Positions 1 to 64,000 of a stretch of DNA of 64,000 bases are shown in pieces. The stretch spans positions 1-64,000 of the forward strand of contig NZ_AKJW01000007.1 in assembly GCF_000282135.1 (NCBI RefSeq), written 5' to 3'. The notes under the pieces are model-generated. The model was not told the origin of the DNA. It worked only from the letters and a program-made list of their open reading frames with translations, and made no database searches. The translations under genes were made by a program, and so were the position numbers. Positions within the stretch are counted from its first letter, which is position 1, and each line of letters opens with the position of its first letter. Origin of the DNA: Herbaspirillum sp. CF444. GTDB lineage: Bacteria > Pseudomonadota > Gammaproteobacteria > Burkholderiales > Burkholderiaceae_D.

Positions 1-668
1 GCATTTCCTGCGGCGGCCGCCGCAAAGCATTGCTGGATGAAGTCGTCGCCGCCAATCCCGGCATGGCCTCCATCGAGATCGACATCGCCGATGCCGCCAG
101 TATCGATGCGGCGGCAAAGACGCTGACGGCGCGTTACCCGGCACTGAACGTGCTGATCAACAACGCCGGCACCATGCCGTTCGACGATGCCGGCGCACGG
201 ATGGACGACCGGGTGTCGCGCGGCATCCTCGACACCAACCTGCTCGGCCCGATCCGCCTGACCTCCGCGCTGATCGATCAGCTCAAGCGCCAGCCGCGTG
301 CGACCATCATTCACAACACGTCCGTGCTGGCTTATATTCCGCTGGCGACGACGGCGGTGTATTCCGCCTCCAAGGCAGCGCTGCATTCGTACGCGATGTC
401 GCAACGCTTCATGCTGCGCGACACCACCGTACGCGTACAGGAAATCGCACCGCCATGGGTAGACACCGACCTGGTCAGGAAGAGTGGGGATCCGCGCGCC
501 ATGCCGCTCGACGCCTTCATCGCCGAAACCATGGTCGCGCTGGAGAGCGACGCCGAGGAAGTGATCGTCGAGGCGGTGCGTCCGCTGCGCGCCAATCCGG
601 GCCCTGGTGAACATGCCTTGTTCAACGGTTTCAACCTGTCGCTGATCGACAATCCGATTCCGGTCTGA
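1..668 (+). CDS. SDR family oxidoreductase, 5'-truncated by window edge
   Basis: C-terminal 221 residues of a classical short-chain dehydrogenase/reductase. The frame stays open to the window edge, so the TGxxxGxG cofactor motif lies outside; the first visible residues (GRRKALLDEV) match the strand after that motif. Visible SDR landmarks are the NNAG motif (LINNAGT), a catalytic serine in HNTSVLAY, and YSASK carrying the catalytic Tyr and Lys. The whole resembles DltE/YoeB-type SDRs predicted to act on small carbonyl or hydroxyl compounds in the cytoplasm with NAD(P)H. A hairpin terminator follows directly. Substrate cannot be told. Confidence 0.9.
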   Translation, partial: ISCGGRRKALLDEVVAANPGMASIEIDIADAASIDAAAKTLTARYPALNVLINNAGTMPFDDAGARMDDRVSRGILDTNLLGPIRLTSALIDQLKRQPRATIIHNTSVLAYIPLATTAVYSASKAALHSYAMSQRFMLRDTTVRVQEIAPPWVDTDLVRKSGDPRAMPLDAFIAETMVALESDAEEVIVEAVRPLRANPGPGEHALFNGFNLSLIDNPIPV

Positions 669-680
669 AACGGCTGTCGG

Positions 681-709
681 ATCGCCGCCTGCCGCGGGCG
701 GCGATTTTT
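681..709 (+). terminator. Rho-independent terminator after the SDR gene
   Basis: A 9-bp perfect stem (ATCGCCGCC / GGCGGCGAT) with a 7-nt loop is followed by a T-run. It starts 13 nt after the SDR stop codon. Confidence 0.8.
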
Positions 710-807
710 CATTTTTCATTGAAACTGAAACAAACCGGACGCGGCTACGCCAGGCGGCAATATCAGCGACAATGGCTGGACGTTCTCACCACGCAAGGAA
801 AACTGAA

Positions 808-1098
808 ATGACCCAACCCATCGCCGTCGTCGCCACCATCACCGCGCACCCCGGACATCGCCAGGCGGTCATCGACGCCTTGCGCACCGCCGTCGCCGCA
901 GTACGCCTGGAACCGGGTTGCGAACAATATGTCTTGCACGAGGACGTGGATCAGCCGAACCGGCTGATCATGATCGAGCGCTGGAGCAGCATGGCGGACC
1001 TGGAGGCGCACGAGCAGGGCGCGGCATTGGAAACGCTCGGTCGCGCCTTGAAGGATCGGGCCGATCTGCAGGTCAGCAAACTGATTCCGGTGAACTGA
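808..1098 (+). CDS. putative quinol monooxygenase (antibiotic biosynthesis monooxygenase fold)
   Basis: A 96-residue protein with the ABM dimeric alpha/beta-barrel signature: an N-terminal strand (IAVVATITAHPGH), a helix, the EPGCEQYVLHED segment and IMIERWSSMADLEAHEQ. These small cytoplasmic homodimers (YgiN/YcnE type) oxidise quinols or act as heme or antibiotic monooxygenases. The start at 808 is preferred over an in-frame ATG at 772 because an AAGGAAA ribosome-binding sequence lies just before it. It is a single-gene unit between the SDR terminator and the convergent metE. Substrate unknown. Confidence 0.85.
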   Translation: MTQPIAVVATITAHPGHRQAVIDALRTAVAAVRLEPGCEQYVLHEDVDQPNRLIMIERWSSMADLEAHEQGAALETLGRALKDRADLQVSKLIPVN

Positions 1099-1140
1099 CG
1101 CGTCAGGACCGCAAAAAATCGTCTTCAGGACGGAATTGCC

Positions 1141-1177
1141 GAAGCGGCGCCGCATCGACAGGATGCAGCGCCGCTTC
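1141..1177 (-). terminator. stem-loop at the 3' end of metE
   Basis: Inverted repeat GAAGCGGCG/CGCCGCTTC with an inner GCATC/GATGC pair lies immediately past the metE stop, between the convergent ABM gene and metE. The nearest T-run on the metE strand is about 25 nt further on, so its strength as an intrinsic terminator is uncertain. Confidence 0.45.
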
Positions 1178-1182
1178 GCTTC

Positions 1183-3477
1183 TTATCGACGTGCCGCGCG
1201 CAGTTCCCTGGCGGCGGCAACCATATTGGTCAGCGCCGGGATCACCTCTTCCCAGGCGCGCGTCTTCAGGCCGCAATCCGGGTTCACCCACAAGCGTTCC
1301 GCAGGGATGCGTTCGGCCGCCTTCTTCATCAACTGCACCATGTGTTCCTGCGTCGGAATGTTCGGCGAGTGGATGTCGTACACGCCGGGTCCGATTTCAT
1401 TCGGATAGTTGAAGTTGTCGAAGGCGTCGAGCAGTTCCATGTCCGAGCGCGAGGTCTCGATGGTGATGACGTCGGCATCCATGTCGGCGATCGACGCGAT
1501 GATGTCGTTGAACTCCGAATAGCACATGTGGGTGTGGATCTGGGTCTCGTCCTGCGCGCCGTTGGCGGTGATGCGGAAGGATTCGACCGCCCAGTCGAGA
1601 TACTGCTTCCATTGCGACTTGCGCAGCGGAAGACCTTCGCGCAGCGCCGCTTCGTCGATCTGGATCACGCGCACGCCGGCTTTTTCGAGATCGAGCACTT
1701 CTGCGCGAATCGCCAGCGCCAGCTGGTAGCACGACACCGAACGCGGCTGGTCGTCGCGCACGAAGGACCAGTTCAGGATCGTGACCGGGCCGGTCAGCAT
1801 GCCTTTCATCGGTTTGGCGGTGAGCGATTGCGCATACTGGCTCCATGCCACCGTCATCGCCTTCGGACGCGCGATGTCGCCGAACAGGATAGGCGGCTTC
1901 ACGCAGCGCGAACCGTAAGACTGCACCCAGCCGAACTGGCTGAAGGCGTAGCCGTCGAGCTGCTCGCCGAAGTATTCGACCATGTCGTTGCGCTCGGCTT
2001 CGCCGTGCACCAGCACGTCCAGGCCCAGCGCTTCCTGTTCGCGCACGCTGCGGGCGATCTCGGCTTGCATGGCGACCTTGTAGTCGGCTTCGTTCAGCTT
2101 GCCGGCCTTGAATTCGCTGCGCGCATGGCGGATCCCGGCGGTCTGCGGGAAGGAGCCGATCGTCGTGGTCGGATAAGCAGGCAGCTTCAGCAAGGCAGCT
2201 TGCTTGTTTGCGCGCAAGGCATAGGCGCTCCGGCGTTCGCCCATGGCTTTGGTGATGCCGGCAACGGCGGCTTTGACGGCGGGATTGTTGACGCGCGGCG
2301 AAGTACGGCGCGCAGTGACGGCGGCCAGGTTGGCGTCGAGTTCGGCCTTGACGGCGTCGCGACCCTGGTTCAACGCGGTGGCAAGCACTTTCAATTCGTC
2401 CAATTTCTGAATCGCAAACGCCAGCCAGGAGCGGATGTCGCCGTCGAGCTTCTGTTCGCTGTCCAGGTCGACCGGCACGTGCAGCAAGGAGCAGGTCGGC
2501 GCGATCCAGAGACGGTCGCCCAGACGCGCGGCCACCGGCGCCAGCCATTCCAGCGCGGCGTTGAGATCGGATTTCCAGATGTTGCGACCGTTAATCACGC
2601 CCAGCGACAGCACGCGGTCTTGCGGCAGTTGTGCGATGACGGCGTCGACTTCGGCACGCGCGTTGATCGCATCCAGATGCAGGCCTTGCACCGGCAACCG
2701 GCAGACCAGCGGCAGGTTGTCCTGCAACTGGCCGAAGTAGGTCGCCAGCAACAGCTTGACCTTGCCGGCGCCCAGTTCAGCATAGGCGGTCGTGAATGCC
2801 TTTTGCCATTGAGGAGACAGCTCGGTTACCAGGATAGGCTCGTCGATCTGCACCCATTCCACGCCTTGCGCGGCGAGTCGTGCCAGCAGCTCGGCATACA
2901 ACGGCAACAGACGCGGCAGCAGCGCCAGCTTGTCGGCGTCGTCCTTGGCCTTGCCCAGCGCCAGATACGTGACCGGACCAACGATCACCGGCTTGGCTTT
3001 CACGCCCGCCGCCTTGGCTTCGCCCAGTTGTTCCAGCAGGCGCGAGGCGTCGAGCTTGAAGGCGGTGCCGGCGGTGAATTCCGGGACGATGTAATGGTAG
3101 TTGGTGTCGAACCATTTGGTCATTTCACCGGCAGCCACACCGCCGCAGCACGCGGCATGGTCTTCCAGGCCTTTGGCCGAACGGCCGCGCGCCACGCGGA
3201 AGTAATTGTCCAACGCATCGCCATGGAAGCCGCGCACGCGCTCGGGCAGGTTGCCCAGCGTGAAGCTCATGTCGAGCATCTGGTCATAGAAAGCAAAGTC
3301 GCCGACCGGCGCGAAATCGAGCGCCGCCTGATGCGCCCAGTGGCGCCGGCGCAATTGCGCGCCCAACGCCTTCAGTTCTTCGCGCGAGGATTCGCCTTTC
3401 CAATAGGATTCGAGCGCGAACTTCAGTTCGCGTTTGGCGCCGATGCGGGGAAAGCCCAGATTATGTGTGGTGACCAT
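1183..3477 (-). CDS. metE: cobalamin-independent methionine synthase
   Basis: A 764-residue 5-methyltetrahydropteroyltriglutamate-homocysteine S-methyltransferase that catalyses the last step of methionine synthesis in the cytoplasm. The N-terminal domain opens with [20 protein letters not shown], typical of MetE. The C-terminal catalytic barrel has the zinc ligands in place: HTHMCYSEF (His and Cys), the Glu of ITIETSRSD and the Cys of [10 protein letters not shown]. Length matches the family (about 755). It is transcribed divergently from a MetR-type regulator, the classical metE/metR arrangement. Expression is therefore probably activated by MetR with homocysteine as co-inducer. Confidence 0.98.
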
Positions 3478-3533
3478 GATGTCTTCTTCATCCTGCTTGA
3501 GTTGTCCGGTAGGCGAAGCTTAGTCTTGGCAAT

Positions 3534-3572
3534 CCATGAAGTAAAATGGTGTTTTCTCATTAATCAATTAAT
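3534..3572. promoter_or_regulatory. metE-metR divergent control region, candidate MetR sites
   Basis: The 121-bp gap between the divergent genes contains two dyads: CCAT-N8-ATGG at 3534-3549 and ATTAAT-CA-ATTAAT at 3559-3572. LysR-type proteins bind such imperfect palindromes between divergent promoters. I do not see a clean enterobacterial TGAA-N5-TTCA box, so assignment to MetR is by position only. Confidence 0.45.
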
Positions 3573-3598
3573 CCTGCTCATGGATTAAAAAGGCCGCC

Positions 3599-4522
3599 AT
3601 GCTCGAACGCATCCATCTCGCCATCATTCGGGAAGTCGATAAACAGGGTTCGCTGACTGCTGCCGCAGACGTCTTGTTCCTGACGCAGTCGGCGCTCAGC
3701 CACGCCATCAAGAAGCTGGAGCAGCAGCTCGGCACCGACATCTGGCTGCGCGAAGGCCGCAGCTTGCGCCTGACGCAAGCGGGCGAATACCTGCTGGCCG
3801 TGGCCAACCGCGTGCTGCCGCAACTGGCGATGGCGGAGGAGCGCATGAGCCAGTATGCCTCCGGCGAACGCGGCACCCTGCGCATCGGCATGGAATGCCA
3901 TCCCTGCTACCAATGGCTGCTGAAAGTGGTGTCGCCTTACCTCGCCGGCTGGCCCGACGTCGATGTCGACGTGAAGCAGAAATTCCAGTTCGGCGGCATC
4001 GGCGCCTTGTTCGGTTACGAGATTGACCTGCTGGTGACGCCCGATCCCCTGTACAAGCCGGGCTTGCATTTCGAGCCGGTGTTCGACTATGAACAGGTGC
4101 TGGTCGTGAGCAAAAAGCATCCGCTGGCGACGGCTTCGTATATCCGTCCGGCGCAACTGGGCAACGAGGTGCTCATCACTTACCCCGTGGCAATCGACCG
4201 CCTCGACATCTACAACCAGTTCCTCATGCCCGCCGGCATCGCGCCGCAGCGCCACAAAACCATCGAAACCACCGACATCATGCTGCAGATGGTGGAAAGC
4301 GGCCGCGGCGTCGCCGCCTTGCCGCGCTGGCTCGCGCAAGAGTACGCCGAAAAGATGGACGTCGTGGCGGTGCGCCTCGGGCGCCAGGGCATTGCCAAGC
4401 AGATCTTTTTAGGCGCGCGCGAAGCGGATGTCGACGTCGACTATCTGAAGGCTTTTGTGGAACTGGCGCGCCGTCCGCCGATGGCGTCTGTCGCGCCTGC
4501 CGCATCTGCCGTCAGGCAATGA
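3599..4522 (+). CDS. metR: LysR-type transcriptional regulator of methionine synthesis
   Basis: A 307-residue LysR-family activator. The N-terminal winged helix-turn-helix (residues 3-62, GSLTAAADVLFLTQSALSHA) is followed by the periplasmic-binding-like effector domain. Divergent transcription from metE identifies it as MetR, which in enterobacteria activates metE in response to homocysteine. The effector domain has the cysteine-bearing RIGMECHPCYQWL segment typical of MetR proteins. Confidence 0.92.
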   Translation: MLERIHLAIIREVDKQGSLTAAADVLFLTQSALSHAIKKLEQQLGTDIWLREGRSLRLTQAGEYLLAVANRVLPQLAMAEERMSQYASGERGTLRIGMECHPCYQWLLKVVSPYLAGWPDVDVDVKQKFQFGGIGALFGYEIDLLVTPDPLYKPGLHFEPVFDYEQVLVVSKKHPLATASYIRPAQLGNEVLITYPVAIDRLDIYNQFLMPAGIAPQRHKTIETTDIMLQMVESGRGVAALPRWLAQEYAEKMDVVAVRLGRQGIAKQIFLGAREADVDVDYLKAFVELARRPPMASVAPAASAVRQ

Positions 4523-4618
4523 CGCCAATGCTGCTGCGCCATGCCAACCGGCTTGTCAATGAAGGACGCCGGCAGGTTCTGCATCAGGCCCTTGCCGGGT
4601 CCGCATCCGGGTCGGCGC

Positions 4619-5089
4619 TCAGTCGACAAAGACAATGTCTTCCTTGCCTTGAGGCGGAATCTTGATCGCGATGGCTTTGACCGGCCCGTTGGCGACGACC
4701 GCGCCCGCGTGCGCGGTTCCCTTGGGGATGATGATCAGCGTGCCCGGTTTGAATTCCTTGCGTTCGCCGCCCAGCCACATGGAACCGCTGCCTTCGATGA
4801 TGTATTGGATCTCGTCCGTCTTGGCATGGATGTGCTTGTTCACGTTGCCCGACTGAAGATTGATCGTGGCGTTGTCGGTATTGACCAATGTCCTCGACTT
4901 CAATTCGGGAAAGGGCGTGGCAGGGAGCATGGCATGCGTGATCGCGGTCAGATCGATCACGGCCGGCGCCAGGGGAGCCTGCTCCGCATGCGCGTCGGAC
5001 ATCATCCGTTGCGCCAGCGGCGACACCGTGATGCCTGCGATGAACGCGCCGACAACGGCAAGTGAGAGAACCGTGATGTTTTGTCGCAT
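4619..5089 (-). CDS. exported or membrane-anchored cupin domain protein
   Basis: A 156-residue protein. Residues 8-25 form a hydrophobic signal or anchor (SLAVVGAFIAGITVSPLA), and residues 70-150 form a single cupin barrel with HIHAKTDEIQYIIEGSG (motif 1, metal-binding His and Glu) and PGTLIIIPKGTAHAG (motif 2). The start at 5089 is chosen over a 73-codon upstream extension because AAAGGA lies 7 nt before it. It probably binds a metal and acts outside the cytoplasmic membrane; reaction unknown. It lies convergent with metR, 96 bp apart. Confidence 0.85.
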   Translation of the reverse strand: MRQNITVLSLAVVGAFIAGITVSPLAQRMMSDAHAEQAPLAPAVIDLTAITHAMLPATPFPELKSRTLVNTDNATINLQSGNVNKHIHAKTDEIQYIIEGSGSMWLGGERKEFKPGTLIIIPKGTAHAGAVVANGPVKAIAIKIPPQGKEDIVFVD

Positions 5090-5292
5090 ATGAAGTCCTT
5101 TTTTTTCAGGTGGTATCGGATGGCATGGCCGGCCCATGCAGGCCGCGTTGATCATAGCACTGCCGTTGGCGGCAATGCGGCATCGATACCGCGGGGAGCC
5201 CGTCCCGCGTGCGCCGTCCCGATCAATGATAAATTCATCTCCTGAGCAACGGCCCGGCTGAAGCCGGGCGCCGAATGAAAAGGGAAGCAAGC

Positions 5293-5643
5293 ATGCAAAG
5301 ACGTTCATCGTCGTCCAGGTTCTGGTTCACCGCGCTGGGAATCGCCATTTTGATCGCGGGCTTCAGCGTCGCCTACCTTGTCAAGACCCGGACATTCGAA
5401 GCCGGAGCGCAGTACCGCATCGTCGGCGGCCAGGCCTATCTGTCCGAAAGCGACGACTCGAAGCAGGACGCCGACGGACTGCAGAAATACGGCGGCAACG
5501 TCGCCGTCATCGTCGCCGCCTACAAGCGCAAACTGCACAATCTGTTGCAGGGAGAAAACCTGGCGTATCTGCTGGCGATCGTTGCCGTCATCTTGTCGGC
5601 ATGCTGCTTCCGGATGGCCGGGAATGCGGCAGAGCGCGACTGA
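5293..5643 (+). CDS. small two-helix membrane protein, unknown function
   Basis: A 116-residue protein with two predicted transmembrane helices (about residues 10-28, FWFTALGIAILIAGFSVAYL, and 88-104, YLLAIVAVILSACCF) separated by a roughly 55-residue polar loop rich in Asp, Ser and Lys. The start at 5293 follows AAAAGGGAAG at good spacing; an in-frame ATG at 5275 has no such site. I recognise no family. An 18-nt perfect palindrome (5645-5662) and a T-run near 5681 follow the stop and may end transcription. Confidence 0.65.
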   Translation: MQRRSSSSRFWFTALGIAILIAGFSVAYLVKTRTFEAGAQYRIVGGQAYLSESDDSKQDADGLQKYGGNVAVIVAAYKRKLHNLLQGENLAYLLAIVAVILSACCFRMAGNAAERD

Positions 5644-5813
5644 CGCGCCGGCATGCCGGCGCCGGGAGATCGTTTGTCGGGTTTTTTTAAAGCCGTCGCG
5701 CGCGGCAGGAGTCCGATTATTATTTAAGCGCTTCTCCATCGCGCCGCCATTCGCGCTATAGTGCAAGGACAATATGGCAACAAAAAAATGAAAAATTCGT
5801 TGGGAGGCCACGC

Positions 5814-6617
5814 ATGACAATCTTGGTCCGATGTGTCTTGTTCCTCGTTCTCGTTCCTCTTGCGGCTTTTTCGCAAGAGAAAGAGTGCAGCAAAGTCGTG
5901 ATTTCCGCCGATTCGGATTATGCGCCGCTGCATTGGTACGACGGCAAGCACCTTACCGGCGCAAGTATCGAGATCGCCACGACGGCGTTGTCGACGCTCG
6001 GCATTCCTTACGAAGTACGATATGTCGGTCCTTTCCACCGGGTGCTCAAAAGCGCGCGCGAGGGCGAGATAGACATGATCTCGTCGCTCAAAGACACGCC
6101 GGAACGGCGGGAATATTTAAGCTATACAAACGTCCCGCTGTTTTCCAATCCGATTGCCATCTTCGTCGCCAAGGACCGGAATTTCCATTACGCCGGATGG
6201 AACGATCTGATCGGCAAGAAAGGCGGCGTGACGCTCGGCAATCAATTTGGCAACGGCTTCGATGAATTCTTGCGAAAGAATCTCGATGTGACGTCAGAGC
6301 AGAAGGCCTACATGAATTTCAAGAAGCTCGAATTGCGGCGCATCGACTACCTGATCACCGGGTACTACTCGGGATTGATCTACCTGGCGGAGTCCGGACA
6401 AACCGACAAGTTCGTCGCCCTGAAGCCCTATGTCTCGGAGTCCGATAATTTCATTGCCATCTCGCAAGCCAGTCCGTGCGTCAAATATCTGAAAAGCCTG
6501 AACCAGCAATTGGACGGCATGCGTCGCGAAGGAAAACTTAAATCCATCCTGGACAAGCACATCGCACTCCTGCAAAAGCGAGGAACCTTGATCCAGGGAT
6601 CAGGAATTGCCCGATAG
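5814..6617 (+). CDS. family-3 periplasmic solute-binding protein (orphan)
   Basis: A 267-residue secreted protein with a Sec signal peptide (residues 1-20, CVLFLVLVPLAAFSQ) and an SBP_bac_3 domain: VVISADSDYAPLHWYDGKHLTGASIEI opens the fold and REGEIDMISSLKDTPERREYLSYT is the classic family segment. Such proteins bind polar amino acids or related ligands in the periplasm. No permease or ATPase gene is adjacent, so it may feed a distant transporter or a sensor. A GGGAGG ribosome-binding site lies 7 nt before the ATG. Confidence 0.88.
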   Translation: MTILVRCVLFLVLVPLAAFSQEKECSKVVISADSDYAPLHWYDGKHLTGASIEIATTALSTLGIPYEVRYVGPFHRVLKSAREGEIDMISSLKDTPERREYLSYTNVPLFSNPIAIFVAKDRNFHYAGWNDLIGKKGGVTLGNQFGNGFDEFLRKNLDVTSEQKAYMNFKKLELRRIDYLITGYYSGLIYLAESGQTDKFVALKPYVSESDNFIAISQASPCVKYLKSLNQQLDGMRREGKLKSILDKHIALLQKRGTLIQGSGIAR

Positions 6618-6699
6618 CCCGGCGACGACGCGACCAGTAAAGTAACACCTGACATCATGTCGTCTCCTCTCGGTCGAAAGACTGATTCGCCCGCCGTCG

Positions 6700-6723
6700 G
6701 CCCGCGCCGATCGCGGGCTTTTT
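6700..6723 (+). terminator. Rho-independent terminator
   Basis: A 7-bp GC stem (GCCCGCG/CGCGGGC) with a 5-nt loop is followed by six T residues. It lies in the gap between the solute-binding protein gene and the convergent acetyltransferase gene. Confidence 0.8.
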
Positions 6724-6737
6724 CATGATCTGCTACG

Positions 6738-7235
6738 TCAATTGAAAAATCTGGCCATCGAGATATCCGCCAGATACCTGCCGTCCGGAAGCTTGATACG
6801 CTTCTCGAAACGGCCTTCTTCAATAAAATCGAAACGCCGATACAGATGTCTGGCGACGGCATTGCTCTCGCGCACCCGCAGTTCAATTTTCTCAACGCCG
6901 GGATGATGTTCGGCCCAATCCAGCAATGCGCGCATCAGACGCGTTCCGACGCCGCATCCCGCATGTCCCGGATGCACGACGATGGTCAGCGAAAAGACAT
7001 GGGACATCGAACGCAAGGGCATCGGTTCGAGCAGCGCATGGCCGGCCGTCTGGCCGTCCTTCTCCGCAACGAGATAAATTGCGGCGCTTGCAAGCGCCGC
7101 AATCTTTGCTCTGAAGTCCGCTTCAGAAAACTCATGCGGCAGCGACACCAGCAGACCGGCGGTCTTGCTCGTCTCCTGCTCCGCCAGGCAGAGCGCTTCT
7201 GCATCATCCGGCAAGGCATTTCGGATATCAATCAT
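6738..7235 (-). CDS. GNAT family N-acetyltransferase
   Basis: A 165-residue protein of the GCN5-related acetyltransferase fold. Motif A, the acetyl-CoA pyrophosphate loop, reads VVHPGHAGCGVGTRLMRALLDWA (Q/RxxGxG/A type), followed by ELRVRESNAVARHLYRRFDFIEEGR, the usual motif B region. The C-terminus, KRIKLPDGRYLADISMARF, resembles YhhY/PhnO-like members. The start at 7235 (MIDIRNALPDDA) fits the family and follows AGGTATGGA; a 31-codon extension has no family match. Substrate unknown. Confidence 0.87.
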   Translation of the reverse strand: MIDIRNALPDDAEALCLAEQETSKTAGLLVSLPHEFSEADFRAKIAALASAAIYLVAEKDGQTAGHALLEPMPLRSMSHVFSLTIVVHPGHAGCGVGTRLMRALLDWAEHHPGVEKIELRVRESNAVARHLYRRFDFIEEGRFEKRIKLPDGRYLADISMARFFN

Positions 7236-7508
7236 TCCATACCTGTCTATAACGCATTTCATCACCTTGCCAGCACCCTTTCCGGGAGGAACGCATCTCA
7301 CGGCTATTGATGAAATGCGTTCTATCAACCTTTGACGTCACACGTCTGTCAAAAAGCAGCTTTAAAATCACGGCAAACGCGCAATTCAGTATTGCACCTA
7401 CCGGAGCCGGCGGTCGGGAAACATACCGGCACCACCATATCACCGCCCCATCTGCCAGGGCGCAGATGCTGTCTCGGCCGCTGAAGCAAAGAGTGCTTCA
7501 TTCAACCG

Positions 7509-8378
7509 TCAGTCATTCGCCCTGGCGACGATCGCGCCTTCGATGCCGTTCTTCGCCAGCGAGGCGGCGACAAAGCCGGATGCCTTCATCTCTTCGACAA
7601 AACTCGCCAGATAGGCCGCAGCCGCATCTCCCCTGGCCTTGGGTACGCCCATCGCCTGGCGGATCACCATGAAGCGTTGCGGCAGAATCCGCATGCCGCC
7701 GACCTTGGCTGCATCCTGTTCAAGCTGCTGCTTGACGCCGGCAGCCACGCTCAGGTGCTGATCGAGGAAGCCCTGCACCACGGCGGGTGAAGTCGGGATG
7801 CGCACGATGGTGGCCTGGCGCAGTTCGCGCGTGAGGAACAGGTCGTAGGCGCTGCCCTTGCCGACGGCGACGGTAATGCCCGGCTTGTCGACCTGTTCAT
7901 TGCCGGTGATCGGCGACTCGTTGCGCACGGCGTAGAAGCCTTCGATCAGCACATACGGTCCGGTGAAACTGATTTCTTGCGCGCGCTTGGGATCGACCGC
8001 AAAAAAGCCGATGTCGGCCTTGTCCTGTTCGATGTTCTCCACCGAATTGCCGGCCGACTTGACCGCCACCAGTTGCAGCGGCACGCCGAGCCGCTTCGCC
8101 AGTTCCGTGGCCAGATCGACGGATACGCCGACCGGCGCGCCGGTCTTGGGATCCAGGTTGGCCAACACCGGATTGCCGAGGTTGATCGAGGCGCGCAAGG
8201 CGCCATGCGGTGCAAACAACGCCGCCATGGATTTATCTGCGGGTTGTGCGGTGGAAGAAGTTGCCTGCATGATCGTGGTTCCCGAAGTCTGCGCCTGTGC
8301 GGCGGCGTTGCATGTCAGAAGAACCGCCAGCGCCGACAGTAGCGCCGTCCGGTACTTCAGTGTCGTGAATGTCTTCAT
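7509..8378 (-). CDS. ABC transporter substrate-binding protein, family 3
   Basis: A 289-residue secreted protein. The signal peptide is residues 1-29 (LLSALAVLLTCNAAAQA), followed by a Thr/Ser-rich linker and an SBP_bac_3 domain (residues 50-280). The GAPVGVSVDLATELAKRLGV segment and DKADIGFFAVDPKRAQEISFTGPY are diagnostic. Predicted periplasmic binding of an amino-acid-like ligand. As with the other binding protein in this region, no membrane or ATPase partner is adjacent. Confidence 0.88.
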   Translation of the reverse strand: MKTFTTLKYRTALLSALAVLLTCNAAAQAQTSGTTIMQATSSTAQPADKSMAALFAPHGALRASINLGNPVLANLDPKTGAPVGVSVDLATELAKRLGVPLQLVAVKSAGNSVENIEQDKADIGFFAVDPKRAQEISFTGPYVLIEGFYAVRNESPITGNEQVDKPGITVAVGKGSAYDLFLTRELRQATIVRIPTSPAVVQGFLDQHLSVAAGVKQQLEQDAAKVGGMRILPQRFMVIRQAMGVPKARGDAAAAYLASFVEEMKASGFVAASLAKNGIEGAIVARAND

Positions 8379-8467
8379 CTTGGCGTTACTTTCCGCTTAT
8401 TTATCTTGTCTGATACGCAACTCGGGATGATGGCACAACACTGCCGGCGACGCAGGCCGACAGTCAG

Positions 8468-9190
8468 TCAGGCAAACACGCTGCGCCACCAGGCAATCGC
8501 GCGGGCCAGGAAGCCTTCTTCTTCCTCGAAGAGATAAGGCTTCTTCACGCGCAGGCGTTCCAGGATTTCCTTCTCGTCCTTTTCCTTGACCGAGCCGTGG
8601 GCAATGCCCAGTTTCAGCAGGCTGCGCAGGGCGCCCAGTTTTTCATGCGCGACGCTGCCCCGGGCGTGCTCGACGGCGATCTTTGCATCATGCAGCTGTT
8701 GCGCCAGCGACGCGGCAAGTCGCCATGCCGGTGTCTTCAGTTTCTCTTCCACGTGGGCGATGCTGACCGCCGCCGATTTGATCTGCGCGGCGAGGATGTC
8801 GATCTGCGATTCGTCGCCCTTGGCCTGTTTGACGATGGCGGCGGCCCACGCCTTGGCCGCCGTCGTCAGGTCGTCGGAACCCCAGTCCTGGCGCACCGCG
8901 ATATGGAAACCGTAGGTCGACGCCTGCGAAATCAGGATCGCCACCACGTCCGGGAAATCCTTGTCGAGCGCGCGCTTGGCCCAGGCGTATTGGCCCGACA
9001 TCATCAGATGCTGCACGGCTTCTTCGGTCAGGAAGGTCGTGTTGTCTGATAATTTTGCCAACAAAAAATTGTCGAAGGAAGGCGAGACGAATCCCGAATC
9101 GCACTTCAACGACAAGCGGATGAAGTTCTTGAATTCGCGGTCGAGCGTGTCGTACACCTCGTCCTTGACGTTCATGTTGATCTTTTTCAT
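8468..9190 (-). CDS. hypothetical protein, 240 residues
   Basis: No family recognised. The protein lacks a signal peptide and transmembrane segments and is mostly alpha-helical in character. It has a charged Lys/Glu-rich C-terminal part (GSVKEKDEKEILERLRVKKP) ending in an aromatic tail (AIAWWRSVF). Residues 105-190 are Ala/Lys-rich and could form a coiled bundle. The start is supported by GGGAGAAAAC just upstream. G+C matches the neighbours, so it appears native. Probably cytoplasmic; no function proposed. Confidence 0.75.
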   Translation of the reverse strand: MKKINMNVKDEVYDTLDREFKNFIRLSLKCDSGFVSPSFDNFLLAKLSDNTTFLTEEAVQHLMMSGQYAWAKRALDKDFPDVVAILISQASTYGFHIAVRQDWGSDDLTTAAKAWAAAIVKQAKGDESQIDILAAQIKSAAVSIAHVEEKLKTPAWRLAASLAQQLHDAKIAVEHARGSVAHEKLGALRSLLKLGIAHGSVKEKDEKEILERLRVKKPYLFEEEEGFLARAIAWWRSVFA

Positions 9191-9375
9191 GTTTTCTCCC
9201 GGGGGTACTTGCCGTGCACGTTAAGACTTTAGTAGCGAATCAGGCAATGTCAATTCTTCTTCCGGTGGAGGAGAGTCGATGACAGCGGATGTTTCGCAGT
9301 GGACGTTTGTTAACGGCAAGAATGAAGAAGAACTTTATCTCAGGAAATTTTTTCCGGGTAAAAAAATCGTCCCGT

Positions 9376-10176
9376 TCAAATAGTGATGACTAAAAACAAA
9401 CGTTGAAACGGCAACAAGGTCGCGCCGTCCGCGCTTGGCGGATAAGCCTGCCGCATCAGCTGCGCATACTCGCCGCGGAAAGCCGCGAGGCGTTCGCCCT
9501 GCAATTTCTCCAGATAAGGGCGCAGGCTGCTGCCGCTGGCCCACTGCACCACCGGATCGTCGCCTTTGAGCACATGCAGGTAAGTGGTCTGCCAGATATC
9601 GACGGTCGCCGCCAACGGACGCAGCAGATCGTAATAACCCTGCGCCGTCAGCACCGAGCGTCGTTCCGACACATTGCCGAGCACCTCCCTATAAGCGGGC
9701 GAGCGCGCCAGTTGCACCTGCGCCAGGCGCAAGGGCGCGTCGTGCATGACCGGCATCTGCACCGCCAGGCAGCCGCCGGGACGCAGGAAAGAGAGCAGCC
9801 GCCCGAACAACTGCTGGTGGTCCGGCAGCCATTGCAAGGTGGAGTTGGTGTAGATCAGATCGAAGGGGGCGTCCGGCGCCCATGCGCCGATGTCGACCTG
9901 CAGGAAGGTGCAGCCGGGTGCTTCGCTGCGGGCTTTTTCCAGCATGCTGTCGGAGCCGTCCACGCCAACTACGTCGGCATCGGGCCAGCGCTGTTTGAGT
10001 ATCGCCGTCAGGTTGCCGGCGCCGCAGCCCAGGTCGAGAATGCGCGCAGGCGACAGCGGGGGGACGTGCGTCAGCAAATCGATGGCCGGGCGCAGGCGCT
10101 CATCGCCGAAGCGCAGGTATTGCGAAGCGTCCCACAAGTCGTGATTGAGGGTATTGGCAATATCGTTGGCAAGCAT
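9376..10176 (-). CDS. tam: trans-aconitate 2-methyltransferase-like SAM methyltransferase
   Basis: A 266-residue class I SAM-dependent methyltransferase. Motif I is ILDLGCGAGNLT (about residues 45-56), then VVGVDGSDSMLEKA and IYTNSTLQWLPDH. The N-terminal signature WDASQYLRFGDERLRPAIDLL and the length match Tam, which methylates trans-aconitate, a spontaneous inhibitor formed from cis-aconitate. It is the third gene of a run with an MHS permease (24 nt away) and a PrpD-family enzyme, a context dealing with tricarboxylates, which supports the call. Exact substrate not proven. Confidence 0.85.
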   Translation of the reverse strand: MLANDIANTLNHDLWDASQYLRFGDERLRPAIDLLTHVPPLSPARILDLGCGAGNLTAILKQRWPDADVVGVDGSDSMLEKARSEAPGCTFLQVDIGAWAPDAPFDLIYTNSTLQWLPDHQQLFGRLLSFLRPGGCLAVQMPVMHDAPLRLAQVQLARSPAYREVLGNVSERRSVLTAQGYYDLLRPLAATVDIWQTTYLHVLKGDDPVVQWASGSSLRPYLEKLQGERLAAFRGEYAQLMRQAYPPSADGATLLPFQRLFLVITI

Positions 10177-10200
10177 GGTGTCTTCCTATCGCAAGCAGTT

Positions 10201-11577
10201 TCAGACAGGGTGCGAGTCCGCCGCTTCGCGGTCGATGGTCGAGCTGTGGCGCGTCTCCGGCATCACAATATACGTCACCAGCGAGATCGCCGCACACAGG
10301 CTGGCGTAGTAGAAGAACCAGGGTTCGTGTCCCGATGCTTTCAGGCGCAACGCGACGAATTCGGTGGTGCCGCCCATCACCGCCGTGACGATGGCGAAGG
10401 GCAGGCCCACGCCCAGTGCACGCACCTTGGCCGGGAACAGTTCCGACTTCACCAGCCAGTGGATCGAGCTGAAGCCGCTGAGGATCCCGAGCGCCGCCAG
10501 GTTGAGCAGGAAGGCCGTGCCGGTGCTCTTGGTCGTGCCCAGCGCATGCATGATCGGGATCGTCAGGAAAGTGCCGCCGAAGCCGAAGATCATCATCACC
10601 TTGCGGCGGCCGATCACATCCGACAGCAAGCCGTAGAGCGGTTGGAACACCATGTAGATCAGCAGCGCGATGGTCGCGATCAGCGTCGCCTGGTCGCGGC
10701 TGAAGCCGCTGGTGTTGACCATGTACTTCTGCAGATAAATGGTGAAGGTGTAGAACGCCACCGTGCCGCCGACGCTGATGCCGACGCTCCAGATCACTTC
10801 GCGGCGATGGCGCAGCAAGACTTTCAGCAGGCTCTCGCCGGAACGCTTGCCATCGTGACTGCCGTGACCGTGCTTGATGAAGGAATCGGTCTCGGCGATG
10901 CCGCGACGCAGATACATGGCAAACACCGCCAGCAGGCCGCCGATGAAGAAGGGAATGCGCCAGCCCCAGGCTTCCAGCTGTTCCGGCGTCAGCAGCGCGC
11001 GCTGCAGCAACAGCATCAGGCCCAGCGCCAGCAACTGGCCCATCACCACGGTCACCTGCACGAAGCCGACGAAGAAGCCGCGTCGTCCCGGCGGCGCCAT
11101 TTCGCTCAGGTAGGTGGCGCTGGTGCCGGCTTCGCCGCCCATGCTGAAACCCTGCAGCAGGCGCGCAAACACCAGGATCGCCGGCGCGGCGATGCCGATG
11201 CTGGCGTAGGTCGGCGTGAGCGCGATGATCAGCGAACCGGCGCTCATCATCGCCACCGACAGGCTCAGCGCCAGGCGGCGGCCGTAGCGGTCGGCCAGCG
11301 TGCCGATCAGCCAGCTGCCGAGCGGCCGCACGACGTAGCCGACCGAGGCGATGGCGGCCGCATTGAGCAACTGCACCGTCATGTTCCCGCCCGGGAAAAA
11401 CGCCTTGCTGAAGTAAATCGAAAAGATCGAATAGGCGAGGAAGTCGTACCACTCGATCACGTTGCCGGCGCTGCCGCCGATGATGGAGCGCAGGCGGCCG
11501 GGCGTGGAGGAGGTGGTGGATTGCGGACGCGCCGCGGCATCCGCCGGTCCGTCCTGTACTTGCGATGTTGCGTTCAT
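10201..11577 (-). CDS. MFS transporter, metabolite/H+ symporter (MHS) family
   Basis: A 458-residue 12-helix inner-membrane symporter. The MHS signature is clear: GNVIEWYDFLAYSIF (first helix), RPLGSWLIGTLADRYGRR (loop 2-3), and RLLQGFSMGGEAGTSATYLSE. Relatives include KgtP (2-oxoglutarate), CitA (citrate) and ShiA. It lies between tam and a PrpD-family gene on the same strand, so a di- or tricarboxylate is the likely cargo. Transcription probably starts upstream of the PrpD-family gene, 83 bp away. Confidence 0.9.
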   Translation of the reverse strand: MNATSQVQDGPADAAARPQSTTSSTPGRLRSIIGGSAGNVIEWYDFLAYSIFSIYFSKAFFPGGNMTVQLLNAAAIASVGYVVRPLGSWLIGTLADRYGRRLALSLSVAMMSAGSLIIALTPTYASIGIAAPAILVFARLLQGFSMGGEAGTSATYLSEMAPPGRRGFFVGFVQVTVVMGQLLALGLMLLLQRALLTPEQLEAWGWRIPFFIGGLLAVFAMYLRRGIAETDSFIKHGHGSHDGKRSGESLLKVLLRHRREVIWSVGISVGGTVAFYTFTIYLQKYMVNTSGFSRDQATLIATIALLIYMVFQPLYGLLSDVIGRRKVMMIFGFGGTFLTIPIMHALGTTKSTGTAFLLNLAALGILSGFSSIHWLVKSELFPAKVRALGVGLPFAIVTAVMGGTTEFVALRLKASGHEPWFFYYASLCAAISLVTYIVMPETRHSSTIDREAADSHPV

Positions 11578-11660
11578 GTTGTCTCCTGTGTGGGGCAGGC
11601 GGGACTTTCGCGTCCCGTCTTGTGAATGCGTGAGCTTGGCGGACCCGAAGGACCTTTTGC

Positions 11661-13076
11661 TTATTGCGGCGCCGCCGGCAACGCCAGCAACTTCGCCAGA
11701 TCGCCGGCGCTGCTCATCTTTTCTGCCTGCATGACTTGTTCAATGATGCGTTCGCTGTGCACCGCCGACAGCCGGTGCGAGGTCAGCTTGCGGAATTTGG
11801 CGATCACCTGTTCGGGCGAGGCGAAGGAATATTCGCTGCCGCGCGGCGTCTCGACGGTTTCGTTGAGCACCGTGCCGTCGCGCAGCACCGCCTTGACGTG
11901 CACCATGTGGCGATACACCGAGCCGCGCGCCGTGATGGCCGGGTCTTCGATCACCTCGACCAGGTTGGAGACGCGGATGCGTTCCGGATCGGTCACCTTT
12001 TCTTCGGTGAACTGCTCGACGAAGGCGTCGCCGTCCAGCAGCAGCGTGGCCACGCAATACGGCAGGTTCAGCTGCGCCGAGGTCAGGCCCTGCGGCACAT
12101 ACTTCCAGCCGACGTGATCCACCGTGACGCGCGAACCGCGCACCTGGATTTTTTCGACATCGGCCACGCCGAAGGGATGACGCGCCTGCATGTTGCGGAT
12201 CGCATCGAGCGTGGTGTGGTTGCTGCCGACGCAGGAATAAAACTTCAGCGCGATCTGCGTCGTCTCGAAGCGTTCGCCGAGGCCGGCGGTCAGCTTCGCC
12301 ATGTCGAAGCGGTCGGTCGAGCGCGAGAAAGTGCTGCAGAAACCGCCGTAAGGATTTTCAAACACATCCATGATGCCGGTGAAGCCCCTGCGCGCCAGCA
12401 GTGCGCCGTACAGGCCGCTCTGTGCTGCCCGTCCCGCATGCATGCGCTTGACCATGGCGCCGAACTGCGCCGCCATCAGGCCTGACGCCTGCGTGCCGGC
12501 GATGCCGAGCGCGTGCACGGTTTGCTGCGGCGTCAGCTTCAATGCGGCCGCCGCCGCCGCCGCCGCCGAAAACACGCCGACGGTGGCGCCAGAATGCCAG
12601 CCTTGAGCAATATGTTCCTGCCCCATGCACATGCCTACGCGCGGGCCGATTTCATAGCCGGCCACGCAGGCCGTGAGGAAGTCGCGCCCGTTCATGCCGG
12701 GATTGATTTCGGCCGCAGCGAACAAAGACGGCAGCGTCACCGCGCCGACGTGCAGCACGCCGACCCGATGCACGTCGTCCAGTTCGAAGCTTTGCACCAG
12801 CGTGCCGTTGACCAGTGCGGCATGCGGCGCCGACAGGCGTTGATTGGTGCCCCATACGGTGCAGCCGCCGGCGGTCGTGTCCACCTCGCCCAGCGTTTCC
12901 ATCAGGATGCGGCTCCACGGCAACTGCGAGCCATAGATCGCGCAGCCGAGCGAATCGAGCATCAGCAGTTTGATGCGCTCGATCACCGGTGCGGGAATCG
13001 CGTCGTATTGCAGCGTGCCGATGAAATCGGCAATGCCGCGGGTGTAGGGGTTTTGAAGCTGGTCGGAATGACTCAT
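11661..13076 (-). CDS. MmgE/PrpD family protein
   Basis: A 471-residue member of the family that includes 2-methylcitrate dehydratase (PrpD) and cis-aconitate decarboxylase. Family motifs are present: DSLGCAIYGSQLPW near the N-terminus, GYEIGPRVGMCMG, the all-helical domain IAGTQASGLMAAQFGAMVK and RMHAGRAAQSG with the conserved active-site His. Closer assignment (dehydratase, decarboxylase or isomerase) is not possible by eye. It is the first gene of a run with an MHS permease and Tam, divergent from a LysR gene 149 bp away. The ATG at 13076 is preferred over an in-frame TTG 6 nt upstream. Confidence 0.88.
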   Translation of the reverse strand: MSHSDQLQNPYTRGIADFIGTLQYDAIPAPVIERIKLLMLDSLGCAIYGSQLPWSRILMETLGEVDTTAGGCTVWGTNQRLSAPHAALVNGTLVQSFELDDVHRVGVLHVGAVTLPSLFAAAEINPGMNGRDFLTACVAGYEIGPRVGMCMGQEHIAQGWHSGATVGVFSAAAAAAAALKLTPQQTVHALGIAGTQASGLMAAQFGAMVKRMHAGRAAQSGLYGALLARRGFTGIMDVFENPYGGFCSTFSRSTDRFDMAKLTAGLGERFETTQIALKFYSCVGSNHTTLDAIRNMQARHPFGVADVEKIQVRGSRVTVDHVGWKYVPQGLTSAQLNLPYCVATLLLDGDAFVEQFTEEKVTDPERIRVSNLVEVIEDPAITARGSVYRHMVHVKAVLRDGTVLNETVETPRGSEYSFASPEQVIAKFRKLTSHRLSAVHSERIIEQVMQAEKMSSAGDLAKLLALPAAPQ

Positions 13077-13101
13077 AAGCAATCTACGTAATGAAAGACA
13101 G

Positions 13102-13117
13102 GTCCAAGTTCGTGGAC
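13102..13117. promoter_or_regulatory. candidate LysR operator between prpD-like and lysR genes
   Basis: An inverted repeat GTCCA-N6-TGGAC, extending outward to AGGTCCA...TGGACTT, sits in the divergent intergenic region 25 bp upstream of the PrpD-family start. Size and position fit the T-N11-A type sites of LysR proteins. Confidence 0.5.
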
Positions 13118-13225
13118 TTAGTATTGGTCTCCGGCCTGTCGTTTGTAAATTGCAGGTTTCGTGTTTATTATTGCGTTTCAGGAAGTAATCGCGGATCAGG
13201 AAGCCAGAGGAAAGAGGCGGAATTC

Positions 13226-14197
13226 ATGAGTCAGAAACAATTCGCAGGCGTCGACCTGGACGGCGTGCGCGGCTTTGTCGCCGTGGCAGAACGCCAGACT
13301 TTTGCCGACGCCGCGTTGTCGCTCAACATCTCGGCTTCGGCGCTGACGCGCCGCATCCAGCGGCTGGAGACGGCCATCGGCACGCCCCTGCTGGAGCGCA
13401 CCACCCGGCGCGTGGCGCTGACGCCGGCGGGGCAGTTGTTCCTGCCGGGCGCGCAACGCAGCCTGCAAGAACTGAGCACTGCGCTGCGCCAAGTGGAGGA
13501 CGCCGGCAATACCCGCGTCGGCCAGATCGTCGTCGCCTGCATTCCCACGGTCGCCAAGCAACTGCTGCCGCGCATCATCCGCGACTACCGGCTGCGCCGT
13601 CCGGATGTCCGTATCCGCATGATCGACGGTACCGTCGAAGTGGTGGCGCGCAATGTGCGCGACGGCACGGCCGATCTCGGACTGACCTTTCCCACGTTGC
13701 CCGAACCCGACTTCGTCTTCGACGCGCTGGTCACCGATCCTTATTGCCTGGTCTGCCCGACCGACCATCCACTGGCGCAACTGGGCACCGTGCAGTGGGC
13801 AGACCTCAAGCCCTACCAGCTCATCATCTCGGGCTCCGGCAGCGGCAACCGCATCATCCTCGACAAGGCGCTGCACAACGTGAACTGGCAGCCCGAGCGC
13901 CCGGTCGAGATCGAGCATCTCACCACGTCGCTTGGTCTGGTCGAAGCCGGCCTGGGGATTTCCGTGGTGCCGCAGTCGGCGCTACCGGACGAGCCGCGCT
14001 CGCGCATCGCCATCCGTCCGCTGGTCCATCCCACGGTGGCGCGCACCATCGGCCTGGTGCGCCGGCGCGGCGTCACGCTGACGCCGGTGGCGCAGCATTT
14101 CCTGCGTACCGTGCGGCGCATGGCGCCCGAGTTGGAGCGTGAGAGTGCCGAGTACAGTCAGCGGCTGGCGCAGTTGTCGTTGGCCAGCGCTAAATAG
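13226..14197 (+). CDS. LysR family transcriptional regulator
   Basis: A 323-residue regulator with an N-terminal HTH (LDGVRGFVAVAERQTFADAALSLNISASALTRRIQRLE, residues 9-47) and a LysR substrate-binding domain (residues 95-300, starting VGQIVVACIPTVAKQLLPRI). The start at 13226 follows GAGGAAAGAGGCGG; the 45-codon upstream extension does not look like protein. It is divergent from the PrpD-family/MHS/tam gene run and is its likely regulator. Confidence 0.9.
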   Translation: MSQKQFAGVDLDGVRGFVAVAERQTFADAALSLNISASALTRRIQRLETAIGTPLLERTTRRVALTPAGQLFLPGAQRSLQELSTALRQVEDAGNTRVGQIVVACIPTVAKQLLPRIIRDYRLRRPDVRIRMIDGTVEVVARNVRDGTADLGLTFPTLPEPDFVFDALVTDPYCLVCPTDHPLAQLGTVQWADLKPYQLIISGSGSGNRIILDKALHNVNWQPERPVEIEHLTTSLGLVEAGLGISVVPQSALPDEPRSRIAIRPLVHPTVARTIGLVRRRGVTLTPVAQHFLRTVRRMAPELERESAEYSQRLAQLSLASAK

Positions 14198-14248
14198 AGA
14201 CAGGTAAAATCAAGAAAACGTCTCGTCACAGAGACCTTCATGCAGCGT

Positions 14249-14683
14249 TCAATTCGTCCGTTTTCTCGCTGCAGCAACACGCTCCAGAATCTCAAAGATC
14301 GCCATCCCGGCCAGCATGGCGACCGTGAACAGCACCGGCTTCATGCCGCCCGTGGCCAGCGAGGCCAGGGCCGGACCGGGACAATAGCCGGCGAGTCCCC
14401 AGCCTGCGCCAAACAGCAGCGCGCCGACGATCAGGCGGCGGTCGATGCGGGTGTCCGTCGGCAGGCGCAGGGGCGCGCCCGTCAGCGTTTTCTTTTTGGC
14501 GCCGATAAAGCGAAATACCGGGAACCCGACCAGAATGGCGCCGCCCATGACGAACGCCAGCGAAGGATTCCAGCTGCCGGCCAGATCCAGAAAGCCTGTC
14601 ACTTTTGCAGGATCGGTCATGCCCGACACAATCAGTCCGATGCCGAAAATCAATCCGGCGACGAGCGCGGTCACGATATGCAT
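14249..14683 (-). CDS. YeeE/YedE-type sulfur transporter subunit (DUF6691-like)
   Basis: A 144-residue membrane protein with about four helices. The motifs GLIFGIGLIVSGMTDPAKVTGFLD and GAGWGLAGYCPGPALASLATGG match the shorter half of split YeeE/YedE transporters; the Cys of GYCPGPA is the conserved one. It lies 10 nt downstream of the partner subunit, so translation is probably coupled. Predicted to import thiosulfate or another sulfur compound across the inner membrane. In many genomes the pair sits with a persulfide dioxygenase and BigR; neither is visible here. Confidence 0.88.
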   Translation of the reverse strand: MHIVTALVAGLIFGIGLIVSGMTDPAKVTGFLDLAGSWNPSLAFVMGGAILVGFPVFRFIGAKKKTLTGAPLRLPTDTRIDRRLIVGALLFGAGWGLAGYCPGPALASLATGGMKPVLFTVAMLAGMAIFEILERVAAARKRTN

Positions 14684-14693
14684 GTCGTCCTCC

Positions 14694-15125
14694 TCAGGCG
14701 ATCAGATGACGCACGACAAACACCGTGACGAATCCGGCCGTCATGAACGTGGCCGTCGCCGCCAGCGAGCGCAAAGAACGTCGCGACAAACCGCACACGC
14801 CGTGTCCGCTGGTGCAGCCCGAGCCGTAGCGCGTCCCCAGTCCCACCAGCAAGCCGGCGACGATCAGCGTCGGCGCGCCGGCCTCAATGCTGACCGCGGG
14901 CAGCGCCGCCTCCAGGCGATACGCCAGCGGCGCGGCAACCAGTCCCGCGACAAATGCGATGCGCCAGAACACGTCTCCTTTTGACGGGCGCAACAGTCCG
15001 CCGACGATGCCGCTGATGCCGGCGATCCGGCCATTGAGCAAAATCAGCAGCGCCACCGCCAGCCCGATCAGCAATCCGCCGGCAAGCGAAGTCCAGGGCG
15101 TAAAGCCCGCCCAGTTGATGTTCAT
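14694..15125 (-). CDS. YeeE/YedE family sulfur transport protein
   Basis: A 143-residue, four-helix membrane protein. It carries the cysteine signature of YeeE-type thiosulfate transporters ([21 protein letters not shown], two Cys seven residues apart) and the N-terminal [25 protein letters not shown] segment. It forms a split transporter with the following gene. A REP-like repeat lies just upstream, so its promoter must be within about 100 bp of the start. Confidence 0.88.
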
Positions 15126-15227
15126 GTGTGTGTCCTTCTTGAATAGGGAGTGCCGCGCGGCCGCGTATCGGGCCGGCTCGGCCCGAGCACCAGCAGCATC
15201 ATGGCATAAGTCCGGCGCTGCGGTGGC

Positions 15228-15383
15228 AATGCCGTTCAGTTAAGTGTAAAAGCTTGCCAGCCCATCACAACTGTCGTCCTGACGAAAGTCAGGACCCAGC
15301 GTCGCATCGGACGTTTTCACGACACCGGGTCCCAGCGTGCGCTGGGACGACGGCTGGGAAAATAGGCTTAACTGAACGGCATT
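15228..15383. repeat. REP-like interspersed element, copy 1
   Basis: A 156-bp element bounded by 17-bp perfect inverted repeats (15228-15244 and 15367-15383). Inside are two perfect hairpins: GTCCTGAC-GAAA-GTCAGGAC at 15276-15295 and GTCCCAGC-GTGC-GCTGGGAC at 15329-15348. A second copy with the same internal order lies at 46831-46976. It begins 17 nt past the GntR stop codon, so it may also act as an mRNA 3'-end structure or terminator. No coding capacity. Confidence 0.85.
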
Positions 15384-15399
15384 AGTGCTGCCGCGCGTC

Positions 15400-16086
15400 T
15401 TATCTGGCCGGCGCCTTTGCAAGCGCTCTCATCTGCCGCAGCGTCTTCTCGTTGACCGAGTCCTGGATGGCGGCAAGGGTTTGCTCCAGATGCTGCTTGA
15501 CGATCTTTTGCACCAGCTTGCCGTTCTTCTTGTTGAATCCTTCGAGGATCATGCCGTGCTCTTCGTTGTCCACCTGCAGGATCTTGGGATGGATGAAGAT
15601 GGAGAGCGACACATACGGTTCGGCGACGACCAGCAGATTCTTCACGATTTCATAGAGCCGTGAGTCTTCTTCGCTCATCATCAGCTTGATGTGGAATTCG
15701 CGGTTCAGCGCCGACCACTGATGCGGGTCGGTCGCGGCGCACATCTCTTCGTGGATGGCGTGCGCCGCTTCCAGCGATGCGGGGGAAATCGAGCTCACCG
15801 CCTTCTTCGCCAGCAGCGGCTCCAGCGCGATGCGCAGTTCGTAGATTTCCGCGACGTCCTTGACGGTCAGCCCTTTGACCACCACGCCTTTGTTGGCGTC
15901 GATCAGGACCAGGCCTTCCGAGCGCAGGCCGCGAAAGGCTTCGCGTACCGGCGTGGTGCTCACTTCAAAACGTTTGGCGACTTCATCCTGCCGCAGCTTG
16001 TCGCCGGGATGATATTTGCCGGACAGGATGTCGTTTCTCAGCAGGCTGAGGACATGTTGTTCGATGGTTTTGAAGGCTTTCGGCAT
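15400..16086 (-). CDS. GntR family transcriptional regulator (FCD type)
   Basis: A 228-residue FadR-subfamily regulator. The N-terminal winged HTH has GDKLRQDEVAKRFEVSTTPVREAFRGLRSEGLV (residues 27-60). The helical FCD ligand domain (residues 75-215) keeps metal-binding residues in ELRIALEPLL, NREFHIKLM and the late EEHGMILEGF. It is the last gene of a run with ABC transporter and amidase genes, 66 nt after the amidase, and probably represses that operon until its substrate is present. Confidence 0.9.
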   Translation of the reverse strand: MPKAFKTIEQHVLSLLRNDILSGKYHPGDKLRQDEVAKRFEVSTTPVREAFRGLRSEGLVLIDANKGVVVKGLTVKDVAEIYELRIALEPLLAKKAVSSISPASLEAAHAIHEEMCAATDPHQWSALNREFHIKLMMSEEDSRLYEIVKNLLVVAEPYVSLSIFIHPKILQVDNEEHGMILEGFNKKNGKLVQKIVKQHLEQTLAAIQDSVNEKTLRQMRALAKAPAR

Positions 16087-16152
16087 GCGCAGGTTCTATT
16101 GGGTGTCTCGGCAGGCAGGCCGGCGCAAGTACTGCACCGGCCCATGCCAGTA

Positions 16153-17412
16153 TCAGAGCGAGGCCGGTTTCATCGACGGCAGGATGGTGCTCAGCCACTG
16201 GCCGGTTTGCAGCAGCGCCAGATCGCCGTCGGCGCGTCCGATCAGTTGCACGCCGTACGGCAGGAAGTCCGTCGAAAAACCCGACGGCGTCGTCACCGCG
16301 GGCAAACCGAGCAGCGTCGCCGGCGCGCAGAAGGACGCGTCGCCGGTCTTCTCCAGCCCCTTCAGCGCGGTCGTCGGCGAGGTGATCGTCATGATCGCAT
16401 CGAGATCTTTCAGCAAGACGTCGCGGCCGGCACGCAGCACGCCGACCTGTTCGATCAGGCCCTGATAAGTTTCTTTGGAAATCGTCGCGCCGCGGCTCAC
16501 CAGTTCCCGCGTGTAAGGGCCGGCCAGCATCTCGGCATCCTTGATGTCGTCATCAATGGCGGCGTGCGCCTCGTAGGCGAGCACATCGACGACCAGCTTG
16601 TTGAGATCGCGGATATCCATGCCCAGACCGGCGTCGACGCATTCCACGCCGAGCGCCTCCAGGCGGCGCACCACGGCGTCGAAGTTTTGCTGTACGTCGT
16701 CTTCCACCTGCGCCCATTGCGAGGAGCGATAGATGCCGATCTTGCGCGGCTTCACGCCGGCGGCAAATGCCTTGGCCGATGCCGGCGCCGCGATCGCGTT
16801 GTCGCGCGCGATGACCGCGTGGCAGACCGCGGCCCAGTAGAAGCTGGACGTGATGAAGCCCAGGTGATCCAGCGTCGGCGCCAGCGCATGCACGCCCTCG
16901 GTCGGGATCAGTCCGTACGTCGGTTTGTAGCCCACCGCGCCGCAGTAGGACGCGGGCCGGATCACCGAGCCGACCGTCTGCGTACCCAGTGCGATCGGCA
17001 CGATGCCGGCGCCCACGGCGGCCGCCGAGCCGCTCGATGAGCCGCCCGGGCTGTGTCCGGTATTCCATGGATTGACGGTCGCGCCCGGATCGCGCCACGC
17101 GAATTCCGTCGTCACCGTCTTGCCGAAGATCACCGCGCCCGCTGCGCGCAGCTTGCTGACGATCCAGGCGTCCTTTTGCGGTCGATAGCCCTGGAAGATC
17201 TTCGAACCGTACGTGGTCGGCATGTCCGCCGTGTCGATCAGATCCTTGACCGCCACCGGGATGCCGGCGAGGGGACCCGTCTTGCCGGGAGGTACATCGG
17301 CATAAGCGTCGGGACGATAAGTGAACGCCTTCAGCGTGTCGTCAATGCGGTCCGCGGTCGCCACCGCCAGTGCGAGCGCAGCGTGATTTGTCTCTTGCGT
17401 GTGTGTGGTCAT
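16153..17412 (-). CDS. amidase signature family hydrolase
   Basis: A 419-residue amidase with the Ser-cisSer-Lys triad: Lys56 in AVKDLIDT, cis-Ser125 in GHSPGGSSSGSAA and nucleophile Ser149 in GTQTVGSVIRPASYCG. The enzyme hydrolyses an amide to acid and ammonia in the cytoplasm. The start at 17412 (MTTHTQETN) is chosen because the 60-codon upstream extension is arginine-rich noise. It follows the binding-protein gene by 85 nt in an ABC transporter operon, implying that the imported compound is its substrate. Identity of the amide unknown. Confidence 0.9.
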   Translation of the reverse strand: MTTHTQETNHAALALAVATADRIDDTLKAFTYRPDAYADVPPGKTGPLAGIPVAVKDLIDTADMPTTYGSKIFQGYRPQKDAWIVSKLRAAGAVIFGKTVTTEFAWRDPGATVNPWNTGHSPGGSSSGSAAAVGAGIVPIALGTQTVGSVIRPASYCGAVGYKPTYGLIPTEGVHALAPTLDHLGFITSSFYWAAVCHAVIARDNAIAAPASAKAFAAGVKPRKIGIYRSSQWAQVEDDVQQNFDAVVRRLEALGVECVDAGLGMDIRDLNKLVVDVLAYEAHAAIDDDIKDAEMLAGPYTRELVSRGATISKETYQGLIEQVGVLRAGRDVLLKDLDAIMTITSPTTALKGLEKTGDASFCAPATLLGLPAVTTPSGFSTDFLPYGVQLIGRADGDLALLQTGQWLSTILPSMKPASL

Positions 17413-17497
17413 GATCTGTTCTTCAAAAGTGGCAAAGCGGCAAACCGGAGATGCTGGCATGCTCCGGCCTGCTTGCGTGATTACCGGACAGCCTGTT

Positions 17498-18466
17498 TTA
17501 CTTGCCCGCCTTCTCGGCAAAGCTGTTGTCCACAGCGCTATCGTAAGTGACTTCGCCCGCCTTGATGTTGCCGATGGAAATCTGCAGATCAAGACCGGCC
17601 TGGAACGCCTGTTTGGAAATCGACGGCGTCGCCGGATAGATCTTCTGATCCAGCAAACGCTTCACGGCGGCTTCCACCACGCTCTTGTCGAGCGACGGGA
17701 ATTCCGCCACCGCCACACGATACGCCACTTGCGGATTGGCCTGCATCAGTTTTTCGGCATCGGCGATGGCGCTCACGAAGCTTTGCACCATTTGCGGACG
17801 CTTCTGGATGGTCGCCTTCAGCGTGTCGATGGTGGAGAACGCATACACGCCGTCATACTGCTTGGCGAAGTCGTAGACGATCTTGTAGCCGTTGGCCAGC
17901 GCCTGTTCGACCTGCGGCTGGTACAGCGTCGCGGCGGCGGCGCGGCCGGCGGTCACCGGCGAGATCTCGGTGCCGATCGACACCGTGTTGAGCTTGACGT
18001 TGGACAAGCCCTTTTCCTTCAGCAGGTTTTGCAGCAGGTAGGTGCTGGTCGACGGCGGCAGCGCGGCCGAGATGGTCTGGTCCTTGAGGTCGGCGATCGA
18101 CTTGATCGGCGAATTCGGCGGCGCCACCATCCATACCGGCACGCCCGACACCACCATCGCCACGTTCACCAGCGAGGCGCCCTTGAGGTTGGCCAGCACC
18201 GCCGTCATCGGATCCTGCAGCGAGAAATCCGCATGCCCGCCGATCACCGCCGCCACGCCTTGCGCACCGCCGCCGGCGGTCACCTTCTGTACTTCCAGAC
18301 CGTGCTTGGTGAACAGGCCCTCGTTCATCGCCACATACAGCGGCAGATACTGAATCGACTGGAAGGCCTGATAGATCACCGCCTTCTCGGCGGCGAAGCT
18401 GCTTGGCGCAGCCGCGCAGGCCGCTGCAATCACTGTGGCGCTGAACAGCGTACGGAAGTACTTCAT
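17498..18466 (-). CDS. NitT/TauT-type ABC transporter substrate-binding protein
   Basis: A 322-residue secreted protein: signal peptide 1-25 (FSATVIAAACAAAPSSFAAE), then an NMT1/SsuA-like domain (AVIYQAFQSIQYLPLYVAMNEGLFTKHGLEV; GGHADFSLQDPMTAVLANLKG; PIKSIADLKDQTIS). It captures the transport substrate in the periplasm. Its ATG overlaps the permease stop (ATGA), with GGAAAG as ribosome-binding site, so the two are translationally coupled. A longer reading through the permease region is another frame and is not used. Confidence 0.92.
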   Translation of the reverse strand: MKYFRTLFSATVIAAACAAAPSSFAAEKAVIYQAFQSIQYLPLYVAMNEGLFTKHGLEVQKVTAGGGAQGVAAVIGGHADFSLQDPMTAVLANLKGASLVNVAMVVSGVPVWMVAPPNSPIKSIADLKDQTISAALPPSTSTYLLQNLLKEKGLSNVKLNTVSIGTEISPVTAGRAAAATLYQPQVEQALANGYKIVYDFAKQYDGVYAFSTIDTLKATIQKRPQMVQSFVSAIADAEKLMQANPQVAYRVAVAEFPSLDKSVVEAAVKRLLDQKIYPATPSISKQAFQAGLDLQISIGNIKAGEVTYDSAVDNSFAEKAGK

Positions 18467-19224
18467 TGTGAGACTTTCCATGAAACGATCCTTTCTTCGA
18501 TTAATTGGACAACCCAGGTAAGAACAGCAGCCATCAGCGTCAGGATGATGACGCCCAGCCAGACAGTATTGAGATCGAACAGCGAGCCGGCCACGAACAC
18601 CGCATGTCCCAATCCGTTTTCCGATGCGATGAACTCGCCCACCACCGCGCCGATCAGCGCGAAGCCGATGTTGATGCGGAAGATGGAGAAGATCCACGGG
18701 ATCGACGCCGGCACGATCAGCTTCTTGAAGATCATCGCGCGCTGCGCCTTGAACGACTTGAAGAGGTTCAGCAAATCCTTGTCGACTTCCTGCGCCGCAG
18801 CGCACGAAGAAATCATCGCCACCGCAAAGGTCGAGATGCCGGCCAGCCAGATCTTCGACACCATGCCCGAGCCGAACCAGATGATGATCAGCGGGCCGAG
18901 CGCGATCTTCGGAATGCTGTTGAGCAGGATGGAAAACTGCTCGACGATGTCCGAGGTGCGCGGATAAAACCACAACACCAGCCCCAGCACGATGCCCAGG
19001 CCGCTGCCGATCACCAGGCCGAACAGCGTTTCGAACAGCGTCACCCAGGTGTCGTACAGCAGCTGCCCCCTGGTGAAGCCGATCACCGCCGAGCGATAAA
19101 TGCCCAGCGGCGAACCGAGCAACTGGCCGTTGATCAGACTGGCCTGCGCCGCCATCTGCCACAGGATCACCAGCACAATCAGGATGGTGGCGACGATCAT
19201 CGTCGCGCCATTACGTTTTTTCAT
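18463..19224 (-). CDS. NitT/TauT-type ABC transporter permease
   Basis: A 253-residue inner-membrane permease with about six helices. The BPD_transp_1 EAA loop reads FKSFKAQRAMIFKKLIVPASIPWIFSIFRINIG. The start at 19224 (MKKRNG) has AAGGAAAG 6 nt upstream; the 34-codon extension lacks family similarity. It begins 22 nt after the ATPase stop and overlaps the next gene by 4 nt, so the three genes form one unit. Homologues import nitrate, taurine, sulfonates or pyrimidine precursors. Confidence 0.92.
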   Translation of the reverse strand: MKKRNGATMIVATILIVLVILWQMAAQASLINGQLLGSPLGIYRSAVIGFTRGQLLYDTWVTLFETLFGLVIGSGLGIVLGLVLWFYPRTSDIVEQFSILLNSIPKIALGPLIIIWFGSGMVSKIWLAGISTFAVAMISSCAAAQEVDKDLLNLFKSFKAQRAMIFKKLIVPASIPWIFSIFRINIGFALIGAVVGEFIASENGLGHAVFVAGSLFDLNTVWLGVIILTLMAAVLTWVVQLIEERIVSWKVSQ

Positions 19225-19246
19225 GGAATTCTTTCCTTTGCTCAGC

Positions 19247-20050
19247 TCAGATGGCTGCGTGCGCGACATCGCTCGCACGCAGCGCATTCCAGATTTCCTT
19301 GTGAAACAGGGGAAACTCCGGCGCACCGCGCGCCATCACCGCATCGCGGTCGCCATCGGTGACGCCGTCGACGGTGAGCAGGATTTTTTCTTCGCGCGTG
19401 ATCTGCACCGGACGTCCGCCCAGCACCACGATGCGGTTGCTCATGGCGATGGCTTCGTCGATATCGTGCGTCACCAGAATCACGCTGGTGCCTTCGCTGC
19501 GCGTGAGGCTGATCACATCGTTCTCCAGCATCAGCCGCGTCTCGTAGTCGAGCGCCGAGAACGGTTCATCCAGCAGCACCACCGAAGGATCGGCCAGCAG
19601 CGTGCGCGTCAGGGCGACGCGCTGTTTCATGCCGCCCGACAGCGAATGCGGATAGGCGTTGGCCACGGACTCCAGGCCGTAGCGGCCCAGCATCGCCCTG
19701 GCGCGCGTGCGGTCGGCATCGGTCACCGGGCGGTGCAGCTCGATGCCCAGTACGGCGTTTTCGAGAATCGTGCGCCACGGCAGCAGCAGATCTTTCTGCA
19801 ACATATAGGCGATGCTGCCCGGCGTGCCGTCGGCCTTTTCACCCAGTGCGATCTTGCCGGCGCTGGGCGTGAGCAGTCCTGAGATCAGGTTGAACAGCGT
19901 GCTCTTGCCCGCGCCGCTGCGGCCGACGATCGCCACGATCTCGGCCTTGCCGACGCTGAAATTAAGGTTCTGGAAAATACGAATCTCTTCGCCATTGGCC
20001 TTGATGAAGGCGTGACTCAGATTCTGGACTTCGAGGCGGTTCTCCAACAT
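19247..20050 (-). CDS. NitT/TauT-type ABC transporter ATP-binding protein
   Basis: A 267-residue ATPase. Walker A is VGRSGAGKSTLFN, the signature motif is LSGGMKQRVALTRTLL, Walker B is SVVLLDEPFSALD and the H-loop is ILVTHDIDEAIAMS. The VTDADRTRARAM segment and Q-loop (AYMLQKDLLLPWRTILENA) are typical of the SsuB/TauB group. It is the first gene of the transporter-amidase-GntR operon. The start at about 20050 (MLENRLEVQNL) is preferred over a TTG 15 codons upstream. Confidence 0.92.
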   Translation of the reverse strand: MLENRLEVQNLSHAFIKANGEEIRIFQNLNFSVGKAEIVAIVGRSGAGKSTLFNLISGLLTPSAGKIALGEKADGTPGSIAYMLQKDLLLPWRTILENAVLGIELHRPVTDADRTRARAMLGRYGLESVANAYPHSLSGGMKQRVALTRTLLADPSVVLLDEPFSALDYETRLMLENDVISLTRSEGTSVILVTHDIDEAIAMSNRIVVLGGRPVQITREEKILLTVDGVTDGDRDAVMARGAPEFPLFHKEIWNALRASDVAHAAI

Positions 20051-20489
20051 TTGCTCCACAAAAATGTGCCGGCGTCGCCGCGGCGGATGAGTCAAAAGTG
20101 TTGCCGAATGTTTCCTGAGGATAACTATGCATAATGCATAATTGCTTGTCGTAAGCAGAAGACGTGCCAGAGAATCATCTCAACTGGGCAGGTGAAAATC
20201 GAACCGGCGGGAGGCGTAGAAGCGGCGCGGGATCTGTCTTTCAGACCGCCGGATAGATAAAGAGAAAAGCGCGAAAACGGTGATCGCCGCAGTTGCCGGA
20301 ATGGCGGGGAAATGCGCACGGATTGTGCGCGGAGATGTAAAGACAGGCATGCAATCCCAAAGATGGCGCGTCCCCGGTGCTGCGAAATAGCCATGTATCT
20401 TGGGGGGCCGTCGAGCCGTCGAGCTGACGGGGGAGGAGAACTTCAGGCAACCGGCGGCGGGCAGATCGCGCCCGCCGCCGCGTTTCCAG
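20051..20489. other. intergenic region upstream of the ABC/amidase operon
   Basis: No gene supported in about 440 bp. It holds the ABC operon control region near 20127-20139 and, at about 20453-20487, a long GC-rich inverted repeat (GGCGGGC ... GCCCGCC) just beyond the autotransporter stop that may help end its transcript. The middle shows nothing I can interpret. Confidence 0.6.
20127..20139. promoter_or_regulatory. candidate GntR operator upstream of the ABC/amidase operon
   Basis: The 13-bp dyad ATGCAT-A-ATGCAT lies about 77 bp upstream of the ATPase start. FCD-type GntR regulators bind short palindromes in the promoter of the operon they belong to, which makes this the best candidate site. 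No experimental support; assigned by position and symmetry only. Confidence 0.35.
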
Positions 20490-23400
20490 TTAACGCAACG
20501 GCACATTGATCCCGAGCAGGATGGAAGAATACCGTCCCTGGCCGACATTCAGATTGCTGCTGTAGTCAACGATCAGCGACATGCCGTTGGACATCAGCAA
20601 GCGCATGCCAAGTCCGGCGGTCCAGTTGCCGGTGAAGCTGTCGTCAGAGCGGATCACGTAGGCGGGACCTGAGGACGCCAAATCGGCATAGGAAATTCCC
20701 GCCTCGCCCGCGCCGGAAAATTGCCGGCGGTATTCAAGGCGCGCGCGCGGCGTCCACATGCCGAAGCGGCTCAGATATTGGCTTTCGGTGCGCAGGCCGA
20801 AGGTGCCGCTGCTCGTGCGCACCCGTTGCTTGAAGTAGGTCAGCGCGTTGTTGCCGGCGGCGGCTTCGGTGTATTGCGCCAGCGTGGTCGATGTCAGATC
20901 AAGCTTGCCGTACGGCGACCACATCCAGCTTTCGCCGCGGAATTCATAGCCGCCCGACAGTGCCGCGAACAGCTGATTGCCGCCGCGCTGCCCGGTGGCG
21001 AAGCTGCCGTCGCCGGTCACATAGCGCGTCGAGTCGAAATTGAGCGTGCCGTATCCGAGCATGCCGTCGACGAAAATATTCGGCGTCGGCCGCACACTGC
21101 CGTAGACGGTTGCGACCACGGCCTGTCCGATGGTCTTGCTGCCGTTGTCGCCGATATCGCTGCGATCACGGCTGTAGCCGGTGCCCACGCCGATCGTGAA
21201 CTGATCGCTCAGGCGATAGTCGGCGCCCATGCTGACGCCGTTGGTGGTGAAGCGGAATCCTTCCTGCTGGCCGTTGGCGTTGCGTTGACCGAAGTCGACG
21301 GTCCCCGCGATCCACAGCGACAACGCTTGTCTGGTGTTATTGGTGGTCTTGTTCGGTAGTTCAGGCAAGGCGGCGAGCTCCTTGCTGTCTGCCGCCACCG
21401 AGGTTGCATCCGGCTTGCTCTCCCGGCTCGGCAGCGGCCAACCCACTTTACGCATGCCCGCCTGCAACGGCGAACCGACCACGCGATCGACTTCGTCTTC
21501 ACTCCATTGCGCCAGCAGCGGTTTGGCCGGCGCGGCCGGCTGTGCGAATACCAGTCCGAAACTGGACTGCGCCCAGCCTGTGCCATGCAGGCTTTCCAGA
21601 CGACGGCTGAAGTTGCCCAGCTGCGCGGTGGCGAAGCGGCTTGCCGTCTGGCTGTGAGCGGCAAGCAGTCCCTTGACCTGCGTATCGGTGGCGGCATTGG
21701 TACGTGCGCCGACGGTGATCGTGACGGTCGCGGCGACGGACGACCCCGATGCGTTGCTCAGCGTATAGGTCACCGTGGCGACGCCGGAGAACGCCGCCGT
21801 CGGCGTGAAGCTCAGGCGATAGGACGGACTGCCTGAACTGGCCGCATTGACGATGGTGGCGGTGCCGGCGGTCGCGGGATTGATCGCGCCGATGGTCGCG
21901 GCAGTGAACGGACCGCCGGTGGCGCCGCTCATCAGATCAACCGTGGCCGTGGCGCCGGCAGCGACGGCGACGCTCTGGTTCGATGCGACCGGTACGGCGC
22001 CGACGCTGATGGTGGCGACGACGGACGCCGACGCGCCGAACACATTGGACAGTGTGTACGAGAACTGCACGTTGCCGCTGAAGCTGGCCGCTGCGGTATA
22101 GACGATATCGGTACCGCTGACCACCACGCCGCCGGAAGCCGGTGCAGCGACGATCGTCACTGCCGTAATCGGACCATTGGCGGCAGCAGCGCCGACATGC
22201 AGCGTTACCGATTGGCCCGGTTGCACGCTGGCGCTTTGCGGCGGCGAGGTGGGCACCGCCAGCGCCGCCACCGCGACGGTGACGGTGGCTGCCGACGAGG
22301 TGCCGCCGGGGCCGGTCGCGGTATACGTGAAGCTGTCGCTGCCGAAGTAATTGGCGGCCGGCGTATAGATAACGCTCAGGCCGCTGACCACGGCGGTGCC
22401 GTGTGCGGGACTGCCGGCGACGGCAATGCTGGTGATGGTGCCGGTATCGTTGGTCGTGACCGGAATCGTCACCGCCTGATTGGCATTGGTGGTGGCGTTA
22501 TCGGCTGCGGCCACCGGGATCGCCTGGCCCACGGACAGCGTGAAGGTTTGCGACTTGGTGACAGGCGTGGGCGTGCTGCTGTCGGTGGCCGACGCCGTCA
22601 CGGAGAAAGATCCGTTCTGCGTCGGGATGCCGGAGATGGTTGCCCCGGTGGTGCTGGTGCTGTAGGTCAGCCCGGTCGGCAAGCCGGTTACCGTGATCGC
22701 GCTGTAGGGCGCGGTGCCGCCGCTCCAGGTCAGTGTCTGGGAGTAGTTGCTTCCTTGTGTGGCGCCCCATGTCGTGGATGGCGTAATGATCACCGTCGGC
22801 GCGTTGATCGTCACAGTCACGGTTGCCACCGCGGAGGTGCCGACTGCATTGGTTGCCGTATAGCTGAACGTATCCGTGCCGCTGTAGCCGGCTGTCGGCG
22901 TATAGGTGAATCCTGTGACGCCGGAGGTCGCCGCCGTACCGTGCGCCGCCGCCGTGGTGATGCTCAGGGCGGTCGGCGTGCCGCCGGTGATCGATGCCGC
23001 GATGCTGTTGTTGCTGCTGCTGTAGCCGACCGTGGCGCTGCTGTTGGCGGTCACCGGCTTGCCGGCGCCGACGGTGCCGGTATAACTGGCCGTCGTATTG
23101 AAGCCGAAGTTGTCCGTGGACGTTACCGAGAAACTATATGCTCCGGCAGTCGTCGGCGTACCGCTGATCAGGCCGCCGGACGTTACGTTCAATCCACCCG
23201 GTGTCGTGCCTCCCGTCACGGTGTAGGTGTAAGGCGAGGTGCCGCCGGACGTCGACAACTGCTGAGAGAAGCTGATGCCCACCTGAGGCTGGGTCAGCGA
23301 AGACGGCGAGATGCCCAGCGTCGGTGCGCCGATCGTCAATGTGTAGTTGTTCGAAGTGGTGAAGGGAATGCCCGTGCCGGTGGAACCGTCGTTGAGCACG

Positions 23401-25682
23401 CTGATGGTGAAGTTGAACGTGCCGGCCTGCGTCGGCGTACCGGACAGGACGGCGGTGCCGGCGTTGAAAGTCAGGCCGGTGGGCAAGGAACCGGTCTGGG
23501 CATAGACATAAGTCGGCACGCCGCCGCTGGCGGAGAATGTTTGCGAATACGACGTCCCGACCGCGGCGGTCAGCGCGCCGGAAACGGGTGACAGCGTCAG
23601 CGTGGGCGCATTGACCGTGATCGCCACGGTCGCCGTTCCAGATGTCCCGACCGCATTGGTCGCGGTATAGGTGAACGAATCGGAGCCGGCATAACCGGTG
23701 GTCGGTGTATAGCTGAACGATGAAGTGCTCAGCACGCTGACCGTGCCGTGTGTCGCCGCGCCGGTTACCGTCAGCGAAGACGGCGTGCCGCCGCTGGTGG
23801 AGATGGGAATCGTGTAACTGCTGCTGCCGGCATTGTAGGCGACCGTCGCGCTGCTGGAAGAAACGATCGGTGCGCCCGCGCCGACGCTGCCGGCGAATCC
23901 TTGCGCGCCGGTGAAGTTATTGCCGTCGGTGGCAGTGAGCGTGAAGGAATACGCGCCGGCGGCGGAAGGCGTGCCGGTAATGGCGCCCGTGGCGGCGGTC
24001 AGGTTCAGACCGGCCGGCAACGCACCGCTGGTGACCGCATACGTGTACGTGCCATTGCCGCCGCTGGCAGTCGCCTGCAGGCTGGCGGCGACACCACGTT
24101 GCAGCGTGGCCGCACCGATCGACACCGTAATTGTCGGCGCCGTCACATTCAGCGTGTAGTTGTTCGAACCGGTGGCCGCGGTGCCGGTGGAACTGTCGGT
24201 CGCGCTCACCGTGATGGCAAAACTGCCGCTCTGCGTTGGCGTTCCCGACAGCGTTGCCGTGCCGGCATTAAAGCTCAGGCCGGTGGGCAGCGTGCCGGTC
24301 TGACTATAGGTGTAAGGGGTGGCGCCGCCGCTGGCGCTGAAGGTCTGGCTGAATGCCGATCCTCCCGTTGCACTGAGCGTGGCGCCGCTCGGCGACACCA
24401 CGACTGTCGGCGCCGCCACCGTGACGCTCACCGTCGCCGGGCTGGAAGTACCGCCGGCATTGGTCGCGGTATAGGTGAACGAATCCGCGCCGTTATAGCC
24501 GGTGGTCGGCGTGTACTTGATCGTCGTGCCGCTGACGCTGGTGGAGCCGTGCAACGGCGCGGTGCCGATAGCCACCGACGTTGCCGTGCCGCCGCTGAGC
24601 GAGAGTGTTACCGGGTTGAGACTGCTGTTGTAAGCGACGGGCAGGCTGACGGCGCCGGCCACCGGCGGCGGCATCGGATCGATCGTCATGCTGTAGTTGG
24701 CCGTGGCGATTGCGGGCGTGCCGGAAGTGCTGTCCTGCACCACGATGCGGAAGGTGGCGGTGCCGGCGGTGGTCGGGGTGCCGGAAATCAGACCGGTGGA
24801 GCTGATGCTCAAGGGCGTGCCGCCTCCCGGAAAGGAGACAGTGTCCATCGTATAGCTATACGGCGCAATACCGCCGCTGGTGCTCATTTGCTGGGAGTAG
24901 GCGACGCTCACCATGCCATTCGGCAGCGTCCCCGGCGAGATGCTCAGCGTCGCCGCGCCGACATTCATCTGATAGGCCTTGGTGAAGGTATTGGGCGTCG
25001 CTGCCGAGTCCGTGACCTTCACCGAAAAGTTATAGCCGCCGGAGGCGGTCGCAGAACCGCCGAACGTGCCGGATGAATTGAAGGTGATGCCGGGCGGCAG
25101 CGATCCTGCGACCAGCGCGTACGTATAGGGCGCGGTGCCGCCGGTGGTGCTCATCTGCTGTGTGAAGCTTTGACCGACGGTCGGATTGCTGGATGCGGCC
25201 GGAGACAACGTCAGCGGCGAAGTCGGCGCACTCACGGTGATATTGAAGGTGATGGTGTTGTTGCTTTCGTCCTTGGCGGTGAACGTATCCGAGAGTTGGC
25301 CGTTGCCGTTGTTGGAGTAGGTAATGTAGGTATTGGTGTCGCCCGTCGCAGGGGTTGCTGCGACGATGCTGCCATTTGTCGGATTCGTCAGGATGCCGTT
25401 CCATCCGGTCTGTGAACACGTGTCAAAGTGAAGCTGAATTTGCTGGCCGGAGGCGACTGTACCGGTGATTGTCCCGCAAGGCGAAACGGCAGCATAAACC
25501 GGATTGGCCCAGCTTCCCAGCAGCATCAACGCCACTGTCAGCAGCGGCGCCGTCGCCAGTGCAATCGTGCTTGTCTTTTTTGTCCATGTCGTGCTTGTGG
25601 CAATCCATGCACGCCGCCATGGCGACATCAATGACGATGAAAAAATGCGACTTGCGACGCCGTTAGAGCTGGCTTGAAACAT
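20490..25682 (-). CDS. autotransporter with tandem Ig-like modules
   Basis: A 1,730-residue surface protein. It has a long signal region (residues 1-64, hydrophobic core STIALATAPLLTVALMLLGSW, cleavage after PVYA). Residues 150-1390 hold about seven He_PIG-type modules (SGGxxPYxYxxxxGxLPxGL...LSGTPTxxGxxxFxVxxTDS) and six cadherin/Big-like modules (YTPTxGYxGxDSFTYTATNAxGTS), mostly alternating. The last ~285 residues form an autotransporter beta-barrel ending in the typical aromatic/hydrophobic tail (LLGINVPLR). It is likely exposed on or released from the outer membrane as adhesin. The start at 25682 follows AGGGGGATGC. It is divergent from the tail-collar genes. Confidence 0.88.
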   Translation of the reverse strand: MFQASSNGVASRIFSSSLMSPWRRAWIATSTTWTKKTSTIALATAPLLTVALMLLGSWANPVYAAVSPCGTITGTVASGQQIQLHFDTCSQTGWNGILTNPTNGSIVAATPATGDTNTYITYSNNGNGQLSDTFTAKDESNNTITFNITVSAPTSPLTLSPAASSNPTVGQSFTQQMSTTGGTAPYTYALVAGSLPPGITFNSSGTFGGSATASGGYNFSVKVTDSAATPNTFTKAYQMNVGAATLSISPGTLPNGMVSVAYSQQMSTSGGIAPYSYTMDTVSFPGGGTPLSISSTGLISGTPTTAGTATFRIVVQDSTSGTPAIATANYSMTIDPMPPPVAGAVSLPVAYNSSLNPVTLSLSGGTATSVAIGTAPLHGSTSVSGTTIKYTPTTGYNGADSFTYTATNAGGTSSPATVSVTVAAPTVVVSPSGATLSATGGSAFSQTFSASGGATPYTYSQTGTLPTGLSFNAGTATLSGTPTQSGSFAITVSATDSSTGTAATGSNNYTLNVTAPTITVSIGAATLQRGVAASLQATASGGNGTYTYAVTSGALPAGLNLTAATGAITGTPSAAGAYSFTLTATDGNNFTGAQGFAGSVGAGAPIVSSSSATVAYNAGSSSYTIPISTSGGTPSSLTVTGAATHGTVSVLSTSSFSYTPTTGYAGSDSFTYTATNAVGTSGTATVAITVNAPTLTLSPVSGALTAAVGTSYSQTFSASGGVPTYVYAQTGSLPTGLTFNAGTAVLSGTPTQAGTFNFTISVLNDGSTGTGIPFTTSNNYTLTIGAPTLGISPSSLTQPQVGISFSQQLSTSGGTSPYTYTVTGGTTPGGLNVTSGGLISGTPTTAGAYSFSVTSTDNFGFNTTASYTGTVGAGKPVTANSSATVGYSSSNNSIAASITGGTPTALSITTAAAHGTAATSGVTGFTYTPTAGYSGTDTFSYTATNAVGTSAVATVTVTINAPTVIITPSTTWGATQGSNYSQTLTWSGGTAPYSAITVTGLPTGLTYSTSTTGATISGIPTQNGSFSVTASATDSSTPTPVTKSQTFTLSVGQAIPVAAADNATTNANQAVTIPVTTNDTGTITSIAVAGSPAHGTAVVSGLSVIYTPAANYFGSDSFTYTATGPGGTSSAATVTVAVAALAVPTSPPQSASVQPGQSVTLHVGAAAANGPITAVTIVAAPASGGVVVSGTDIVYTAAASFSGNVQFSYTLSNVFGASASVVATISVGAVPVASNQSVAVAAGATATVDLMSGATGGPFTAATIGAINPATAGTATIVNAASSGSPSYRLSFTPTAAFSGVATVTYTLSNASGSSVAATVTITVGARTNAATDTQVKGLLAAHSQTASRFATAQLGNFSRRLESLHGTGWAQSSFGLVFAQPAAPAKPLLAQWSEDEVDRVVGSPLQAGMRKVGWPLPSRESKPDATSVAADSKELAALPELPNKTTNNTRQALSLWIAGTVDFGQRNANGQQEGFRFTTNGVSMGADYRLSDQFTIGVGTGYSRDRSDIGDNGSKTIGQAVVATVYGSVRPTPNIFVDGMLGYGTLNFDSTRYVTGDGSFATGQRGGNQLFAALSGGYEFRGESWMWSPYGKLDLTSTTLAQYTEAAAGNNALTYFKQRVRTSSGTFGLRTESQYLSRFGMWTPRARLEYRRQFSGAGEAGISYADLASSGPAYVIRSDDSFTGNWTAGLGMRLLMSNGMSLIVDYSSNLNVGQGRYSSILLGINVPLR

Positions 25683-26243
25683 GCATCCCCCTGGATGATC
25701 GTGCGAGTGTTCTGAAGCCGGTCTTCGCAATCTGATGTCGCTGTCGCCGGGTTGTTGTCGGTGAAAACGGCATGCGTGAATACACCGGAGAGGCCTTGAT
25801 GCGCTCTCAATCTTTTAATCTGCTTTTGTGCTGCGCAGGCATTGCCGGATGACGCAGAGAATGTGACGGGCGCATGACATCATTCTCCGAAAACCCTTGC
25901 GGGTTGTGCTCTGGCGGCCTTGTCTTTGTTTGCAGGCAATCCAGTTTCCGCACGCGAGTGTAGTGCATTTTTTTCTAGGGACTTGACCGGGCGTCTCACT
26001 TTTTGAGATATCGAAAAGAAAAAAATATCTGGTGGAATTAGGCTTGACGCCGCCATACGCGATCCATATGCTTTGCAAAAAAATCGGAAACGCAGCATCA
26101 GGAAAACCAGAATGAGAAGTTCGGTGCTGCGACGGCAGGTTTTTGATCCTACCGAGAATTTTTATTTTGTGATCGGTGAATTCCGACACGCCTGACGGCA
26201 TGTCGGCGACATTGCAATTGCGCAGCTCAGGGAGAAGAAGAAA
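25683..26243. other. intergenic control region between autotransporter and tail-collar genes
   Basis: About 560 bp, clearly more A+T-rich than its flanks (notably 25960-26200), with no gene I can support. By position it must hold divergent promoters for the autotransporter and the tail-collar run. I see no convincing palindromic operator. Confidence 0.6.
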
Positions 26244-26789
26244 ATGGATGGCGAATACTATCTGGGGCAAATCATCACGACTGCTTTCGGTTTCGTACCG
26301 AAAGACTTTGCTCTTTGCAATGGACAGCTCATGCCGATCAACATCTATCAAGGGTTGTTTTCGCTTCTCGGCACGCGTTACGGCGGCGATGGCGTCCATA
26401 ATTTCGCTCTGCCTGATCTGCGCGGCAGAACGCCGGTCGGCGCGGGTGCATCGGTCGACGCCGCGTGGCAACCATCGCCTTACGACATCGGCGCGCTCGA
26501 TGGCGCCGAAACGGTGGCGCTGACCGCCGCTCAGGTTCCTGCCCACACGCACGACAGCCTCAATGCGATCAAAACCGGCACCGGCGATTTGCGTACGCCC
26601 GTCAACAACCTGCTGGGCGTCAGTTCCGACAAACAGATCTATGTCACCGGCACGCCTGCCACGAAAGTGAAGCTCGCCACAAACGCTGTCAACAGTCGCG
26701 GCGGCGGTGCAGGTCACGACAACATGCAACCGTTTCAGGTGCTCAGCTTCTGCATCGCGATACAAGGCATTTTCCCGTCGCGTTCCTGA
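26244..26789 (+). CDS. phage tail collar domain protein (MdpB-like), first of three
   Basis: A 181-residue protein. The tail-collar domain occupies residues 5-60: GQIITTAFGFVPKDFALCNGQLMPI...LFSLLGTRYGGDGVHNFALPDLRGRTPVG. Next comes the AAQVPAHTHDSLNA segment, and the C-terminus MQPFQVLSFCIAIQGIFPSRS is the ending typical of microcystin-dependent protein (MdpB) homologues. No signal peptide. In phages this fold sits at the fibre-tail junction; the free-standing bacterial proteins have no settled function. The gene has a GGAGAAG site upstream and is followed by two paralogues. Confidence 0.9.
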   Translation: MDGEYYLGQIITTAFGFVPKDFALCNGQLMPINIYQGLFSLLGTRYGGDGVHNFALPDLRGRTPVGAGASVDAAWQPSPYDIGALDGAETVALTAAQVPAHTHDSLNAIKTGTGDLRTPVNNLLGVSSDKQIYVTGTPATKVKLATNAVNSRGGGAGHDNMQPFQVLSFCIAIQGIFPSRS

Positions 26790-26831
26790 TGCAGTTTCGC
26801 CCCAACCAATTTTCAGACAGGACTACCTACC

Positions 26832-27377
26832 ATGCCTAGCCCCATGATTGGAGAAGTTCGCATGTTCGCCTTCGGTCGCGCGCCGATCGACTGGCTTTTG
26901 TGCGACGGCAGCATTAAGCAAATCAACGACTATGACCTCTTGTTCACGGTGCTCGGCACGACGTACGGCGGCGACGGTGTGACCACCTTCGCCTTGCCGG
27001 ACATGCGCGGCCGCGTACCGGTTCATCAGGGACAAGGGGTGAGCGGATCCGGCGCCATGACCAACCGTTACCTGGGCGTCAAAGGCGGCAGCGAAACAGT
27101 GACGCTGCAAGTCGCTCACATTCCTGCCCATACCCATGCGTTCGAAGTCAGCGGCGACCAGGCCAACAACGTGAAACCCGATGGGGCGCTCCTCGCCAAA
27201 CCGGTCGGCGACAACATTTACGTCAAGCCGGAAAACATCAAGACTGCTGCGCCGCTCTCGACCGCCGATGCGACGACGTCCATCACAGGGGCATCCACGC
27301 CGCACGAAAATACGATGCCGACCTTGACGCTGTCGTATTGCATCTGCGCCAGGGGATATTTCCCTTCCCGAGCCTAA
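26832..27377 (+). CDS. phage tail collar domain protein (MdpB-like), second of three
   Basis: A 181-residue paralogue of the preceding gene: GEVRMFAFGRAPIDWLLCDGSIKQI...LFTVLGTTYGGDGVTTFALPDMRGRVPVHQGQG, QVAHIPAHTHAFEVS and a C-terminus MPTLTLSYCICARGYFPSRA. It starts 42 nt after the first copy with AGGAC upstream. The three copies have clearly diverged between the shared motifs, so this is an old triplication rather than a recent tandem duplication. Confidence 0.9.
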   Translation: MPSPMIGEVRMFAFGRAPIDWLLCDGSIKQINDYDLLFTVLGTTYGGDGVTTFALPDMRGRVPVHQGQGVSGSGAMTNRYLGVKGGSETVTLQVAHIPAHTHAFEVSGDQANNVKPDGALLAKPVGDNIYVKPENIKTAAPLSTADATTSITGASTPHENTMPTLTLSYCICARGYFPSRA

Positions 27378-27412
27378 GACCGGCAAGACCATCAATACAG
27401 GAGCATCGCGAT

Positions 27413-27976
27413 ATGGCATTCATCGGTGAAATTCAGATTTTCGGATTCGGCTATGCACCGCCGGGCTGGGCCTTGTGCAACGGGGCATCGCTCCCGATCA
27501 GCGGCTTTACGGCCTTGTTTTCCCTGATCGGCACCAGCTATGGCGGCGACGGCGCCAGGCAATTTCAGTTGCCCAATCTGATGGGGCGCGCGGCTTGCGG
27601 CCAGGGCCAGGGCAACGGATTGTCGGCACGCCGGACCGGCGACACATTCGGCGCCAACACGGCAGTGCTGGCAGCCGAGAACATCCCCGCGCACGGCCAT
27701 GGCCTGACCTTCTTCAACATCCCCAAGACGACCGACCCCGTTACCGGCGTCATCACCGACAACCGCTCGAACGAGCCGGCCGAGGGCTACAGTCTGGCGC
27801 TGCCGGATTCCAAGATCTTCTCCAGCGGGACCAGTGACGCCAAGATGACCAACACGCTCGGCAAGCTCGAAGGAGGAACCGATGCGCACGAAAATCGCCA
27901 GCCGTTCGGAGCGTTGGCGTACTACATCATGACTCGCACTGTTGCCGGCGACGGCATGTTTCCGATTTTCGAATAG
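27413..27976 (+). CDS. phage tail collar domain protein (MdpB-like), third of three
   Basis: A 187-residue paralogue: GEIQIFGFGYAPPGWALCNGASLPI...LFSLIGTSYGGDGARQFQLPNLMGRAACGQGQG, AAENIPAHGHGLTFF, and a C-terminus that departs from the other two (RQPFGALAYYIMTRTVAGDGMFPIFE). The start at 27413 follows CAGGAG. It is the last gene before a strong terminator, so the triplet forms one transcription unit. Confidence 0.9.
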   Translation: MAFIGEIQIFGFGYAPPGWALCNGASLPISGFTALFSLIGTSYGGDGARQFQLPNLMGRAACGQGQGNGLSARRTGDTFGANTAVLAAENIPAHGHGLTFFNIPKTTDPVTGVITDNRSNEPAEGYSLALPDSKIFSSGTSDAKMTNTLGKLEGGTDAHENRQPFGALAYYIMTRTVAGDGMFPIFE

Positions 27977-28066
27977 TTCTCCGGCAGTCGTTCATGTGGC
28001 CGGACAAACGGTCAAACACGACCGGCATGAAACAAGTCGGACGCCCCGCTTCGCAAGCAACGCAGC

Positions 28067-28103
28067 CGCCTGATTTCCATTGGAAATCAGGCGTTTTCTT
28101 TTT
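28067..28103 (+). terminator. strong Rho-independent terminator after the tail-collar triplet
   Basis: A 13-bp perfect inverted repeat (CGCCTGATTTCCA/TGGAAATCAGGCG) around a single central base is followed by TTTTCTTTTT. It separates the triplet from the downstream large genes, which therefore need their own promoter within 28104-28497. Confidence 0.9.
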
Positions 28104-28497
28104 ATGCAGTGCCTCTTCTCCACATCACCCGGTCGTCGTCGGCACCCTGGATGTTGTCCGCGCAAATATCGGACAGTACCTCCAGCGGATGCCCTGATTT
28201 CCTGCCGTGTACGGTCGGTCTTCGCCCTTCGTTCGATCACGCGCAACCGCCTACGCATGCGCATTTCCGGCGGCCTGAGGAGGTTGATTTTATTTTCAAA
28301 AAATGAGACGCATGGTCAAGACCGGTTTTTTTGTTCCTCCATAATCGCACGCAGCAACGTCGATAAAAGACGGCTGAAACTCTCGGCGTTCGCATCAGGA
28401 AGTTCACACCGATTTTTAACGAAACGCGTATCGCTGACTACGCCGGCGAAGATGGATTTTTGCCTGTGGAATCGTGTTTCGCAACCAAGGACGAGAC
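28104..28497. other. intergenic region before the 825-residue protein gene
   Basis: About 390 bp with no gene I can support. It becomes A+T-richer near 28280-28330 and should contain the promoter for the two large genes that follow. Confidence 0.5.
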
Positions 28498-30975
28498 ATG
28501 TCGGAAGACGTCAAACCGAAAACATTCGCAAATCTGGGAATAGAATGCGCGCCGCCGGGAAGCGCCATGTTCACGCCGGTGGTGATGGACGACGACTCAT
28601 TGGTCGTTGTTGGCGGTCCGCTCGCAGTCTGCCTGGTCAATATTCTCAACAAGCATGTGTTTACCATTCCGGCGCAAACATGGATCACGGGATTCTGCGT
28701 GCGGCAACAGCATCTTTACGTACAGGATGGTCCCGTTCTCTCGGGGTGGCATATCCAGGAACACACCTGTTTTGGTTTCATCAATCTGAGTACCGGGGTC
28801 GCTGTCGAAGAGCCGGAGGACCAGGCAAAGAATCTTCGTCTGTTGAAAGATCCTGCCACCTACGTCTGGGAAAGCACCGACACGACGCAGGCCTTCGCCG
28901 CCTTGATGCGGGCGCGCTATCAGCACGCCTGGGCTTCGCTGCTGGAAACCGTCGACTTCGAATTGCCTTTGCTGCCGCAAGCCCTGCGCGAGAAGGCCGC
29001 AGACTTTGCACAACGTGCACGCGTCCTGATGGCTGCAATCATCCCGCCGGCAGCGCAGAAAACCTTGCTTGCGACCGCCGAGAAGGCATTGGCCGACGCC
29101 ACCGCCGGCGGCCGGAAAACGATTTATTCGGCGCCGGCAGCGAGAGCACATCTGAAAGGCGCCAAGGCGACCGCACAAATCTTTTCGCTCAGGCAGGACG
29201 GCACTTTCTATGGCCTGGATCAGGGCTTGACGGAGAAAAGCAGCGTGCATCATTCGTTTGCTCCGTTGCGCGCAGAGATGGCGATATACGAACAAGAGCT
29301 TGTCGGCGAGGAGTATGACTGCCACATGTACTACATCACCGAGCGTGGCGGCATCAAGGGATTCAATGTCAAAGCCTGGCCGCCGGTCTCCGCTTTCTCT
29401 TTGGACGGCAAGGATGACGCCATCGCGTTGGAGAAGGTGCTGCCGCTGAAATTTCATGGCGACCTGCTGATGGGCGGAGGCATACACGGTGCCGATTTCT
29501 TTGTGATGCGCCCAAATCTCAGCGGAGGATTTGTCACGACGGTTGCAGCACCTGATGGCGGCTGGCGGAACTATGAGGTCGCCAAGGATAGGAAGCTGGT
29601 GTTGTTGTCGAACGGGTTGGCAAGTCGTCTGGCCTCCTACGATCTCAACATGATCAAACTGGATCGCTGGCGATTGCGTATGGCGCCCGATTCATCCTGC
29701 TCCTTGTTCCTGCACTGGAAGAACGGGAAAGATACGGGACTATCGCTGGCGGCCATGGAGATGGACGTGGCGCGTGACAATGACGTACATCTGCTTGCGG
29801 GAGACCGATGTCTCGTCTTCGACCCGCAAAAGGGCGTACTCGCCAGAGCCGTTGCCAACGCGCCGGAAGGTGCTTCCGAGAGGATACGCGTGGTCAATTG
29901 CGATGGAAGCCGGATACTGCGCCACGGCGCCAGCGTACTCTTGCGTTCCTCTGCGGGTGCATCTTTCGCTGCGATGTCTCAGGACGGCCAGGGGCTACAG
30001 CTTGTTCCCGCCGCACATGTCCAGGCGGCTGGCGCCGAGGTGTTTACCTTGCTCAAGGAGGGCGGCTCCGTTGCCGCAGGAACGGTGATCGCGCACGGCG
30101 ACAACGTGATGCTGCGGCCGCGAAACAAGTCGTCCTGCCTCGGCGTGCGCGCCGGCGCTGATGCAAGCGTTACCACGGCGCAGGGCGCCGACATCTCTGC
30201 TGTCTTTCAGATAAAACTTGTGTCTTTGCACGCTGAAAAGACGACCCCTTCAGCCGAACTGCGCATGCTGCTGCCCAACGAGATCAATCCTCCCGAGTTG
30301 ACCGCCCGCAGCAGTTATCCACCGCTCACCAATGTCATCCATAGTTGCCGGGCAAGTCCCTGGCTGGAGAAAACGCCGATGGCCTGGTTACATGGCCGGC
30401 CGCATTTTGCCGGACAGGTTTTGTATTGCATCGCCCACGGCAAGTCGCCGACAGGCCGCATCGGAGCCTTGTTCTCGGGCACGCCGGCAAGTTCGGAAAA
30501 GTTGCTGAAAGAGCTGGAAAAAGCCGGACTTAACAGCGGAAAGCCGGCTATCGGCTGGTCCCTGAGCGCAGACAATGCCGGCCTTGCCACGTTTTCTTTG
30601 AGCACGATGCTGGCCACGCTGGCAGGAAAACTGGCCGCTGAGGTCAAAGCGCTCAAGGCCAACATGAAAGAGATCGAGATCGAAGTCCATTCCGTCGAGC
30701 GTATCAGGATGCCGCCGTACAACTGGCGTGCCGAGGTGAGAGAAACGCGCGATCTCATCAGAGGTAAACCCATTGTATTGAAACTCATGCCCGACGGCGC
30801 TCCTGTCGAAAAAAACATCGATGGCAACGGCATCGTCAGGGTCGCATCCGGACTGGATGGATGCAACATGTCCTTCACTCTCAAAGACGAGGGATTTCTC
30901 GGCGAAATTCGCTTGGAACCGGGTAAAAACATCGTCACGCACACGACCAGCAGAAACGCCACCTGGCTCGACTGA
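28498..30975 (+). CDS. large hypothetical protein, propeller-like N-terminus and possible beta-trefoil
   Basis: An 825-residue protein with no signal peptide and no clear transmembrane helix. The N-terminus (DDDSLVVVGGPLAVCLVNI) has the short beta-repeat style of propeller blades and resembles the start of the next gene's product. Residues 120-220 are helical. About residues 460-580 (ILRHGASVLLRSSAGASFAAM, then NVMLRPRNKSSCLGV) look like a fascin- or actin-crosslinking-type beta-trefoil. A late segment (VVLKLMPDGAPVEKNIDGNGI) resembles an Ig-like carrier domain. AAGGACGAG precedes the ATG. It lies 124 bp upstream of the 2,273-residue gene. Function unknown. Confidence 0.75.
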   Translation: MSEDVKPKTFANLGIECAPPGSAMFTPVVMDDDSLVVVGGPLAVCLVNILNKHVFTIPAQTWITGFCVRQQHLYVQDGPVLSGWHIQEHTCFGFINLSTGVAVEEPEDQAKNLRLLKDPATYVWESTDTTQAFAALMRARYQHAWASLLETVDFELPLLPQALREKAADFAQRARVLMAAIIPPAAQKTLLATAEKALADATAGGRKTIYSAPAARAHLKGAKATAQIFSLRQDGTFYGLDQGLTEKSSVHHSFAPLRAEMAIYEQELVGEEYDCHMYYITERGGIKGFNVKAWPPVSAFSLDGKDDAIALEKVLPLKFHGDLLMGGGIHGADFFVMRPNLSGGFVTTVAAPDGGWRNYEVAKDRKLVLLSNGLASRLASYDLNMIKLDRWRLRMAPDSSCSLFLHWKNGKDTGLSLAAMEMDVARDNDVHLLAGDRCLVFDPQKGVLARAVANAPEGASERIRVVNCDGSRILRHGASVLLRSSAGASFAAMSQDGQGLQLVPAAHVQAAGAEVFTLLKEGGSVAAGTVIAHGDNVMLRPRNKSSCLGVRAGADASVTTAQGADISAVFQIKLVSLHAEKTTPSAELRMLLPNEINPPELTARSSYPPLTNVIHSCRASPWLEKTPMAWLHGRPHFAGQVLYCIAHGKSPTGRIGALFSGTPASSEKLLKELEKAGLNSGKPAIGWSLSADNAGLATFSLSTMLATLAGKLAAEVKALKANMKEIEIEVHSVERIRMPPYNWRAEVRETRDLIRGKPIVLKLMPDGAPVEKNIDGNGIVRVASGLDGCNMSFTLKDEGFLGEIRLEPGKNIVTHTTSRNATWLD

Positions 30976-31099
30976 TCACCGCTTTCCCCATCTTCATTGC
31001 GCATTCATGCTGCGATAAGACCACTGTCGATCATGTCGGTATTGCCTCTTGCCGGCGCTGCATCTTCGTTCGTTGTTCAGACCATCATAGGAAACCAAC

Positions 31100-34000
31100 A
31101 TGAGCACATTCCTGGAAACATTAGAAGCAAAAGTACTGGCATCGGCCTGGACTTATCCGGGTTCTTATGGCCGCCTATCCGAGTCTCTTGTCGTCGCCGG
31201 CGATAAACTCATCGGCGTGGTCGACAGTATCGTTTTCGCAGTCGATATCTATACCGGCGAACCGGCATCGGGTACCGATGGCGATTGGCGGTATGAGCTG
31301 GCATCGAGCAGCGCCAGTCCACAGATCGCCTCTGCCGGCGGCGTGGTTTATCTGATGGATGGCAAAAAACTGGTGGCGCTGCGGCTGGCGGATGCCGCAC
31401 CGTTGGCCAAATGGAAAACGCCGCAGTTGCATCAGGTCAGTGCATTGTTGGCGAAGGGCGACGATCTTATCGCGGTGAGCATTGAACGGCAGAGCGGAGC
31501 GACGCAAGTGTCGGGATTTGCGGCTGCGACCGGGGCGCAGAAATTCGGTCCGCTCAAGGTGTCTCAAAGCAGTCCGGGCCCGGTAGGTTATGGCGACGAT
31601 GCCGTTTTCTTCGTGGCCGATGGCGTATTGAACGCCATCAACGTATCGCACGGCGATCCACGCTGGAGGTTCCCGGCCGCAGGCGAGGCGATGGAAACAC
31701 TGGAGGAACTGGCTGCGCCGCTGGTCGCAGGCGACACCGTGCTCGTATGCGGGCAGGCGCTGTATGGCGTCAGCCTGACCCTCGGCAAACAACTGTTCAA
31801 AATCAGCGCCACGGCCGGGGACGTGCAATGGCATTTGCCGGCGGCTGATATTCCGACGACGGTCCATGCCGCCACGAAGACCGTCAACCTGAAAGCGACG
31901 CGACCGCACGCCGGTGCGTCGCAGCTCCTGCAATCCGCGCAGCCGACCGCCGCCGCGGCGAAAGCCGGCACCGCGGTCGCCACCAATTCGGTTGGCGACA
32001 TCGTTTGTTTTTCGCTGGCTGACGGCAGCGTCAGCTGGCGCCATAAAGTGCACGCACCGGGGGCGCCGGTAATCATTGACGGCGTGGTGTACGTGACGAT
32101 CGACGACTGTGCCCGGCTGATGCGTTTCGACTATGCCAGCGGGACGCCGCTGGGTGCTCCTTATTCGCTGCCGAACCTGGCGCCGTCCCAGCCTGCGGTG
32201 ATCGCTAACGGCGCCCTGTTTCTGGCCGGCGACGACGGCAGTATCGTATCCCGGCCGTTTGCGAAACAATCCGCAGCGCATTTCAACGGCAGCGACGCCA
32301 TGATCTGCGTCAAGGCGGACGGCGCGCAGTTCGACTTCGATGAATTTACGATAGAGGCGTGGATACGCAGCAGCACCGGCGGCGAGATTCTGTCCAGCCA
32401 TCCGACCAGCGACGACGAGGCTTACGGATTCCGCCTCAATCTCACCTCGGAAGGGCAAATCCGGGTAGCGATCTTCAACGAGAAAACCCATAGCCTGCAT
32501 CTCGGCCGCACCGCCGCCACCAGAGCCGCCGACGGTCAGTGGCATCACATCGCATTGACGCGCGACAAGAAGGGATTCAAGGTGCTGCTCGACGGCGAAT
32601 GGCTGGAGGTCTTCCTGCCGCCGGGAGACCGGGCCGCAGAGTTGCCCATCGGCGGTCATTCTGCATTGACGATCGGCGCTTTCGTGCCTGCCGCGGCCAT
32701 CGCGCCGACGGATTTCTTTCGTGGATTGATGCGTGAAATCCGGATCTGGGACCGTGTGCTCGACACCGGCAGCATCAACAACAATCTGCGTGCGACGCTG
32801 GCCGGCGCCGAACCGCGCCTGCGCGGATTGTGGCGTCTGGACGACGGCGCCGCCGACAAGCCTCACAACGCCGCAAGCGGCCATCGTGTACAGGCGGATT
32901 TCAAGCATGCAGGCTGGCAACCGACCGATCTCACCATGGACCGCTCGGCGTTTCCCTATCTGTTGCACGAAACCACGACGCAATGGCCGTATGCCGGAAC
33001 CTGGGCGGCGCGCGGCGAATCGCACGTCGTCGGTTCGCCGGCCATCAGCAGCGACAATGTGATCGCCTTCGGCACGCCCAATGCCATCTATGCGGTAGAT
33101 GCTCACGATGGCAAGCGCATCTGGTCGATGGATGTCGCGGGCCGTGCCTCGGATCCGGTGCCTCACGGAGAAGGATTCCTTGTCCTGACGGAAGACGAAT
33201 CCTTGGTATATATCGACGCGCGCAGCGGCGCCAAAGTGCAGTTGCCGGCATTTTCCGACATGCGGCATGATCATGGCGCTGCGTTGGCGGCGCCCGCCGT
33301 CAGCATCAGCCACATGGCAGTCGCCGGCGGAGCCGGCAAGTCCGAGGTCATGCTCTGGGATCATGCCGCACCGCAGGCGCGTGCCCTGACCTTGCCGGGA
33401 ACGCCGCTGCATTTGGCGTTTGGCGATGCCGGGCTGATGGTGATGACCGAGGGCGATGCCGGTCATACATTGCATCTGATTGACGCAGCCGCACATAAGC
33501 TGCGCGGCTCCCGGCCGGTCGCCACGGCGGCCTGCTGCCCGGCGGGCAACTGGGTCTTTGCCGTCAGCGACGGTCGCGTGATCAAACTCGACGGCCTCAA
33601 TATCACCGCCGCGCCACTGGCGACATCCGCCGCGATTGCCGGCGGCGTCACGGGCATGGTGGCATTGGGGAACGAAGATTTGCTGATCGCCGTCACCGCC
33701 GACGGCAATGTGTATGGCATGACCTTGAGCACGCTCAGTCTGAACTGGAACACCACGCTGCCGGCCGGCAAGGCCAAAGGCAGCCGCGCCGTCAATCCGC
33801 CGACGCTCCATCCCGACGGCCACCTCATGTGCACGACTGCCGACGGCGTCGTCGCCATTCTCGACGGCGACAGCGGCGCCTTGCTGGGCCACTATCTTTT
33901 GGAGAACGGCGCCATCGGCGCTCCGTTGATGTCACATGGGACGCTCTATACCGGCTGCAAGGACACCATCTCCTATGCCAACGCCATGTTGCGCAGCAGT

Positions 34001-37000
34001 GCTCTCGACTATGACCTCGACGGCGCCTTGCATAGCATCGTCGTTGGCGAGACCATGGCGTTGCGTCTGAATCTGGACCTTGCCGGCGCTCCCATTGCCG
34101 CCGGCAAGCAGCACGCGGTTGTTGAAGCGAGCGATGAAGCCGCAACCTTGCATTTGCTGGAAGTGCATGAAAGTTGCGTCGAAGCCTGGATCAACGTGCC
34201 GTCGATTAAAACGGCATCGTCGGCCCGCGTCGGCGGCGGTATTCTCGGGATCGCCCCGACCGTCGAGTCCGGCTTTGATATCAATATGTGGCTCGACGCC
34301 GACGGCACCCTGCATTATTCCTCGCGCGCGCGCGATGGGGATGTCTGGAGCGGACTGCACGTCTCGGCTGCCACCGGGCTGGTGGACGGCAAGTGGCATC
34401 ATATCGCCGCCTCGCGCAGCCCCGCGCAGAGAACGGCCTCGGCTGGATCCCCTGACCGGGTTGTCATCTACGTCGATGGCGTGGCGATCGCCACGCAATC
34501 CGAAACAGCGCCGGCCGCGCCCAAAAAATCGATTTCCGGACTCAAGGCCTACATCGGCGCGACGATGGATGATGAGCTGGCGGCAACGCGCCCATTTTGC
34601 GGCATGATCGCGGAAGTGCGGGTATGGGACACCTATCTGATCGCCAGTGAAATCACCGAGCGTCGCGGCGTCAAACTGCGCGGCGACGAGCCTGACCTGC
34701 TGGCCTATTGGAATTTCGACTACAGCTCCATTCACGATTCGGCGCTGCAGGGACATGAAGGCGTGCTTGCCCAGGCGCCCGACAAGAAAGCCCCGGTCTG
34801 GTGGCTGGTGGATTTGCCGTTCACGCGGCCGTCCTATGCCTACATCACCAATACCGCCGCAATTAAGTCGCAGACCGAAGGCATGACGACCTACAGTCTC
34901 GATCTGAAAGTATGCGCCGCCGACGGCACCGGCATCGCCGGCGAACGTGTCAACCTGTGGTATATCCGGCGGCACAAGGACGACCCAGCCCACATCTCCA
35001 TCAACAATACCGAAGTGCAATGCGTCGAGTCCGGTCAGGAGCCGGATCCGGTCAAATTGCTCAAAGACGCCGCCAAAGTATTCGAGGCGATCACCGGCAG
35101 CGACGGCGTACTTCATCTGACGGTGATGTCGCCGCAGTCGGGACATGGTCCGTCGCTGGACATGTGGACGCAGTTCATGCCGGTCAACGAACGCTTCCAT
35201 GTCAACGTACTGATCGACAACCAGAAACTTGCCAAGCCGGCGCCGCCCAGCCTCACCGCGCAGGCCAAGCTGATCCAGGACTACCATTACAAGACCGGCA
35301 ACGTCGTTGACCACACGCGGGACCGATCTACCTGGCGTGTCGTATTGCGTGCCCGTACCGCCGACGGCACGCCGCGCATCAGGGAACCGATCACTTTATG
35401 GTCAGCGGAGCCGGTCACCATAGAAGTGGACCACGTGAGCTACCGCATCAACAGCGAGAATTTCACCACGTTGCCGGCTGATTTCAATGGCGAACTGACG
35501 GTCGTCATGGCGGCCGAAGAGCTGACTGCGCCGGTGCTGTACGCGCGTGCCGGCTTCATGCATCGCAACGACCGTGTTGTCATCAACGCCGACGAAGACA
35601 CCCATGCGCAATTGACGGATCTGAAAGAGAGCGATCTGACCACGCCCCGCGTCACCAATTGGAAAAAGAACAAGCCCGGAGAAAAAGAAGAAAAAGCGGC
35701 AATGCTGGAACCGGGGTACGCAACGCACGCGCCGAACATCGCCAAGGCGGTCAGACAGGTCACCGCCGTGGCCAAGCCTTCGGACAAAAGGGCCTTGCTG
35801 CGCGCCGGCCGCATGTCGCCGGCCCGCCGCCGGCTCATTGCCATGCGCGCGGAGCAGGGCGATCCGGAATGCGGGAAGCTGCTTGCCGCCGGCAACAATG
35901 CGTCCTACATGCCGACCATCAGAGCCATGCGACAACCGCAGGTGGTGGTGCCGAGCGACCGGGTTACCGCACGACGTACCTTGCACGGCATGACCTGCAA
36001 TGCCGCCGTCAATCCGGATGCTTTCCTGGAAGCGCTGGATGACGGCGCGCTTGGCTTCGTGTTTGAACACACAGGCAACGGTGCGCCGGTGTACCGATCC
36101 TTGCATACCCAGGCAGAAGTCGATGAAGCACGCGGCGTCGCCACGCCAGTCTTGCGCACACCGCTGCTGGGATGGTTCTGGGAGGATGCGTGGGACGCCG
36201 TCGTCGACACCGCCAACGACATCTACGATGCCGCCACCAAGATCGTCATTACCATCACCGATACGGTGAACCTCGCCATCAGCACCATCGACGGCGTCAT
36301 TCACAAAGTGGTCGACAGCATTGCCGATGCGCTCGATGCCGTCGCAGGTTTCTTCAAGCAATTGATGGTGGGCATCATGAAAGTGATCGCTTTCCTGCGC
36401 GCCTTGTTCGACTGGGGCAAGATCATCGAAACCCAAAGAATCCTGCACCAGATCATGCGCACGGTTTTTGAGAGCAGTCGCAAGGCGATACGCGACCAGG
36501 CTAAACTCGGGAAAGTGCTCAAGGCCTTGGATGCCGCGCCGCGTGGCGCAGTTTCCCCGCACGAGAGCTTCAACCAGGTGTCGAAAAAATCCGGGGACAA
36601 CAAGTCTCAGATCGTTTCCAGTGCCGATAGCGTGCAGTCGAAGTCCATTCTGCAGAAGTCGGGCGGAACCTCGACGAATACGGCCGCAAGCGGCGGAAAT
36701 GTCGGTCCGGTTCCGGATCCGAAAAATTCTCTCAATCTGAACGACAGCGCCTTGCAGGGGATTCCGGCAATGATCGGGAATTTGCTGGATCTGACGCCTG
36801 CCACCATGGTTTCTCAGATCGAGGCAATGCTGAAGAAAGCCGGTTCGGGAGATTTGTCGTCCCTGCTGTCCGGTGTGAGTACTCTGGCGGCCGATTTCTC
36901 CAGCGTCACCGATACCTTTCTTGCACTGCTGGATACGACCATCAACATCCCGTTTGTCAGCGAGCTGTACAAATGGGTCACTGGTGAAGAACTGTCCATT

Positions 37001-37921
37001 CTCAGTTTGCTCTGCCTCGGCCTGGCCGTGATGGTCAATATCGCCTATGCCGTCGCGACGCTGCTGACCGGAGACGTCCGATCCTTCGCCGACGATGCCA
37101 AGGGCCTGCCGGCGCAGCTGCGCAGGGCGAGCGGCCTGGAGCCGGCCTATCACGCCGGCAAGCTGGCAGCGGACGACGGTTTGCCGGAGACATCAAGAGC
37201 ACTCGAGACGCTGCTTTGCGTGTTCCGGACGTTGACTATCGTCAGCGATGTCATCGCCGACATCGTCTACTACGAATACCGCACGACGGAGTCCATGAAA
37301 TACAAAAAGATACTCTCCGTCGTGAAGATATTCCAGGGCATCTTCGGCGTCACCGCATGCGCGCTGCAACTGTTCGGTTCGCAGATGCGTTATTGGGAGC
37401 GGATAAAACATGTCGCCGGCCCCGATGCCGCGAAGTTCCTGCCGCCATTTGAATGGGTGCCGTATGCCGTGTTCTCCATCCAGGCGCTGTTGCGGCTGGT
37501 AAAAATCGGCGCAGGCGTCTACGGCTTGGTCAGTCCGGGAGAGTTTTCCGGAACCAAGTTCAGCAAACTGGACAAGTGCGAATATCTTGTATCGCGGATC
37601 GTGTCCTACGCCAGCCTCTGGCTCATCGTCATACAGATCATGCAATTGCTTGAACTGAAGGCAAAGCTGGAGGAAAAGGGCAACTACAACGTCACCAAGG
37701 AGTATGAGCTTTTTGCCATCCGCGACATTATGGGAATGGTGCCCTTGCTGGCGGAATGGATGTACACGGACATGGGAATGAACGCCATCCAGCCACAGGC
37801 TCCCGGCATCGAAGCAGCTTCCGGCATGTATATGGTTCTCGCAGTGGTCCGGGGCGCCGCCAATGCGTCCGCATTGGGCCTGCATTGCGCGGCGGTGTAC
37901 GGTTACGGCGATATGGACTGA
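31100..37921 (+). CDS. giant protein with PQQ-like propellers, two LamG domains and hydrophobic C-terminus
   Basis: A 2,273-residue protein without a signal peptide. Residues 20-400 are PQQ/quinoprotein-like beta-repeats (GDIVCFSLADGSVSWRHKV). Residues 410-560 are a LamG/concanavalin domain (DGQWHHIALTRDKKGFKVLLDG), 640-960 a second propeller (IYAVDAHDGKRIWSMDVAG), and 1020-1200 a second LamG (DGKWHHIAASRS ... VVIYVDGVAIA). Ig-like stretches follow to about 1500, then a basic linker near 1550-1620. Residues 1690-1790 and 1930-2270 are hydrophobic or amphipathic helices. AGGAAA precedes the ATG. The layout suggests a ligand-binding front and a membrane-active rear. Function and export route unknown. 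Confidence 0.82.
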   Translation: MSTFLETLEAKVLASAWTYPGSYGRLSESLVVAGDKLIGVVDSIVFAVDIYTGEPASGTDGDWRYELASSSASPQIASAGGVVYLMDGKKLVALRLADAAPLAKWKTPQLHQVSALLAKGDDLIAVSIERQSGATQVSGFAAATGAQKFGPLKVSQSSPGPVGYGDDAVFFVADGVLNAINVSHGDPRWRFPAAGEAMETLEELAAPLVAGDTVLVCGQALYGVSLTLGKQLFKISATAGDVQWHLPAADIPTTVHAATKTVNLKATRPHAGASQLLQSAQPTAAAAKAGTAVATNSVGDIVCFSLADGSVSWRHKVHAPGAPVIIDGVVYVTIDDCARLMRFDYASGTPLGAPYSLPNLAPSQPAVIANGALFLAGDDGSIVSRPFAKQSAAHFNGSDAMICVKADGAQFDFDEFTIEAWIRSSTGGEILSSHPTSDDEAYGFRLNLTSEGQIRVAIFNEKTHSLHLGRTAATRAADGQWHHIALTRDKKGFKVLLDGEWLEVFLPPGDRAAELPIGGHSALTIGAFVPAAAIAPTDFFRGLMREIRIWDRVLDTGSINNNLRATLAGAEPRLRGLWRLDDGAADKPHNAASGHRVQADFKHAGWQPTDLTMDRSAFPYLLHETTTQWPYAGTWAARGESHVVGSPAISSDNVIAFGTPNAIYAVDAHDGKRIWSMDVAGRASDPVPHGEGFLVLTEDESLVYIDARSGAKVQLPAFSDMRHDHGAALAAPAVSISHMAVAGGAGKSEVMLWDHAAPQARALTLPGTPLHLAFGDAGLMVMTEGDAGHTLHLIDAAAHKLRGSRPVATAACCPAGNWVFAVSDGRVIKLDGLNITAAPLATSAAIAGGVTGMVALGNEDLLIAVTADGNVYGMTLSTLSLNWNTTLPAGKAKGSRAVNPPTLHPDGHLMCTTADGVVAILDGDSGALLGHYLLENGAIGAPLMSHGTLYTGCKDTISYANAMLRSSALDYDLDGALHSIVVGETMALRLNLDLAGAPIAAGKQHAVVEASDEAATLHLLEVHESCVEAWINVPSIKTASSARVGGGILGIAPTVESGFDINMWLDADGTLHYSSRARDGDVWSGLHVSAATGLVDGKWHHIAASRSPAQRTASAGSPDRVVIYVDGVAIATQSETAPAAPKKSISGLKAYIGATMDDELAATRPFCGMIAEVRVWDTYLIASEITERRGVKLRGDEPDLLAYWNFDYSSIHDSALQGHEGVLAQAPDKKAPVWWLVDLPFTRPSYAYITNTAAIKSQTEGMTTYSLDLKVCAADGTGIAGERVNLWYIRRHKDDPAHISINNTEVQCVESGQEPDPVKLLKDAAKVFEAITGSDGVLHLTVMSPQSGHGPSLDMWTQFMPVNERFHVNVLIDNQKLAKPAPPSLTAQAKLIQDYHYKTGNVVDHTRDRSTWRVVLRARTADGTPRIREPITLWSAEPVTIEVDHVSYRINSENFTTLPADFNGELTVVMAAEELTAPVLYARAGFMHRNDRVVINADEDTHAQLTDLKESDLTTPRVTNWKKNKPGEKEEKAAMLEPGYATHAPNIAKAVRQVTAVAKPSDKRALLRAGRMSPARRRLIAMRAEQGDPECGKLLAAGNNASYMPTIRAMRQPQVVVPSDRVTARRTLHGMTCNAAVNPDAFLEALDDGALGFVFEHTGNGAPVYRSLHTQAEVDEARGVATPVLRTPLLGWFWEDAWDAVVDTANDIYDAATKIVITITDTVNLAISTIDGVIHKVVDSIADALDAVAGFFKQLMVGIMKVIAFLRALFDWGKIIETQRILHQIMRTVFESSRKAIRDQAKLGKVLKALDAAPRGAVSPHESFNQVSKKSGDNKSQIVSSADSVQSKSILQKSGGTSTNTAASGGNVGPVPDPKNSLNLNDSALQGIPAMIGNLLDLTPATMVSQIEAMLKKAGSGDLSSLLSGVSTLAADFSSVTDTFLALLDTTINIPFVSELYKWVTGEELSILSLLCLGLAVMVNIAYAVATLLTGDVRSFADDAKGLPAQLRRASGLEPAYHAGKLAADDGLPETSRALETLLCVFRTLTIVSDVIADIVYYEYRTTESMKYKKILSVVKIFQGIFGVTACALQLFGSQMRYWERIKHVAGPDAAKFLPPFEWVPYAVFSIQALLRLVKIGAGVYGLVSPGEFSGTKFSKLDKCEYLVSRIVSYASLWLIVIQIMQLLELKAKLEEKGNYNVTKEYELFAIRDIMGMVPLLAEWMYTDMGMNAIQPQAPGIEAASGMYMVLAVVRGAANASALGLHCAAVYGYGDMD

Positions 37922-37938
37922 AGACGACGCCTGATGCC

Positions 37939-37970
37939 GGCCCCGCGTATTTGCAGCGGGGCCTTTTTTT
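37939..37970 (+). terminator. Rho-independent terminator after the giant gene
   Basis: An 8-bp stem (GGCCCCGC/GCGGGGCC) with a 9-nt loop is followed by seven T residues, 18 nt past the stop codon. Confidence 0.9.
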
Positions 37971-38020
37971 ATTGGACGCCGCAATGTGCAAGCGGCATCC
38001 CGGCATCCCGGCTGATACGG

Positions 38021-38050
38021 ATTAAAACGGATTAAAACGGATTAAAACGG
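38021..38050. repeat. three tandem copies of a 10-bp unit
   Basis: ATTAAAACGG is repeated three times in a row. The last copy overlaps the stop codon and final residues of the aldehyde dehydrogenase gene. It is a short slippage repeat with no evident role. Confidence 0.85.
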
Positions 38051-39493
38051 ATAAGCCCGCGCCGACGTCTGCAGCGTCACCCAGCGCAAATCGGTAAACG
38101 CCTCGATCCCCGCCTTGCCGCCGAAGCGGCCGATGCCGCTGCTCTTGACGCCGCCGAAAGGCATCTGCGGTTCGTCATGCACGGTCGCGCCGTTGATGTG
38201 GCAGATGCCCGATTCAATCCGCGCCGCCACGCGCAGGGCGCGCGCCGTGTCCTTGCTGAACACCGCCGACGACAAGCCGTAGTCGTTGTCGTTGGCGCAG
38301 GCGATCGCCGCATCTTCGCCGTCCACCCGCACGATGCCCTTGACCGGGCCGAAGGATTCTTCGCTGTAGATGTCCATCGCCGGCGTCACGTGGTCCAGCA
38401 GCGTCGCCGGGATCAGCGTCGAGTCGGCCTTGCCGCCGCACACCAATGTTGCGCCCTTGGCCAGCGCGTCGTCGATCAGCGCATTGCAGCGATCGACGGT
38501 TTTCCGGTCCACCACCGATCCGAGCACCACCGGCCCCTGGCGCGGATCGCCCAGCGGCAGGTTCTTCGCTTTTGCCGCCAGACGCGCGACGAAATCATCG
38601 GCGATCTTGTGATCGACGATGATGCGTTCGGTCGACATGCAGATCTGGCCCGAGTTGGCGAAGGCGCCGAAGGCCACGCCGTTGACCGCGACCTCCAGGT
38701 CGGCGTCGTCCAGCACCAGCGCCGGCGCCTTGCCGCCCAACTCCAGCACCACGGGTTTGAGATATGTTGCGCACAGCATCGCGATGATCTTGCCGACGTG
38801 CGTCGAGCCGGTGAAGTTGACGCGGCGCACCGCCTTGTGCGCGACCATCGCTTCCACCACGGCGGCGGCATCGGCCGGCGCGTTGGTGACGAAGTTGACC
38901 ACGCCCCTGGGCAGGCCGGCTTCCTGCAAGGCCTCGATGATCAGGCCGTGCGTCGCCGGGCACAACTCCGATCCCTTGAGCACCACCGTATTGCCGCAAG
39001 CCAGCGGCGCCGCGATCGCGCGCACGCCGAGGATGACCGGCGCGTTCCACGGCGCCATGCCCAGCACCACGCCGGCCGGCTGGCGCACGGCCATCGCCAG
39101 GTTGCCGGGCAGGTCGGAAGGAATCACTTCGCCGCCGATCTGCGTCGTCAGCGCGGCGGCTTCGAGCAAGGTGTTGGCCGCCAGATGGACGTTGAAGCCG
39201 GCCCAGATCGCCGACGCCCCGGTCTCACTCGCCATCGCCTGGACGAAGGCATCGGCCTTCGCCTCCAGCGCATGCGCCGCCTTCATCAGCAAGGCGCGGC
39301 GTTCGCCGGGACCGGTCGCCGCCCATGCCGGGAAAGCCGCTGCAGCAGCTTCCACCGCCTGCACCGCATCGGCCACGCCGGCTGCCGGTGCGACGGTGGC
39401 GACTGTGCCGTCGAGCGGGTTGCGCCGCTCAAAGGTCGCGCCGTTCTTGGCCTGGGTTTGTTCGCCGCCTACCAGCATCGAGATTGTGTTCAT
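38042..39493 (-). CDS. aldehyde dehydrogenase, probable benzaldehyde dehydrogenase
   Basis: A 483-residue NAD(P)-dependent aldehyde dehydrogenase. Cofactor and active-site motifs are present: AVRRVNFTGSTHVGK, LELGGKAPALVLDDADLE (catalytic Glu) and GQICMSTERI (catalytic Cys). It resembles salicylaldehyde and vanillin dehydrogenases. It lies 20 nt downstream of benzoylformate decarboxylase, whose product is benzaldehyde, so oxidation of benzaldehyde to benzoate is the likely reaction. The start at 39493 (MNTISMLVGG) is chosen over a 100-codon extension that is a frame shadow of the decarboxylase. Confidence 0.88.
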   Translation of the reverse strand: MNTISMLVGGEQTQAKNGATFERRNPLDGTVATVAPAAGVADAVQAVEAAAAAFPAWAATGPGERRALLMKAAHALEAKADAFVQAMASETGASAIWAGFNVHLAANTLLEAAALTTQIGGEVIPSDLPGNLAMAVRQPAGVVLGMAPWNAPVILGVRAIAAPLACGNTVVLKGSELCPATHGLIIEALQEAGLPRGVVNFVTNAPADAAAVVEAMVAHKAVRRVNFTGSTHVGKIIAMLCATYLKPVVLELGGKAPALVLDDADLEVAVNGVAFGAFANSGQICMSTERIIVDHKIADDFVARLAAKAKNLPLGDPRQGPVVLGSVVDRKTVDRCNALIDDALAKGATLVCGGKADSTLIPATLLDHVTPAMDIYSEESFGPVKGIVRVDGEDAAIACANDNDYGLSSAVFSKDTARALRVAARIESGICHINGATVHDEPQMPFGGVKSSGIGRFGGKAGIEAFTDLRWVTLQTSARAYPF

Positions 39494-39513
39494 GTTGTCT
39501 CCATTGAAAATAG

Positions 39514-41178
39514 TTATGCGACTTCGACATCGATCAGCATCGGCTGGTGCGTGTCCTTGCGGCTCAGCGCCAGTTGCAAGGCATCGCGCAAGGCCGACGC
39601 ATCGGCCACGCGCAACGCGGTGCAGCCCTGGGCCTGCGCCAGCCCGACAAAGTCGATCGCCGGCAACTCCGTGCCTTGCACCACATCCGTCGCGCTGAAG
39701 CCGAACACCGGCGCAAAATCCTGCAGCGCCGCATAGCGGCCGTTGTTGAGGATCACGAAGGTGATCGGTAACTGCATCTGCGCCGCGCTCCACAGCGATT
39801 GGATCGAATACATGCTGGAGCCGTCGCCGAAGATGCCAATGAGTCGAGCATCCGGCTTAGTGGATGCGACCCCGAGGGCGACACCCAATGCCGCCGGCAT
39901 GCCGTAGCCCAGCCCGCCGCTGTCCATCGTAAAAAATCCCTCGCTCTGCGTGATCGGCAGATAGTTCTGCATCACCGAGCGCGCGCTCGGCGCTTCTTCC
40001 ACGATGATGTCGGACGGCTTGCGCAATTCCGTCAGCGTCTGCATCACATACGCCACCGACAACGGCGAGGTCGGCTCCGCCCGCGGACGCGGCGCGCGCG
40101 GCGCAGGCAGCGCACGCGCCGGCGGCGCTGCGCGCGCCAGCAGATCCAGCACGCTCAGGCGGATGCTGCCGACTGCGGCCGTACCCGACGGCGTCCACGC
40201 CGCCGTGGTCGGATCGTCGGTCAGCTGGCACAGCACCGCGCCGGGCGGCAGATGCGGACCCGTGCCTTCCACGTGATACGTGAACGCCGGCGCACCGAGT
40301 GCGAAGATGCAATCGTGACCGTCGAGCAGGCCGACGATCTTTTCGCGCATCGCCGGCAAGAAACCGGCGAACAAGCGATGGTCTTCCGGAAAGCTGCAAC
40401 GCCCCGACATCGGCGCCGCAAACACGCGCGCGTTGTGGCGCTCGGCCAGTTGCACCACCGTGTCCCAGGCATTGTCGCGATCCACCGCCGCGCCGACCAC
40501 GAAAACAGGGCGCCGGCTCGCGTCCAGCATCGCGCCGATCTGATCCAGCACCAACGGCTCGGCGCGCAGCTCGGTGCTCACCGTGCGCGGCGCCAGCAAC
40601 TCCGCCGGCTGATCCCAGTCGTCCGCCGGAATCGACACCAGCACCGGCCCGCGCGGCGGCATCATCGCGATGTAATACGCGCGCGCAATCGCCAGCGGCA
40701 CGTCGGCCGCGCGCGCCGGCTCCACGCTCCACTTCACGTAGGGCTTGGGCAACTCGGTCGCCTGCGCAGAAAAGAGGAAAGGATCGAACGGCAGAATCGA
40801 ACGCGCCTGCTGGCCCGCCGTGATCACCATCGGCGTGCGGTTCTTGAAGGCCGTGAAGATGTTGCCCATCGCATTGCCCACGCCCGCCGCCGAATGCAGG
40901 TTCACCATCGCCGCATTGCGCGTGGCCTGCGCGTAGCCGTCGGCCATGCCCACCACCACAGCCTCCTGCAAGCCCAGCACATAGCGAAAGTCCTCGGGGA
41001 AATCGCGGAACATCGGCAGCTCGGTCGACCCCGGATTGCCGAACACCGAGGTCATGCCGACCCTCCGCATGAAGTCCAGTACGGCATCGCGCACGGTGAT
41101 GGTTGAAGACGATGTGCTTGATGCAGCCGAGGCAGCCGAGGCGGCCGAACAGGCCTGCGTGGATTGGGAAATGCTCAC
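39514..41178 (-). CDS. mdlC: benzoylformate decarboxylase (ThDP-dependent)
   Basis: A 554-residue thiamine-diphosphate enzyme that splits benzoylformate to benzaldehyde and CO2 in the mandelate pathway. Active-site residues keep the spacing of the Pseudomonas putida enzyme (Ser26, Glu47, His70): Ser51 in FGNPGSTELP, Glu72 in LGLQEAVVVG and His95 in NLHSAAGVG. A further His lies in FTYHVEG near residue 302. The ThDP/Mg motif is GDGSSMYSIQSLW...ILNNG. The likely start is GTG at 41178 after AGGAGA. The N-terminal 25 residues are an Ala/Ser-rich tail encoded by a short repeat and are absent from the Pseudomonas enzyme. Confidence 0.88.
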   Translation of the reverse strand: MSISQSTQACSAASAASAASSTSSSTITVRDAVLDFMRRVGMTSVFGNPGSTELPMFRDFPEDFRYVLGLQEAVVVGMADGYAQATRNAAMVNLHSAAGVGNAMGNIFTAFKNRTPMVITAGQQARSILPFDPFLFSAQATELPKPYVKWSVEPARAADVPLAIARAYYIAMMPPRGPVLVSIPADDWDQPAELLAPRTVSTELRAEPLVLDQIGAMLDASRRPVFVVGAAVDRDNAWDTVVQLAERHNARVFAAPMSGRCSFPEDHRLFAGFLPAMREKIVGLLDGHDCIFALGAPAFTYHVEGTGPHLPPGAVLCQLTDDPTTAAWTPSGTAAVGSIRLSVLDLLARAAPPARALPAPRAPRPRAEPTSPLSVAYVMQTLTELRKPSDIIVEEAPSARSVMQNYLPITQSEGFFTMDSGGLGYGMPAALGVALGVASTKPDARLIGIFGDGSSMYSIQSLWSAAQMQLPITFVILNNGRYAALQDFAPVFGFSATDVVQGTELPAIDFVGLAQAQGCTALRVADASALRDALQLALSRKDTHQPMLIDVEVA

Positions 41179-41248
41179 CCTGGTTCTCCTGTATTCAATG
41201 TGGGGATTGCAGTGCAGCGTGGCGAGGCCTGGCCGCACGACAGTTGCA

Positions 41249-41305
41249 CAAGTATGAAAGCGCAAGCCTTGTTTTGAAATTGCCTTTTGGGATAAAAGAC
41301 ATTAC
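41249..41305 (-). promoter_or_regulatory. promoter and LysR operator of mdlC, copy 1 of a shared block
   Basis: Read on the minus strand, the block has a LysR-like dyad (CTTTTATCCCAAAAGG, an imperfect AAAAGR-N5-YCTTTT palindrome), then TTTCAA, 17 bp and CATACT, i.e. a sigma70-like -35/-10 pair, 71 bp before the mdlC start. A near-identical block lies at 45019-45075. Operator just upstream of -35 is the usual geometry for LysR activation. The divergent LysR gene starts 9 bp beyond the block. Confidence 0.75.
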
Positions 41306-41313
41306 TCTTTCGC

Positions 41314-42219
41314 ATGACTTTCGACCTGCGCCAGCTCACCGCTTTCACCACCATCGTCGCCACCGGCAGTCTCGGCCGCAGCGCCGATGCCCTGCACGTG
41401 ACGCAACCGGCGCTGAGCCGCACCATCAAGCGCCTCGAAGAACAAGTCGGCGCGCCGCTCTTCGAACGCCACTCCAAAGGCATGCAGCTCACCGCCATCG
41501 GCAAGGCCCTGTTGCCGCACGCCACGCTCTTGCTGCGCGAAGCCCAACACGCCGCCGAAGAGATCGACGCCATGCGCGGCCTCGTCAAAGGCACCATCCG
41601 CGTCGGCGCCGTCGGCAGCATCGCCAGCATGGTCCTGCCGCTGGCCATCGGCGAAGTCCTCAAGAAGCATCCAACCCTGCAAGTGCAAGTTATCGAAGGC
41701 GTGTGGGATCGACTCACTGACGCCCTCATCACCCACGAAGTCGACCTCGCCCTCGGCATGGCCGTCGACGATACCGAGGATATTTGCGCCATCGGCGACT
41801 GCCGCTGGGAAGACACCAGCTACGTCGTCGCCGCCGCCGACCACCCGCTGCACCAGAAGAAAAACCTCAGCCTCAGCGACACCTTGTCGCAACCCTGGGC
41901 GCTGCCGCCGCAAGGCACCGGCCCCTATGAGCAGATGCAACAAGTCTTCCACGACCACGGCCTGCCCATGCCCGACAGCGCGGTAGAAACGCGCTCGGTC
42001 ATGGTGTTGAAAAGCCTGGTGACACGCTCAGGATTCCTGAGCTGGATGCCCGCCCCGATGTTCGAAGTGGACCGCAAGGCGCAGCTGATTACCGCGCTGG
42101 AGATCGAAGGCGCGACGGGGACGAGAACGCTGACTGCGTTTCGTCGCCGGCATGGGATTTTGCCGGGGCCGGCGGTTAGGTTGTTGGAGGAGTTGAGGGT
42201 GTTGACGGTGCGAGGTTAG
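41314..42219 (+). CDS. LysR family transcriptional regulator of the aromatic module
   Basis: A 301-residue regulator with an N-terminal HTH (LRQLTAFTTIVATGSLGRSADALHVTQPALSRTIKRLEEQ, residues 4-43) and a C-terminal effector domain (residues 90-290, starting IRVGAVGSIASMVLPLAIGEV). It is divergent from the benzoylformate decarboxylase and aldehyde dehydrogenase genes. A LysR-type operator lies between the two starts and is repeated before the aromatic acid symporter, so this protein is the probable activator of all three. Confidence 0.9.
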   Translation: MTFDLRQLTAFTTIVATGSLGRSADALHVTQPALSRTIKRLEEQVGAPLFERHSKGMQLTAIGKALLPHATLLLREAQHAAEEIDAMRGLVKGTIRVGAVGSIASMVLPLAIGEVLKKHPTLQVQVIEGVWDRLTDALITHEVDLALGMAVDDTEDICAIGDCRWEDTSYVVAAADHPLHQKKNLSLSDTLSQPWALPPQGTGPYEQMQQVFHDHGLPMPDSAVETRSVMVLKSLVTRSGFLSWMPAPMFEVDRKAQLITALEIEGATGTRTLTAFRRRHGILPGPAVRLLEELRVLTVRG

Positions 42220-42258
42220 CGCTTGGTGATTATTCGAAAAATATTAAAAGGATAGGTG

Positions 42259-43134
42259 ATGGAGTTTTCGAGTCCAGTTCAGGTGGTGCAGCAAGTATTC
42301 AGTTTCTTCGGAATAACTCCAGCGGCGCTGTGGGTTATTGTCTATCCGACGGTATTGATCGGAGCCATAGTATTGTTTGGCTGCTTTCGTACGCAGTCTG
42401 ATCATTTGCTGATGGCCAGAATATGGAGGCTTTTGCAAGGTAAGCGCCCGATCACAGATCAAGCTGTGAATTCCTATTTTGCAGATAGGGATGCCTTGAT
42501 GAAATTCACATTTCATACAACGCTCCCTATGCCAACTCTAGCTAATGTGCATCGAATAATCCAATGGGCAGACAAAAGAGAGATACCCATGCGCGAGATC
42601 CGAAAATGCGGCCATTTTTTCGATTTAAGAAAATTGGAAATTAGAAAAGAGAAAATATGGCGCTCATACCAGCAAATAATAGCGTTGCTAATAGGGATTG
42701 TTCTTGGCTATGGCTGCATTGGACTTGGAATATTGGCTCTTGCCCCGAACGTGCTTGTTCAGCTCAAAACAGGCGAACAGCGTTGGTTTTTTATAAGCGA
42801 AAAAGGGGCGGTAAAGACCCTTACTAAGGATAGTCGCTTTACGATCTCCGATTGCGCAAAAAATCAGAACGATATTTCAGTCAAATCGGGGTGGAACAGT
42901 GAAGATATAAAAACCATGTGCGAGATTCTCAAAGATCCTAGTTTGGATAAAGATGTGGCTGATATGTTGATTGGGCAGCGAGCGGCATCCTCTGTTTTTG
43001 CGGTGCTTTTTCTAGTCTTAACCTATATCTCCATCACATTATTCACTAGAAGTATTGCCGCGCGCGATATGTTGAAACTACTAGCTCAACTGGATGCAGA
43101 AGGAGCATTCATGCAACTAGAGCTTGATCTTTGA
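42259..43134 (+). CDS. membrane protein of unknown function, low G+C
   Basis: A 291-residue protein with predicted helices near residues 10-50 (FGITPAALWVIVYPTVLIGAIVLF), 138-160 (IIALLIGIVLGYGCIGLGILAL) and 244-265 (SSVFAVLFLVLTYISITLF). Between the last two lies a roughly 80-residue extracytoplasmic-type region with two cysteines (SDCAKNQNDI, TMCEILKDP). No family recognised. Base composition and codon use are markedly A+T-richer than the LysR and symporter genes on either side, suggesting acquisition. The ATG at 42259 follows AAAAGGA. Confidence 0.75.
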   Translation: MEFSSPVQVVQQVFSFFGITPAALWVIVYPTVLIGAIVLFGCFRTQSDHLLMARIWRLLQGKRPITDQAVNSYFADRDALMKFTFHTTLPMPTLANVHRIIQWADKREIPMREIRKCGHFFDLRKLEIRKEKIWRSYQQIIALLIGIVLGYGCIGLGILALAPNVLVQLKTGEQRWFFISEKGAVKTLTKDSRFTISDCAKNQNDISVKSGWNSEDIKTMCEILKDPSLDKDVADMLIGQRAASSVFAVLFLVLTYISITLFTRSIAARDMLKLLAQLDAEGAFMQLELDL

Positions 43135-43491
43135 TGTGCATTTAAACTCTAGCTCCTGTTATTAAATGAGGCTGGACATCCCATAGACTCGAGGGCATAC
43201 GTTGTCTGCGTTAGATGCAGACAACGTATGCAGCATGATCAAATAAAAAAATACAAAGATGTAGCTTCCCGGTTCGAGGATGTCTATTTATTTCTTGAGA
43301 AGCGCCTATTACATCAGATAGGTTGCCGTTAGAAATAGTTTCTATAATCCTGATAATCGGATTTTTACTTGCTCATGTGGTCTATTACAAATTGACGGAT
43401 CCAATACAGATTTATCTCATCAACGCACTGACTTGCTAGGTTTATCTGAGGGCCACTTGGCCCAAGGCAGTGGTCCTCTTCAATTCAATTT
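43135..43491. other. A+T-rich intergenic stretch with a large inverted repeat
   Basis: No intact gene in 357 bp. A 15-bp perfect inverted repeat (GCATACGTTGTCTGC, loop of 7) spans 43195-43231, shortly after the membrane-protein gene, and could end its transcript. An open stretch at about 43299-43437 would encode one hydrophobic helix (IVSIILIIGFLLAHVVYY) and ends in a stop, but has no good start. It may be a remnant of a second acquired membrane gene. Confidence 0.5.
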
Positions 43492-44856
43492 TTATCCTTT
43501 AGATAATATTTCCTTGGTTACTGGACTTCCGGACCTAACCAACCTCGGAATATGCCCCCGCACCACCAGCAACGCCCCCAACACGAACACCATCGCCGTC
43601 CCGAGCATCACCAGATAACCATTGGCGCCCGCGCCGGTAATCACTATCGCTCCCGCAAATGCACTGAGAATCGCACCGAGCCGACCGAAGGCCAGGGCGG
43701 ATGCGGTGCCGGTGGCGCGCACTCCGGTGGGGTAGATGTAGGCGCACAGCGCGAACATGGTGGATTGCACCGCGTTGACGAACAGGCCATGCAGACCCAA
43801 TCCGAAGATGAAGAGGCCGGTGGCGTGCGAGGCATCCACACCCAACAGCAGCAAGGCGCTGGCGACGCCGCCGATACTGCACAGGAGCAGCGGGCCGCGT
43901 GAGCCGTAGCGGGTGATGGCGACGGCGCAGACCAGGGCACCGATGACGCCGCCCAGATTGTAGGCTGTCAGTCCGGCGCCGGCGATGGCGACGTTGAGGC
44001 CTTCGGCGGCGAGCATGGTGGGCAGCCAGCTGAAGGCGCTGTACACCGCGAGCAGACACATGAAGAAGGCGCACCAGATGGCGATGGTGTCGCGTGCGCG
44101 GCCGTCGCTGAAGAGAGCGCGGAAGCCCAGGCGCTGCTCTGCCTTCTGTTCGCTCATGTCGGTGAAGCCGGTGGCGGCGTTGACGTTGCGGGCCATGCGC
44201 GCGAGCAGCTTGCGCAGTTCGGGCCAGCGCTGTTCGCGGCGGGCCAGGTAGCGCGGCGATTCGGGCAGCGCGAGGATCAGCAGCACGGCCAGCACCAGCG
44301 GCAGCGCGCCGCCGATGAAGAACAGGCCGCGCCAGCCGTACAACGGCATCACCGCGCCGGCGAACAAACCTGCCAGCATGCCGCCCAGCGGCACGCAGAC
44401 GATGGTGGCGGTGACGGCGACGGTGCGGTGTTTGGCGGGTGTGAATTCCGCGGTCATGGTGGTGGAGCTGGGCAGGGCGCCGCCGATGCCGAAGCCGGCG
44501 ATCAGGCGCAGGATGGCGATGGTCGGCACGTCGGGCGCCAGGCCGATGGCGCAGGTGGCCGCGCCGAAAATCAATACGCTGCCGATGATGGCCCAGCGGC
44601 GGCCGAAGCGATCGGCGAACAAGCCGGCGCAGGCGCTGCCCAGGCCCATGCCGATCAGCCCGGCGGCGACCGCGGGCGCGAAGGCGCTGCGGGTGATGCC
44701 CCATTCCTTGATCAGCACCGGGATCGCGAAGCCGATCAGCTGGCCGTCGAAGCCGTCCATGACGATGGACAGCGCGGCCAGGCAGACCACGAACTTTTGC
44801 ATCGCGGTGAAGACGCCGTCGTCGAGGGTCTTGCCGATGTCGATGGAGGCGCTCAT
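43492..44856 (-). CDS. MFS aromatic acid/H+ symporter (AAHS family)
   Basis: A 454-residue 12-helix transporter. AAHS motifs are present: IVMDGFDGQLIGFAIPVLIKEWG in helix 1 with the conserved DGFD, GLFADRFGRRWAIIGS (loop 2-3), LRLIAGFGIGGALPSSTTMTAEF and LPESPRYLARR. Relatives PcaK, BenK and MhpT import aromatic acids. Near the benzoylformate decarboxylase module, and sharing its promoter block, it probably imports mandelate, benzoylformate or benzoate. The start at 44856 follows GGAGACGGCGGC; the much longer open frame upstream is a shadow of the EAL gene. Confidence 0.9.
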   Translation of the reverse strand: MSASIDIGKTLDDGVFTAMQKFVVCLAALSIVMDGFDGQLIGFAIPVLIKEWGITRSAFAPAVAAGLIGMGLGSACAGLFADRFGRRWAIIGSVLIFGAATCAIGLAPDVPTIAILRLIAGFGIGGALPSSTTMTAEFTPAKHRTVAVTATIVCVPLGGMLAGLFAGAVMPLYGWRGLFFIGGALPLVLAVLLILALPESPRYLARREQRWPELRKLLARMARNVNAATGFTDMSEQKAEQRLGFRALFSDGRARDTIAIWCAFFMCLLAVYSAFSWLPTMLAAEGLNVAIAGAGLTAYNLGGVIGALVCAVAITRYGSRGPLLLCSIGGVASALLLLGVDASHATGLFIFGLGLHGLFVNAVQSTMFALCAYIYPTGVRATGTASALAFGRLGAILSAFAGAIVITGAGANGYLVMLGTAMVFVLGALLVVRGHIPRLVRSGSPVTKEILSKG

Positions 44857-44930
44857 GCCGCCGTCTCCGGATGGGGATGATGAAGGAATGCGCCGGCAGC
44901 GCCGGGTGTTTCCATTCTGTCTTGCAGCAT
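44853..44930 (-). CDS. possible 25-residue leader peptide coupled to the symporter
   Basis: A short frame with a consensus AAGGAG 8 nt before its ATG. Its stop overlaps the symporter start as ATGA, the classic geometry for translational coupling. The peptide has a His/Pro-rich end (LHHPHPETAA). It lies in the roughly 160-nt leader between the predicted promoter and the symporter gene. It could be a regulatory upstream ORF or a chance frame; there is no homology to judge by. Confidence 0.4.
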   Translation of the reverse strand: MLQDRMETPGAAGAFLHHPHPETAA

Positions 44931-45018
44931 GGCCTTGTCTCCTTGAATTGCTTGTCGGTATTTTTATACGTATCTGACATCGCGCGTGCAGACCGTGCCG
45001 ACGCGATTTTTGTGCGGC

Positions 45019-45075
45019 CAAGTATGGAAGAGGGTGGCCCGATTTGGAATTACCTTTTGGGGTAAAAGGCATTAC
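45019..45075 (-). promoter_or_regulatory. promoter and LysR operator of the symporter, copy 2 of a shared block
   Basis: On the minus strand the operator-like palindrome CCTTTTACCCCAAAAGG is followed by TTCCAA, 17 bp and CATACT. Its 32-bp core (45044-45075) matches 41274-41305 at 28 of 32 positions, and the CATACTTG portion is conserved at the same distance. The start of the symporter gene is about 160 bp downstream. Confidence 0.75.
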
Positions 45076-45113
45076 CGCGATGCATGACTTGCTTGCCGGC
45101 GCCGGCCGGCGGT

Positions 45114-46742
45114 TCAGGCCGACGTCGGCGGGTCGTCGTCGATCGATACCGGCGTCGCCGGCTGCATGGCGTGGGCCGGAGCGATGCCTTGATGCAGGGC
45201 AAGGTTGTGCCGGCAGTAGGCGATGAACTCCGCCGCCGGCATGGCCTTGGCGTAGAGCCAGCCCTGCACGAACTCGACTTCGTGTCTGAGCAGGTAGTCG
45301 GCCTGCTCTTGCGTTTCGACGCCTTCGGCGACGATCTTGAGCCTGAGCGTCTTGGCCATGCCGATGATGTGCGGCGTCACGCTGCTGGTGGCGGAATCGG
45401 TGCCGATGGTGTCGATGAAGGACTTGTCGATCTTGAGCGCATCCAGCGGCAGGCTTTGCAGGTAGGACAGGCTGGAATAGCCGGTGCCGAAGTCGTCGAT
45501 GGCGACCGCGTGTCCCGCGACGCGGGCCCTGGTCAGCGTCACGCGCGCGGAGTTGACGTCCATGAAGCCGCGCTCGGTGGCTTCCAGCCAGATCTGCTGC
45601 GCTTCGATGCCGCTGCCCTTGAGGGCGGCCTGCACCGAGGTCAGCGCGCGCCCGGTCTTGATGTCGTCGGCGCTGAGGTTGATGGCGATGTGCAGGTTGC
45701 GGTCGGACGCCAGCAACTGCTTGAGGTCCTTGACGACGTTGTCGATGACCTGGTCGGTGATGGGCAGGATCAGGCCGCTTTCTTCCGCCAGCGGGATGAA
45801 CAGGTCGGGCCGCACCATGCTGCCGTCCGCGCGTTGCCAGCGCACCAGCGCCTCGGCGCCGATGCACAGGCCGGTGCGCAGCTCGACGATGGGCTGGTAG
45901 TGCACCACGAACTCGCGCCGCTTGATGGCGACGTTGAGTTCGCCCAGCGACGATAGCCGTCGCCGCATGCCCCAGACCATCGCGGCGACGATGAGCGCGG
46001 CGATCACGGCGCCGATCGGCAGCAGCACCAGTTGCTCCTGCCGCAGCCGCTTGAACAGATAGCTGCGCGGTTCGATGGCGGTGGCGATCAGGCCCGAGGC
46101 GCGCACGGTGGCGACCAGGTAATTCTCGTCGACGCTGTTGACCGGGTTGGCGACGATGTCGCGCACCAGCAGGGGATCGGGCGCATTCTGGTCGCCCAGC
46201 ACGTAGCCTTGTTCGGTCGCCGTCGCCATCTGGATGCCGGCGTCGACGATGACGTCGACAAAGCGCGACGGCATCGTCAGGACATTGTGCGCGCCGTACT
46301 GTACCGCCACCATGGAATTGCCCAGGCTGATGGCCGGCGTCATGCGCAGGGTGACCTGGAGTCCGTCGGGCGTCGTGAAATCGACCGGCGTCTGCTCGAT
46401 GTATTTGTCGGAGCGGCCCCACGAGGTGCACTGCAGCTTGCCGTTGCGGAAATAGCCGATCTCTTCGATGGAGCGCGTGTTGACGGTCAGCTGCCGCATG
46501 CGCGCGATGTGGGCGTCGGAACAGGGCTTGAGGTTGAGCGGCTCGATGGCGTGCAGCGCCGAGCGGATTTCACTGAAGGAAATATTGGCGCGCAGGATGG
46601 CTTGCTGGGCGTACAGGGCAAGGCGGTTCTGCTCTTCGCTGACCGCGCGCGTCCACGAGAAATACAACATGATGATCAGCGGCAGCGCGGCGCCGACCAG
46701 GGCCAGCAGGACGGTGACGAAGATGACGCGGGACCGGCTCAT
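45114..46742 (-). CDS. cyclic-di-GMP phosphodiesterase, CSS-EAL type
   Basis: A 542-residue membrane enzyme. Transmembrane helix near residues 5-26 (VIFVTVLLALVGAALPLIIML), a periplasmic CSS-motif domain (LKPCSDAHIARMRQ ... KLQCTSWGRS, with the redox-sensing Cys pair), second helix near 225-245, then a cytoplasmic EAL domain with all catalytic motifs: GAEALVRWQ, INLSADDI, LEATERG, AIDDFGTGYSSL, KIDKSFI, AEGVET, QGWLYAKAM. It should hydrolyse c-di-GMP under control of periplasmic thiol state, favouring motility over attachment. The start at 46742 follows AAGGAGAAG. Confidence 0.93.
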   Translation of the reverse strand: MSRSRVIFVTVLLALVGAALPLIIMLYFSWTRAVSEEQNRLALYAQQAILRANISFSEIRSALHAIEPLNLKPCSDAHIARMRQLTVNTRSIEEIGYFRNGKLQCTSWGRSDKYIEQTPVDFTTPDGLQVTLRMTPAISLGNSMVAVQYGAHNVLTMPSRFVDVIVDAGIQMATATEQGYVLGDQNAPDPLLVRDIVANPVNSVDENYLVATVRASGLIATAIEPRSYLFKRLRQEQLVLLPIGAVIAALIVAAMVWGMRRRLSSLGELNVAIKRREFVVHYQPIVELRTGLCIGAEALVRWQRADGSMVRPDLFIPLAEESGLILPITDQVIDNVVKDLKQLLASDRNLHIAINLSADDIKTGRALTSVQAALKGSGIEAQQIWLEATERGFMDVNSARVTLTRARVAGHAVAIDDFGTGYSSLSYLQSLPLDALKIDKSFIDTIGTDSATSSVTPHIIGMAKTLRLKIVAEGVETQEQADYLLRHEVEFVQGWLYAKAMPAAEFIAYCRHNLALHQGIAPAHAMQPATPVSIDDDPPTSA

Positions 46743-46830
46743 GTTGCTTCTCCTTGTTCTTATAGTCTGGAGGAAATGCAGTACTGCCAAGTGTAATGAA
46801 AAACGCCGCGATCGGGCCCTGATGCAGCTC

Positions 46831-46976
46831 AGTCAAGCTTAAAAATCTCAACTCGCTATGACTGTCGTCCTGACGAAAGTCAGGACCCAGTGGCGTATCG
46901 GCCGTCTTCACGACACCGGGTTCCAGCGTTCGCCGGGACGACTGCTTGAGGAACATAGGCTTAAATGAACGGCATT
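46831..46976. repeat. REP-like interspersed element, copy 2
   Basis: Second copy of the element at 15228-15383, in the same orientation. The first hairpin (GTCCTGAC-GAAA-GTCAGGAC, 46867-46886) is identical, the second (46920-46939) is imperfect, and the right end (CTTAAATGAACGGCATT, 46960-46976) differs by one base from copy 1. The left end is degraded. As in copy 1, it begins 18-19 nt past the stop codon of a regulator gene (here LysR). Confidence 0.8.
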
Positions 46977-46994
46977 AGCGCCTGGGTCCGGTTT

Positions 46995-47951
46995 TTACAT
47001 GCCGCGGCGGTATTTTGCCACAGACTTTGCGGGCACAGAGGTCGTCTCCGCCGCGCCGATTTCCGTCAAAAATTCCAGAAACGCCCGCGTCTTGGCCGGC
47101 ACGTGATGGCGCGACGGGTACAGCGCGTACAGCGGATAGCGCTCGTCCGGCCAGTCCGGGAAGAGGTCGACCATGCTGCCGTCGGCGAGGAAACCTTCCG
47201 ATCCCAGCGCCATCATCTGCGCGATGCCGTAGCCGGCCAGGCAGGTGCTCCATAGCGTGCCGGCGTCGTTGAGCGTGAGCTGGCCGCCGGGGTGCAGTTC
47301 GATCTTCTTGCGGCCGCGGTGGAATTCCCAGGAAAACGGCCGGCCGCTTTCCGGTTCGCGGAACAGGATGCAGACGTGGCCGTTTTCCAGATCCTGCGGC
47401 GCGGCCGGGCGGCCGTGGCGTTTGAGGTAGGACGGCGCGGCCACCGTGATGATGCGCGAGTCGAACAGCTTGCGCGCCACCAGCGTCGACGGCTTTGGAT
47501 GGCCGAAGCGCAGCGCCAGGTCGAAGCCGTCGCCGATCATGTCGCCGAGGCGGTCGCGCGTGACCAGGTCGAGTTCCAGCTGCGGATGGCGTTCGAGGAA
47601 GTTGCCCAGCTGCGGTCCCAGCAACAGCCGCGAAAAGAAGGGATCGATGTTGATGCGCAAGCGCCCGCGCACGGTCTTGACGCCTTCGGCGGCGCTGGTG
47701 GCGGCGTCTTCCAGTCCGGCCAGCAGCGGCTGCACCTGCTCGTAAAAGCGGCGGCCTTCGTCGGTCAAGGTCACCGAGCGCGTGGTGCGGTCGAACAGGC
47801 GGATGCCGAGCCGCGTCTCCAGCCGGGCCACGGCGCGGCTCACGCCCGGCGGCGACATGTTGAGGATCTCGGCCGCCGCGGCAAAGCTGCCGCCGTCGAC
47901 GATGGCGACCAGCACGCTCATGCCGTTCAGACTGCGTTCGTCGAAGCTCAT
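46995..47951 (-). CDS. LysR family transcriptional regulator
   Basis: A 318-residue regulator of the CrgA-like group: HTH at residues 5-60 (LNGMSVLVAIVDGGSFAAAAEILNMSPPGVSRAVARLE) and effector domain beginning RGRLRINIDPFFSRLLLGPQL. It is divergent from an NmrA-type oxidoreductase gene, with a strong dyad between them, and probably controls it. Confidence 0.9.
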   Translation of the reverse strand: MSFDERSLNGMSVLVAIVDGGSFAAAAEILNMSPPGVSRAVARLETRLGIRLFDRTTRSVTLTDEGRRFYEQVQPLLAGLEDAATSAAEGVKTVRGRLRINIDPFFSRLLLGPQLGNFLERHPQLELDLVTRDRLGDMIGDGFDLALRFGHPKPSTLVARKLFDSRIITVAAPSYLKRHGRPAAPQDLENGHVCILFREPESGRPFSWEFHRGRKKIELHPGGQLTLNDAGTLWSTCLAGYGIAQMMALGSEGFLADGSMVDLFPDWPDERYPLYALYPSRHHVPAKTRAFLEFLTEIGAAETTSVPAKSVAKYRRGM

Positions 47952-48020
47952 GCGGGTTCTCCTCCTGATGTCCAGCCGTCATTGTCGGCGATGCATGATG
48001 ATGCCATTAATGATATTTCG

Positions 48021-48044
48021 GCATGAATGAAATGCCATTCATGC
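48021..48044. promoter_or_regulatory. candidate LysR operator, 9-bp perfect dyad
   Basis: GCATGAATG-N6-CATTCATGC lies between the divergent LysR (start 47951) and NmrA-like (start 48134) genes. Perfect symmetry over 24 bp and the location point to the binding site of the adjacent LysR protein. Confidence 0.6.
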
Positions 48045-48133
48045 TATCGCAAAACCTGCCGCCAACGCCGAAAATCCACTCCAGCCAGCTTTTTGCTGCG
48101 TCCTCATTTCACTGAAATCATCTGGAGAAAGCC

Positions 48134-48994
48134 ATGTTTGCCATCACAGGAATTACCGGTCAGGTCGGGGGTGTCGTCGCCCGTCAATTATTGGGTCGGA
48201 AAAAATCGGTGCGCGCCGTCGTGCGCGACGCCGCCAAGGGCGCCTTGTGGGCGGCGCAGGGATGCGACCTGGCGCTGGCGACGATGGAAGACGGCGCCGC
48301 GCTGGAGCGCGCCTTCACCGGCATGGAAGGCGTATTCATCCTGCTGCCGCCGACCTTCGACCCCAGCGCCGGCTATCCGGAAGCACGCGCCGCCATCGCG
48401 TCCATCAGGACCGCCTTGCTCGCCGCCAAACCGGGCAAGGTCGTGTGCCTGTCGACCATCGGCGCGCGCGCCACGCAGGCCAATTTGCTCAACCAGCTCG
48501 GCCTGCTGGAAGAAGCATTGAGCGATTTGCCCATGCCGGTAGCCTTCCTGCGCGCCGGCTGGTTCATGGAAAACGCGATCTGGGATGTGGCGCCGGCGCG
48601 CGACGGCATGATCCCCAGCTACCTGCAGCCGCTGGACAAGCCGGTGCCGATGGTGGCGACCGCCGACGTCGGCAGCGTGGCGGCGGAACTGTTGCTGGAA
48701 GAATGGAGCGGCGTGCGCGTGGTCGAACTGGAAGGCCCGCAGCGCGTCACGCCGCTGGACATCGCCGCCTGCTTCGGCAAGCTGCTCGGCCGCGAGGTGA
48801 AGACGGAAGCGGTGCCGCGCTTCACCTGGGCTGATGTGTTCCGTTCGCACGGCATGCGCAATCCCTTGCCGCGCATGCAGATGCTGGATGGCTTCAACGA
48901 AGGCTGGATCAATTTCGAATCGGGTCGCGACGGCACGCGCAAGGGCGTGGTCGGTTTGGAAACCGTGTTGCAGGGACTGATCAGCCGGGCTTGA
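48134..48994 (+). CDS. NmrA-like NAD(P)-binding oxidoreductase
   Basis: A 286-residue atypical SDR. The N-terminal nucleotide-binding motif is ITGITGQVGGVVARQLL, followed by VRAVVRDAAKG and MEGVFILLPPTFDP. The catalytic YxxxK of classical SDRs is absent, as in NmrA, QorB and NAD(P)H-azoreductase-like proteins. It may reduce quinones or sense the NADP(H) ratio in the cytoplasm. A GGAGAAAG site lies before the ATG. It is divergent from a LysR gene. Confidence 0.87.
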   Translation: MFAITGITGQVGGVVARQLLGRKKSVRAVVRDAAKGALWAAQGCDLALATMEDGAALERAFTGMEGVFILLPPTFDPSAGYPEARAAIASIRTALLAAKPGKVVCLSTIGARATQANLLNQLGLLEEALSDLPMPVAFLRAGWFMENAIWDVAPARDGMIPSYLQPLDKPVPMVATADVGSVAAELLLEEWSGVRVVELEGPQRVTPLDIAACFGKLLGREVKTEAVPRFTWADVFRSHGMRNPLPRMQMLDGFNEGWINFESGRDGTRKGVVGLETVLQGLISRA

Positions 48995-49005
48995 TTCATT
49001 TATCT

Positions 49006-49935
49006 TTACTTGCGCCCGCTGCGCTGGCCCCACACCACGCCGGTCAGGACCAGCGCGCCGCCCAGCGCATGATAGGCATGCAGCTGTTCGCCCAGCAGCG
49101 CCCATGCCGCCAGCGCCACCAGCAAGGGGATCAGGTTGGCGAACAAGGCGCTGCGCGGGGCGCCCAGATGCTTGATGGCGTTCATCCACAGGAAGGGCGC
49201 GCCGATCGAGGCCAGCAGGCCGGCATACATCACCATCGGCAGGTTCTGCGCCGTCAACGGCGAGGCCGGCGCCGCCAGCCAGAACGGCAACAGGATCAGG
49301 CTGCCGAACGCCGCCTGCACATACAGCTGCGCCCAGGTCGACAGCGGCAGCGCCCAACGCTTCAGCAGCACGCCGTACAAGGCGTTGGACGTGACGGCAA
49401 TCAGCATGAGCGCATCGCCGATGTGCAGGCCGCCGTCGAGCAGCTTGCCCAGGTCGCCGCGCGCGCTGATCACCACCAGTCCCAGCAGCGACAGCACGCC
49501 GCAGGCGATGCGCGTCGTCGTCAGCCGCTCGCCGGCGAACAGGCTGCTCAGGCACGCCGACATCAGCGGCATCAGCGCCACCGTCACGCCCATGTTGACG
49601 GCCGAGGTGGTGTGCGCCGCCTCGTAGGCCAATCCCTGATACATCGCCATGCCCAGCGCGCCGAGCAACATCAGGCGCGGCCAGTTGGCGGCGATGACCG
49701 CGCGCTGCCGCCATGCTTCGCGCCCGAGGAAAGGCGTCATCACCAGCACCGCCAGCACCCAGCGATAGAAGGCGATCGCCGCCGGCTCGATGGCGCCGGA
49801 GGCGGCTTTGGTGATGATGGTGTTGCCGCTCCAGATGCAGACGGCGAGTACGGGAAAGAGATAGAACCTGATGTCGGCCGCACCGCCTTGTGCGGAGGCG
49901 GCAGGCTGTGCAAGGGAAGAAGTGGTGTTCGACAT
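49006..49935 (-). CDS. DMT superfamily EamA-type transporter
   Basis: A 309-residue, ten-helix inner-membrane protein with two EamA repeats (residues 24-155 and 165-300). Typical features are the WSGNTIITKAASGAIEPAAIAFYRWVLA opening and the second-repeat GAPFLWMNAIKHLGAPRSALFANLIPLLVAL. Relatives such as RhtA and YdcZ export amino acids or metabolites. It is divergent from a LysR gene that likely regulates it. Confidence 0.88.
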   Translation of the reverse strand: MSNTTSSLAQPAASAQGGAADIRFYLFPVLAVCIWSGNTIITKAASGAIEPAAIAFYRWVLAVLVMTPFLGREAWRQRAVIAANWPRLMLLGALGMAMYQGLAYEAAHTTSAVNMGVTVALMPLMSACLSSLFAGERLTTTRIACGVLSLLGLVVISARGDLGKLLDGGLHIGDALMLIAVTSNALYGVLLKRWALPLSTWAQLYVQAAFGSLILLPFWLAAPASPLTAQNLPMVMYAGLLASIGAPFLWMNAIKHLGAPRSALFANLIPLLVALAAWALLGEQLHAYHALGGALVLTGVVWGQRSGRK

Positions 49936-49997
49936 GATCGCTCCTTGATGTGTTGCAGCTATCCTGCGGTATTCTCATGCGTGCATAAAGTGATATT

Positions 49998-50018
49998 GTT
50001 GCAATTCATCAATGCAAC
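49998..50018. promoter_or_regulatory. candidate LysR operator between EamA and lysR genes
   Basis: The dyad GTTGCA-N9-TGCAAC sits in the 145-bp divergent gap, about 63 bp from either start. Spacing fits a LysR T-N11-A site. Confidence 0.45.
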
Positions 50019-50080
50019 TAATGCAGCATTAATTCAGGAAGCATTCATCCATCCACAACCCACCGCAGGAGCAAGCCGTC

Positions 50081-50989
50081 ATGCGCGATCTCGACTTCAA
50101 CATGGTGCTCGACCTGGAGGCGTTGCTGCGCGAAGGCAGCGTCGTCGGCGCGGCCAAACGACTGCACCTGAGCGCGCCGGCCATGAGCCGCCGCCTGGCC
50201 AACCTGCGCAATGCGGTCGGCGATCCCTTGTTCGTCCCGGCCGGCCGGGGCCTGGTGCCGACCCAGCGCGCGCTGGAGTTGCGCGAAAAGATCGACGCCC
50301 TGGCCGAACAGATGCGCAAGGTCTTCATGACCGATCAGGTCGATTTGTCGACGGTGGAACGCACGCTGGTGTTGCGGACCAATGACGGCTTTGCCGGCGC
50401 CTGGGCCGCGCGGCTGGGGCAACGCGTCGCGCAGGAAGCGCCCGGCATCTCGCTGCGCTTTTCGCCGCGCACCGACAAATACGTCGGGGCCTTGCGCGAC
50501 GGCGTGGTGGATCTGGAGGTGGGGGCTTTGCATCCGGGCGACGACAGCATGGCCGAAGAGCTGCACAGCCAGGTTTTGTTCAGGACGCCGTTCGTCGGTG
50601 TGGTGCGCGCGGATCATCCGCTGGCGCGCAAGAAAGTCAGTCTCGCCGCCTTCACCGCCTGGCCGCATATTTCAGCGTCGCGCAACGGCAACCACAGCGG
50701 CCCCATCGACGATGCGCTGGCGGCGCGCGGCATGCAGCGCAAGGTCAGGCTGGTGGCGCCGGGATTTCAGTCGGCCATGATGATGGCGGCTTCTTCCGAC
50801 ATGATCGCCGCCGCCCCCGAAACATTCGCGCGCTGGGCCAAAGAGCATCTGGACTTGCACATCTTCACGCTGCCGCTGGCGACGCCGGAGGTGGAAGTCT
50901 CGCAAAGCTGGCACCCGCGCCGCCACGCCGATCCGGTGCACAAATGGTTGCGCGGGCTGGTGCGGGAGTTGTGCAGCAGCCCGGATTGA
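50081..50989 (+). CDS. LysR family transcriptional regulator
   Basis: A 302-residue regulator of the NodD/NahR-like branch: HTH DFNMVLDLEALLREGSVVGAAKRLHLSAPAMSRRLANL (residues 4-41) with the FVPAGRGLVPTQRA continuation, then the effector domain from about residue 90. It is divergent from the EamA exporter, its likely target. It ends 6 nt from the convergent OsmC gene. Confidence 0.9.
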   Translation: MRDLDFNMVLDLEALLREGSVVGAAKRLHLSAPAMSRRLANLRNAVGDPLFVPAGRGLVPTQRALELREKIDALAEQMRKVFMTDQVDLSTVERTLVLRTNDGFAGAWAARLGQRVAQEAPGISLRFSPRTDKYVGALRDGVVDLEVGALHPGDDSMAEELHSQVLFRTPFVGVVRADHPLARKKVSLAAFTAWPHISASRNGNHSGPIDDALAARGMQRKVRLVAPGFQSAMMMAASSDMIAAAPETFARWAKEHLDLHIFTLPLATPEVEVSQSWHPRRHADPVHKWLRGLVRELCSSPD

Positions 50990-50995
50990 GAACGC

Positions 50996-51403
50996 TCAGG
51001 CCAGCGTGGTGGTGACTTCGGTCTTGACGCTGGTCATGAGTTTTTGCACCGGGCACTTTTCAGCGACGGCCAACAACTCCAGGCGCTGCGCTTCGGTGAG
51101 ATCGCCGGTGAGGCTGATCGCTGCCGCCAGGCGATAGGTACCCTGACGTTCTTCGCTGTTGTCGCGCGTGATGCTGACCTGGATGTCTTCCACCGGGATG
51201 TTCTTGCGCTGGGCGTACCACACCAGCGTCAGCGCCTTGCAGGCGCCGAGCGCGGCGTCGTACAGGTCATGCGGATTGGGGCCGGCGTCGACGCCGCCTT
51301 CTTCCACCGAACCGTCGACGGAGATCAGGTGATTGCGCACGTGGACGATGTGACGCATGGCGAGCGACTGGTCGCGCTTGACTTCGATGGCTGGACTGGA
51401 CAT
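50996..51403 (-). CDS. OsmC family peroxiredoxin-like protein
   Basis: A 135-residue thiol peroxidase of the OsmC/Ohr superfamily. Both reactive cysteines are present, in LGACKALTLVW and VAEKCPVQKLM; GPNPHDLYDAALGAC is the family helix. It detoxifies organic hydroperoxides in the cytoplasm using a dithiol reductant. The start at 51403 follows CAAGGAACGCTC; the 39-codon extension is not family sequence. Confidence 0.9.
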   Translation of the reverse strand: MSSPAIEVKRDQSLAMRHIVHVRNHLISVDGSVEEGGVDAGPNPHDLYDAALGACKALTLVWYAQRKNIPVEDIQVSITRDNSEERQGTYRLAAAISLTGDLTEAQRLELLAVAEKCPVQKLMTSVKTEVTTTLA

Positions 51404-51583
51404 GAGCGTTCCTTGCAGTGGAAAAGAACGCTCAATGTAGCGCGTTTTGCCGTGCGCGTCTGTGCGTCTGCGGATCAGTGCGCACGCAGCTCCGACAGGA
51501 ATTTTTGCGCGCGCGGGCAAGCTGTTTCATCACTTGCAAAACCTCGCCGACCATTTCCGGATCGAGCGCCGCGTGATCCGGGA

Positions 51584-52180
51584 TCAACCAAACTTCACCA
51601 GATTCAGCGCCGGCAGCGGACCGCCGGGGAATTGCGCCGCCCGGCCTTCGTTGACGCCGCCCAGGTCGATGGGCGCAAAGCCCAGGCGCGTGATCAGGTC
51701 GCCGACCGTCTTCTTGGCGTCGGCATCGTCGCCGGACAGGAACAGCACGCGACGGCCGCCTTCGGCCTGCGGATCGCCGGCGAGCACGGCGGCCAGCAAA
51801 TGGTTGAAGGACTTGACCACGCGCGCGCCGGGCGCAAATTCCGCCACCACTTCGCTGGAAGCGCGGCCGCGCAGGTCGACCGCCTTGAACGTGGCGCCGT
51901 CGATGGCGTTGTTGGCGTCGATCAGGATGCGCTTGTTCCATGGACCGGCGTCCTTGAGCGCGTCGGGAATGCGTCCCCAGTTCACGGCGAGGAAGACCAG
52001 GTCGGCTTGCGCCGCTTCCTTGACGCTGACGGCCTTGATGTGCGGGCCGAGTTCGTCGGTCAGCGCTTGCAGCGATTGCGGGCCGCGGCTGTTGGCGATG
52101 GATGCTGCGATGCCGTTGCGGGCGAATTGGCGGGCGATGGCAGTGCCGATGGCGCCGGCGCCGATGATGGCGATGTTCAT
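51584..52180 (-). CDS. NADPH-dependent F420 reductase-like oxidoreductase
   Basis: A 198-residue Rossmann protein of the NADP_Rossmann/F420-reductase-like family. It has MNIAIIGAGAIGTAIARQFARNG (dinucleotide motif), ANSRGPQSL, and FLAVNWGRIPDAL, VVKSFNHLLAA. In organisms without F420, such proteins are NADPH-dependent reductases of unknown substrate. AAAGGAAAC precedes the ATG. It is divergent from a LysR gene 136 bp away, whose predicted operator lies between. Confidence 0.87.
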   Translation of the reverse strand: MNIAIIGAGAIGTAIARQFARNGIAASIANSRGPQSLQALTDELGPHIKAVSVKEAAQADLVFLAVNWGRIPDALKDAGPWNKRILIDANNAIDGATFKAVDLRGRASSEVVAEFAPGARVVKSFNHLLAAVLAGDPQAEGGRRVLFLSGDDADAKKTVGDLITRLGFAPIDLGGVNEGRAAQFPGGPLPALNLVKFG

Positions 52181-52274
52181 GATGTTTCCTTTCGGGACGG
52201 TTGAAAAGCAAGGTTTGTCGCGTTCCACTCTAGGCTTTTCATTTCCCTAGCGTTAGTCATGATCGGATAGAATC

Positions 52275-52297
52275 ACTTTCAAGTAATGCTTGAAAGT
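52275..52297. promoter_or_regulatory. candidate LysR operator, 9-bp perfect dyad
   Basis: ACTTTCAAG-N5-CTTGAAAGT, a perfect 23-bp palindrome, starts 42 bp before the LysR ATG and 95 bp from the divergent reductase start. The position suggests autorepression of lysR together with control of the reductase. Confidence 0.65.
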
Positions 52298-52316
52298 CGC
52301 TTGCAGGTGAAACCTC

Positions 52317-53252
52317 ATGGAAACCCTCGCCAATCTTGAATCCTTTGTCCGCAGCGCCGAGACCGGCAGCTTCTCGTCGGCGGCGCGGCGGCTGGCGCTG
52401 ACGCCGGCGGCGGTGAGCCGCAACGTGGCGCAGCTGGAGCGCAATCTGGGTGTGCGATTGTTCCAGCGCAGCACGCGCGGACTGACGCTGAGCGAAGCCG
52501 GCGCGCGTTTCCTGCAATCGGTGCAGGGCGGTCTGGACAGCATCCAGGGCGCCATTGCCGACATCACCGTCAATGCGGGGCAACCCGCCGGCGTGCTCAA
52601 GTTGAGCACCTCGCAGGCGTTGGGGATGGACTATCTGCTGCCGCTCATGCCGGCGTTCCTGGCACGCTACCCGGCGGTGACGCCCGACTGGTTTTTCGAC
52701 AACCGTCCGCTGGACCTGATCGCCGGCGGCTTCGATGCGGCGATCGGCGGCGGTTTCGATCTGCCGCCCGGCATGGTCGCGCGCGAGCTGGCGCCGGTGC
52801 ACGTTATCGCGGCGGCCTCGCCGGCGTTCTTGCGCGGCAAACGCTTGCCGAAAGATCCTGCCGGTTTGGGAGAATTCGACGGTGTCGCCATGCGTTCGCC
52901 CTTGAACAGCCGGGTGCGCACGCTGATCATGCGCAACGGCAAGGGCGTCGAAATGGCGGCCGTGCAAAAACCGGTGATGCTGTTCAACGATCCCGATGCG
53001 GTCTGCCATGCCGCGTTGCTGGGCGTCGGCATCGGCCTGGTCGGCGTGCTGCATGCATTGCCGCATCTGCGCAGCGGCGCACTGGTGCGCCTGCTGCCGG
53101 ACTGGCATGGCGACGTCGGTCCGCTCTCGCTTTACTTCGCCAGCCAGAAACTGTTGCCGGGCAAGACGCGCGCTTTCGTCGATTTCGTCACCGAAGCCTT
53201 CCGTGAACAAAAACTGGCGCACCAGCTTTCCGCCGTGAACCTGCCTGAATAA
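52317..53252 (+). CDS. LysR family transcriptional regulator
   Basis: A 311-residue CrgA-type regulator: HTH METLANLESFVRSAETGSFSSAARRLALTPAAVSRNVAQLE (residues 1-41) and an effector domain from VLKLSTSQALGMDYLLPLMP. It is divergent from the F420-reductase-like gene. It is the last native-composition gene before the low-G+C island, which begins just past its stop. Confidence 0.9.
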   Translation: METLANLESFVRSAETGSFSSAARRLALTPAAVSRNVAQLERNLGVRLFQRSTRGLTLSEAGARFLQSVQGGLDSIQGAIADITVNAGQPAGVLKLSTSQALGMDYLLPLMPAFLARYPAVTPDWFFDNRPLDLIAGGFDAAIGGGFDLPPGMVARELAPVHVIAAASPAFLRGKRLPKDPAGLGEFDGVAMRSPLNSRVRTLIMRNGKGVEMAAVQKPVMLFNDPDAVCHAALLGVGIGLVGVLHALPHLRSGALVRLLPDWHGDVGPLSLYFASQKLLPGKTRAFVDFVTEAFREQKLAHQLSAVNLPE

Positions 53253-53270
53253 AAGACCAGGTTAGGTTGT

Positions 53271-53858
53271 TCAAGAATCAAACTCATCAAAATCTGCCCA
53301 GAGCCCACGGATGGCTGCCACTCCACATGCTCCGAAAGACTTTGCCAATGAAACATGCAAACGGGTCATCCCGCCAAGGGCGTATACAGGAAGACTGACT
53401 GAATTGGCCATCTCTGAAAATTTCCTCCAACCAATGGGCGTTGCGTCAGGATGGGACTTTGTCGCCAATACTGGGGAAAGCGTGACAAAATCTACGCCAA
53501 TATGCTTGGCATGCATAAGTTCTTCTAAAGAATGACACGATGCGGAGATCAACTTGTTGTATCCAGGCGGATGTGTCTGAGTACCGAGCAGGCGGCAGCT
53601 GTCGAGATGTATTCCGTCGGCATCTACGCATTCCAAGTCATGCAACGGGCCATTTAAAATCAACCGGGCTCCATACTCGCGACAGACTTTGAGAGCGCTT
53701 TGCGCCAGTTCTGAATAGACTTCTTTATCCAATTTCTTGGATCGCAGTTGAACCATTTTCACGCCGCTAGATAATGACCTTCCCAGTACTTCCAAAAAGA
53801 ACGGAAGGGCTTCTGGTTCTGGAGTGATCAGGTAGAGTTCCGGTTCTTCAAATGTCAT
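53271..53858 (-). CDS. stand-alone thiamine-phosphate-synthase-like (ThiE/TenI) protein
   Basis: A 195-residue TIM-barrel protein. It opens with LYLITPEPEALPFFL, then GVKMVQLRSKKLD, LILNGPLHDLECVDADGIHLD, ISASCHSLEELMHAKHIGVDF, LSPVLATKSHPDATPIGW and YALGGM...GACGVAAIRGLW. These segments match best the C-terminal domain fused to the Nudix hydrolase in proteobacterial MutT/thiamine-phosphate-synthase fusions, here without the Nudix half. It starts 15 nt after the LuxR-type gene. Role in the peptide cluster unclear: cofactor-like ligand binding or a passenger gene. Confidence 0.82.
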   Translation of the reverse strand: MTFEEPELYLITPEPEALPFFLEVLGRSLSSGVKMVQLRSKKLDKEVYSELAQSALKVCREYGARLILNGPLHDLECVDADGIHLDSCRLLGTQTHPPGYNKLISASCHSLEELMHAKHIGVDFVTLSPVLATKSHPDATPIGWRKFSEMANSVSLPVYALGGMTRLHVSLAKSFGACGVAAIRGLWADFDEFDS

Positions 53859-53873
53859 TTTGGCCGCACATGT

Positions 53874-54707
53874 TTAGAGGTTATCGAGAGTTTTCGCTTG
53901 CGTCGTACGGGGTCTGTCACAGTCAGATCGTTTGTGGGTATTCGATAGTCTGAGGATCAGCTCTGTTTTGTTCATGCAGCCTAGTCGCGACTTCATATTA
54001 TCAATATGAGTCTCAATGGTACGAGGCGAGACAATCAGTAATGTCGCAATTTCACGCGCGGTCTTCCCTGCAATGACATATTGGGCGATCTGGGTTTGTC
54101 GTGGAGTGAGTTCACATTCGTTTGTTAACGATCCAAGGTGGACATTTTTAGTTGAAACAGGCGTTCCTGGCATGCCGGAATGAGGCCTTGTCCCAGATAT
54201 CAAACGTTCTTTATCTGCTTGGGCAATTAGTTTGGAAGCAGCGACCTTGAAGAAGGCGACGAAACTCTCCAACATGTCCAGATTGTTCAAATAAAAGCCA
54301 ACGGCATTTACATTCGATACTGACGAATAGAAAAGAAAATACTCACAATATTCATCGGTAAAATTAATTATCTTGAATGGGAATGCGTGATCAAAGAGAT
54401 TTCGCTGATCATTAATTTGCGCAATATATCTATTTCGCGTTTCGGTGGTAAATGAGCAGACCTTGTGTTCAAGAATTGCATAGCGCTCTTTATGGCCGTA
54501 ATAATCAGGAGTATACGAACCGACAATGTATTTTTTTTCGAAGAAGGTATGATTTAGCGCACGTGCATCCGACCACAATTCAGATCGTGATCCATCTTTA
54601 TATACGCGCGAGTAAGAAAAACAATTGATTCCAGATCTCCTGAAAAAATCCTGGCAAATTGAAGTAACGTCGTTTGCTGCAATGAATGAGATATTCAGGC
54701 AAGACAT
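53874..54707 (-). CDS. LuxR family transcriptional regulator
   Basis: A 277-residue regulator. The C-terminal HTH reads LTPRQTQIAQYVIAGKTAREIATLLIVSPRTIETHIDNMKSRLG (residues ~208-252). The N-terminal ~190 residues are a PAS-like sensor domain with no acyl-homoserine-lactone signature that I can see. The start at 54707 (MSCLNISF) is preferred over an upstream ATG. It is likely the pathway-specific regulator of the adjacent peptide cluster; its ligand is unknown. Confidence 0.85.
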   Translation of the reverse strand: MSCLNISFIAANDVTSICQDFFRRSGINCFSYSRVYKDGSRSELWSDARALNHTFFEKKYIVGSYTPDYYGHKERYAILEHKVCSFTTETRNRYIAQINDQRNLFDHAFPFKIINFTDEYCEYFLFYSSVSNVNAVGFYLNNLDMLESFVAFFKVAASKLIAQADKERLISGTRPHSGMPGTPVSTKNVHLGSLTNECELTPRQTQIAQYVIAGKTAREIATLLIVSPRTIETHIDNMKSRLGCMNKTELILRLSNTHKRSDCDRPRTTQAKTLDNL

Positions 54708-54866
54708 AATTTCCGCTTCCTTTTCTCTATGGGGGCGCTGGTAACGGAAACGCCTCTCGATCGCCATGGTTATGGCGACATCACTAGATTAGTTTGCAGA
54801 CTGAATGAATTTGATGTTTTTCTTCCTTTCTGATTACGGAAAAACTAAAAGAAGCAATTTCTCGGA

Positions 54867-54895
54867 ATACTTTTATTTCTATTGAATAAAAGTAT
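54867..54895. terminator. 11-bp A+T-rich stem-loop between cupin and LuxR genes
   Basis: ATACTTTTATT and its perfect complement AATAAAAGTAT are separated by 7 nt. It lies downstream of the JmjC-type gene (stop at 54941) and upstream of the regulator. It could end the biosynthetic transcript or serve as an operator for the regulator. Confidence 0.5.
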
Positions 54896-54940
54896 CGATG
54901 ATTGTCTGTTGTGCTACACAAACGGAATAGCTACCTGGTC

Positions 54941-56116
54941 TCAGACGAACGCCTGTTTACCGACAAGGCCTTTATCCATCAAACTTGTTAAAGCTCTTGA
55001 AATATCTGCCCACAGATTTTCGCTTGTTATCAGTTGTGCGCCGCGTGTCATTGTTTGAGAAGAGAGCTGAGAGAGAATCTTGTATTCGACTGCAGTCAAT
55101 CTGTGGATCTGTCCCAACGCATAGACGTCAATTTCGTTTGTATTTGTTGTTGTATCCAGTGATGCTATATCGAACGATATCCGACGAAAGCTATCCTCCT
55201 CGCCAGCCAAATTCAGAGAAGGAAAGTTTGCTCTGATGCGAGAGCTTGCGTGGCCCGCATAGAATGTTTTGGAAAATTTTTCTAGATTTTCGGAAGTGAT
55301 TAATCTCTGAAAATGATTTTCACAAACCTTTAGTAGTTCTTCTCGATTCGTGCAGGACTGGCGAATATCGTGATACGAGAGCCCATATTTCTCTCTCGCT
55401 AGTCCCCATTGAACAAAATCCATCATCGTGGGATAGACCAGACTAATCGTCAGGTGAAGACTCTTTTCATTTAATGCAATTACATCGTGCCATGTTCCTT
55501 TCGGGACAAACATCACATCTCCGGACGAAATTACCAGTTCAACACCTCGATCTGAGGCTGACGGCGCTTGGATGTCTTTCACAGTCGCCTTTCTTTTTGC
55601 GTCGACAGACGAAGCAAAGAACTGCCATCTCTTTCGTCCCTCAAGCTGAATGACGATTACGTCATGATCATCATTGTGGATACCGAAGCCGGAGATGCTG
55701 CCAAAAGAGACGTAGGCATTCGCGGTTGACTGAGCGCCAAGCGTTCCACCCAGCGTTTCAGTTAGATTTCCTACGCTGGGAACTAATTCGTTCACAGCCT
55801 CAAGAACTCCTGTAACACCCTCCCTCATCAAGACATGGAGTTCGTTAATTAGAAGATGATCCGTCGTACGGCCAAATCGGTCCCGGGCATGTCGAAATGC
55901 TCTTCTGTTAACTTCTTCGTGCTCACTTGCGGTAGACATTCGAAATCTGTCATTCGTAATTCGATTGCACGACAAGCATGAGTTTAATTCTCTCCACGAA
56001 AATACTTGCTCCAATTCCTCTTTTTCAAAACGCCCACTCCAGAATGTTTTTTGAGCATGGCTATCTCGAAAATCACTACGTCGCAACAAGAGCTGTGCAA
56101 AATTACTTCCATTCAT
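54941..56116 (-). CDS. JmjC/Cupin_4-type 2-oxoglutarate oxygenase
   Basis: A 391-residue protein of the ribosomal-oxygenase-like (YcfD/RoxA) fold. The iron facial triad is visible: His and Asp in FGIHNDDHDVIVIQLEGRKRWQFF (about His147/Asp149) and the distal His in PKGTWHDVIALNEKSLHLTIS (about His210). The C-terminal ~150 residues form a winged-helix-like dimer region, as in ROX proteins. Likely reaction is hydroxylation of a residue in a peptide or protein. The start at 56116 follows GGAGG at 6-nt spacing, 12 nt inside the stop of the ABC gene. Candidate tailoring enzyme for the small peptide. Confidence 0.85.
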   Translation of the reverse strand: MNGSNFAQLLLRRSDFRDSHAQKTFWSGRFEKEELEQVFSWRELNSCLSCNRITNDRFRMSTASEHEEVNRRAFRHARDRFGRTTDHLLINELHVLMREGVTGVLEAVNELVPSVGNLTETLGGTLGAQSTANAYVSFGSISGFGIHNDDHDVIVIQLEGRKRWQFFASSVDAKRKATVKDIQAPSASDRGVELVISSGDVMFVPKGTWHDVIALNEKSLHLTISLVYPTMMDFVQWGLAREKYGLSYHDIRQSCTNREELLKVCENHFQRLITSENLEKFSKTFYAGHASSRIRANFPSLNLAGEEDSFRRISFDIASLDTTTNTNEIDVYALGQIHRLTAVEYKILSQLSSQTMTRGAQLITSENLWADISRALTSLMDKGLVGKQAFV

Positions 56117-56127
56117 CGCTACCTCCA

Positions 56128-57486
56128 TTAATGACGTATTTCAACCACCACTTTTGTCTTGCTGACTTCATCCAATATCAGATCGATGCACTGAGTATTT
56201 TTGGCATCTATGTTGGCGTCCCACTCATCTAGCAGTAAGTATTTGATATCGTCAATTTGCAGTATCTCTGCAATTAACGAGGCCGTTTTCTGACCAGTAG
56301 ACATACTCTCGTCATTTGTCTTCCAAGTGAGATCGGCGTGATTCGCGGGCAAGAGAAAGCTGTCGTCTTTGTATCGGTTTTTCAATGCCAATAGGACGGT
56401 AGATTTTCCACTACCATTCGCACCACTAATCTTGAATCGCCCGTTTTTTGCGAGAGAAACCATCTCCACTGCGACCGTGGCGTCATTCACGGACTCTCCG
56501 TTCATGATTATTGTTTTAATCTCTCCGCGACGGATGGTGTTTTCGTCCGACATCATCATCTCGGCTTCAAACAAAACAGCCAGCCTTGCTTGCATGGAGA
56601 AAAAATCAAGCGCCTTATACACCAGTGCGCTGAGTGAATTCAGGATGAGAAATACACGAGTCAAGCTAACAATGACGGCGGCAAGAATCGCAGGCGCTGA
56701 ATGACCGTCTCTGACGATCGATACGATAAGGAATATGGTTGGACCCAATGACGCCGTTGCCAGAAGAATATTCCCGGCCTGCTTCAGCAATTGCAATCGA
56801 CTCGATGAGGAATAGAAATCTCTGCTTGCGTTGGCAGTTTTTTCTTGCCATAGAAGCTGGCTATGTTTATTGCCTAGAGCGAGATTTTCCCAGCATTTAT
56901 CCAACACTCCGGAGAAGCTGACATAGTTGTTTTCATATATTGAGGATGCGGTCGATACAAGGTGCCGCAATCCTAAAACGATCAAAAAGCAAAGTACTAA
57001 ACTTAGACCGTAACCGAATAGTAGTTGAGGCGGGAGAAGGAGGCCGATGACGATCATGCTCAATGCACTATTTAGCGAAAAACTCGCGAGGTCATGTACC
57101 GCAGAGACATAATCTCTGATCATTAAATATGAACTGCGAGCAAGAACAGACTTTGTTCGCTCGCGTAATTCTGGATTGCGATACCGCTCAACATTTCCCG
57201 ACACTGAAAAAATCAATTTCCGAGCAAAACTTGCATGCGCGCTATTGATCCATTTTTGGAGAAAGACGAACGACATGGTCCCGGGAATATAAGGAACGGT
57301 CATTGAAAGAAGATACAAATAGAGATAAGCAGAAAATGCTTCATGTGCCTGGAATCTCTCGATGATTTTGGTCAAAAAAACCGTTGATCCGGCAACAATT
57401 GATTGATGGACAAGGACGAGTGCCAAGGCAACCCAGGCGCTGGGATGGACATATAAAATTTGCCATTTCCATTTTCTCAAGCTCAC
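56128..57486 (-). CDS. ABC transporter, fused membrane and compact ATPase domains
   Basis: A 452-residue half-transporter with about six transmembrane helices (residues 12-310), then a short nucleotide-binding domain of about 130 residues. Walker A is ISGANGSGKSTVLLAL (near 350), the signature is degenerate (MSTGQKTAS, near 394), Walker B is KYLLLDEWDAN (near 420) and the H-loop His is in EIRH at the very end. The compact domain lacks most of the usual helical subdomain. It is likely an inner-membrane peptide exporter of the cluster. No C39 leader peptidase. GTG start after GGAGATC. Confidence 0.85.
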   Translation of the reverse strand: MSLRKWKWQILYVHPSAWVALALVLVHQSIVAGSTVFLTKIIERFQAHEAFSAYLYLYLLSMTVPYIPGTMSFVFLQKWINSAHASFARKLIFSVSGNVERYRNPELRERTKSVLARSSYLMIRDYVSAVHDLASFSLNSALSMIVIGLLLPPQLLFGYGLSLVLCFLIVLGLRHLVSTASSIYENNYVSFSGVLDKCWENLALGNKHSQLLWQEKTANASRDFYSSSSRLQLLKQAGNILLATASLGPTIFLIVSIVRDGHSAPAILAAVIVSLTRVFLILNSLSALVYKALDFFSMQARLAVLFEAEMMMSDENTIRRGEIKTIIMNGESVNDATVAVEMVSLAKNGRFKISGANGSGKSTVLLALKNRYKDDSFLLPANHADLTWKTNDESMSTGQKTASLIAEILQIDDIKYLLLDEWDANIDAKNTQCIDLILDEVSKTKVVVEIRH

Positions 57487-57536
57487 AAGATCTCCGTTGT
57501 TGTCTACGTGGCGCGTCTCTTTGCCGAGAGGCTATT

Positions 57537-58439
57537 TCAGCTAACACGTTTGAAGTTGCGAGTTAGATTCCTGTGCAAGGGAAGAAACTCGTTTTCGAGT
57601 ATTTGGCGAGCATTCCTCAACAAATCTGCAGCTCGTTCATGAAAGATAAAATCATTGGATGAGATGGCGCTTTCCGTTGATAGTATCGATTCATCTAATT
57701 GTTCAATCATCAGATCAGTTGGTGGATGAACACGAGGATTCGTCGGATGGCCGAGATGGTACTTGCGGAACAAGAGTACTTCCGTTGCGACGACAATACT
57801 GTGCAAAACCTTGTCCAAGGGGCGGGATGCATTGAGGATCGCTGATCGCGCCCATGTTGAACGATCCATCACCATTTCGTATGAATAGTGTTTGTATCGA
57901 AGTTCATCTAAGAACATCGCATGGTGGGTAAATTCATGTATCAGCATTTCCACGATATCCGCTGTTGTATAGGCGGTTTTTGGGTTTGCCCAGATCAGGC
58001 CGATGGCTTGGGATGTTGATCCTCCTTTGGCAACGCGCGAAGGCAAAATGAATATATCGGTAACCACGGTTCTGACGATGGCCGCATAGTCCGGGGAATA
58101 CAAAGATAATTCCTGGAGTGCTTGTTTGATGCGGCTCTTTTTTTCGTTGACTTCTCCGTCCTGAGATATCTCGATGACGGCAGCTTGTTGTTTGTCGTCC
58201 AGCAATGAATCATTGGAGAAGTATTGACGCAACTTGGCAGCGTCATCTTCGTGTGTAATGAAAGAGACTTCACAAGAAGTCGTCTCTATTTCTCGCTGTC
58301 CCAAAGAGGCCAGAAATTTTCTATACCCGCCACGGGCTTGATTAAGTGAGTTGCAATTCTGACTGCCTTCGGAATCGACCGTCCCGATTAACGTTAGCAC
58401 TGTCTGTATTTGATCGGAATAGCTGGTTTGCAGGATCAT
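57537..58439 (-). CDS. HExxH protein, putative peptide beta-hydroxylase of a RiPP pathway
   Basis: A 300-residue protein with HEFTHH (His168, Glu169, His172) in VEMLIHEFTHHAMFLDELRYKHYS and a downstream helix SIVVATEVLLFRKYH. The topology matches the HExxH domain found in peptide-modifying proteins, some of which are 2-oxoglutarate-dependent peptide beta-hydroxylases rather than proteases; family placement is by eye. It lies directly downstream of the small peptide gene, separated by a 53-bp gap with a stem-loop. AGGAGAGAAAC precedes the ATG. It may be a zinc protease for leader removal or an iron hydroxylase. Confidence 0.75.
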   Translation of the reverse strand: MILQTSYSDQIQTVLTLIGTVDSEGSQNCNSLNQARGGYRKFLASLGQREIETTSCEVSFITHEDDAAKLRQYFSNDSLLDDKQQAAVIEISQDGEVNEKKSRIKQALQELSLYSPDYAAIVRTVVTDIFILPSRVAKGGSTSQAIGLIWANPKTAYTTADIVEMLIHEFTHHAMFLDELRYKHYSYEMVMDRSTWARSAILNASRPLDKVLHSIVVATEVLLFRKYHLGHPTNPRVHPPTDLMIEQLDESILSTESAISSNDFIFHERAADLLRNARQILENEFLPLHRNLTRNFKRVS

Positions 58440-58462
58440 GTTTCTCTCCTATCGAAGAAATA

Positions 58463-58484
58463 GGGACGCAAAAAATTGCGTCCC
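58463..58484 (-). terminator. stem-loop between precursor peptide and enzyme genes
   Basis: An 8-bp stem (GGGACGCA/TGCGTCCC) with a 6-nt loop lies in the 53-bp gap after the peptide stop. No long T-run follows, so it may be a partial terminator or mRNA-stabilising structure that keeps precursor mRNA in excess. Confidence 0.65.
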
Positions 58485-58492
58485 CCGAATGC

Positions 58493-58654
58493 TTACTTTT
58501 GATCTTCGTAAGCAATCATATTGAGAGGCTGATTCATATTCCATGCACGCCCATCGATTTGAGTTTCGACTTCTTTCTTGGTCGCATCAATGTCTTCTCG
58601 AGTGATTTTTTCGGCGGTGGATTTGACGATGGAATCGAGATTGATCTTCGACAT
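58493..58654 (-). CDS. putative RiPP precursor peptide, 53 residues
   Basis: A short gene with AAGGAG 7 nt before the ATG. The peptide starts MSKINLDSIVKSTAEKIT, continues with a Lys/Glu-rich helical stretch (REDIDATKKEVETQID) and ends GRAWNMNQPLNMIAYEDQK. The charged N-terminal part looks like a leader; the C-terminal 19 residues, richer in Asn, Met and aromatics, look like a core. No Cys, no Gly-Gly leader motif. First gene of a run with HExxH, ABC exporter and JmjC genes, which makes a precursor role the best explanation. No homologue recognised. Confidence 0.7.
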   Translation of the reverse strand: MSKINLDSIVKSTAEKITREDIDATKKEVETQIDGRAWNMNQPLNMIAYEDQK

Positions 58655-59019
58655 GTTTGGCTCCTTTAGTTAGTGCCACCGAATTGGTGGTGCCGTCACT
58701 ATCTCTCGTATTGCAATGACATTCAGTCGTAGAAATACGGATATGCAAACTGCGAGGAGCATTTCTTTCCCTGTTTTTCAGTGTTATTTGATGTGAATAT
58801 AGAAAAGCATCTATGTGATGACTCGAATGGCATGGTGCCGGGCGAATTTCATCCATTTCGATACAGCAAAGGATTGGATCTGCCTTTGTTTCAGGTCGAG
58901 AACATTGCCGCTAATGCAGAACATCGACTTTTCGGGTTGGCTCATGATGGCGGTCCAAAATGCAATGTTCTCCCAACGGGCGTGCCCGGATAATTCGACG
59001 CCGACTTCCAGTCTGATAT
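58655..59019. other. upstream region of the putative RiPP operon
   Basis: No gene supported. The first 150 bp are A+T-rich and must hold the peptide promoter; a dyad CCACC-GAATT-GGTGG at 58676-58690, 21 bp upstream of the peptide start codon, is a candidate operator. From about 58810 to 59010 open frames exist on both strands without start sites or recognisable similarity, probably decayed sequence at the island border. Confidence 0.5.
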
Positions 59020-59338
59020 TTCTTTGGTCTGGTCGGCGTGACCCAGGCGGTGCTGTCGCACATGCGCACCCGTCGCGTCGATGACGCATGTGCAGAACCA
59101 CATCGCCGACGATGAAGTCAGCACCGAGGGGCTGGCGCAACGCAACGGTCGTCAGATCGGCGACCCGCGCAAGACGGCGCAGGCCATTTTCATGGTGCTG
59201 GAGTCAGACCAGCCGCCGCTGCATCTGCTGCCCGGCGTCGGCGCGCTCTTGCAGGTCGGCAAGAAACTGAGCGCCTTGCAGGAAGAACTGGGCAAGTGGG
59301 GCGGGCTGTCGGTCAACACCAGTTTTGCCGAGGCGTAA
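59020..59338 (+). pseudogene. remnant of an SDR family oxidoreductase
   Basis: Two collapsed pieces of one short-chain dehydrogenase. The stretch 59020-59113 encodes FGLVGVTQAVLSHMRTRR, the helix before the catalytic serine. In another frame, 59081-59338 encodes the C-terminal part (IGDPRKTAQAIFMVLESDQPPLHLLPG ... FAEA). The nucleotide-binding N-terminus and the Ser-Tyr-Lys core are missing. G+C is like the native chromosome. The gene was apparently truncated when the neighbouring island arrived. Confidence 0.8.
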
Positions 59339-59513
59339 CTTTGCGGTAATTCGTCGGCAACTGGGCCGCCTGATTCCCCTTGCGTAGCCGCATCAGCCAA
59401 ATTGCCATGCCGAATGTTCATGGGCATAATGGCTTTTACACCCGAGCAGAACAAGAACAGAGGCGGCGGCGCTGTCATCGGATTCGGGGCCAGTGTTTCC
59501 ATCAGGAGAACGC

Positions 59514-62500
59514 ATGCGCAGGCTGAAGGGGAATCAGCATTACTTTCTGGCGCAGTTCCTGCCGTTGGCCGCCATGGTGCTGGCGGCGGCAGTCTTCTTC
59601 TATCACAGCCGCATCGACGCCGAACTGCATCGCCTGCAACTGGAGCAGCGTGAACGCGTGGCGTTGGGCGTGGCTTCGCTGACCAACGACATGGACGGGC
59701 CGCTGCGTCACCTGAGCATCCTGACCGGCGAACCGCCCATCGCGCGCGCGCTGAACGACCCGACACCGGCCAACCTGGCCGGCATGGCGGAGAGTTTTTT
59801 CACGTTGATGCTGCGCAATCCCTACTACGACCAGGTGCGCTGGATCGATCAGGACGGCATGGAAAAAGTGCGCCTGAACATGGGCAGCACCGGTCCGATG
59901 CCGGTCGCCGGCAAGCATCTGCAAAGCAAGAAGGACCGGCCGTATTTCACCGACGCCATGGCGCTGCCGCGCGGTGAAATACTCATCTCGCCGATGGATC
60001 TCAACGTCGAGAACGGCAAGATCGAAGTGCCGCACAAGCCCACCGTGCGGCTGGCGGTTCCTGTCTTTACCAGCGGCGGCCAGACGCGCGGAATCCTGAT
60101 CATCAACGTGCTCATGGCGCCGCTGTTGGACCGCTTCTCCAACCAGATCGAGCGCGGCGTCAACCGCGCCATGCTGCTCAACGGCGACGGCTTCTGGCTC
60201 TACAGCACCAACACCGCCGACGAGTGGGCCTTCATGTTCAAGCGCGACGACAGCCTCGGGCGCGACTATCCCGCGATCTGGAAACAGATGCAGGCGGAGC
60301 CGACCGGCAACATCATCGGCGACGACGGCATCTGGTCGTGGCAGCGCGTCGACATCAACGGCAACACCGGCCGCTATGGCCTGCACCAGCAGTCGCCCTG
60401 GACCGTGGCGCTGTACTTGCCGCAAAAGCGCCTGATCGTCGACAGCCATCGCATCCTGCTGCGGCTGGCCGGCTTCGTCGCGCTGATCCTGCTGGCGCTG
60501 GCCTTGCTGAGCTGGCAGTTGGCCATCCATCGCCGGCGTCGCGAGGCGGCCGTGCACGAGCGCCTGAAAGCCGAGGCCGAACTGGCCGCCAGCCAGGAGC
60601 GCGTGACCGACCTGCTGCGCCATCAGGAAACCCGTTCGGTGCTGGCCTCGATCGTGGCCTCGTCGGACGACGCCATCATCGGCAGCAGCCTCGACGACCT
60701 CATCAACAGCTGGAACCCCGGCGCCGAAAAAGTGTTCGGCTACGGCGCGCGCGAGATGATCAATCAATCGATCTACGTGCTGGTGCCGGCCGAAAAGAGC
60801 GAAGAAGCGCGCCGCATCACCGCGCAGATCATGCAGGGCGAAACGGTGGTCAACTTCGAGACCGCGCGCTGGCACCGGGACGGCCGCCTGCTCGATATCT
60901 CGGTCACGATTTCGCCGATCCTGGACGATGAAAAAAAGATCATCGGCACCTCCTACATCGCGCGCGACATCACCGAGCGCAAGCGCCTGGAAAAAGAACT
61001 GAACCAATACCGCCAGCGCCTCGAAGGGCTGGTCGAGCAGCAAACCAGGAACCTGCTCGACGCCAACCGCAACCTCGAACTGGCGCTGTCGCGGGCGGAA
61101 TCGGCCACGCGCGCCAAGACCAATTTCCTGTCCAACATGAGCCATGAGATCCGCACGCCGATGAACGCCGTGCTGGGGCTGACCTACCTGCTGGAAAAAA
61201 CCGCGCTCAACGCCGACCAGCGCAACCTCATGCAAAAGATCATCGCCGCCGGCCATTCGCTGCTGGGCATCATCAACGACATTCTCGACGTCTCCAAGAT
61301 CGAAGCCGGACGGCTGGAAATCGAGCACGTGCCGTTCCGCCTCAGCACGGTGCTGGAAAACGTCGTCAACATCACCGCGCCCGGCATCGGCGACAAGGAC
61401 GTGGAGCTGGTGGTCGGTTTCAACGACGTCGGTATCGAACACCTGCACGGCGACGCCCTGCGGCTGGAGCAGATCCTCACCAACCTCGCCAGCAACGCCA
61501 TCAAGTTCACCGCGCATGGCGAGATCAGCATCCACGTCTCCGTCGTCAGCGAAGTCGGCGACCAGGTCATGCTGCGTTTCGTCGTGACCGACAGCGGCAT
61601 CGGCATTCCCGAGGACCGCCAGCAAGACATCTTCCACGCCTTCACGCAGGAAGACACTTCCACCACGCGCCGCTATGGAGGCACCGGCCTGGGCCTGACC
61701 ATCTGCCGCCACCTGGTGCAACTGATGCGCGGCGAAATCGGCGTCGTCAGCGAACCGGGCAAGGGCAGCCAGTTCTGGTTCATGCTGCCGTTCCAGGTTG
61801 CACCCCAGGCCGCCGGGAAGTTGCCGATGGAAGGGCCGTTCACCGTGCTGGTGGCCGACGACAACGCCACCGCGCGCGCCGTGCTGGCCGACACCGTCAA
61901 GTCCATGGGATGGCAGGTCGATACGGTGGAGTCGGGCGAAGACGCGATTTCCAAAACCATGGTGCGGCTGCGCCACAACCTGGGCTACGACATTTTCCTG
62001 CTCGACTGGCGCATGCCCGGCATGGACGGCCTGGAGGCGGCCAGGGCAATCCGCGAGGCGTCGTCCTCGCATGCCCGCTCACCCATCGTGATCATGGTGA
62101 CGGCCCATGGCCGCGACGACGTCATGACCTCGCCGCACGCCGAATTGCTCGATGCCGTCATCACCAAGCCGGTCATGCCGTCGACGCTGTACAACACCAT
62201 CCTCCAGGTGCGCCAGCGCCGCGCGGCAAAGCCGGGCGCCGATAATGCCGCCGCTGCTGCTGCTGCTGCCGCCGCCGCCGCTGTGAGCGTCATCGACGAC
62301 CGCATCACCGGCGTGCGCGTGCTGGTGGTCGACGACAGCGAAATCAACCGCGAGGTCGCCAAGCGCATCCTTGAAGCCGACGGCGCCGAAGTCATCGCCG
62401 TCGCCGACGGCAGCGAAGCGGTCGACTGGCTGCGCGAACATCCGGACGGCGCCGACCTGGTGCTGATGGACATCCAGATGCCGGTCATGGACGGCTACAC

Positions 62501-63134
62501 CGCCACGCACGAGATCCGCGAAACGCTGCAATTGCGCCAACTGCCCGTCATCGCCCTGAGCGCCGGCGCCTTCAAGGCGCAGCAGGAGGCGGCCATGACG
62601 GCGGGCATGAACGGTTTCCTCTCCAAGCCCTACAACGTCGAGCAGATCATTTCGACGGTGCGCCAGCACATCGCGCATCTGTCGGCCGGCGAACTGGAGC
62701 GCCGCAACCAGGCCAGACCGGCCTACGCCTCGGCGAGCGTCGTCACGACCTTTCCGACCATGATCGAGACCGCCGCCGGCGCCACCCCCGGCCTGGACAT
62801 CGCGGTCGGTCTGGAAGCCTGGGGCAGCAAGGACGTCTACGGCAAATTCCTCGGCAAGTTCGCCGAACAATACGAGCAGACCGGCAGCGACATCCTCGCG
62901 CACCTCCTGGCCGGCGAGCCGGCGCCGGCCAGGACGCTGGCCCACAAGCTGCGCGGCAGCGCCGGCACGCTGGCGCTGACCGACGTGCATCGGCTGGCGG
63001 GCGAACTGGAGGCCTTGCTGTCCGGCGCCGATGTTGCCGCCGCCTCGGCTTCCGACTGCAAGGTCAAGGCGGCGGAACTGGACGCCGCGCTGCGTATCGC
63101 CCGGCGCGCCATTGCCGATTACAGCGGCGCCTGA
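59514..63134 (+). CDS. hybrid sensor histidine kinase with two receivers and Hpt
   Basis: A 1,206-residue multidomain phosphorelay protein. Transmembrane helices near residues 10-30 and 320-340 bracket a periplasmic Cache-type sensor (NPYYDQVRWIDQDGMEKVRLN). Then come PAS (about 385-500, IASSDDAIIGSSLDDLINSWNPGAE), HisKA with phospho-His near 544 (MSHEIRTPMNAVLGL), HATPase (DSGIGIPEDRQQDIF, RYGGTGLGLTIC), receiver 1 with Asp near 830 (FLLDWRMPGMDG), receiver 2 with Asp near 985 (LVLMDIQMPVMDG) and Hpt with His near 1144 (AHKLRGSAGTL). A 12-alanine linker joins the receivers. BarA/LuxQ-like layout. Start after CAGGAG. Partner regulator not in the window. Confidence 0.93.
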   Translation: MRRLKGNQHYFLAQFLPLAAMVLAAAVFFYHSRIDAELHRLQLEQRERVALGVASLTNDMDGPLRHLSILTGEPPIARALNDPTPANLAGMAESFFTLMLRNPYYDQVRWIDQDGMEKVRLNMGSTGPMPVAGKHLQSKKDRPYFTDAMALPRGEILISPMDLNVENGKIEVPHKPTVRLAVPVFTSGGQTRGILIINVLMAPLLDRFSNQIERGVNRAMLLNGDGFWLYSTNTADEWAFMFKRDDSLGRDYPAIWKQMQAEPTGNIIGDDGIWSWQRVDINGNTGRYGLHQQSPWTVALYLPQKRLIVDSHRILLRLAGFVALILLALALLSWQLAIHRRRREAAVHERLKAEAELAASQERVTDLLRHQETRSVLASIVASSDDAIIGSSLDDLINSWNPGAEKVFGYGAREMINQSIYVLVPAEKSEEARRITAQIMQGETVVNFETARWHRDGRLLDISVTISPILDDEKKIIGTSYIARDITERKRLEKELNQYRQRLEGLVEQQTRNLLDANRNLELALSRAESATRAKTNFLSNMSHEIRTPMNAVLGLTYLLEKTALNADQRNLMQKIIAAGHSLLGIINDILDVSKIEAGRLEIEHVPFRLSTVLENVVNITAPGIGDKDVELVVGFNDVGIEHLHGDALRLEQILTNLASNAIKFTAHGEISIHVSVVSEVGDQVMLRFVVTDSGIGIPEDRQQDIFHAFTQEDTSTTRRYGGTGLGLTICRHLVQLMRGEIGVVSEPGKGSQFWFMLPFQVAPQAAGKLPMEGPFTVLVADDNATARAVLADTVKSMGWQVDTVESGEDAISKTMVRLRHNLGYDIFLLDWRMPGMDGLEAARAIREASSSHARSPIVIMVTAHGRDDVMTSPHAELLDAVITKPVMPSTLYNTILQVRQRRAAKPGADNAAAAAAAAAAAAVSVIDDRITGVRVLVVDDSEINREVAKRILEADGAEVIAVADGSEAVDWLREHPDGADLVLMDIQMPVMDGYTATHEIRETLQLRQLPVIALSAGAFKAQQEAAMTAGMNGFLSKPYNVEQIISTVRQHIAHLSAGELERRNQARPAYASASVVTTFPTMIETAAGATPGLDIAVGLEAWGSKDVYGKFLGKFAEQYEQTGSDILAHLLAGEPAPARTLAHKLRGSAGTLALTDVHRLAGELEALLSGADVAAASASDCKVKAAELDAALRIARRAIADYSGA
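62247..62282 (+). repeat. GCN trinucleotide run encoding 12 alanines
   Basis: A run of GCC/GCT codons lies between the two receiver domains of the hybrid kinase. It is a slippage-prone microsatellite in a flexible linker. Confidence 0.85.
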
Positions 63135-63268
63135 ACATCGCGGCGTCACACATGGAACTAGGGCCTGCGGCGTGTCAGATGTTGTCCTGCAAACGACTTG
63201 CAGACTATCATCGCCGTCATCGCCATCATCGCGATCAACATCTGACCCATATCTTCCCGGAACAGGCC

Positions 63269-64000
63269 ATGACCTCACTCGTAATTGCAGCAGCGCAGAC
63301 CATCTCGGCACCCGGCGACCTGGCTGCCAACATTGCCCGGCACGTCGACGTCATCTCACAGGCCGGCGCGCAGGGCGTGAATTTGCTGGTGTTTCCCGAG
63401 TTGTCGCTCACGGGCTACGAGCTGCAGGCGGCGCGCGCGCTGGCGATCCGCGCCGACGACGCCATGCTGGCGCCCTTGCATCGGCAGGCGCAAGGTCTTG
63501 GCATGACGGCAGTCGTCGGCGTGCCGCTGGCGGCCGACGACGATACCGGCCGGCCTTATATCGGCGCGGTGGTGCTGGGCGGCGAGGGCGCTCCGGCTTT
63601 CTACGCCAAACAACATCTGTATGGCGACGAGCAAGACCTGTTCAGCCCCGGCCGCCGGAGCAACCTCTGCAACGTGCTTGGCACGCGCGTGGCGCTGGCC
63701 GTCTGCGCCGACATCACGCAGCCCGGACATGTCGCCCAGGCCGCGGCTGCCGACGCCGCGCTCTACGTCGCCGGCGCGGTGGTGACGGGAAAAAGCTACG
63801 CCGCCGAGGCGAGCATGCTGCAAGGCTATTCGGCCCGCTATCGCATCGGCGTGCTGCTGGCCAATCATGGCGGACCGACCGGCGGCTGGCAGGCGGCCGG
63901 CCGCAGCGCGTTCTGGGCCGATGGGACGCTGATCGTGGATGCGCCCGGCGGCGGCGAATGCCTGGTTATCGTTCGCCAGTCAGAGGCCGGTTGGTCGGGC
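63269..64000 (+). CDS. carbon-nitrogen hydrolase (nitrilase superfamily), 3'-truncated by window edge
   Basis: The first 244 residues of a nitrilase-superfamily amidohydrolase. The Glu-Lys-Cys triad is visible: Glu in LVFPELSLTGYE, Lys in FYAKQHLYG and Cys in ALAVCADITQPG. The SARYRIGVLLANHGG strand follows. It probably hydrolyses an amide or carbamoyl compound in the cytoplasm. The Cys motif ADIT rather than the common DxRFP form places it away from classical nitrilases. The frame is open at the window end. Substrate unknown. Confidence 0.87.
   Translation, partial: MTSLVIAAAQTISAPGDLAANIARHVDVISQAGAQGVNLLVFPELSLTGYELQAARALAIRADDAMLAPLHRQAQGLGMTAVVGVPLAADDDTGRPYIGAVVLGGEGAPAFYAKQHLYGDEQDLFSPGRRSNLCNVLGTRVALAVCADITQPGHVAQAAAADAALYVAGAVVTGKSYAAEASMLQGYSARYRIGVLLANHGGPTGGWQAAGRSAFWADGTLIVDAPGGGECLVIVRQSEAGWSG

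What the first reader, a model, noticed from the sequence alone, without database searches (positions are those of the whole stretch)
53271..58690. Putative undescribed RiPP cluster on a low-G+C island
Seen: seven same-strand genes of low G+C, starting with a 53-residue peptide, then a HExxH protein, an ABC exporter, a JmjC/Cupin_4 oxygenase, a LuxR-type regulator and a ThiE-like protein. Known: HExxH-domain and JmjC/cupin proteins are separately linked to peptide modification, and precursor-enzyme-exporter order is the RiPP norm. Inferred: together they make, modify and export a peptide. None of the usual class-defining enzymes (LanM/LanB, YcaO, radical SAM, ATP-grasp, MNIO) is present, so this would not fall into a class I know.
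Basis: partly seen in the sequence, partly recalled or inferred. Interest (0 to 1): 0.92.

Follow-up and report, generated by a model that had tools for sequence, protein, structure and literature searches.

The report
Undescribed HExxH-modified peptide (RiPP) family
A short bacterial peptide gene sits beside two oxygen-using enzymes and an exporter, and relatives of this peptide recur next to the same kind of genes in about a dozen bacteria, so this is very probably a small undescribed family of chemically modified, exported peptides.

Summary
Six (not seven) minus-strand genes lie on a 6.0-kb low-G+C island that is absent, but for 24 and about 50 bases, from two same-genus genomes. The RiPP reading holds. 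A short peptide gene recurs directly upstream of the HExxH and ABC genes in 12 of 13 family loci; in the 13th the core is deleted. The C-terminal core is conserved, L-[N/R]-M-I-[A/S]-[Y/F]-[E/D/N]; in six precursors core codons 38-50 have pN 0.014 against pS 0.877, while the leader drifts (pN 0.34). The HExxH protein passes NCBIfam TIGR04267 (aKG-HExxH peptide beta-hydroxylase), an enzyme type already characterised in RiPPs, so "no class-defining enzyme" is wrong in part. The architecture (HExxH as the only shared enzyme, dedicated short ABC exporter) and the core motif appear in none of the paper listings seen. JmjC tracks the core: present in 6 of 6 WNMNQxLNMIAYE loci (one cut short), 0 of 6 LRMI[AS][YF] loci, but the tree allows a single transition. 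Proposed: HExxH hydroxylates the shared motif, JmjC the Asn-rich segment. LuxR and ThiE are island cargo. No structure was predicted (server busy).

The parts
58493..58654 (-). RiPP precursor gene, 53 aa: leader about 1-37, conserved core 38-50 (WNMNQPLNMIAYE), tail DQK; the leader/core border is inferred from conservation
   Evidence: homologs at the same place in 12 of 13 family loci; core pS 0.877, pN 0.014
58661..58665 (-). Shine-Dalgarno AGGAG of the precursor gene
   Evidence: sequence
58440..58492 (-). intergenic stretch with a stem-loop (58485-58462), proposed attenuator or processing element between precursor and enzyme genes
   Evidence: (z -5.57); a stem-loop at this place in 10 of 10 loci folded, z of -3.3 or below in 8 of 10
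57537..58439 (-). aKG-HExxH-type peptide hydroxylase, 300 aa, HEFTH at 168-172
   Evidence: TIGR04267.2, 3.5e-25, 89 bits, cut-off 40; 9 of 9 family members scanned match the model at E 0.001
56128..57486 (-). short ABC half-exporter, 452 aa, membrane part plus ATPase ending at the H-loop His; no peptidase domain seen
   Evidence: G355..T363, S396-T397-G398-Q399, D420, E421 and H452 invariant in 6 of 6 aligned
54941..56128 (-). JmjC (PF08007) oxygenase, 395 aa; Fe ligands H151, D153, H214 inferred from the alignment to NO66
   Evidence: PF08007 1.4e-23; profile matches NO66, MINA and YcfD-type enzymes; 5 of 5 full-length members match PF08007
53874..54767 (-). LuxR-type regulator (GerE domain); island cargo, not conserved in the family
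   Evidence: no tblastn match in the family loci as fetched
53271..53858 (-). ThiE/TenI-like protein; island cargo, not conserved in the family
   Evidence: PF02581 4.6e-39; no match in the family loci as fetched; a second copy elsewhere in the genome
53253..59270 (.). inserted island that carries all six genes (right edge 59270 by G023; 59381 by G005)
   Evidence: empty site in G023 (24 bases between the flanking matches) and G005 (50 bases)

Best explanation
A RiPP cassette, acquired by insertion in this genome. The 53-mer is translated as leader plus core; a stem-loop after it probably lets more precursor than enzyme be made (inferred). The cytoplasmic aKG-HExxH enzyme, guided by the leader, beta-hydroxylates residues in the motif shared by the 12 precursors, L-x-M-I-[A/S]-[Y/F]-[E/D/N], most likely at positions 49-51 (inferred). 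In the Asn-type clade, which includes the window, the JmjC oxygenase adds a second hydroxylation in the segment W-N-M-N-Q-x-L-N (inferred from co-occurrence). The dedicated ABC half-exporter, fused to the HExxH enzyme in one relative, exports the product; a protease from elsewhere in the genome removes the leader (none in the cluster). LuxR and ThiE are local cargo, LuxR perhaps a regulator. Shown: gene order, conservation, selection on the core, family membership of the enzymes, the insertion. Inferred: chemistry, order of steps, activity of the product.
For: Core codons 38-50 of six Asn-type precursors, window included: pS 0.877, pN 0.014; leader pN 0.340. HExxH above the TIGR04267 cut-off; 9 of 9 members scanned match the model. 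JmjC present in 6 of 6 Asn-type loci (L005 cut short) and 0 of 6 Arg-type. The rule was noted; G1072 and G1551 were read afterwards and fit, both on the Arg side. HExxH-ABC fusion in G1072. Precedents: in nitrilobacillins a core Pro that co-occurs with the HExxH gene is its target (PMC13060819, passages); biphenomycin uses JmjC BipG and HExxH BipH on one peptide (PMC12707348, passages).
Against: No chemistry, transcript or product was observed. The Asn-type loci form one group in the HExxH tree (89/88, 11 rows), so the JmjC/core link may be a single historical event, and no new Asn-type locus turned up after the rule was framed. No protease and no recognised RRE domain in the cassette; Pfam shows only weak winged-helix (Penicillinase_R) matches in 2 of 5 JmjC proteins. 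Some loci are damaged: HExxH split in G165, first motif His replaced and JmjC cut in L005, precursor core and HExxH front missing in Ralstonia. The stem-loop is not significant in L004 (z -0.53) and weak in L026 (z -2.02). In Herbaspirillum YR522 the cassette has the G+C of its surroundings, so recent transfer is not evident there.
Confidence: 0.65

Rival explanations
1. The HExxH enzyme cleaves the backbone oxidatively at the conserved [A/S]48, as PflC/PosC do at the Ala of ARMD, giving a C-terminal amide and releasing the [Y/F][E/D/N].. tail as a follower.
For: Same enzyme family; PflC/PosC cleave at the Ala of a conserved C-terminal tetrapeptide and hydroxylate neighbouring Gln (PMC12636437). 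Position 48 is Ala or Ser in all 12 precursors.
Against: No ARMD motif, no MNIO-nitroreductase among the six genes, and no NCBIfam precursor family matches the peptides. A discarded tail would not be expected to be this conserved unless it is a recognition element.
Confidence: 0.2
2. The product is a peptide signal read by the LuxR-type protein rather than an antibacterial.
For: LuxR gene next to the cassette on the same island; the near-invariant core of the Asn-type clade fits a shared signal.
Against: LuxR has no match in the other family loci as fetched. The ABC ORF is intact in 3 of 3 loci with damaged HExxH genes, which fits self-protection better; three cases are few.
Confidence: 0.15
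3. The HExxH protein is a zinc protease that removes the leader, and the JmjC protein is the only modifying enzyme.
For: Zincin-type motif; PflC hydrolyses substrate that lacks the leader (PMC12636437, passages). No other protease in the cassette.
Against: Matches the peptide hydroxylase family above cut-off; six loci have HExxH with no JmjC match in the fetched DNA, which would leave no modification.
Confidence: 0.08
4. Not a RiPP: the short ORF is a small partner protein of the exporter or enzyme.
For: No product known.
Against: A variable N-terminal half with a near-frozen short C-terminal motif, next to a peptide-modification enzyme family, is the RiPP pattern.
Confidence: 0.05

Closest known systems
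pfl/pos RiPPs of Pseudomonas (PflC/PosC aKG-HExxH)
   Same: aKG-HExxH enzyme beside a precursor with a conserved C-terminal motif; transporters; no protease in the cluster (PMC12636437: abstract, sections 4, 6, 13 and passages)
   Different: Those have an MNIO-nitroreductase fusion, a GNAT, an NHLP leader, consecutive Gln and ARMD; none of these was found among the six genes or in the core here
Biphenomycins (bip/bpm)
   Same: A JmjC hydroxylase (BipG) and an aKG-HExxH hydroxylase (BipH) act on one precursor (PMC12707348, passages; gene content also in PMC12257519, passages)
   Different: Built on an MNIO, a B12-radical SAM enzyme and an arginase acting on an FRF-type core; none here
Nitrilobacillins (pes)
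   Same: aKG-HExxH PesO hydroxylates a core Pro that co-occurs with the enzyme gene (PMC13060819, passages)
   Different: AS-like nitrile synthetase, MNIO and M16 peptidases; none here
PF08007 JmjC proteins with RRE-like folds
   Same: Same Pfam family; closest bacterial homologs of fish and algal examples were in RiPP-like contexts (PMC12710340, one passage)
   Different: The RRE fold of the window protein was not tested; that passage does not mention HExxH (0 occurrences in the paper's main text)

Membership tests
RiPP (general) | gene-encoded precursor with leader and conserved core beside modifying enzyme and exporter | tested here: met
   12 of 13 loci; core against leader selection
RiPP (general) | post-translational modification of the core | not testable with these tools
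   needs mass spectrometry
RiPP (general) | leader removal | tested here: inconclusive
   no protease gene or peptidase domain among the six genes in the rows shown; a genome-encoded protease was not sought
aKG-HExxH peptide hydroxylases (TIGR04267) | score above curated cut-off and HExxH motif | tested here: met
   89 bits against 40 for the window protein; HEFTH 168-172; 9 of 9 members match the model at E 0.001; motif broken in 1 of 9 aligned, L005
aKG-HExxH peptide hydroxylases (TIGR04267) | Fe(II)/aKG-dependent hydroxylation of a peptide | not testable with these tools
   needs enzyme assay; fold not predicted (server busy)
JmjC_2 hydroxylases (PF08007) | domain match and HxD...H iron triad | tested here: met
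   H151, D153, H214 invariant in 5 of 5 full-length members
RRE-containing RiPP enzymes | RRE domain | tested here: inconclusive
   no PqqD/RRE family in the Pfam rows; weak Penicillinase_R winged-helix match in 2 of 5 JmjC proteins; structure jobs not accepted
pfl/pos RiPPs | MNIO-nitroreductase fusion and ARMD motif | tested here: not met
   no such gene among the six; core sequences
Biphenomycins | MNIO, radical SAM, arginase, FRF-type core | tested here: not met
Lanthipeptides, YcaO, radical SAM, ATP-grasp RiPPs | the named enzyme in the cluster | tested here: not met
   no such match for the six genes in the rows shown

The most novel reading that the evidence does not exclude
A separate RiPP class whose only universal enzyme is an aKG-HExxH hydroxylase: a three-gene system (precursor, HExxH, dedicated ABC exporter) working at the membrane as one modify-and-export unit, as the HExxH-ABC fusion hints, to which one clade has added a JmjC asparaginyl hydroxylase together with a new WNMNQ-LN substrate segment, so that enzyme and substrate were gained together.
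Probability: 0.4. Interest if true: 0.8.

Novelty: new variant of a known kind. Interest (0 to 1): 0.6.

Why it matters
It gives a minimal system in which an aKG-HExxH enzyme is the only shared modifying enzyme, so its target residue and its dependence on a leader can be tested without partner enzymes. It also offers a ready test of how a RiPP pathway gains a second oxygenase: the JmjC gene and the Asn-rich core segment occur together. From general knowledge (recalled), JmjC oxygenases of this Pfam family are best known for acting on ribosomal proteins, so a short secreted peptide as substrate would widen their range.

Tried and rejected
Seventh gene: none found; six minus-strand genes account for the span. 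LuxR and ThiE as conserved pathway parts: rejected, no match in the family loci as fetched (in L005 the contig ends inside the cassette, so nothing downstream can be seen there); they remain island cargo. ThiE as a unique function: a second ThiE lies on contig C89 of the same genome. Phage origin: no relative found with the HExxH alignment and no exact match of an Asn-type core pattern in viral contigs. Host-protein mimicry: phmmer of the 53-mer against PDB sequences gave only weak matches of its leader part, best E 0.026, troponin C. Promoter scan: 7 sigma-70-like sites against 8.8 expected, uninformative; terminator-like sites 7 against 6.0. Flanking direct repeats at the island ends: nothing convincing. 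The first genome-contig scan, with the single protein, found nothing; the alignment scan found eight loci. An ABC search over 369 genomes of the class at E 1e-40 found only the window, with at most four candidates scored per genome in the rows shown, so it is insensitive. Genus searches round G133 (1 of 4) and G165 (1 of 5) added no locus. Distant HExxH loci L017-L019 and L043 have no core motif. Literature: eight searches listed no paper on this family; some lists were shorter than the count of matches (for example 10 of 15), and the library lacks most subscription journals. PMC13252029 was seen as abstract and outline only.
Full report
What is there. The window carries six minus-strand genes between 53271 and 58654: a 53-residue peptide, a 300-aa HExxH protein, a 452-aa ABC protein, a 395-aa JmjC protein, a LuxR-type protein and a ThiE-like protein. 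G+C is 0.41-0.46 over 54-59 kb, against 0.62-0.69 in the neighbouring kilobases outside. The island is an insertion: in same-genus genome G023 the sequences matching window 53252 and 59271 have 24 bases between them, and in G005 those matching 53249 and 59382 have 50. The flanks match at 84-88% over the long pieces. One flanking gene is LysR-type; the other looks like a hybrid sensor kinase (by eye).

The enzymes. The HExxH protein matches NCBIfam TIGR04267.2, aKG-HExxH-type peptide beta-hydroxylase, at 89 bits against a cut-off of 40; 9 of 9 family members scanned match the model at E 0.001 (G165, Ralstonia, G1072 and G1551 not in that set). No PDB chain matches the profile at E 0.1. The JmjC protein matches PF08007 at 1.4e-23 and, as a profile, NO66, MINA and the YcfD-type arginine hydroxylase; H151, D153 and H214 are invariant in 5 of 5 full-length members. 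The ABC protein has hydrophobic stretches in its first 300 residues, Walker A, an STGQ signature, D420-E421 and a final H452, and no peptidase domain in the rows shown.

The family. Close HExxH relatives were found in 3 of 34 genomes of the genus, in 5 of 392 of the family, with three more distant matches, in 2 of 399 of the order including the window, in 1 of 398 of the phylum, the window, with one distant match, and in 2 of 200 of a second family. Two Acinetobacter plasmids of almost equal length matched; one was read. This makes 13 distinct loci: the window, Herbaspirillum sp. YR522, Noviherbaspirillum soli, a Duganella-labelled MAG, Cupriavidus sp. IDO, C. alkaliphilus, Acinetobacter sp. 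SAAs474 (plasmid), A. genomosp. 15BJ, A. gerneri, Ralstonia sp. SET104, and unnamed G165, G1072 and G1551. The second plasmid is not counted.

The precursor. Directly upstream of the HExxH gene a short ORF recurs in 12 of 13 loci. In Ralstonia a leader-like start runs into the middle of the HExxH gene, so the core and the HExxH front are missing. In the alignment of 10 of the 12 (G1072 and G1551 were found later) L44, M46, I47 and Y49 are invariant; G1551 has Phe at 49, and YR522 has Arg for the Pro at 43. In six Asn-type precursors, window included, core codons 38-50 have pS 0.877 and pN 0.014 summed over 15 pairs, leader codons 2-37 pS 0.731 and pN 0.340. A six-frame scan of 24 sequences (411,103 bases) for L.MI[AS]Y[DEN] gave 11 hits, all in these precursors; it would miss G1551.

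Two core types and the JmjC gene. Six loci have WNMNQ-x-LNMIAYE, and all six carry the JmjC gene after the ABC gene; in the MAG L005 its reading ends early, near the end of the contig. Six have LRMI[AS][YF], and none has a JmjC match in the DNA fetched (L016, L020, L028, L029, L042; L061). The rest of those genomes was not searched for JmjC. The rule was noted; G1072 and G1551 were read afterwards and fit, both on the Arg side. The Asn-type loci form one group in the HExxH tree (89/88, 11 rows, G165 and Ralstonia left out as damaged). In the ABC tree (12 rows, G1551 not yet found) the Arg-type is one side of a branch (81/85), and the Ralstonia remnant falls among the Asn-type. So the association may rest on one change and is a lead, not a proof. 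The published nitrilobacillin case used the same kind of co-occurrence (a core Pro present only with the HExxH gene) and found that residue to be the target (PMC13060819, passages).

Expression and export. A stem-loop lies between precursor and HExxH genes in 10 of 10 loci folded, with different sequences; z is -3.3 or below in 8, -2.02 in L026 and -0.53 in L004 (G1072 and G1551 not folded). I read it as an attenuator or processing element that favours precursor synthesis (inference). In G1072 HExxH and ABC are one 754-aa ORF, which suggests that they work together. In the three loci with damaged HExxH genes (G165, L005, Ralstonia) the ABC ORF is intact; this fits a role in self-protection, but three cases are few and sequencing errors are not excluded. 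The cassette is G+C-poor against its surroundings in Noviherbaspirillum, both Cupriavidus and G1551, but not in Herbaspirillum YR522.

LuxR and ThiE. Neither has a tblastn match in the 15 loci (11 of them family loci) or in L061. In L005 the contig ends inside the cassette, so its downstream side is unseen. They came in with this island as far as seen. The genome has another ThiE.

What is known. aKG-HExxH enzymes hydroxylate Asp, His, Gln, Phe and Pro in RiPPs (PMC13060819, passages) and can cleave the backbone (PMC12636437). Biphenomycin combines a JmjC and an HExxH hydroxylase with MNIO and radical SAM enzymes (PMC12707348, PMC12257519, passages). PF08007 JmjC proteins with RRE-like folds, and bacterial homologs in RiPP-like contexts, have been noted (PMC12710340, one passage). 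None of the listings of eight paper searches showed this family or its motif.

Verdict. It is a new variant of a known kind: a known enzyme type in an undescribed, minimal architecture with its own core motif. The structure jobs that could have tested the RRE idea were never accepted (15 attempts).

Noticed in passing
L026 12359-15704 (Cupriavidus sp. IDO): Shortly after the cassette lie an asparagine-synthetase-like ORF and an ABC exporter ORF that look like part of a lasso-peptide cluster; read by eye, not searched.
   Followed up: no
L036 39-4847 (Moraxella catarrhalis pLQ510) and L037 5652-10457 (Acinetobacter baumannii pVB2486_1): Relatives of the window's JmjC protein sit near HlyD and peptidase-domain ABC exporter genes, in L037 after a 61-aa ORF: possible JmjC-only exported peptides.
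   Followed up: partly
L035 1055-1948 (E. coli pNMBU-W12E19_05): A JmjC/cupin relative on a 7.9-kb mobilizable plasmid; the search counted 25 Escherichia plasmid records with a match; no exporter is annotated on the one opened.
   Followed up: partly
L021 7839-10990 (Staphylococcus aureus plasmid pPH1-1): Two tandem HExxH peptide-modification genes followed by an MFS transporter, another possible HExxH-only peptide system.
   Followed up: no
L030 7934-10013 (Ralstonia sp. SET104): Decayed copy: leader-like start fused into the HExxH gene; a short ORF after the ABC gene seems to keep only the two ends of JmjC (by eye; tblastn found no JmjC match).
   Followed up: partly
L005 11062-13838 (Duganella-labelled MAG): The HExxH protein has Tyr in place of the first motif His and the JmjC gene is cut short near the contig end, while precursor and ABC are intact.
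   Followed up: partly
window 59081-59338: GC-rich partial reading frame, oxidoreductase-like by eye, at the upstream edge of the island; the match to empty-site genome G023 resumes at 59271.
   Followed up: no
window 42256-43134: Another stretch of lower G+C (0.47 and 0.52 per kilobase) with a 292-aa ORF that looks like a membrane protein of unknown kind.
   Followed up: no
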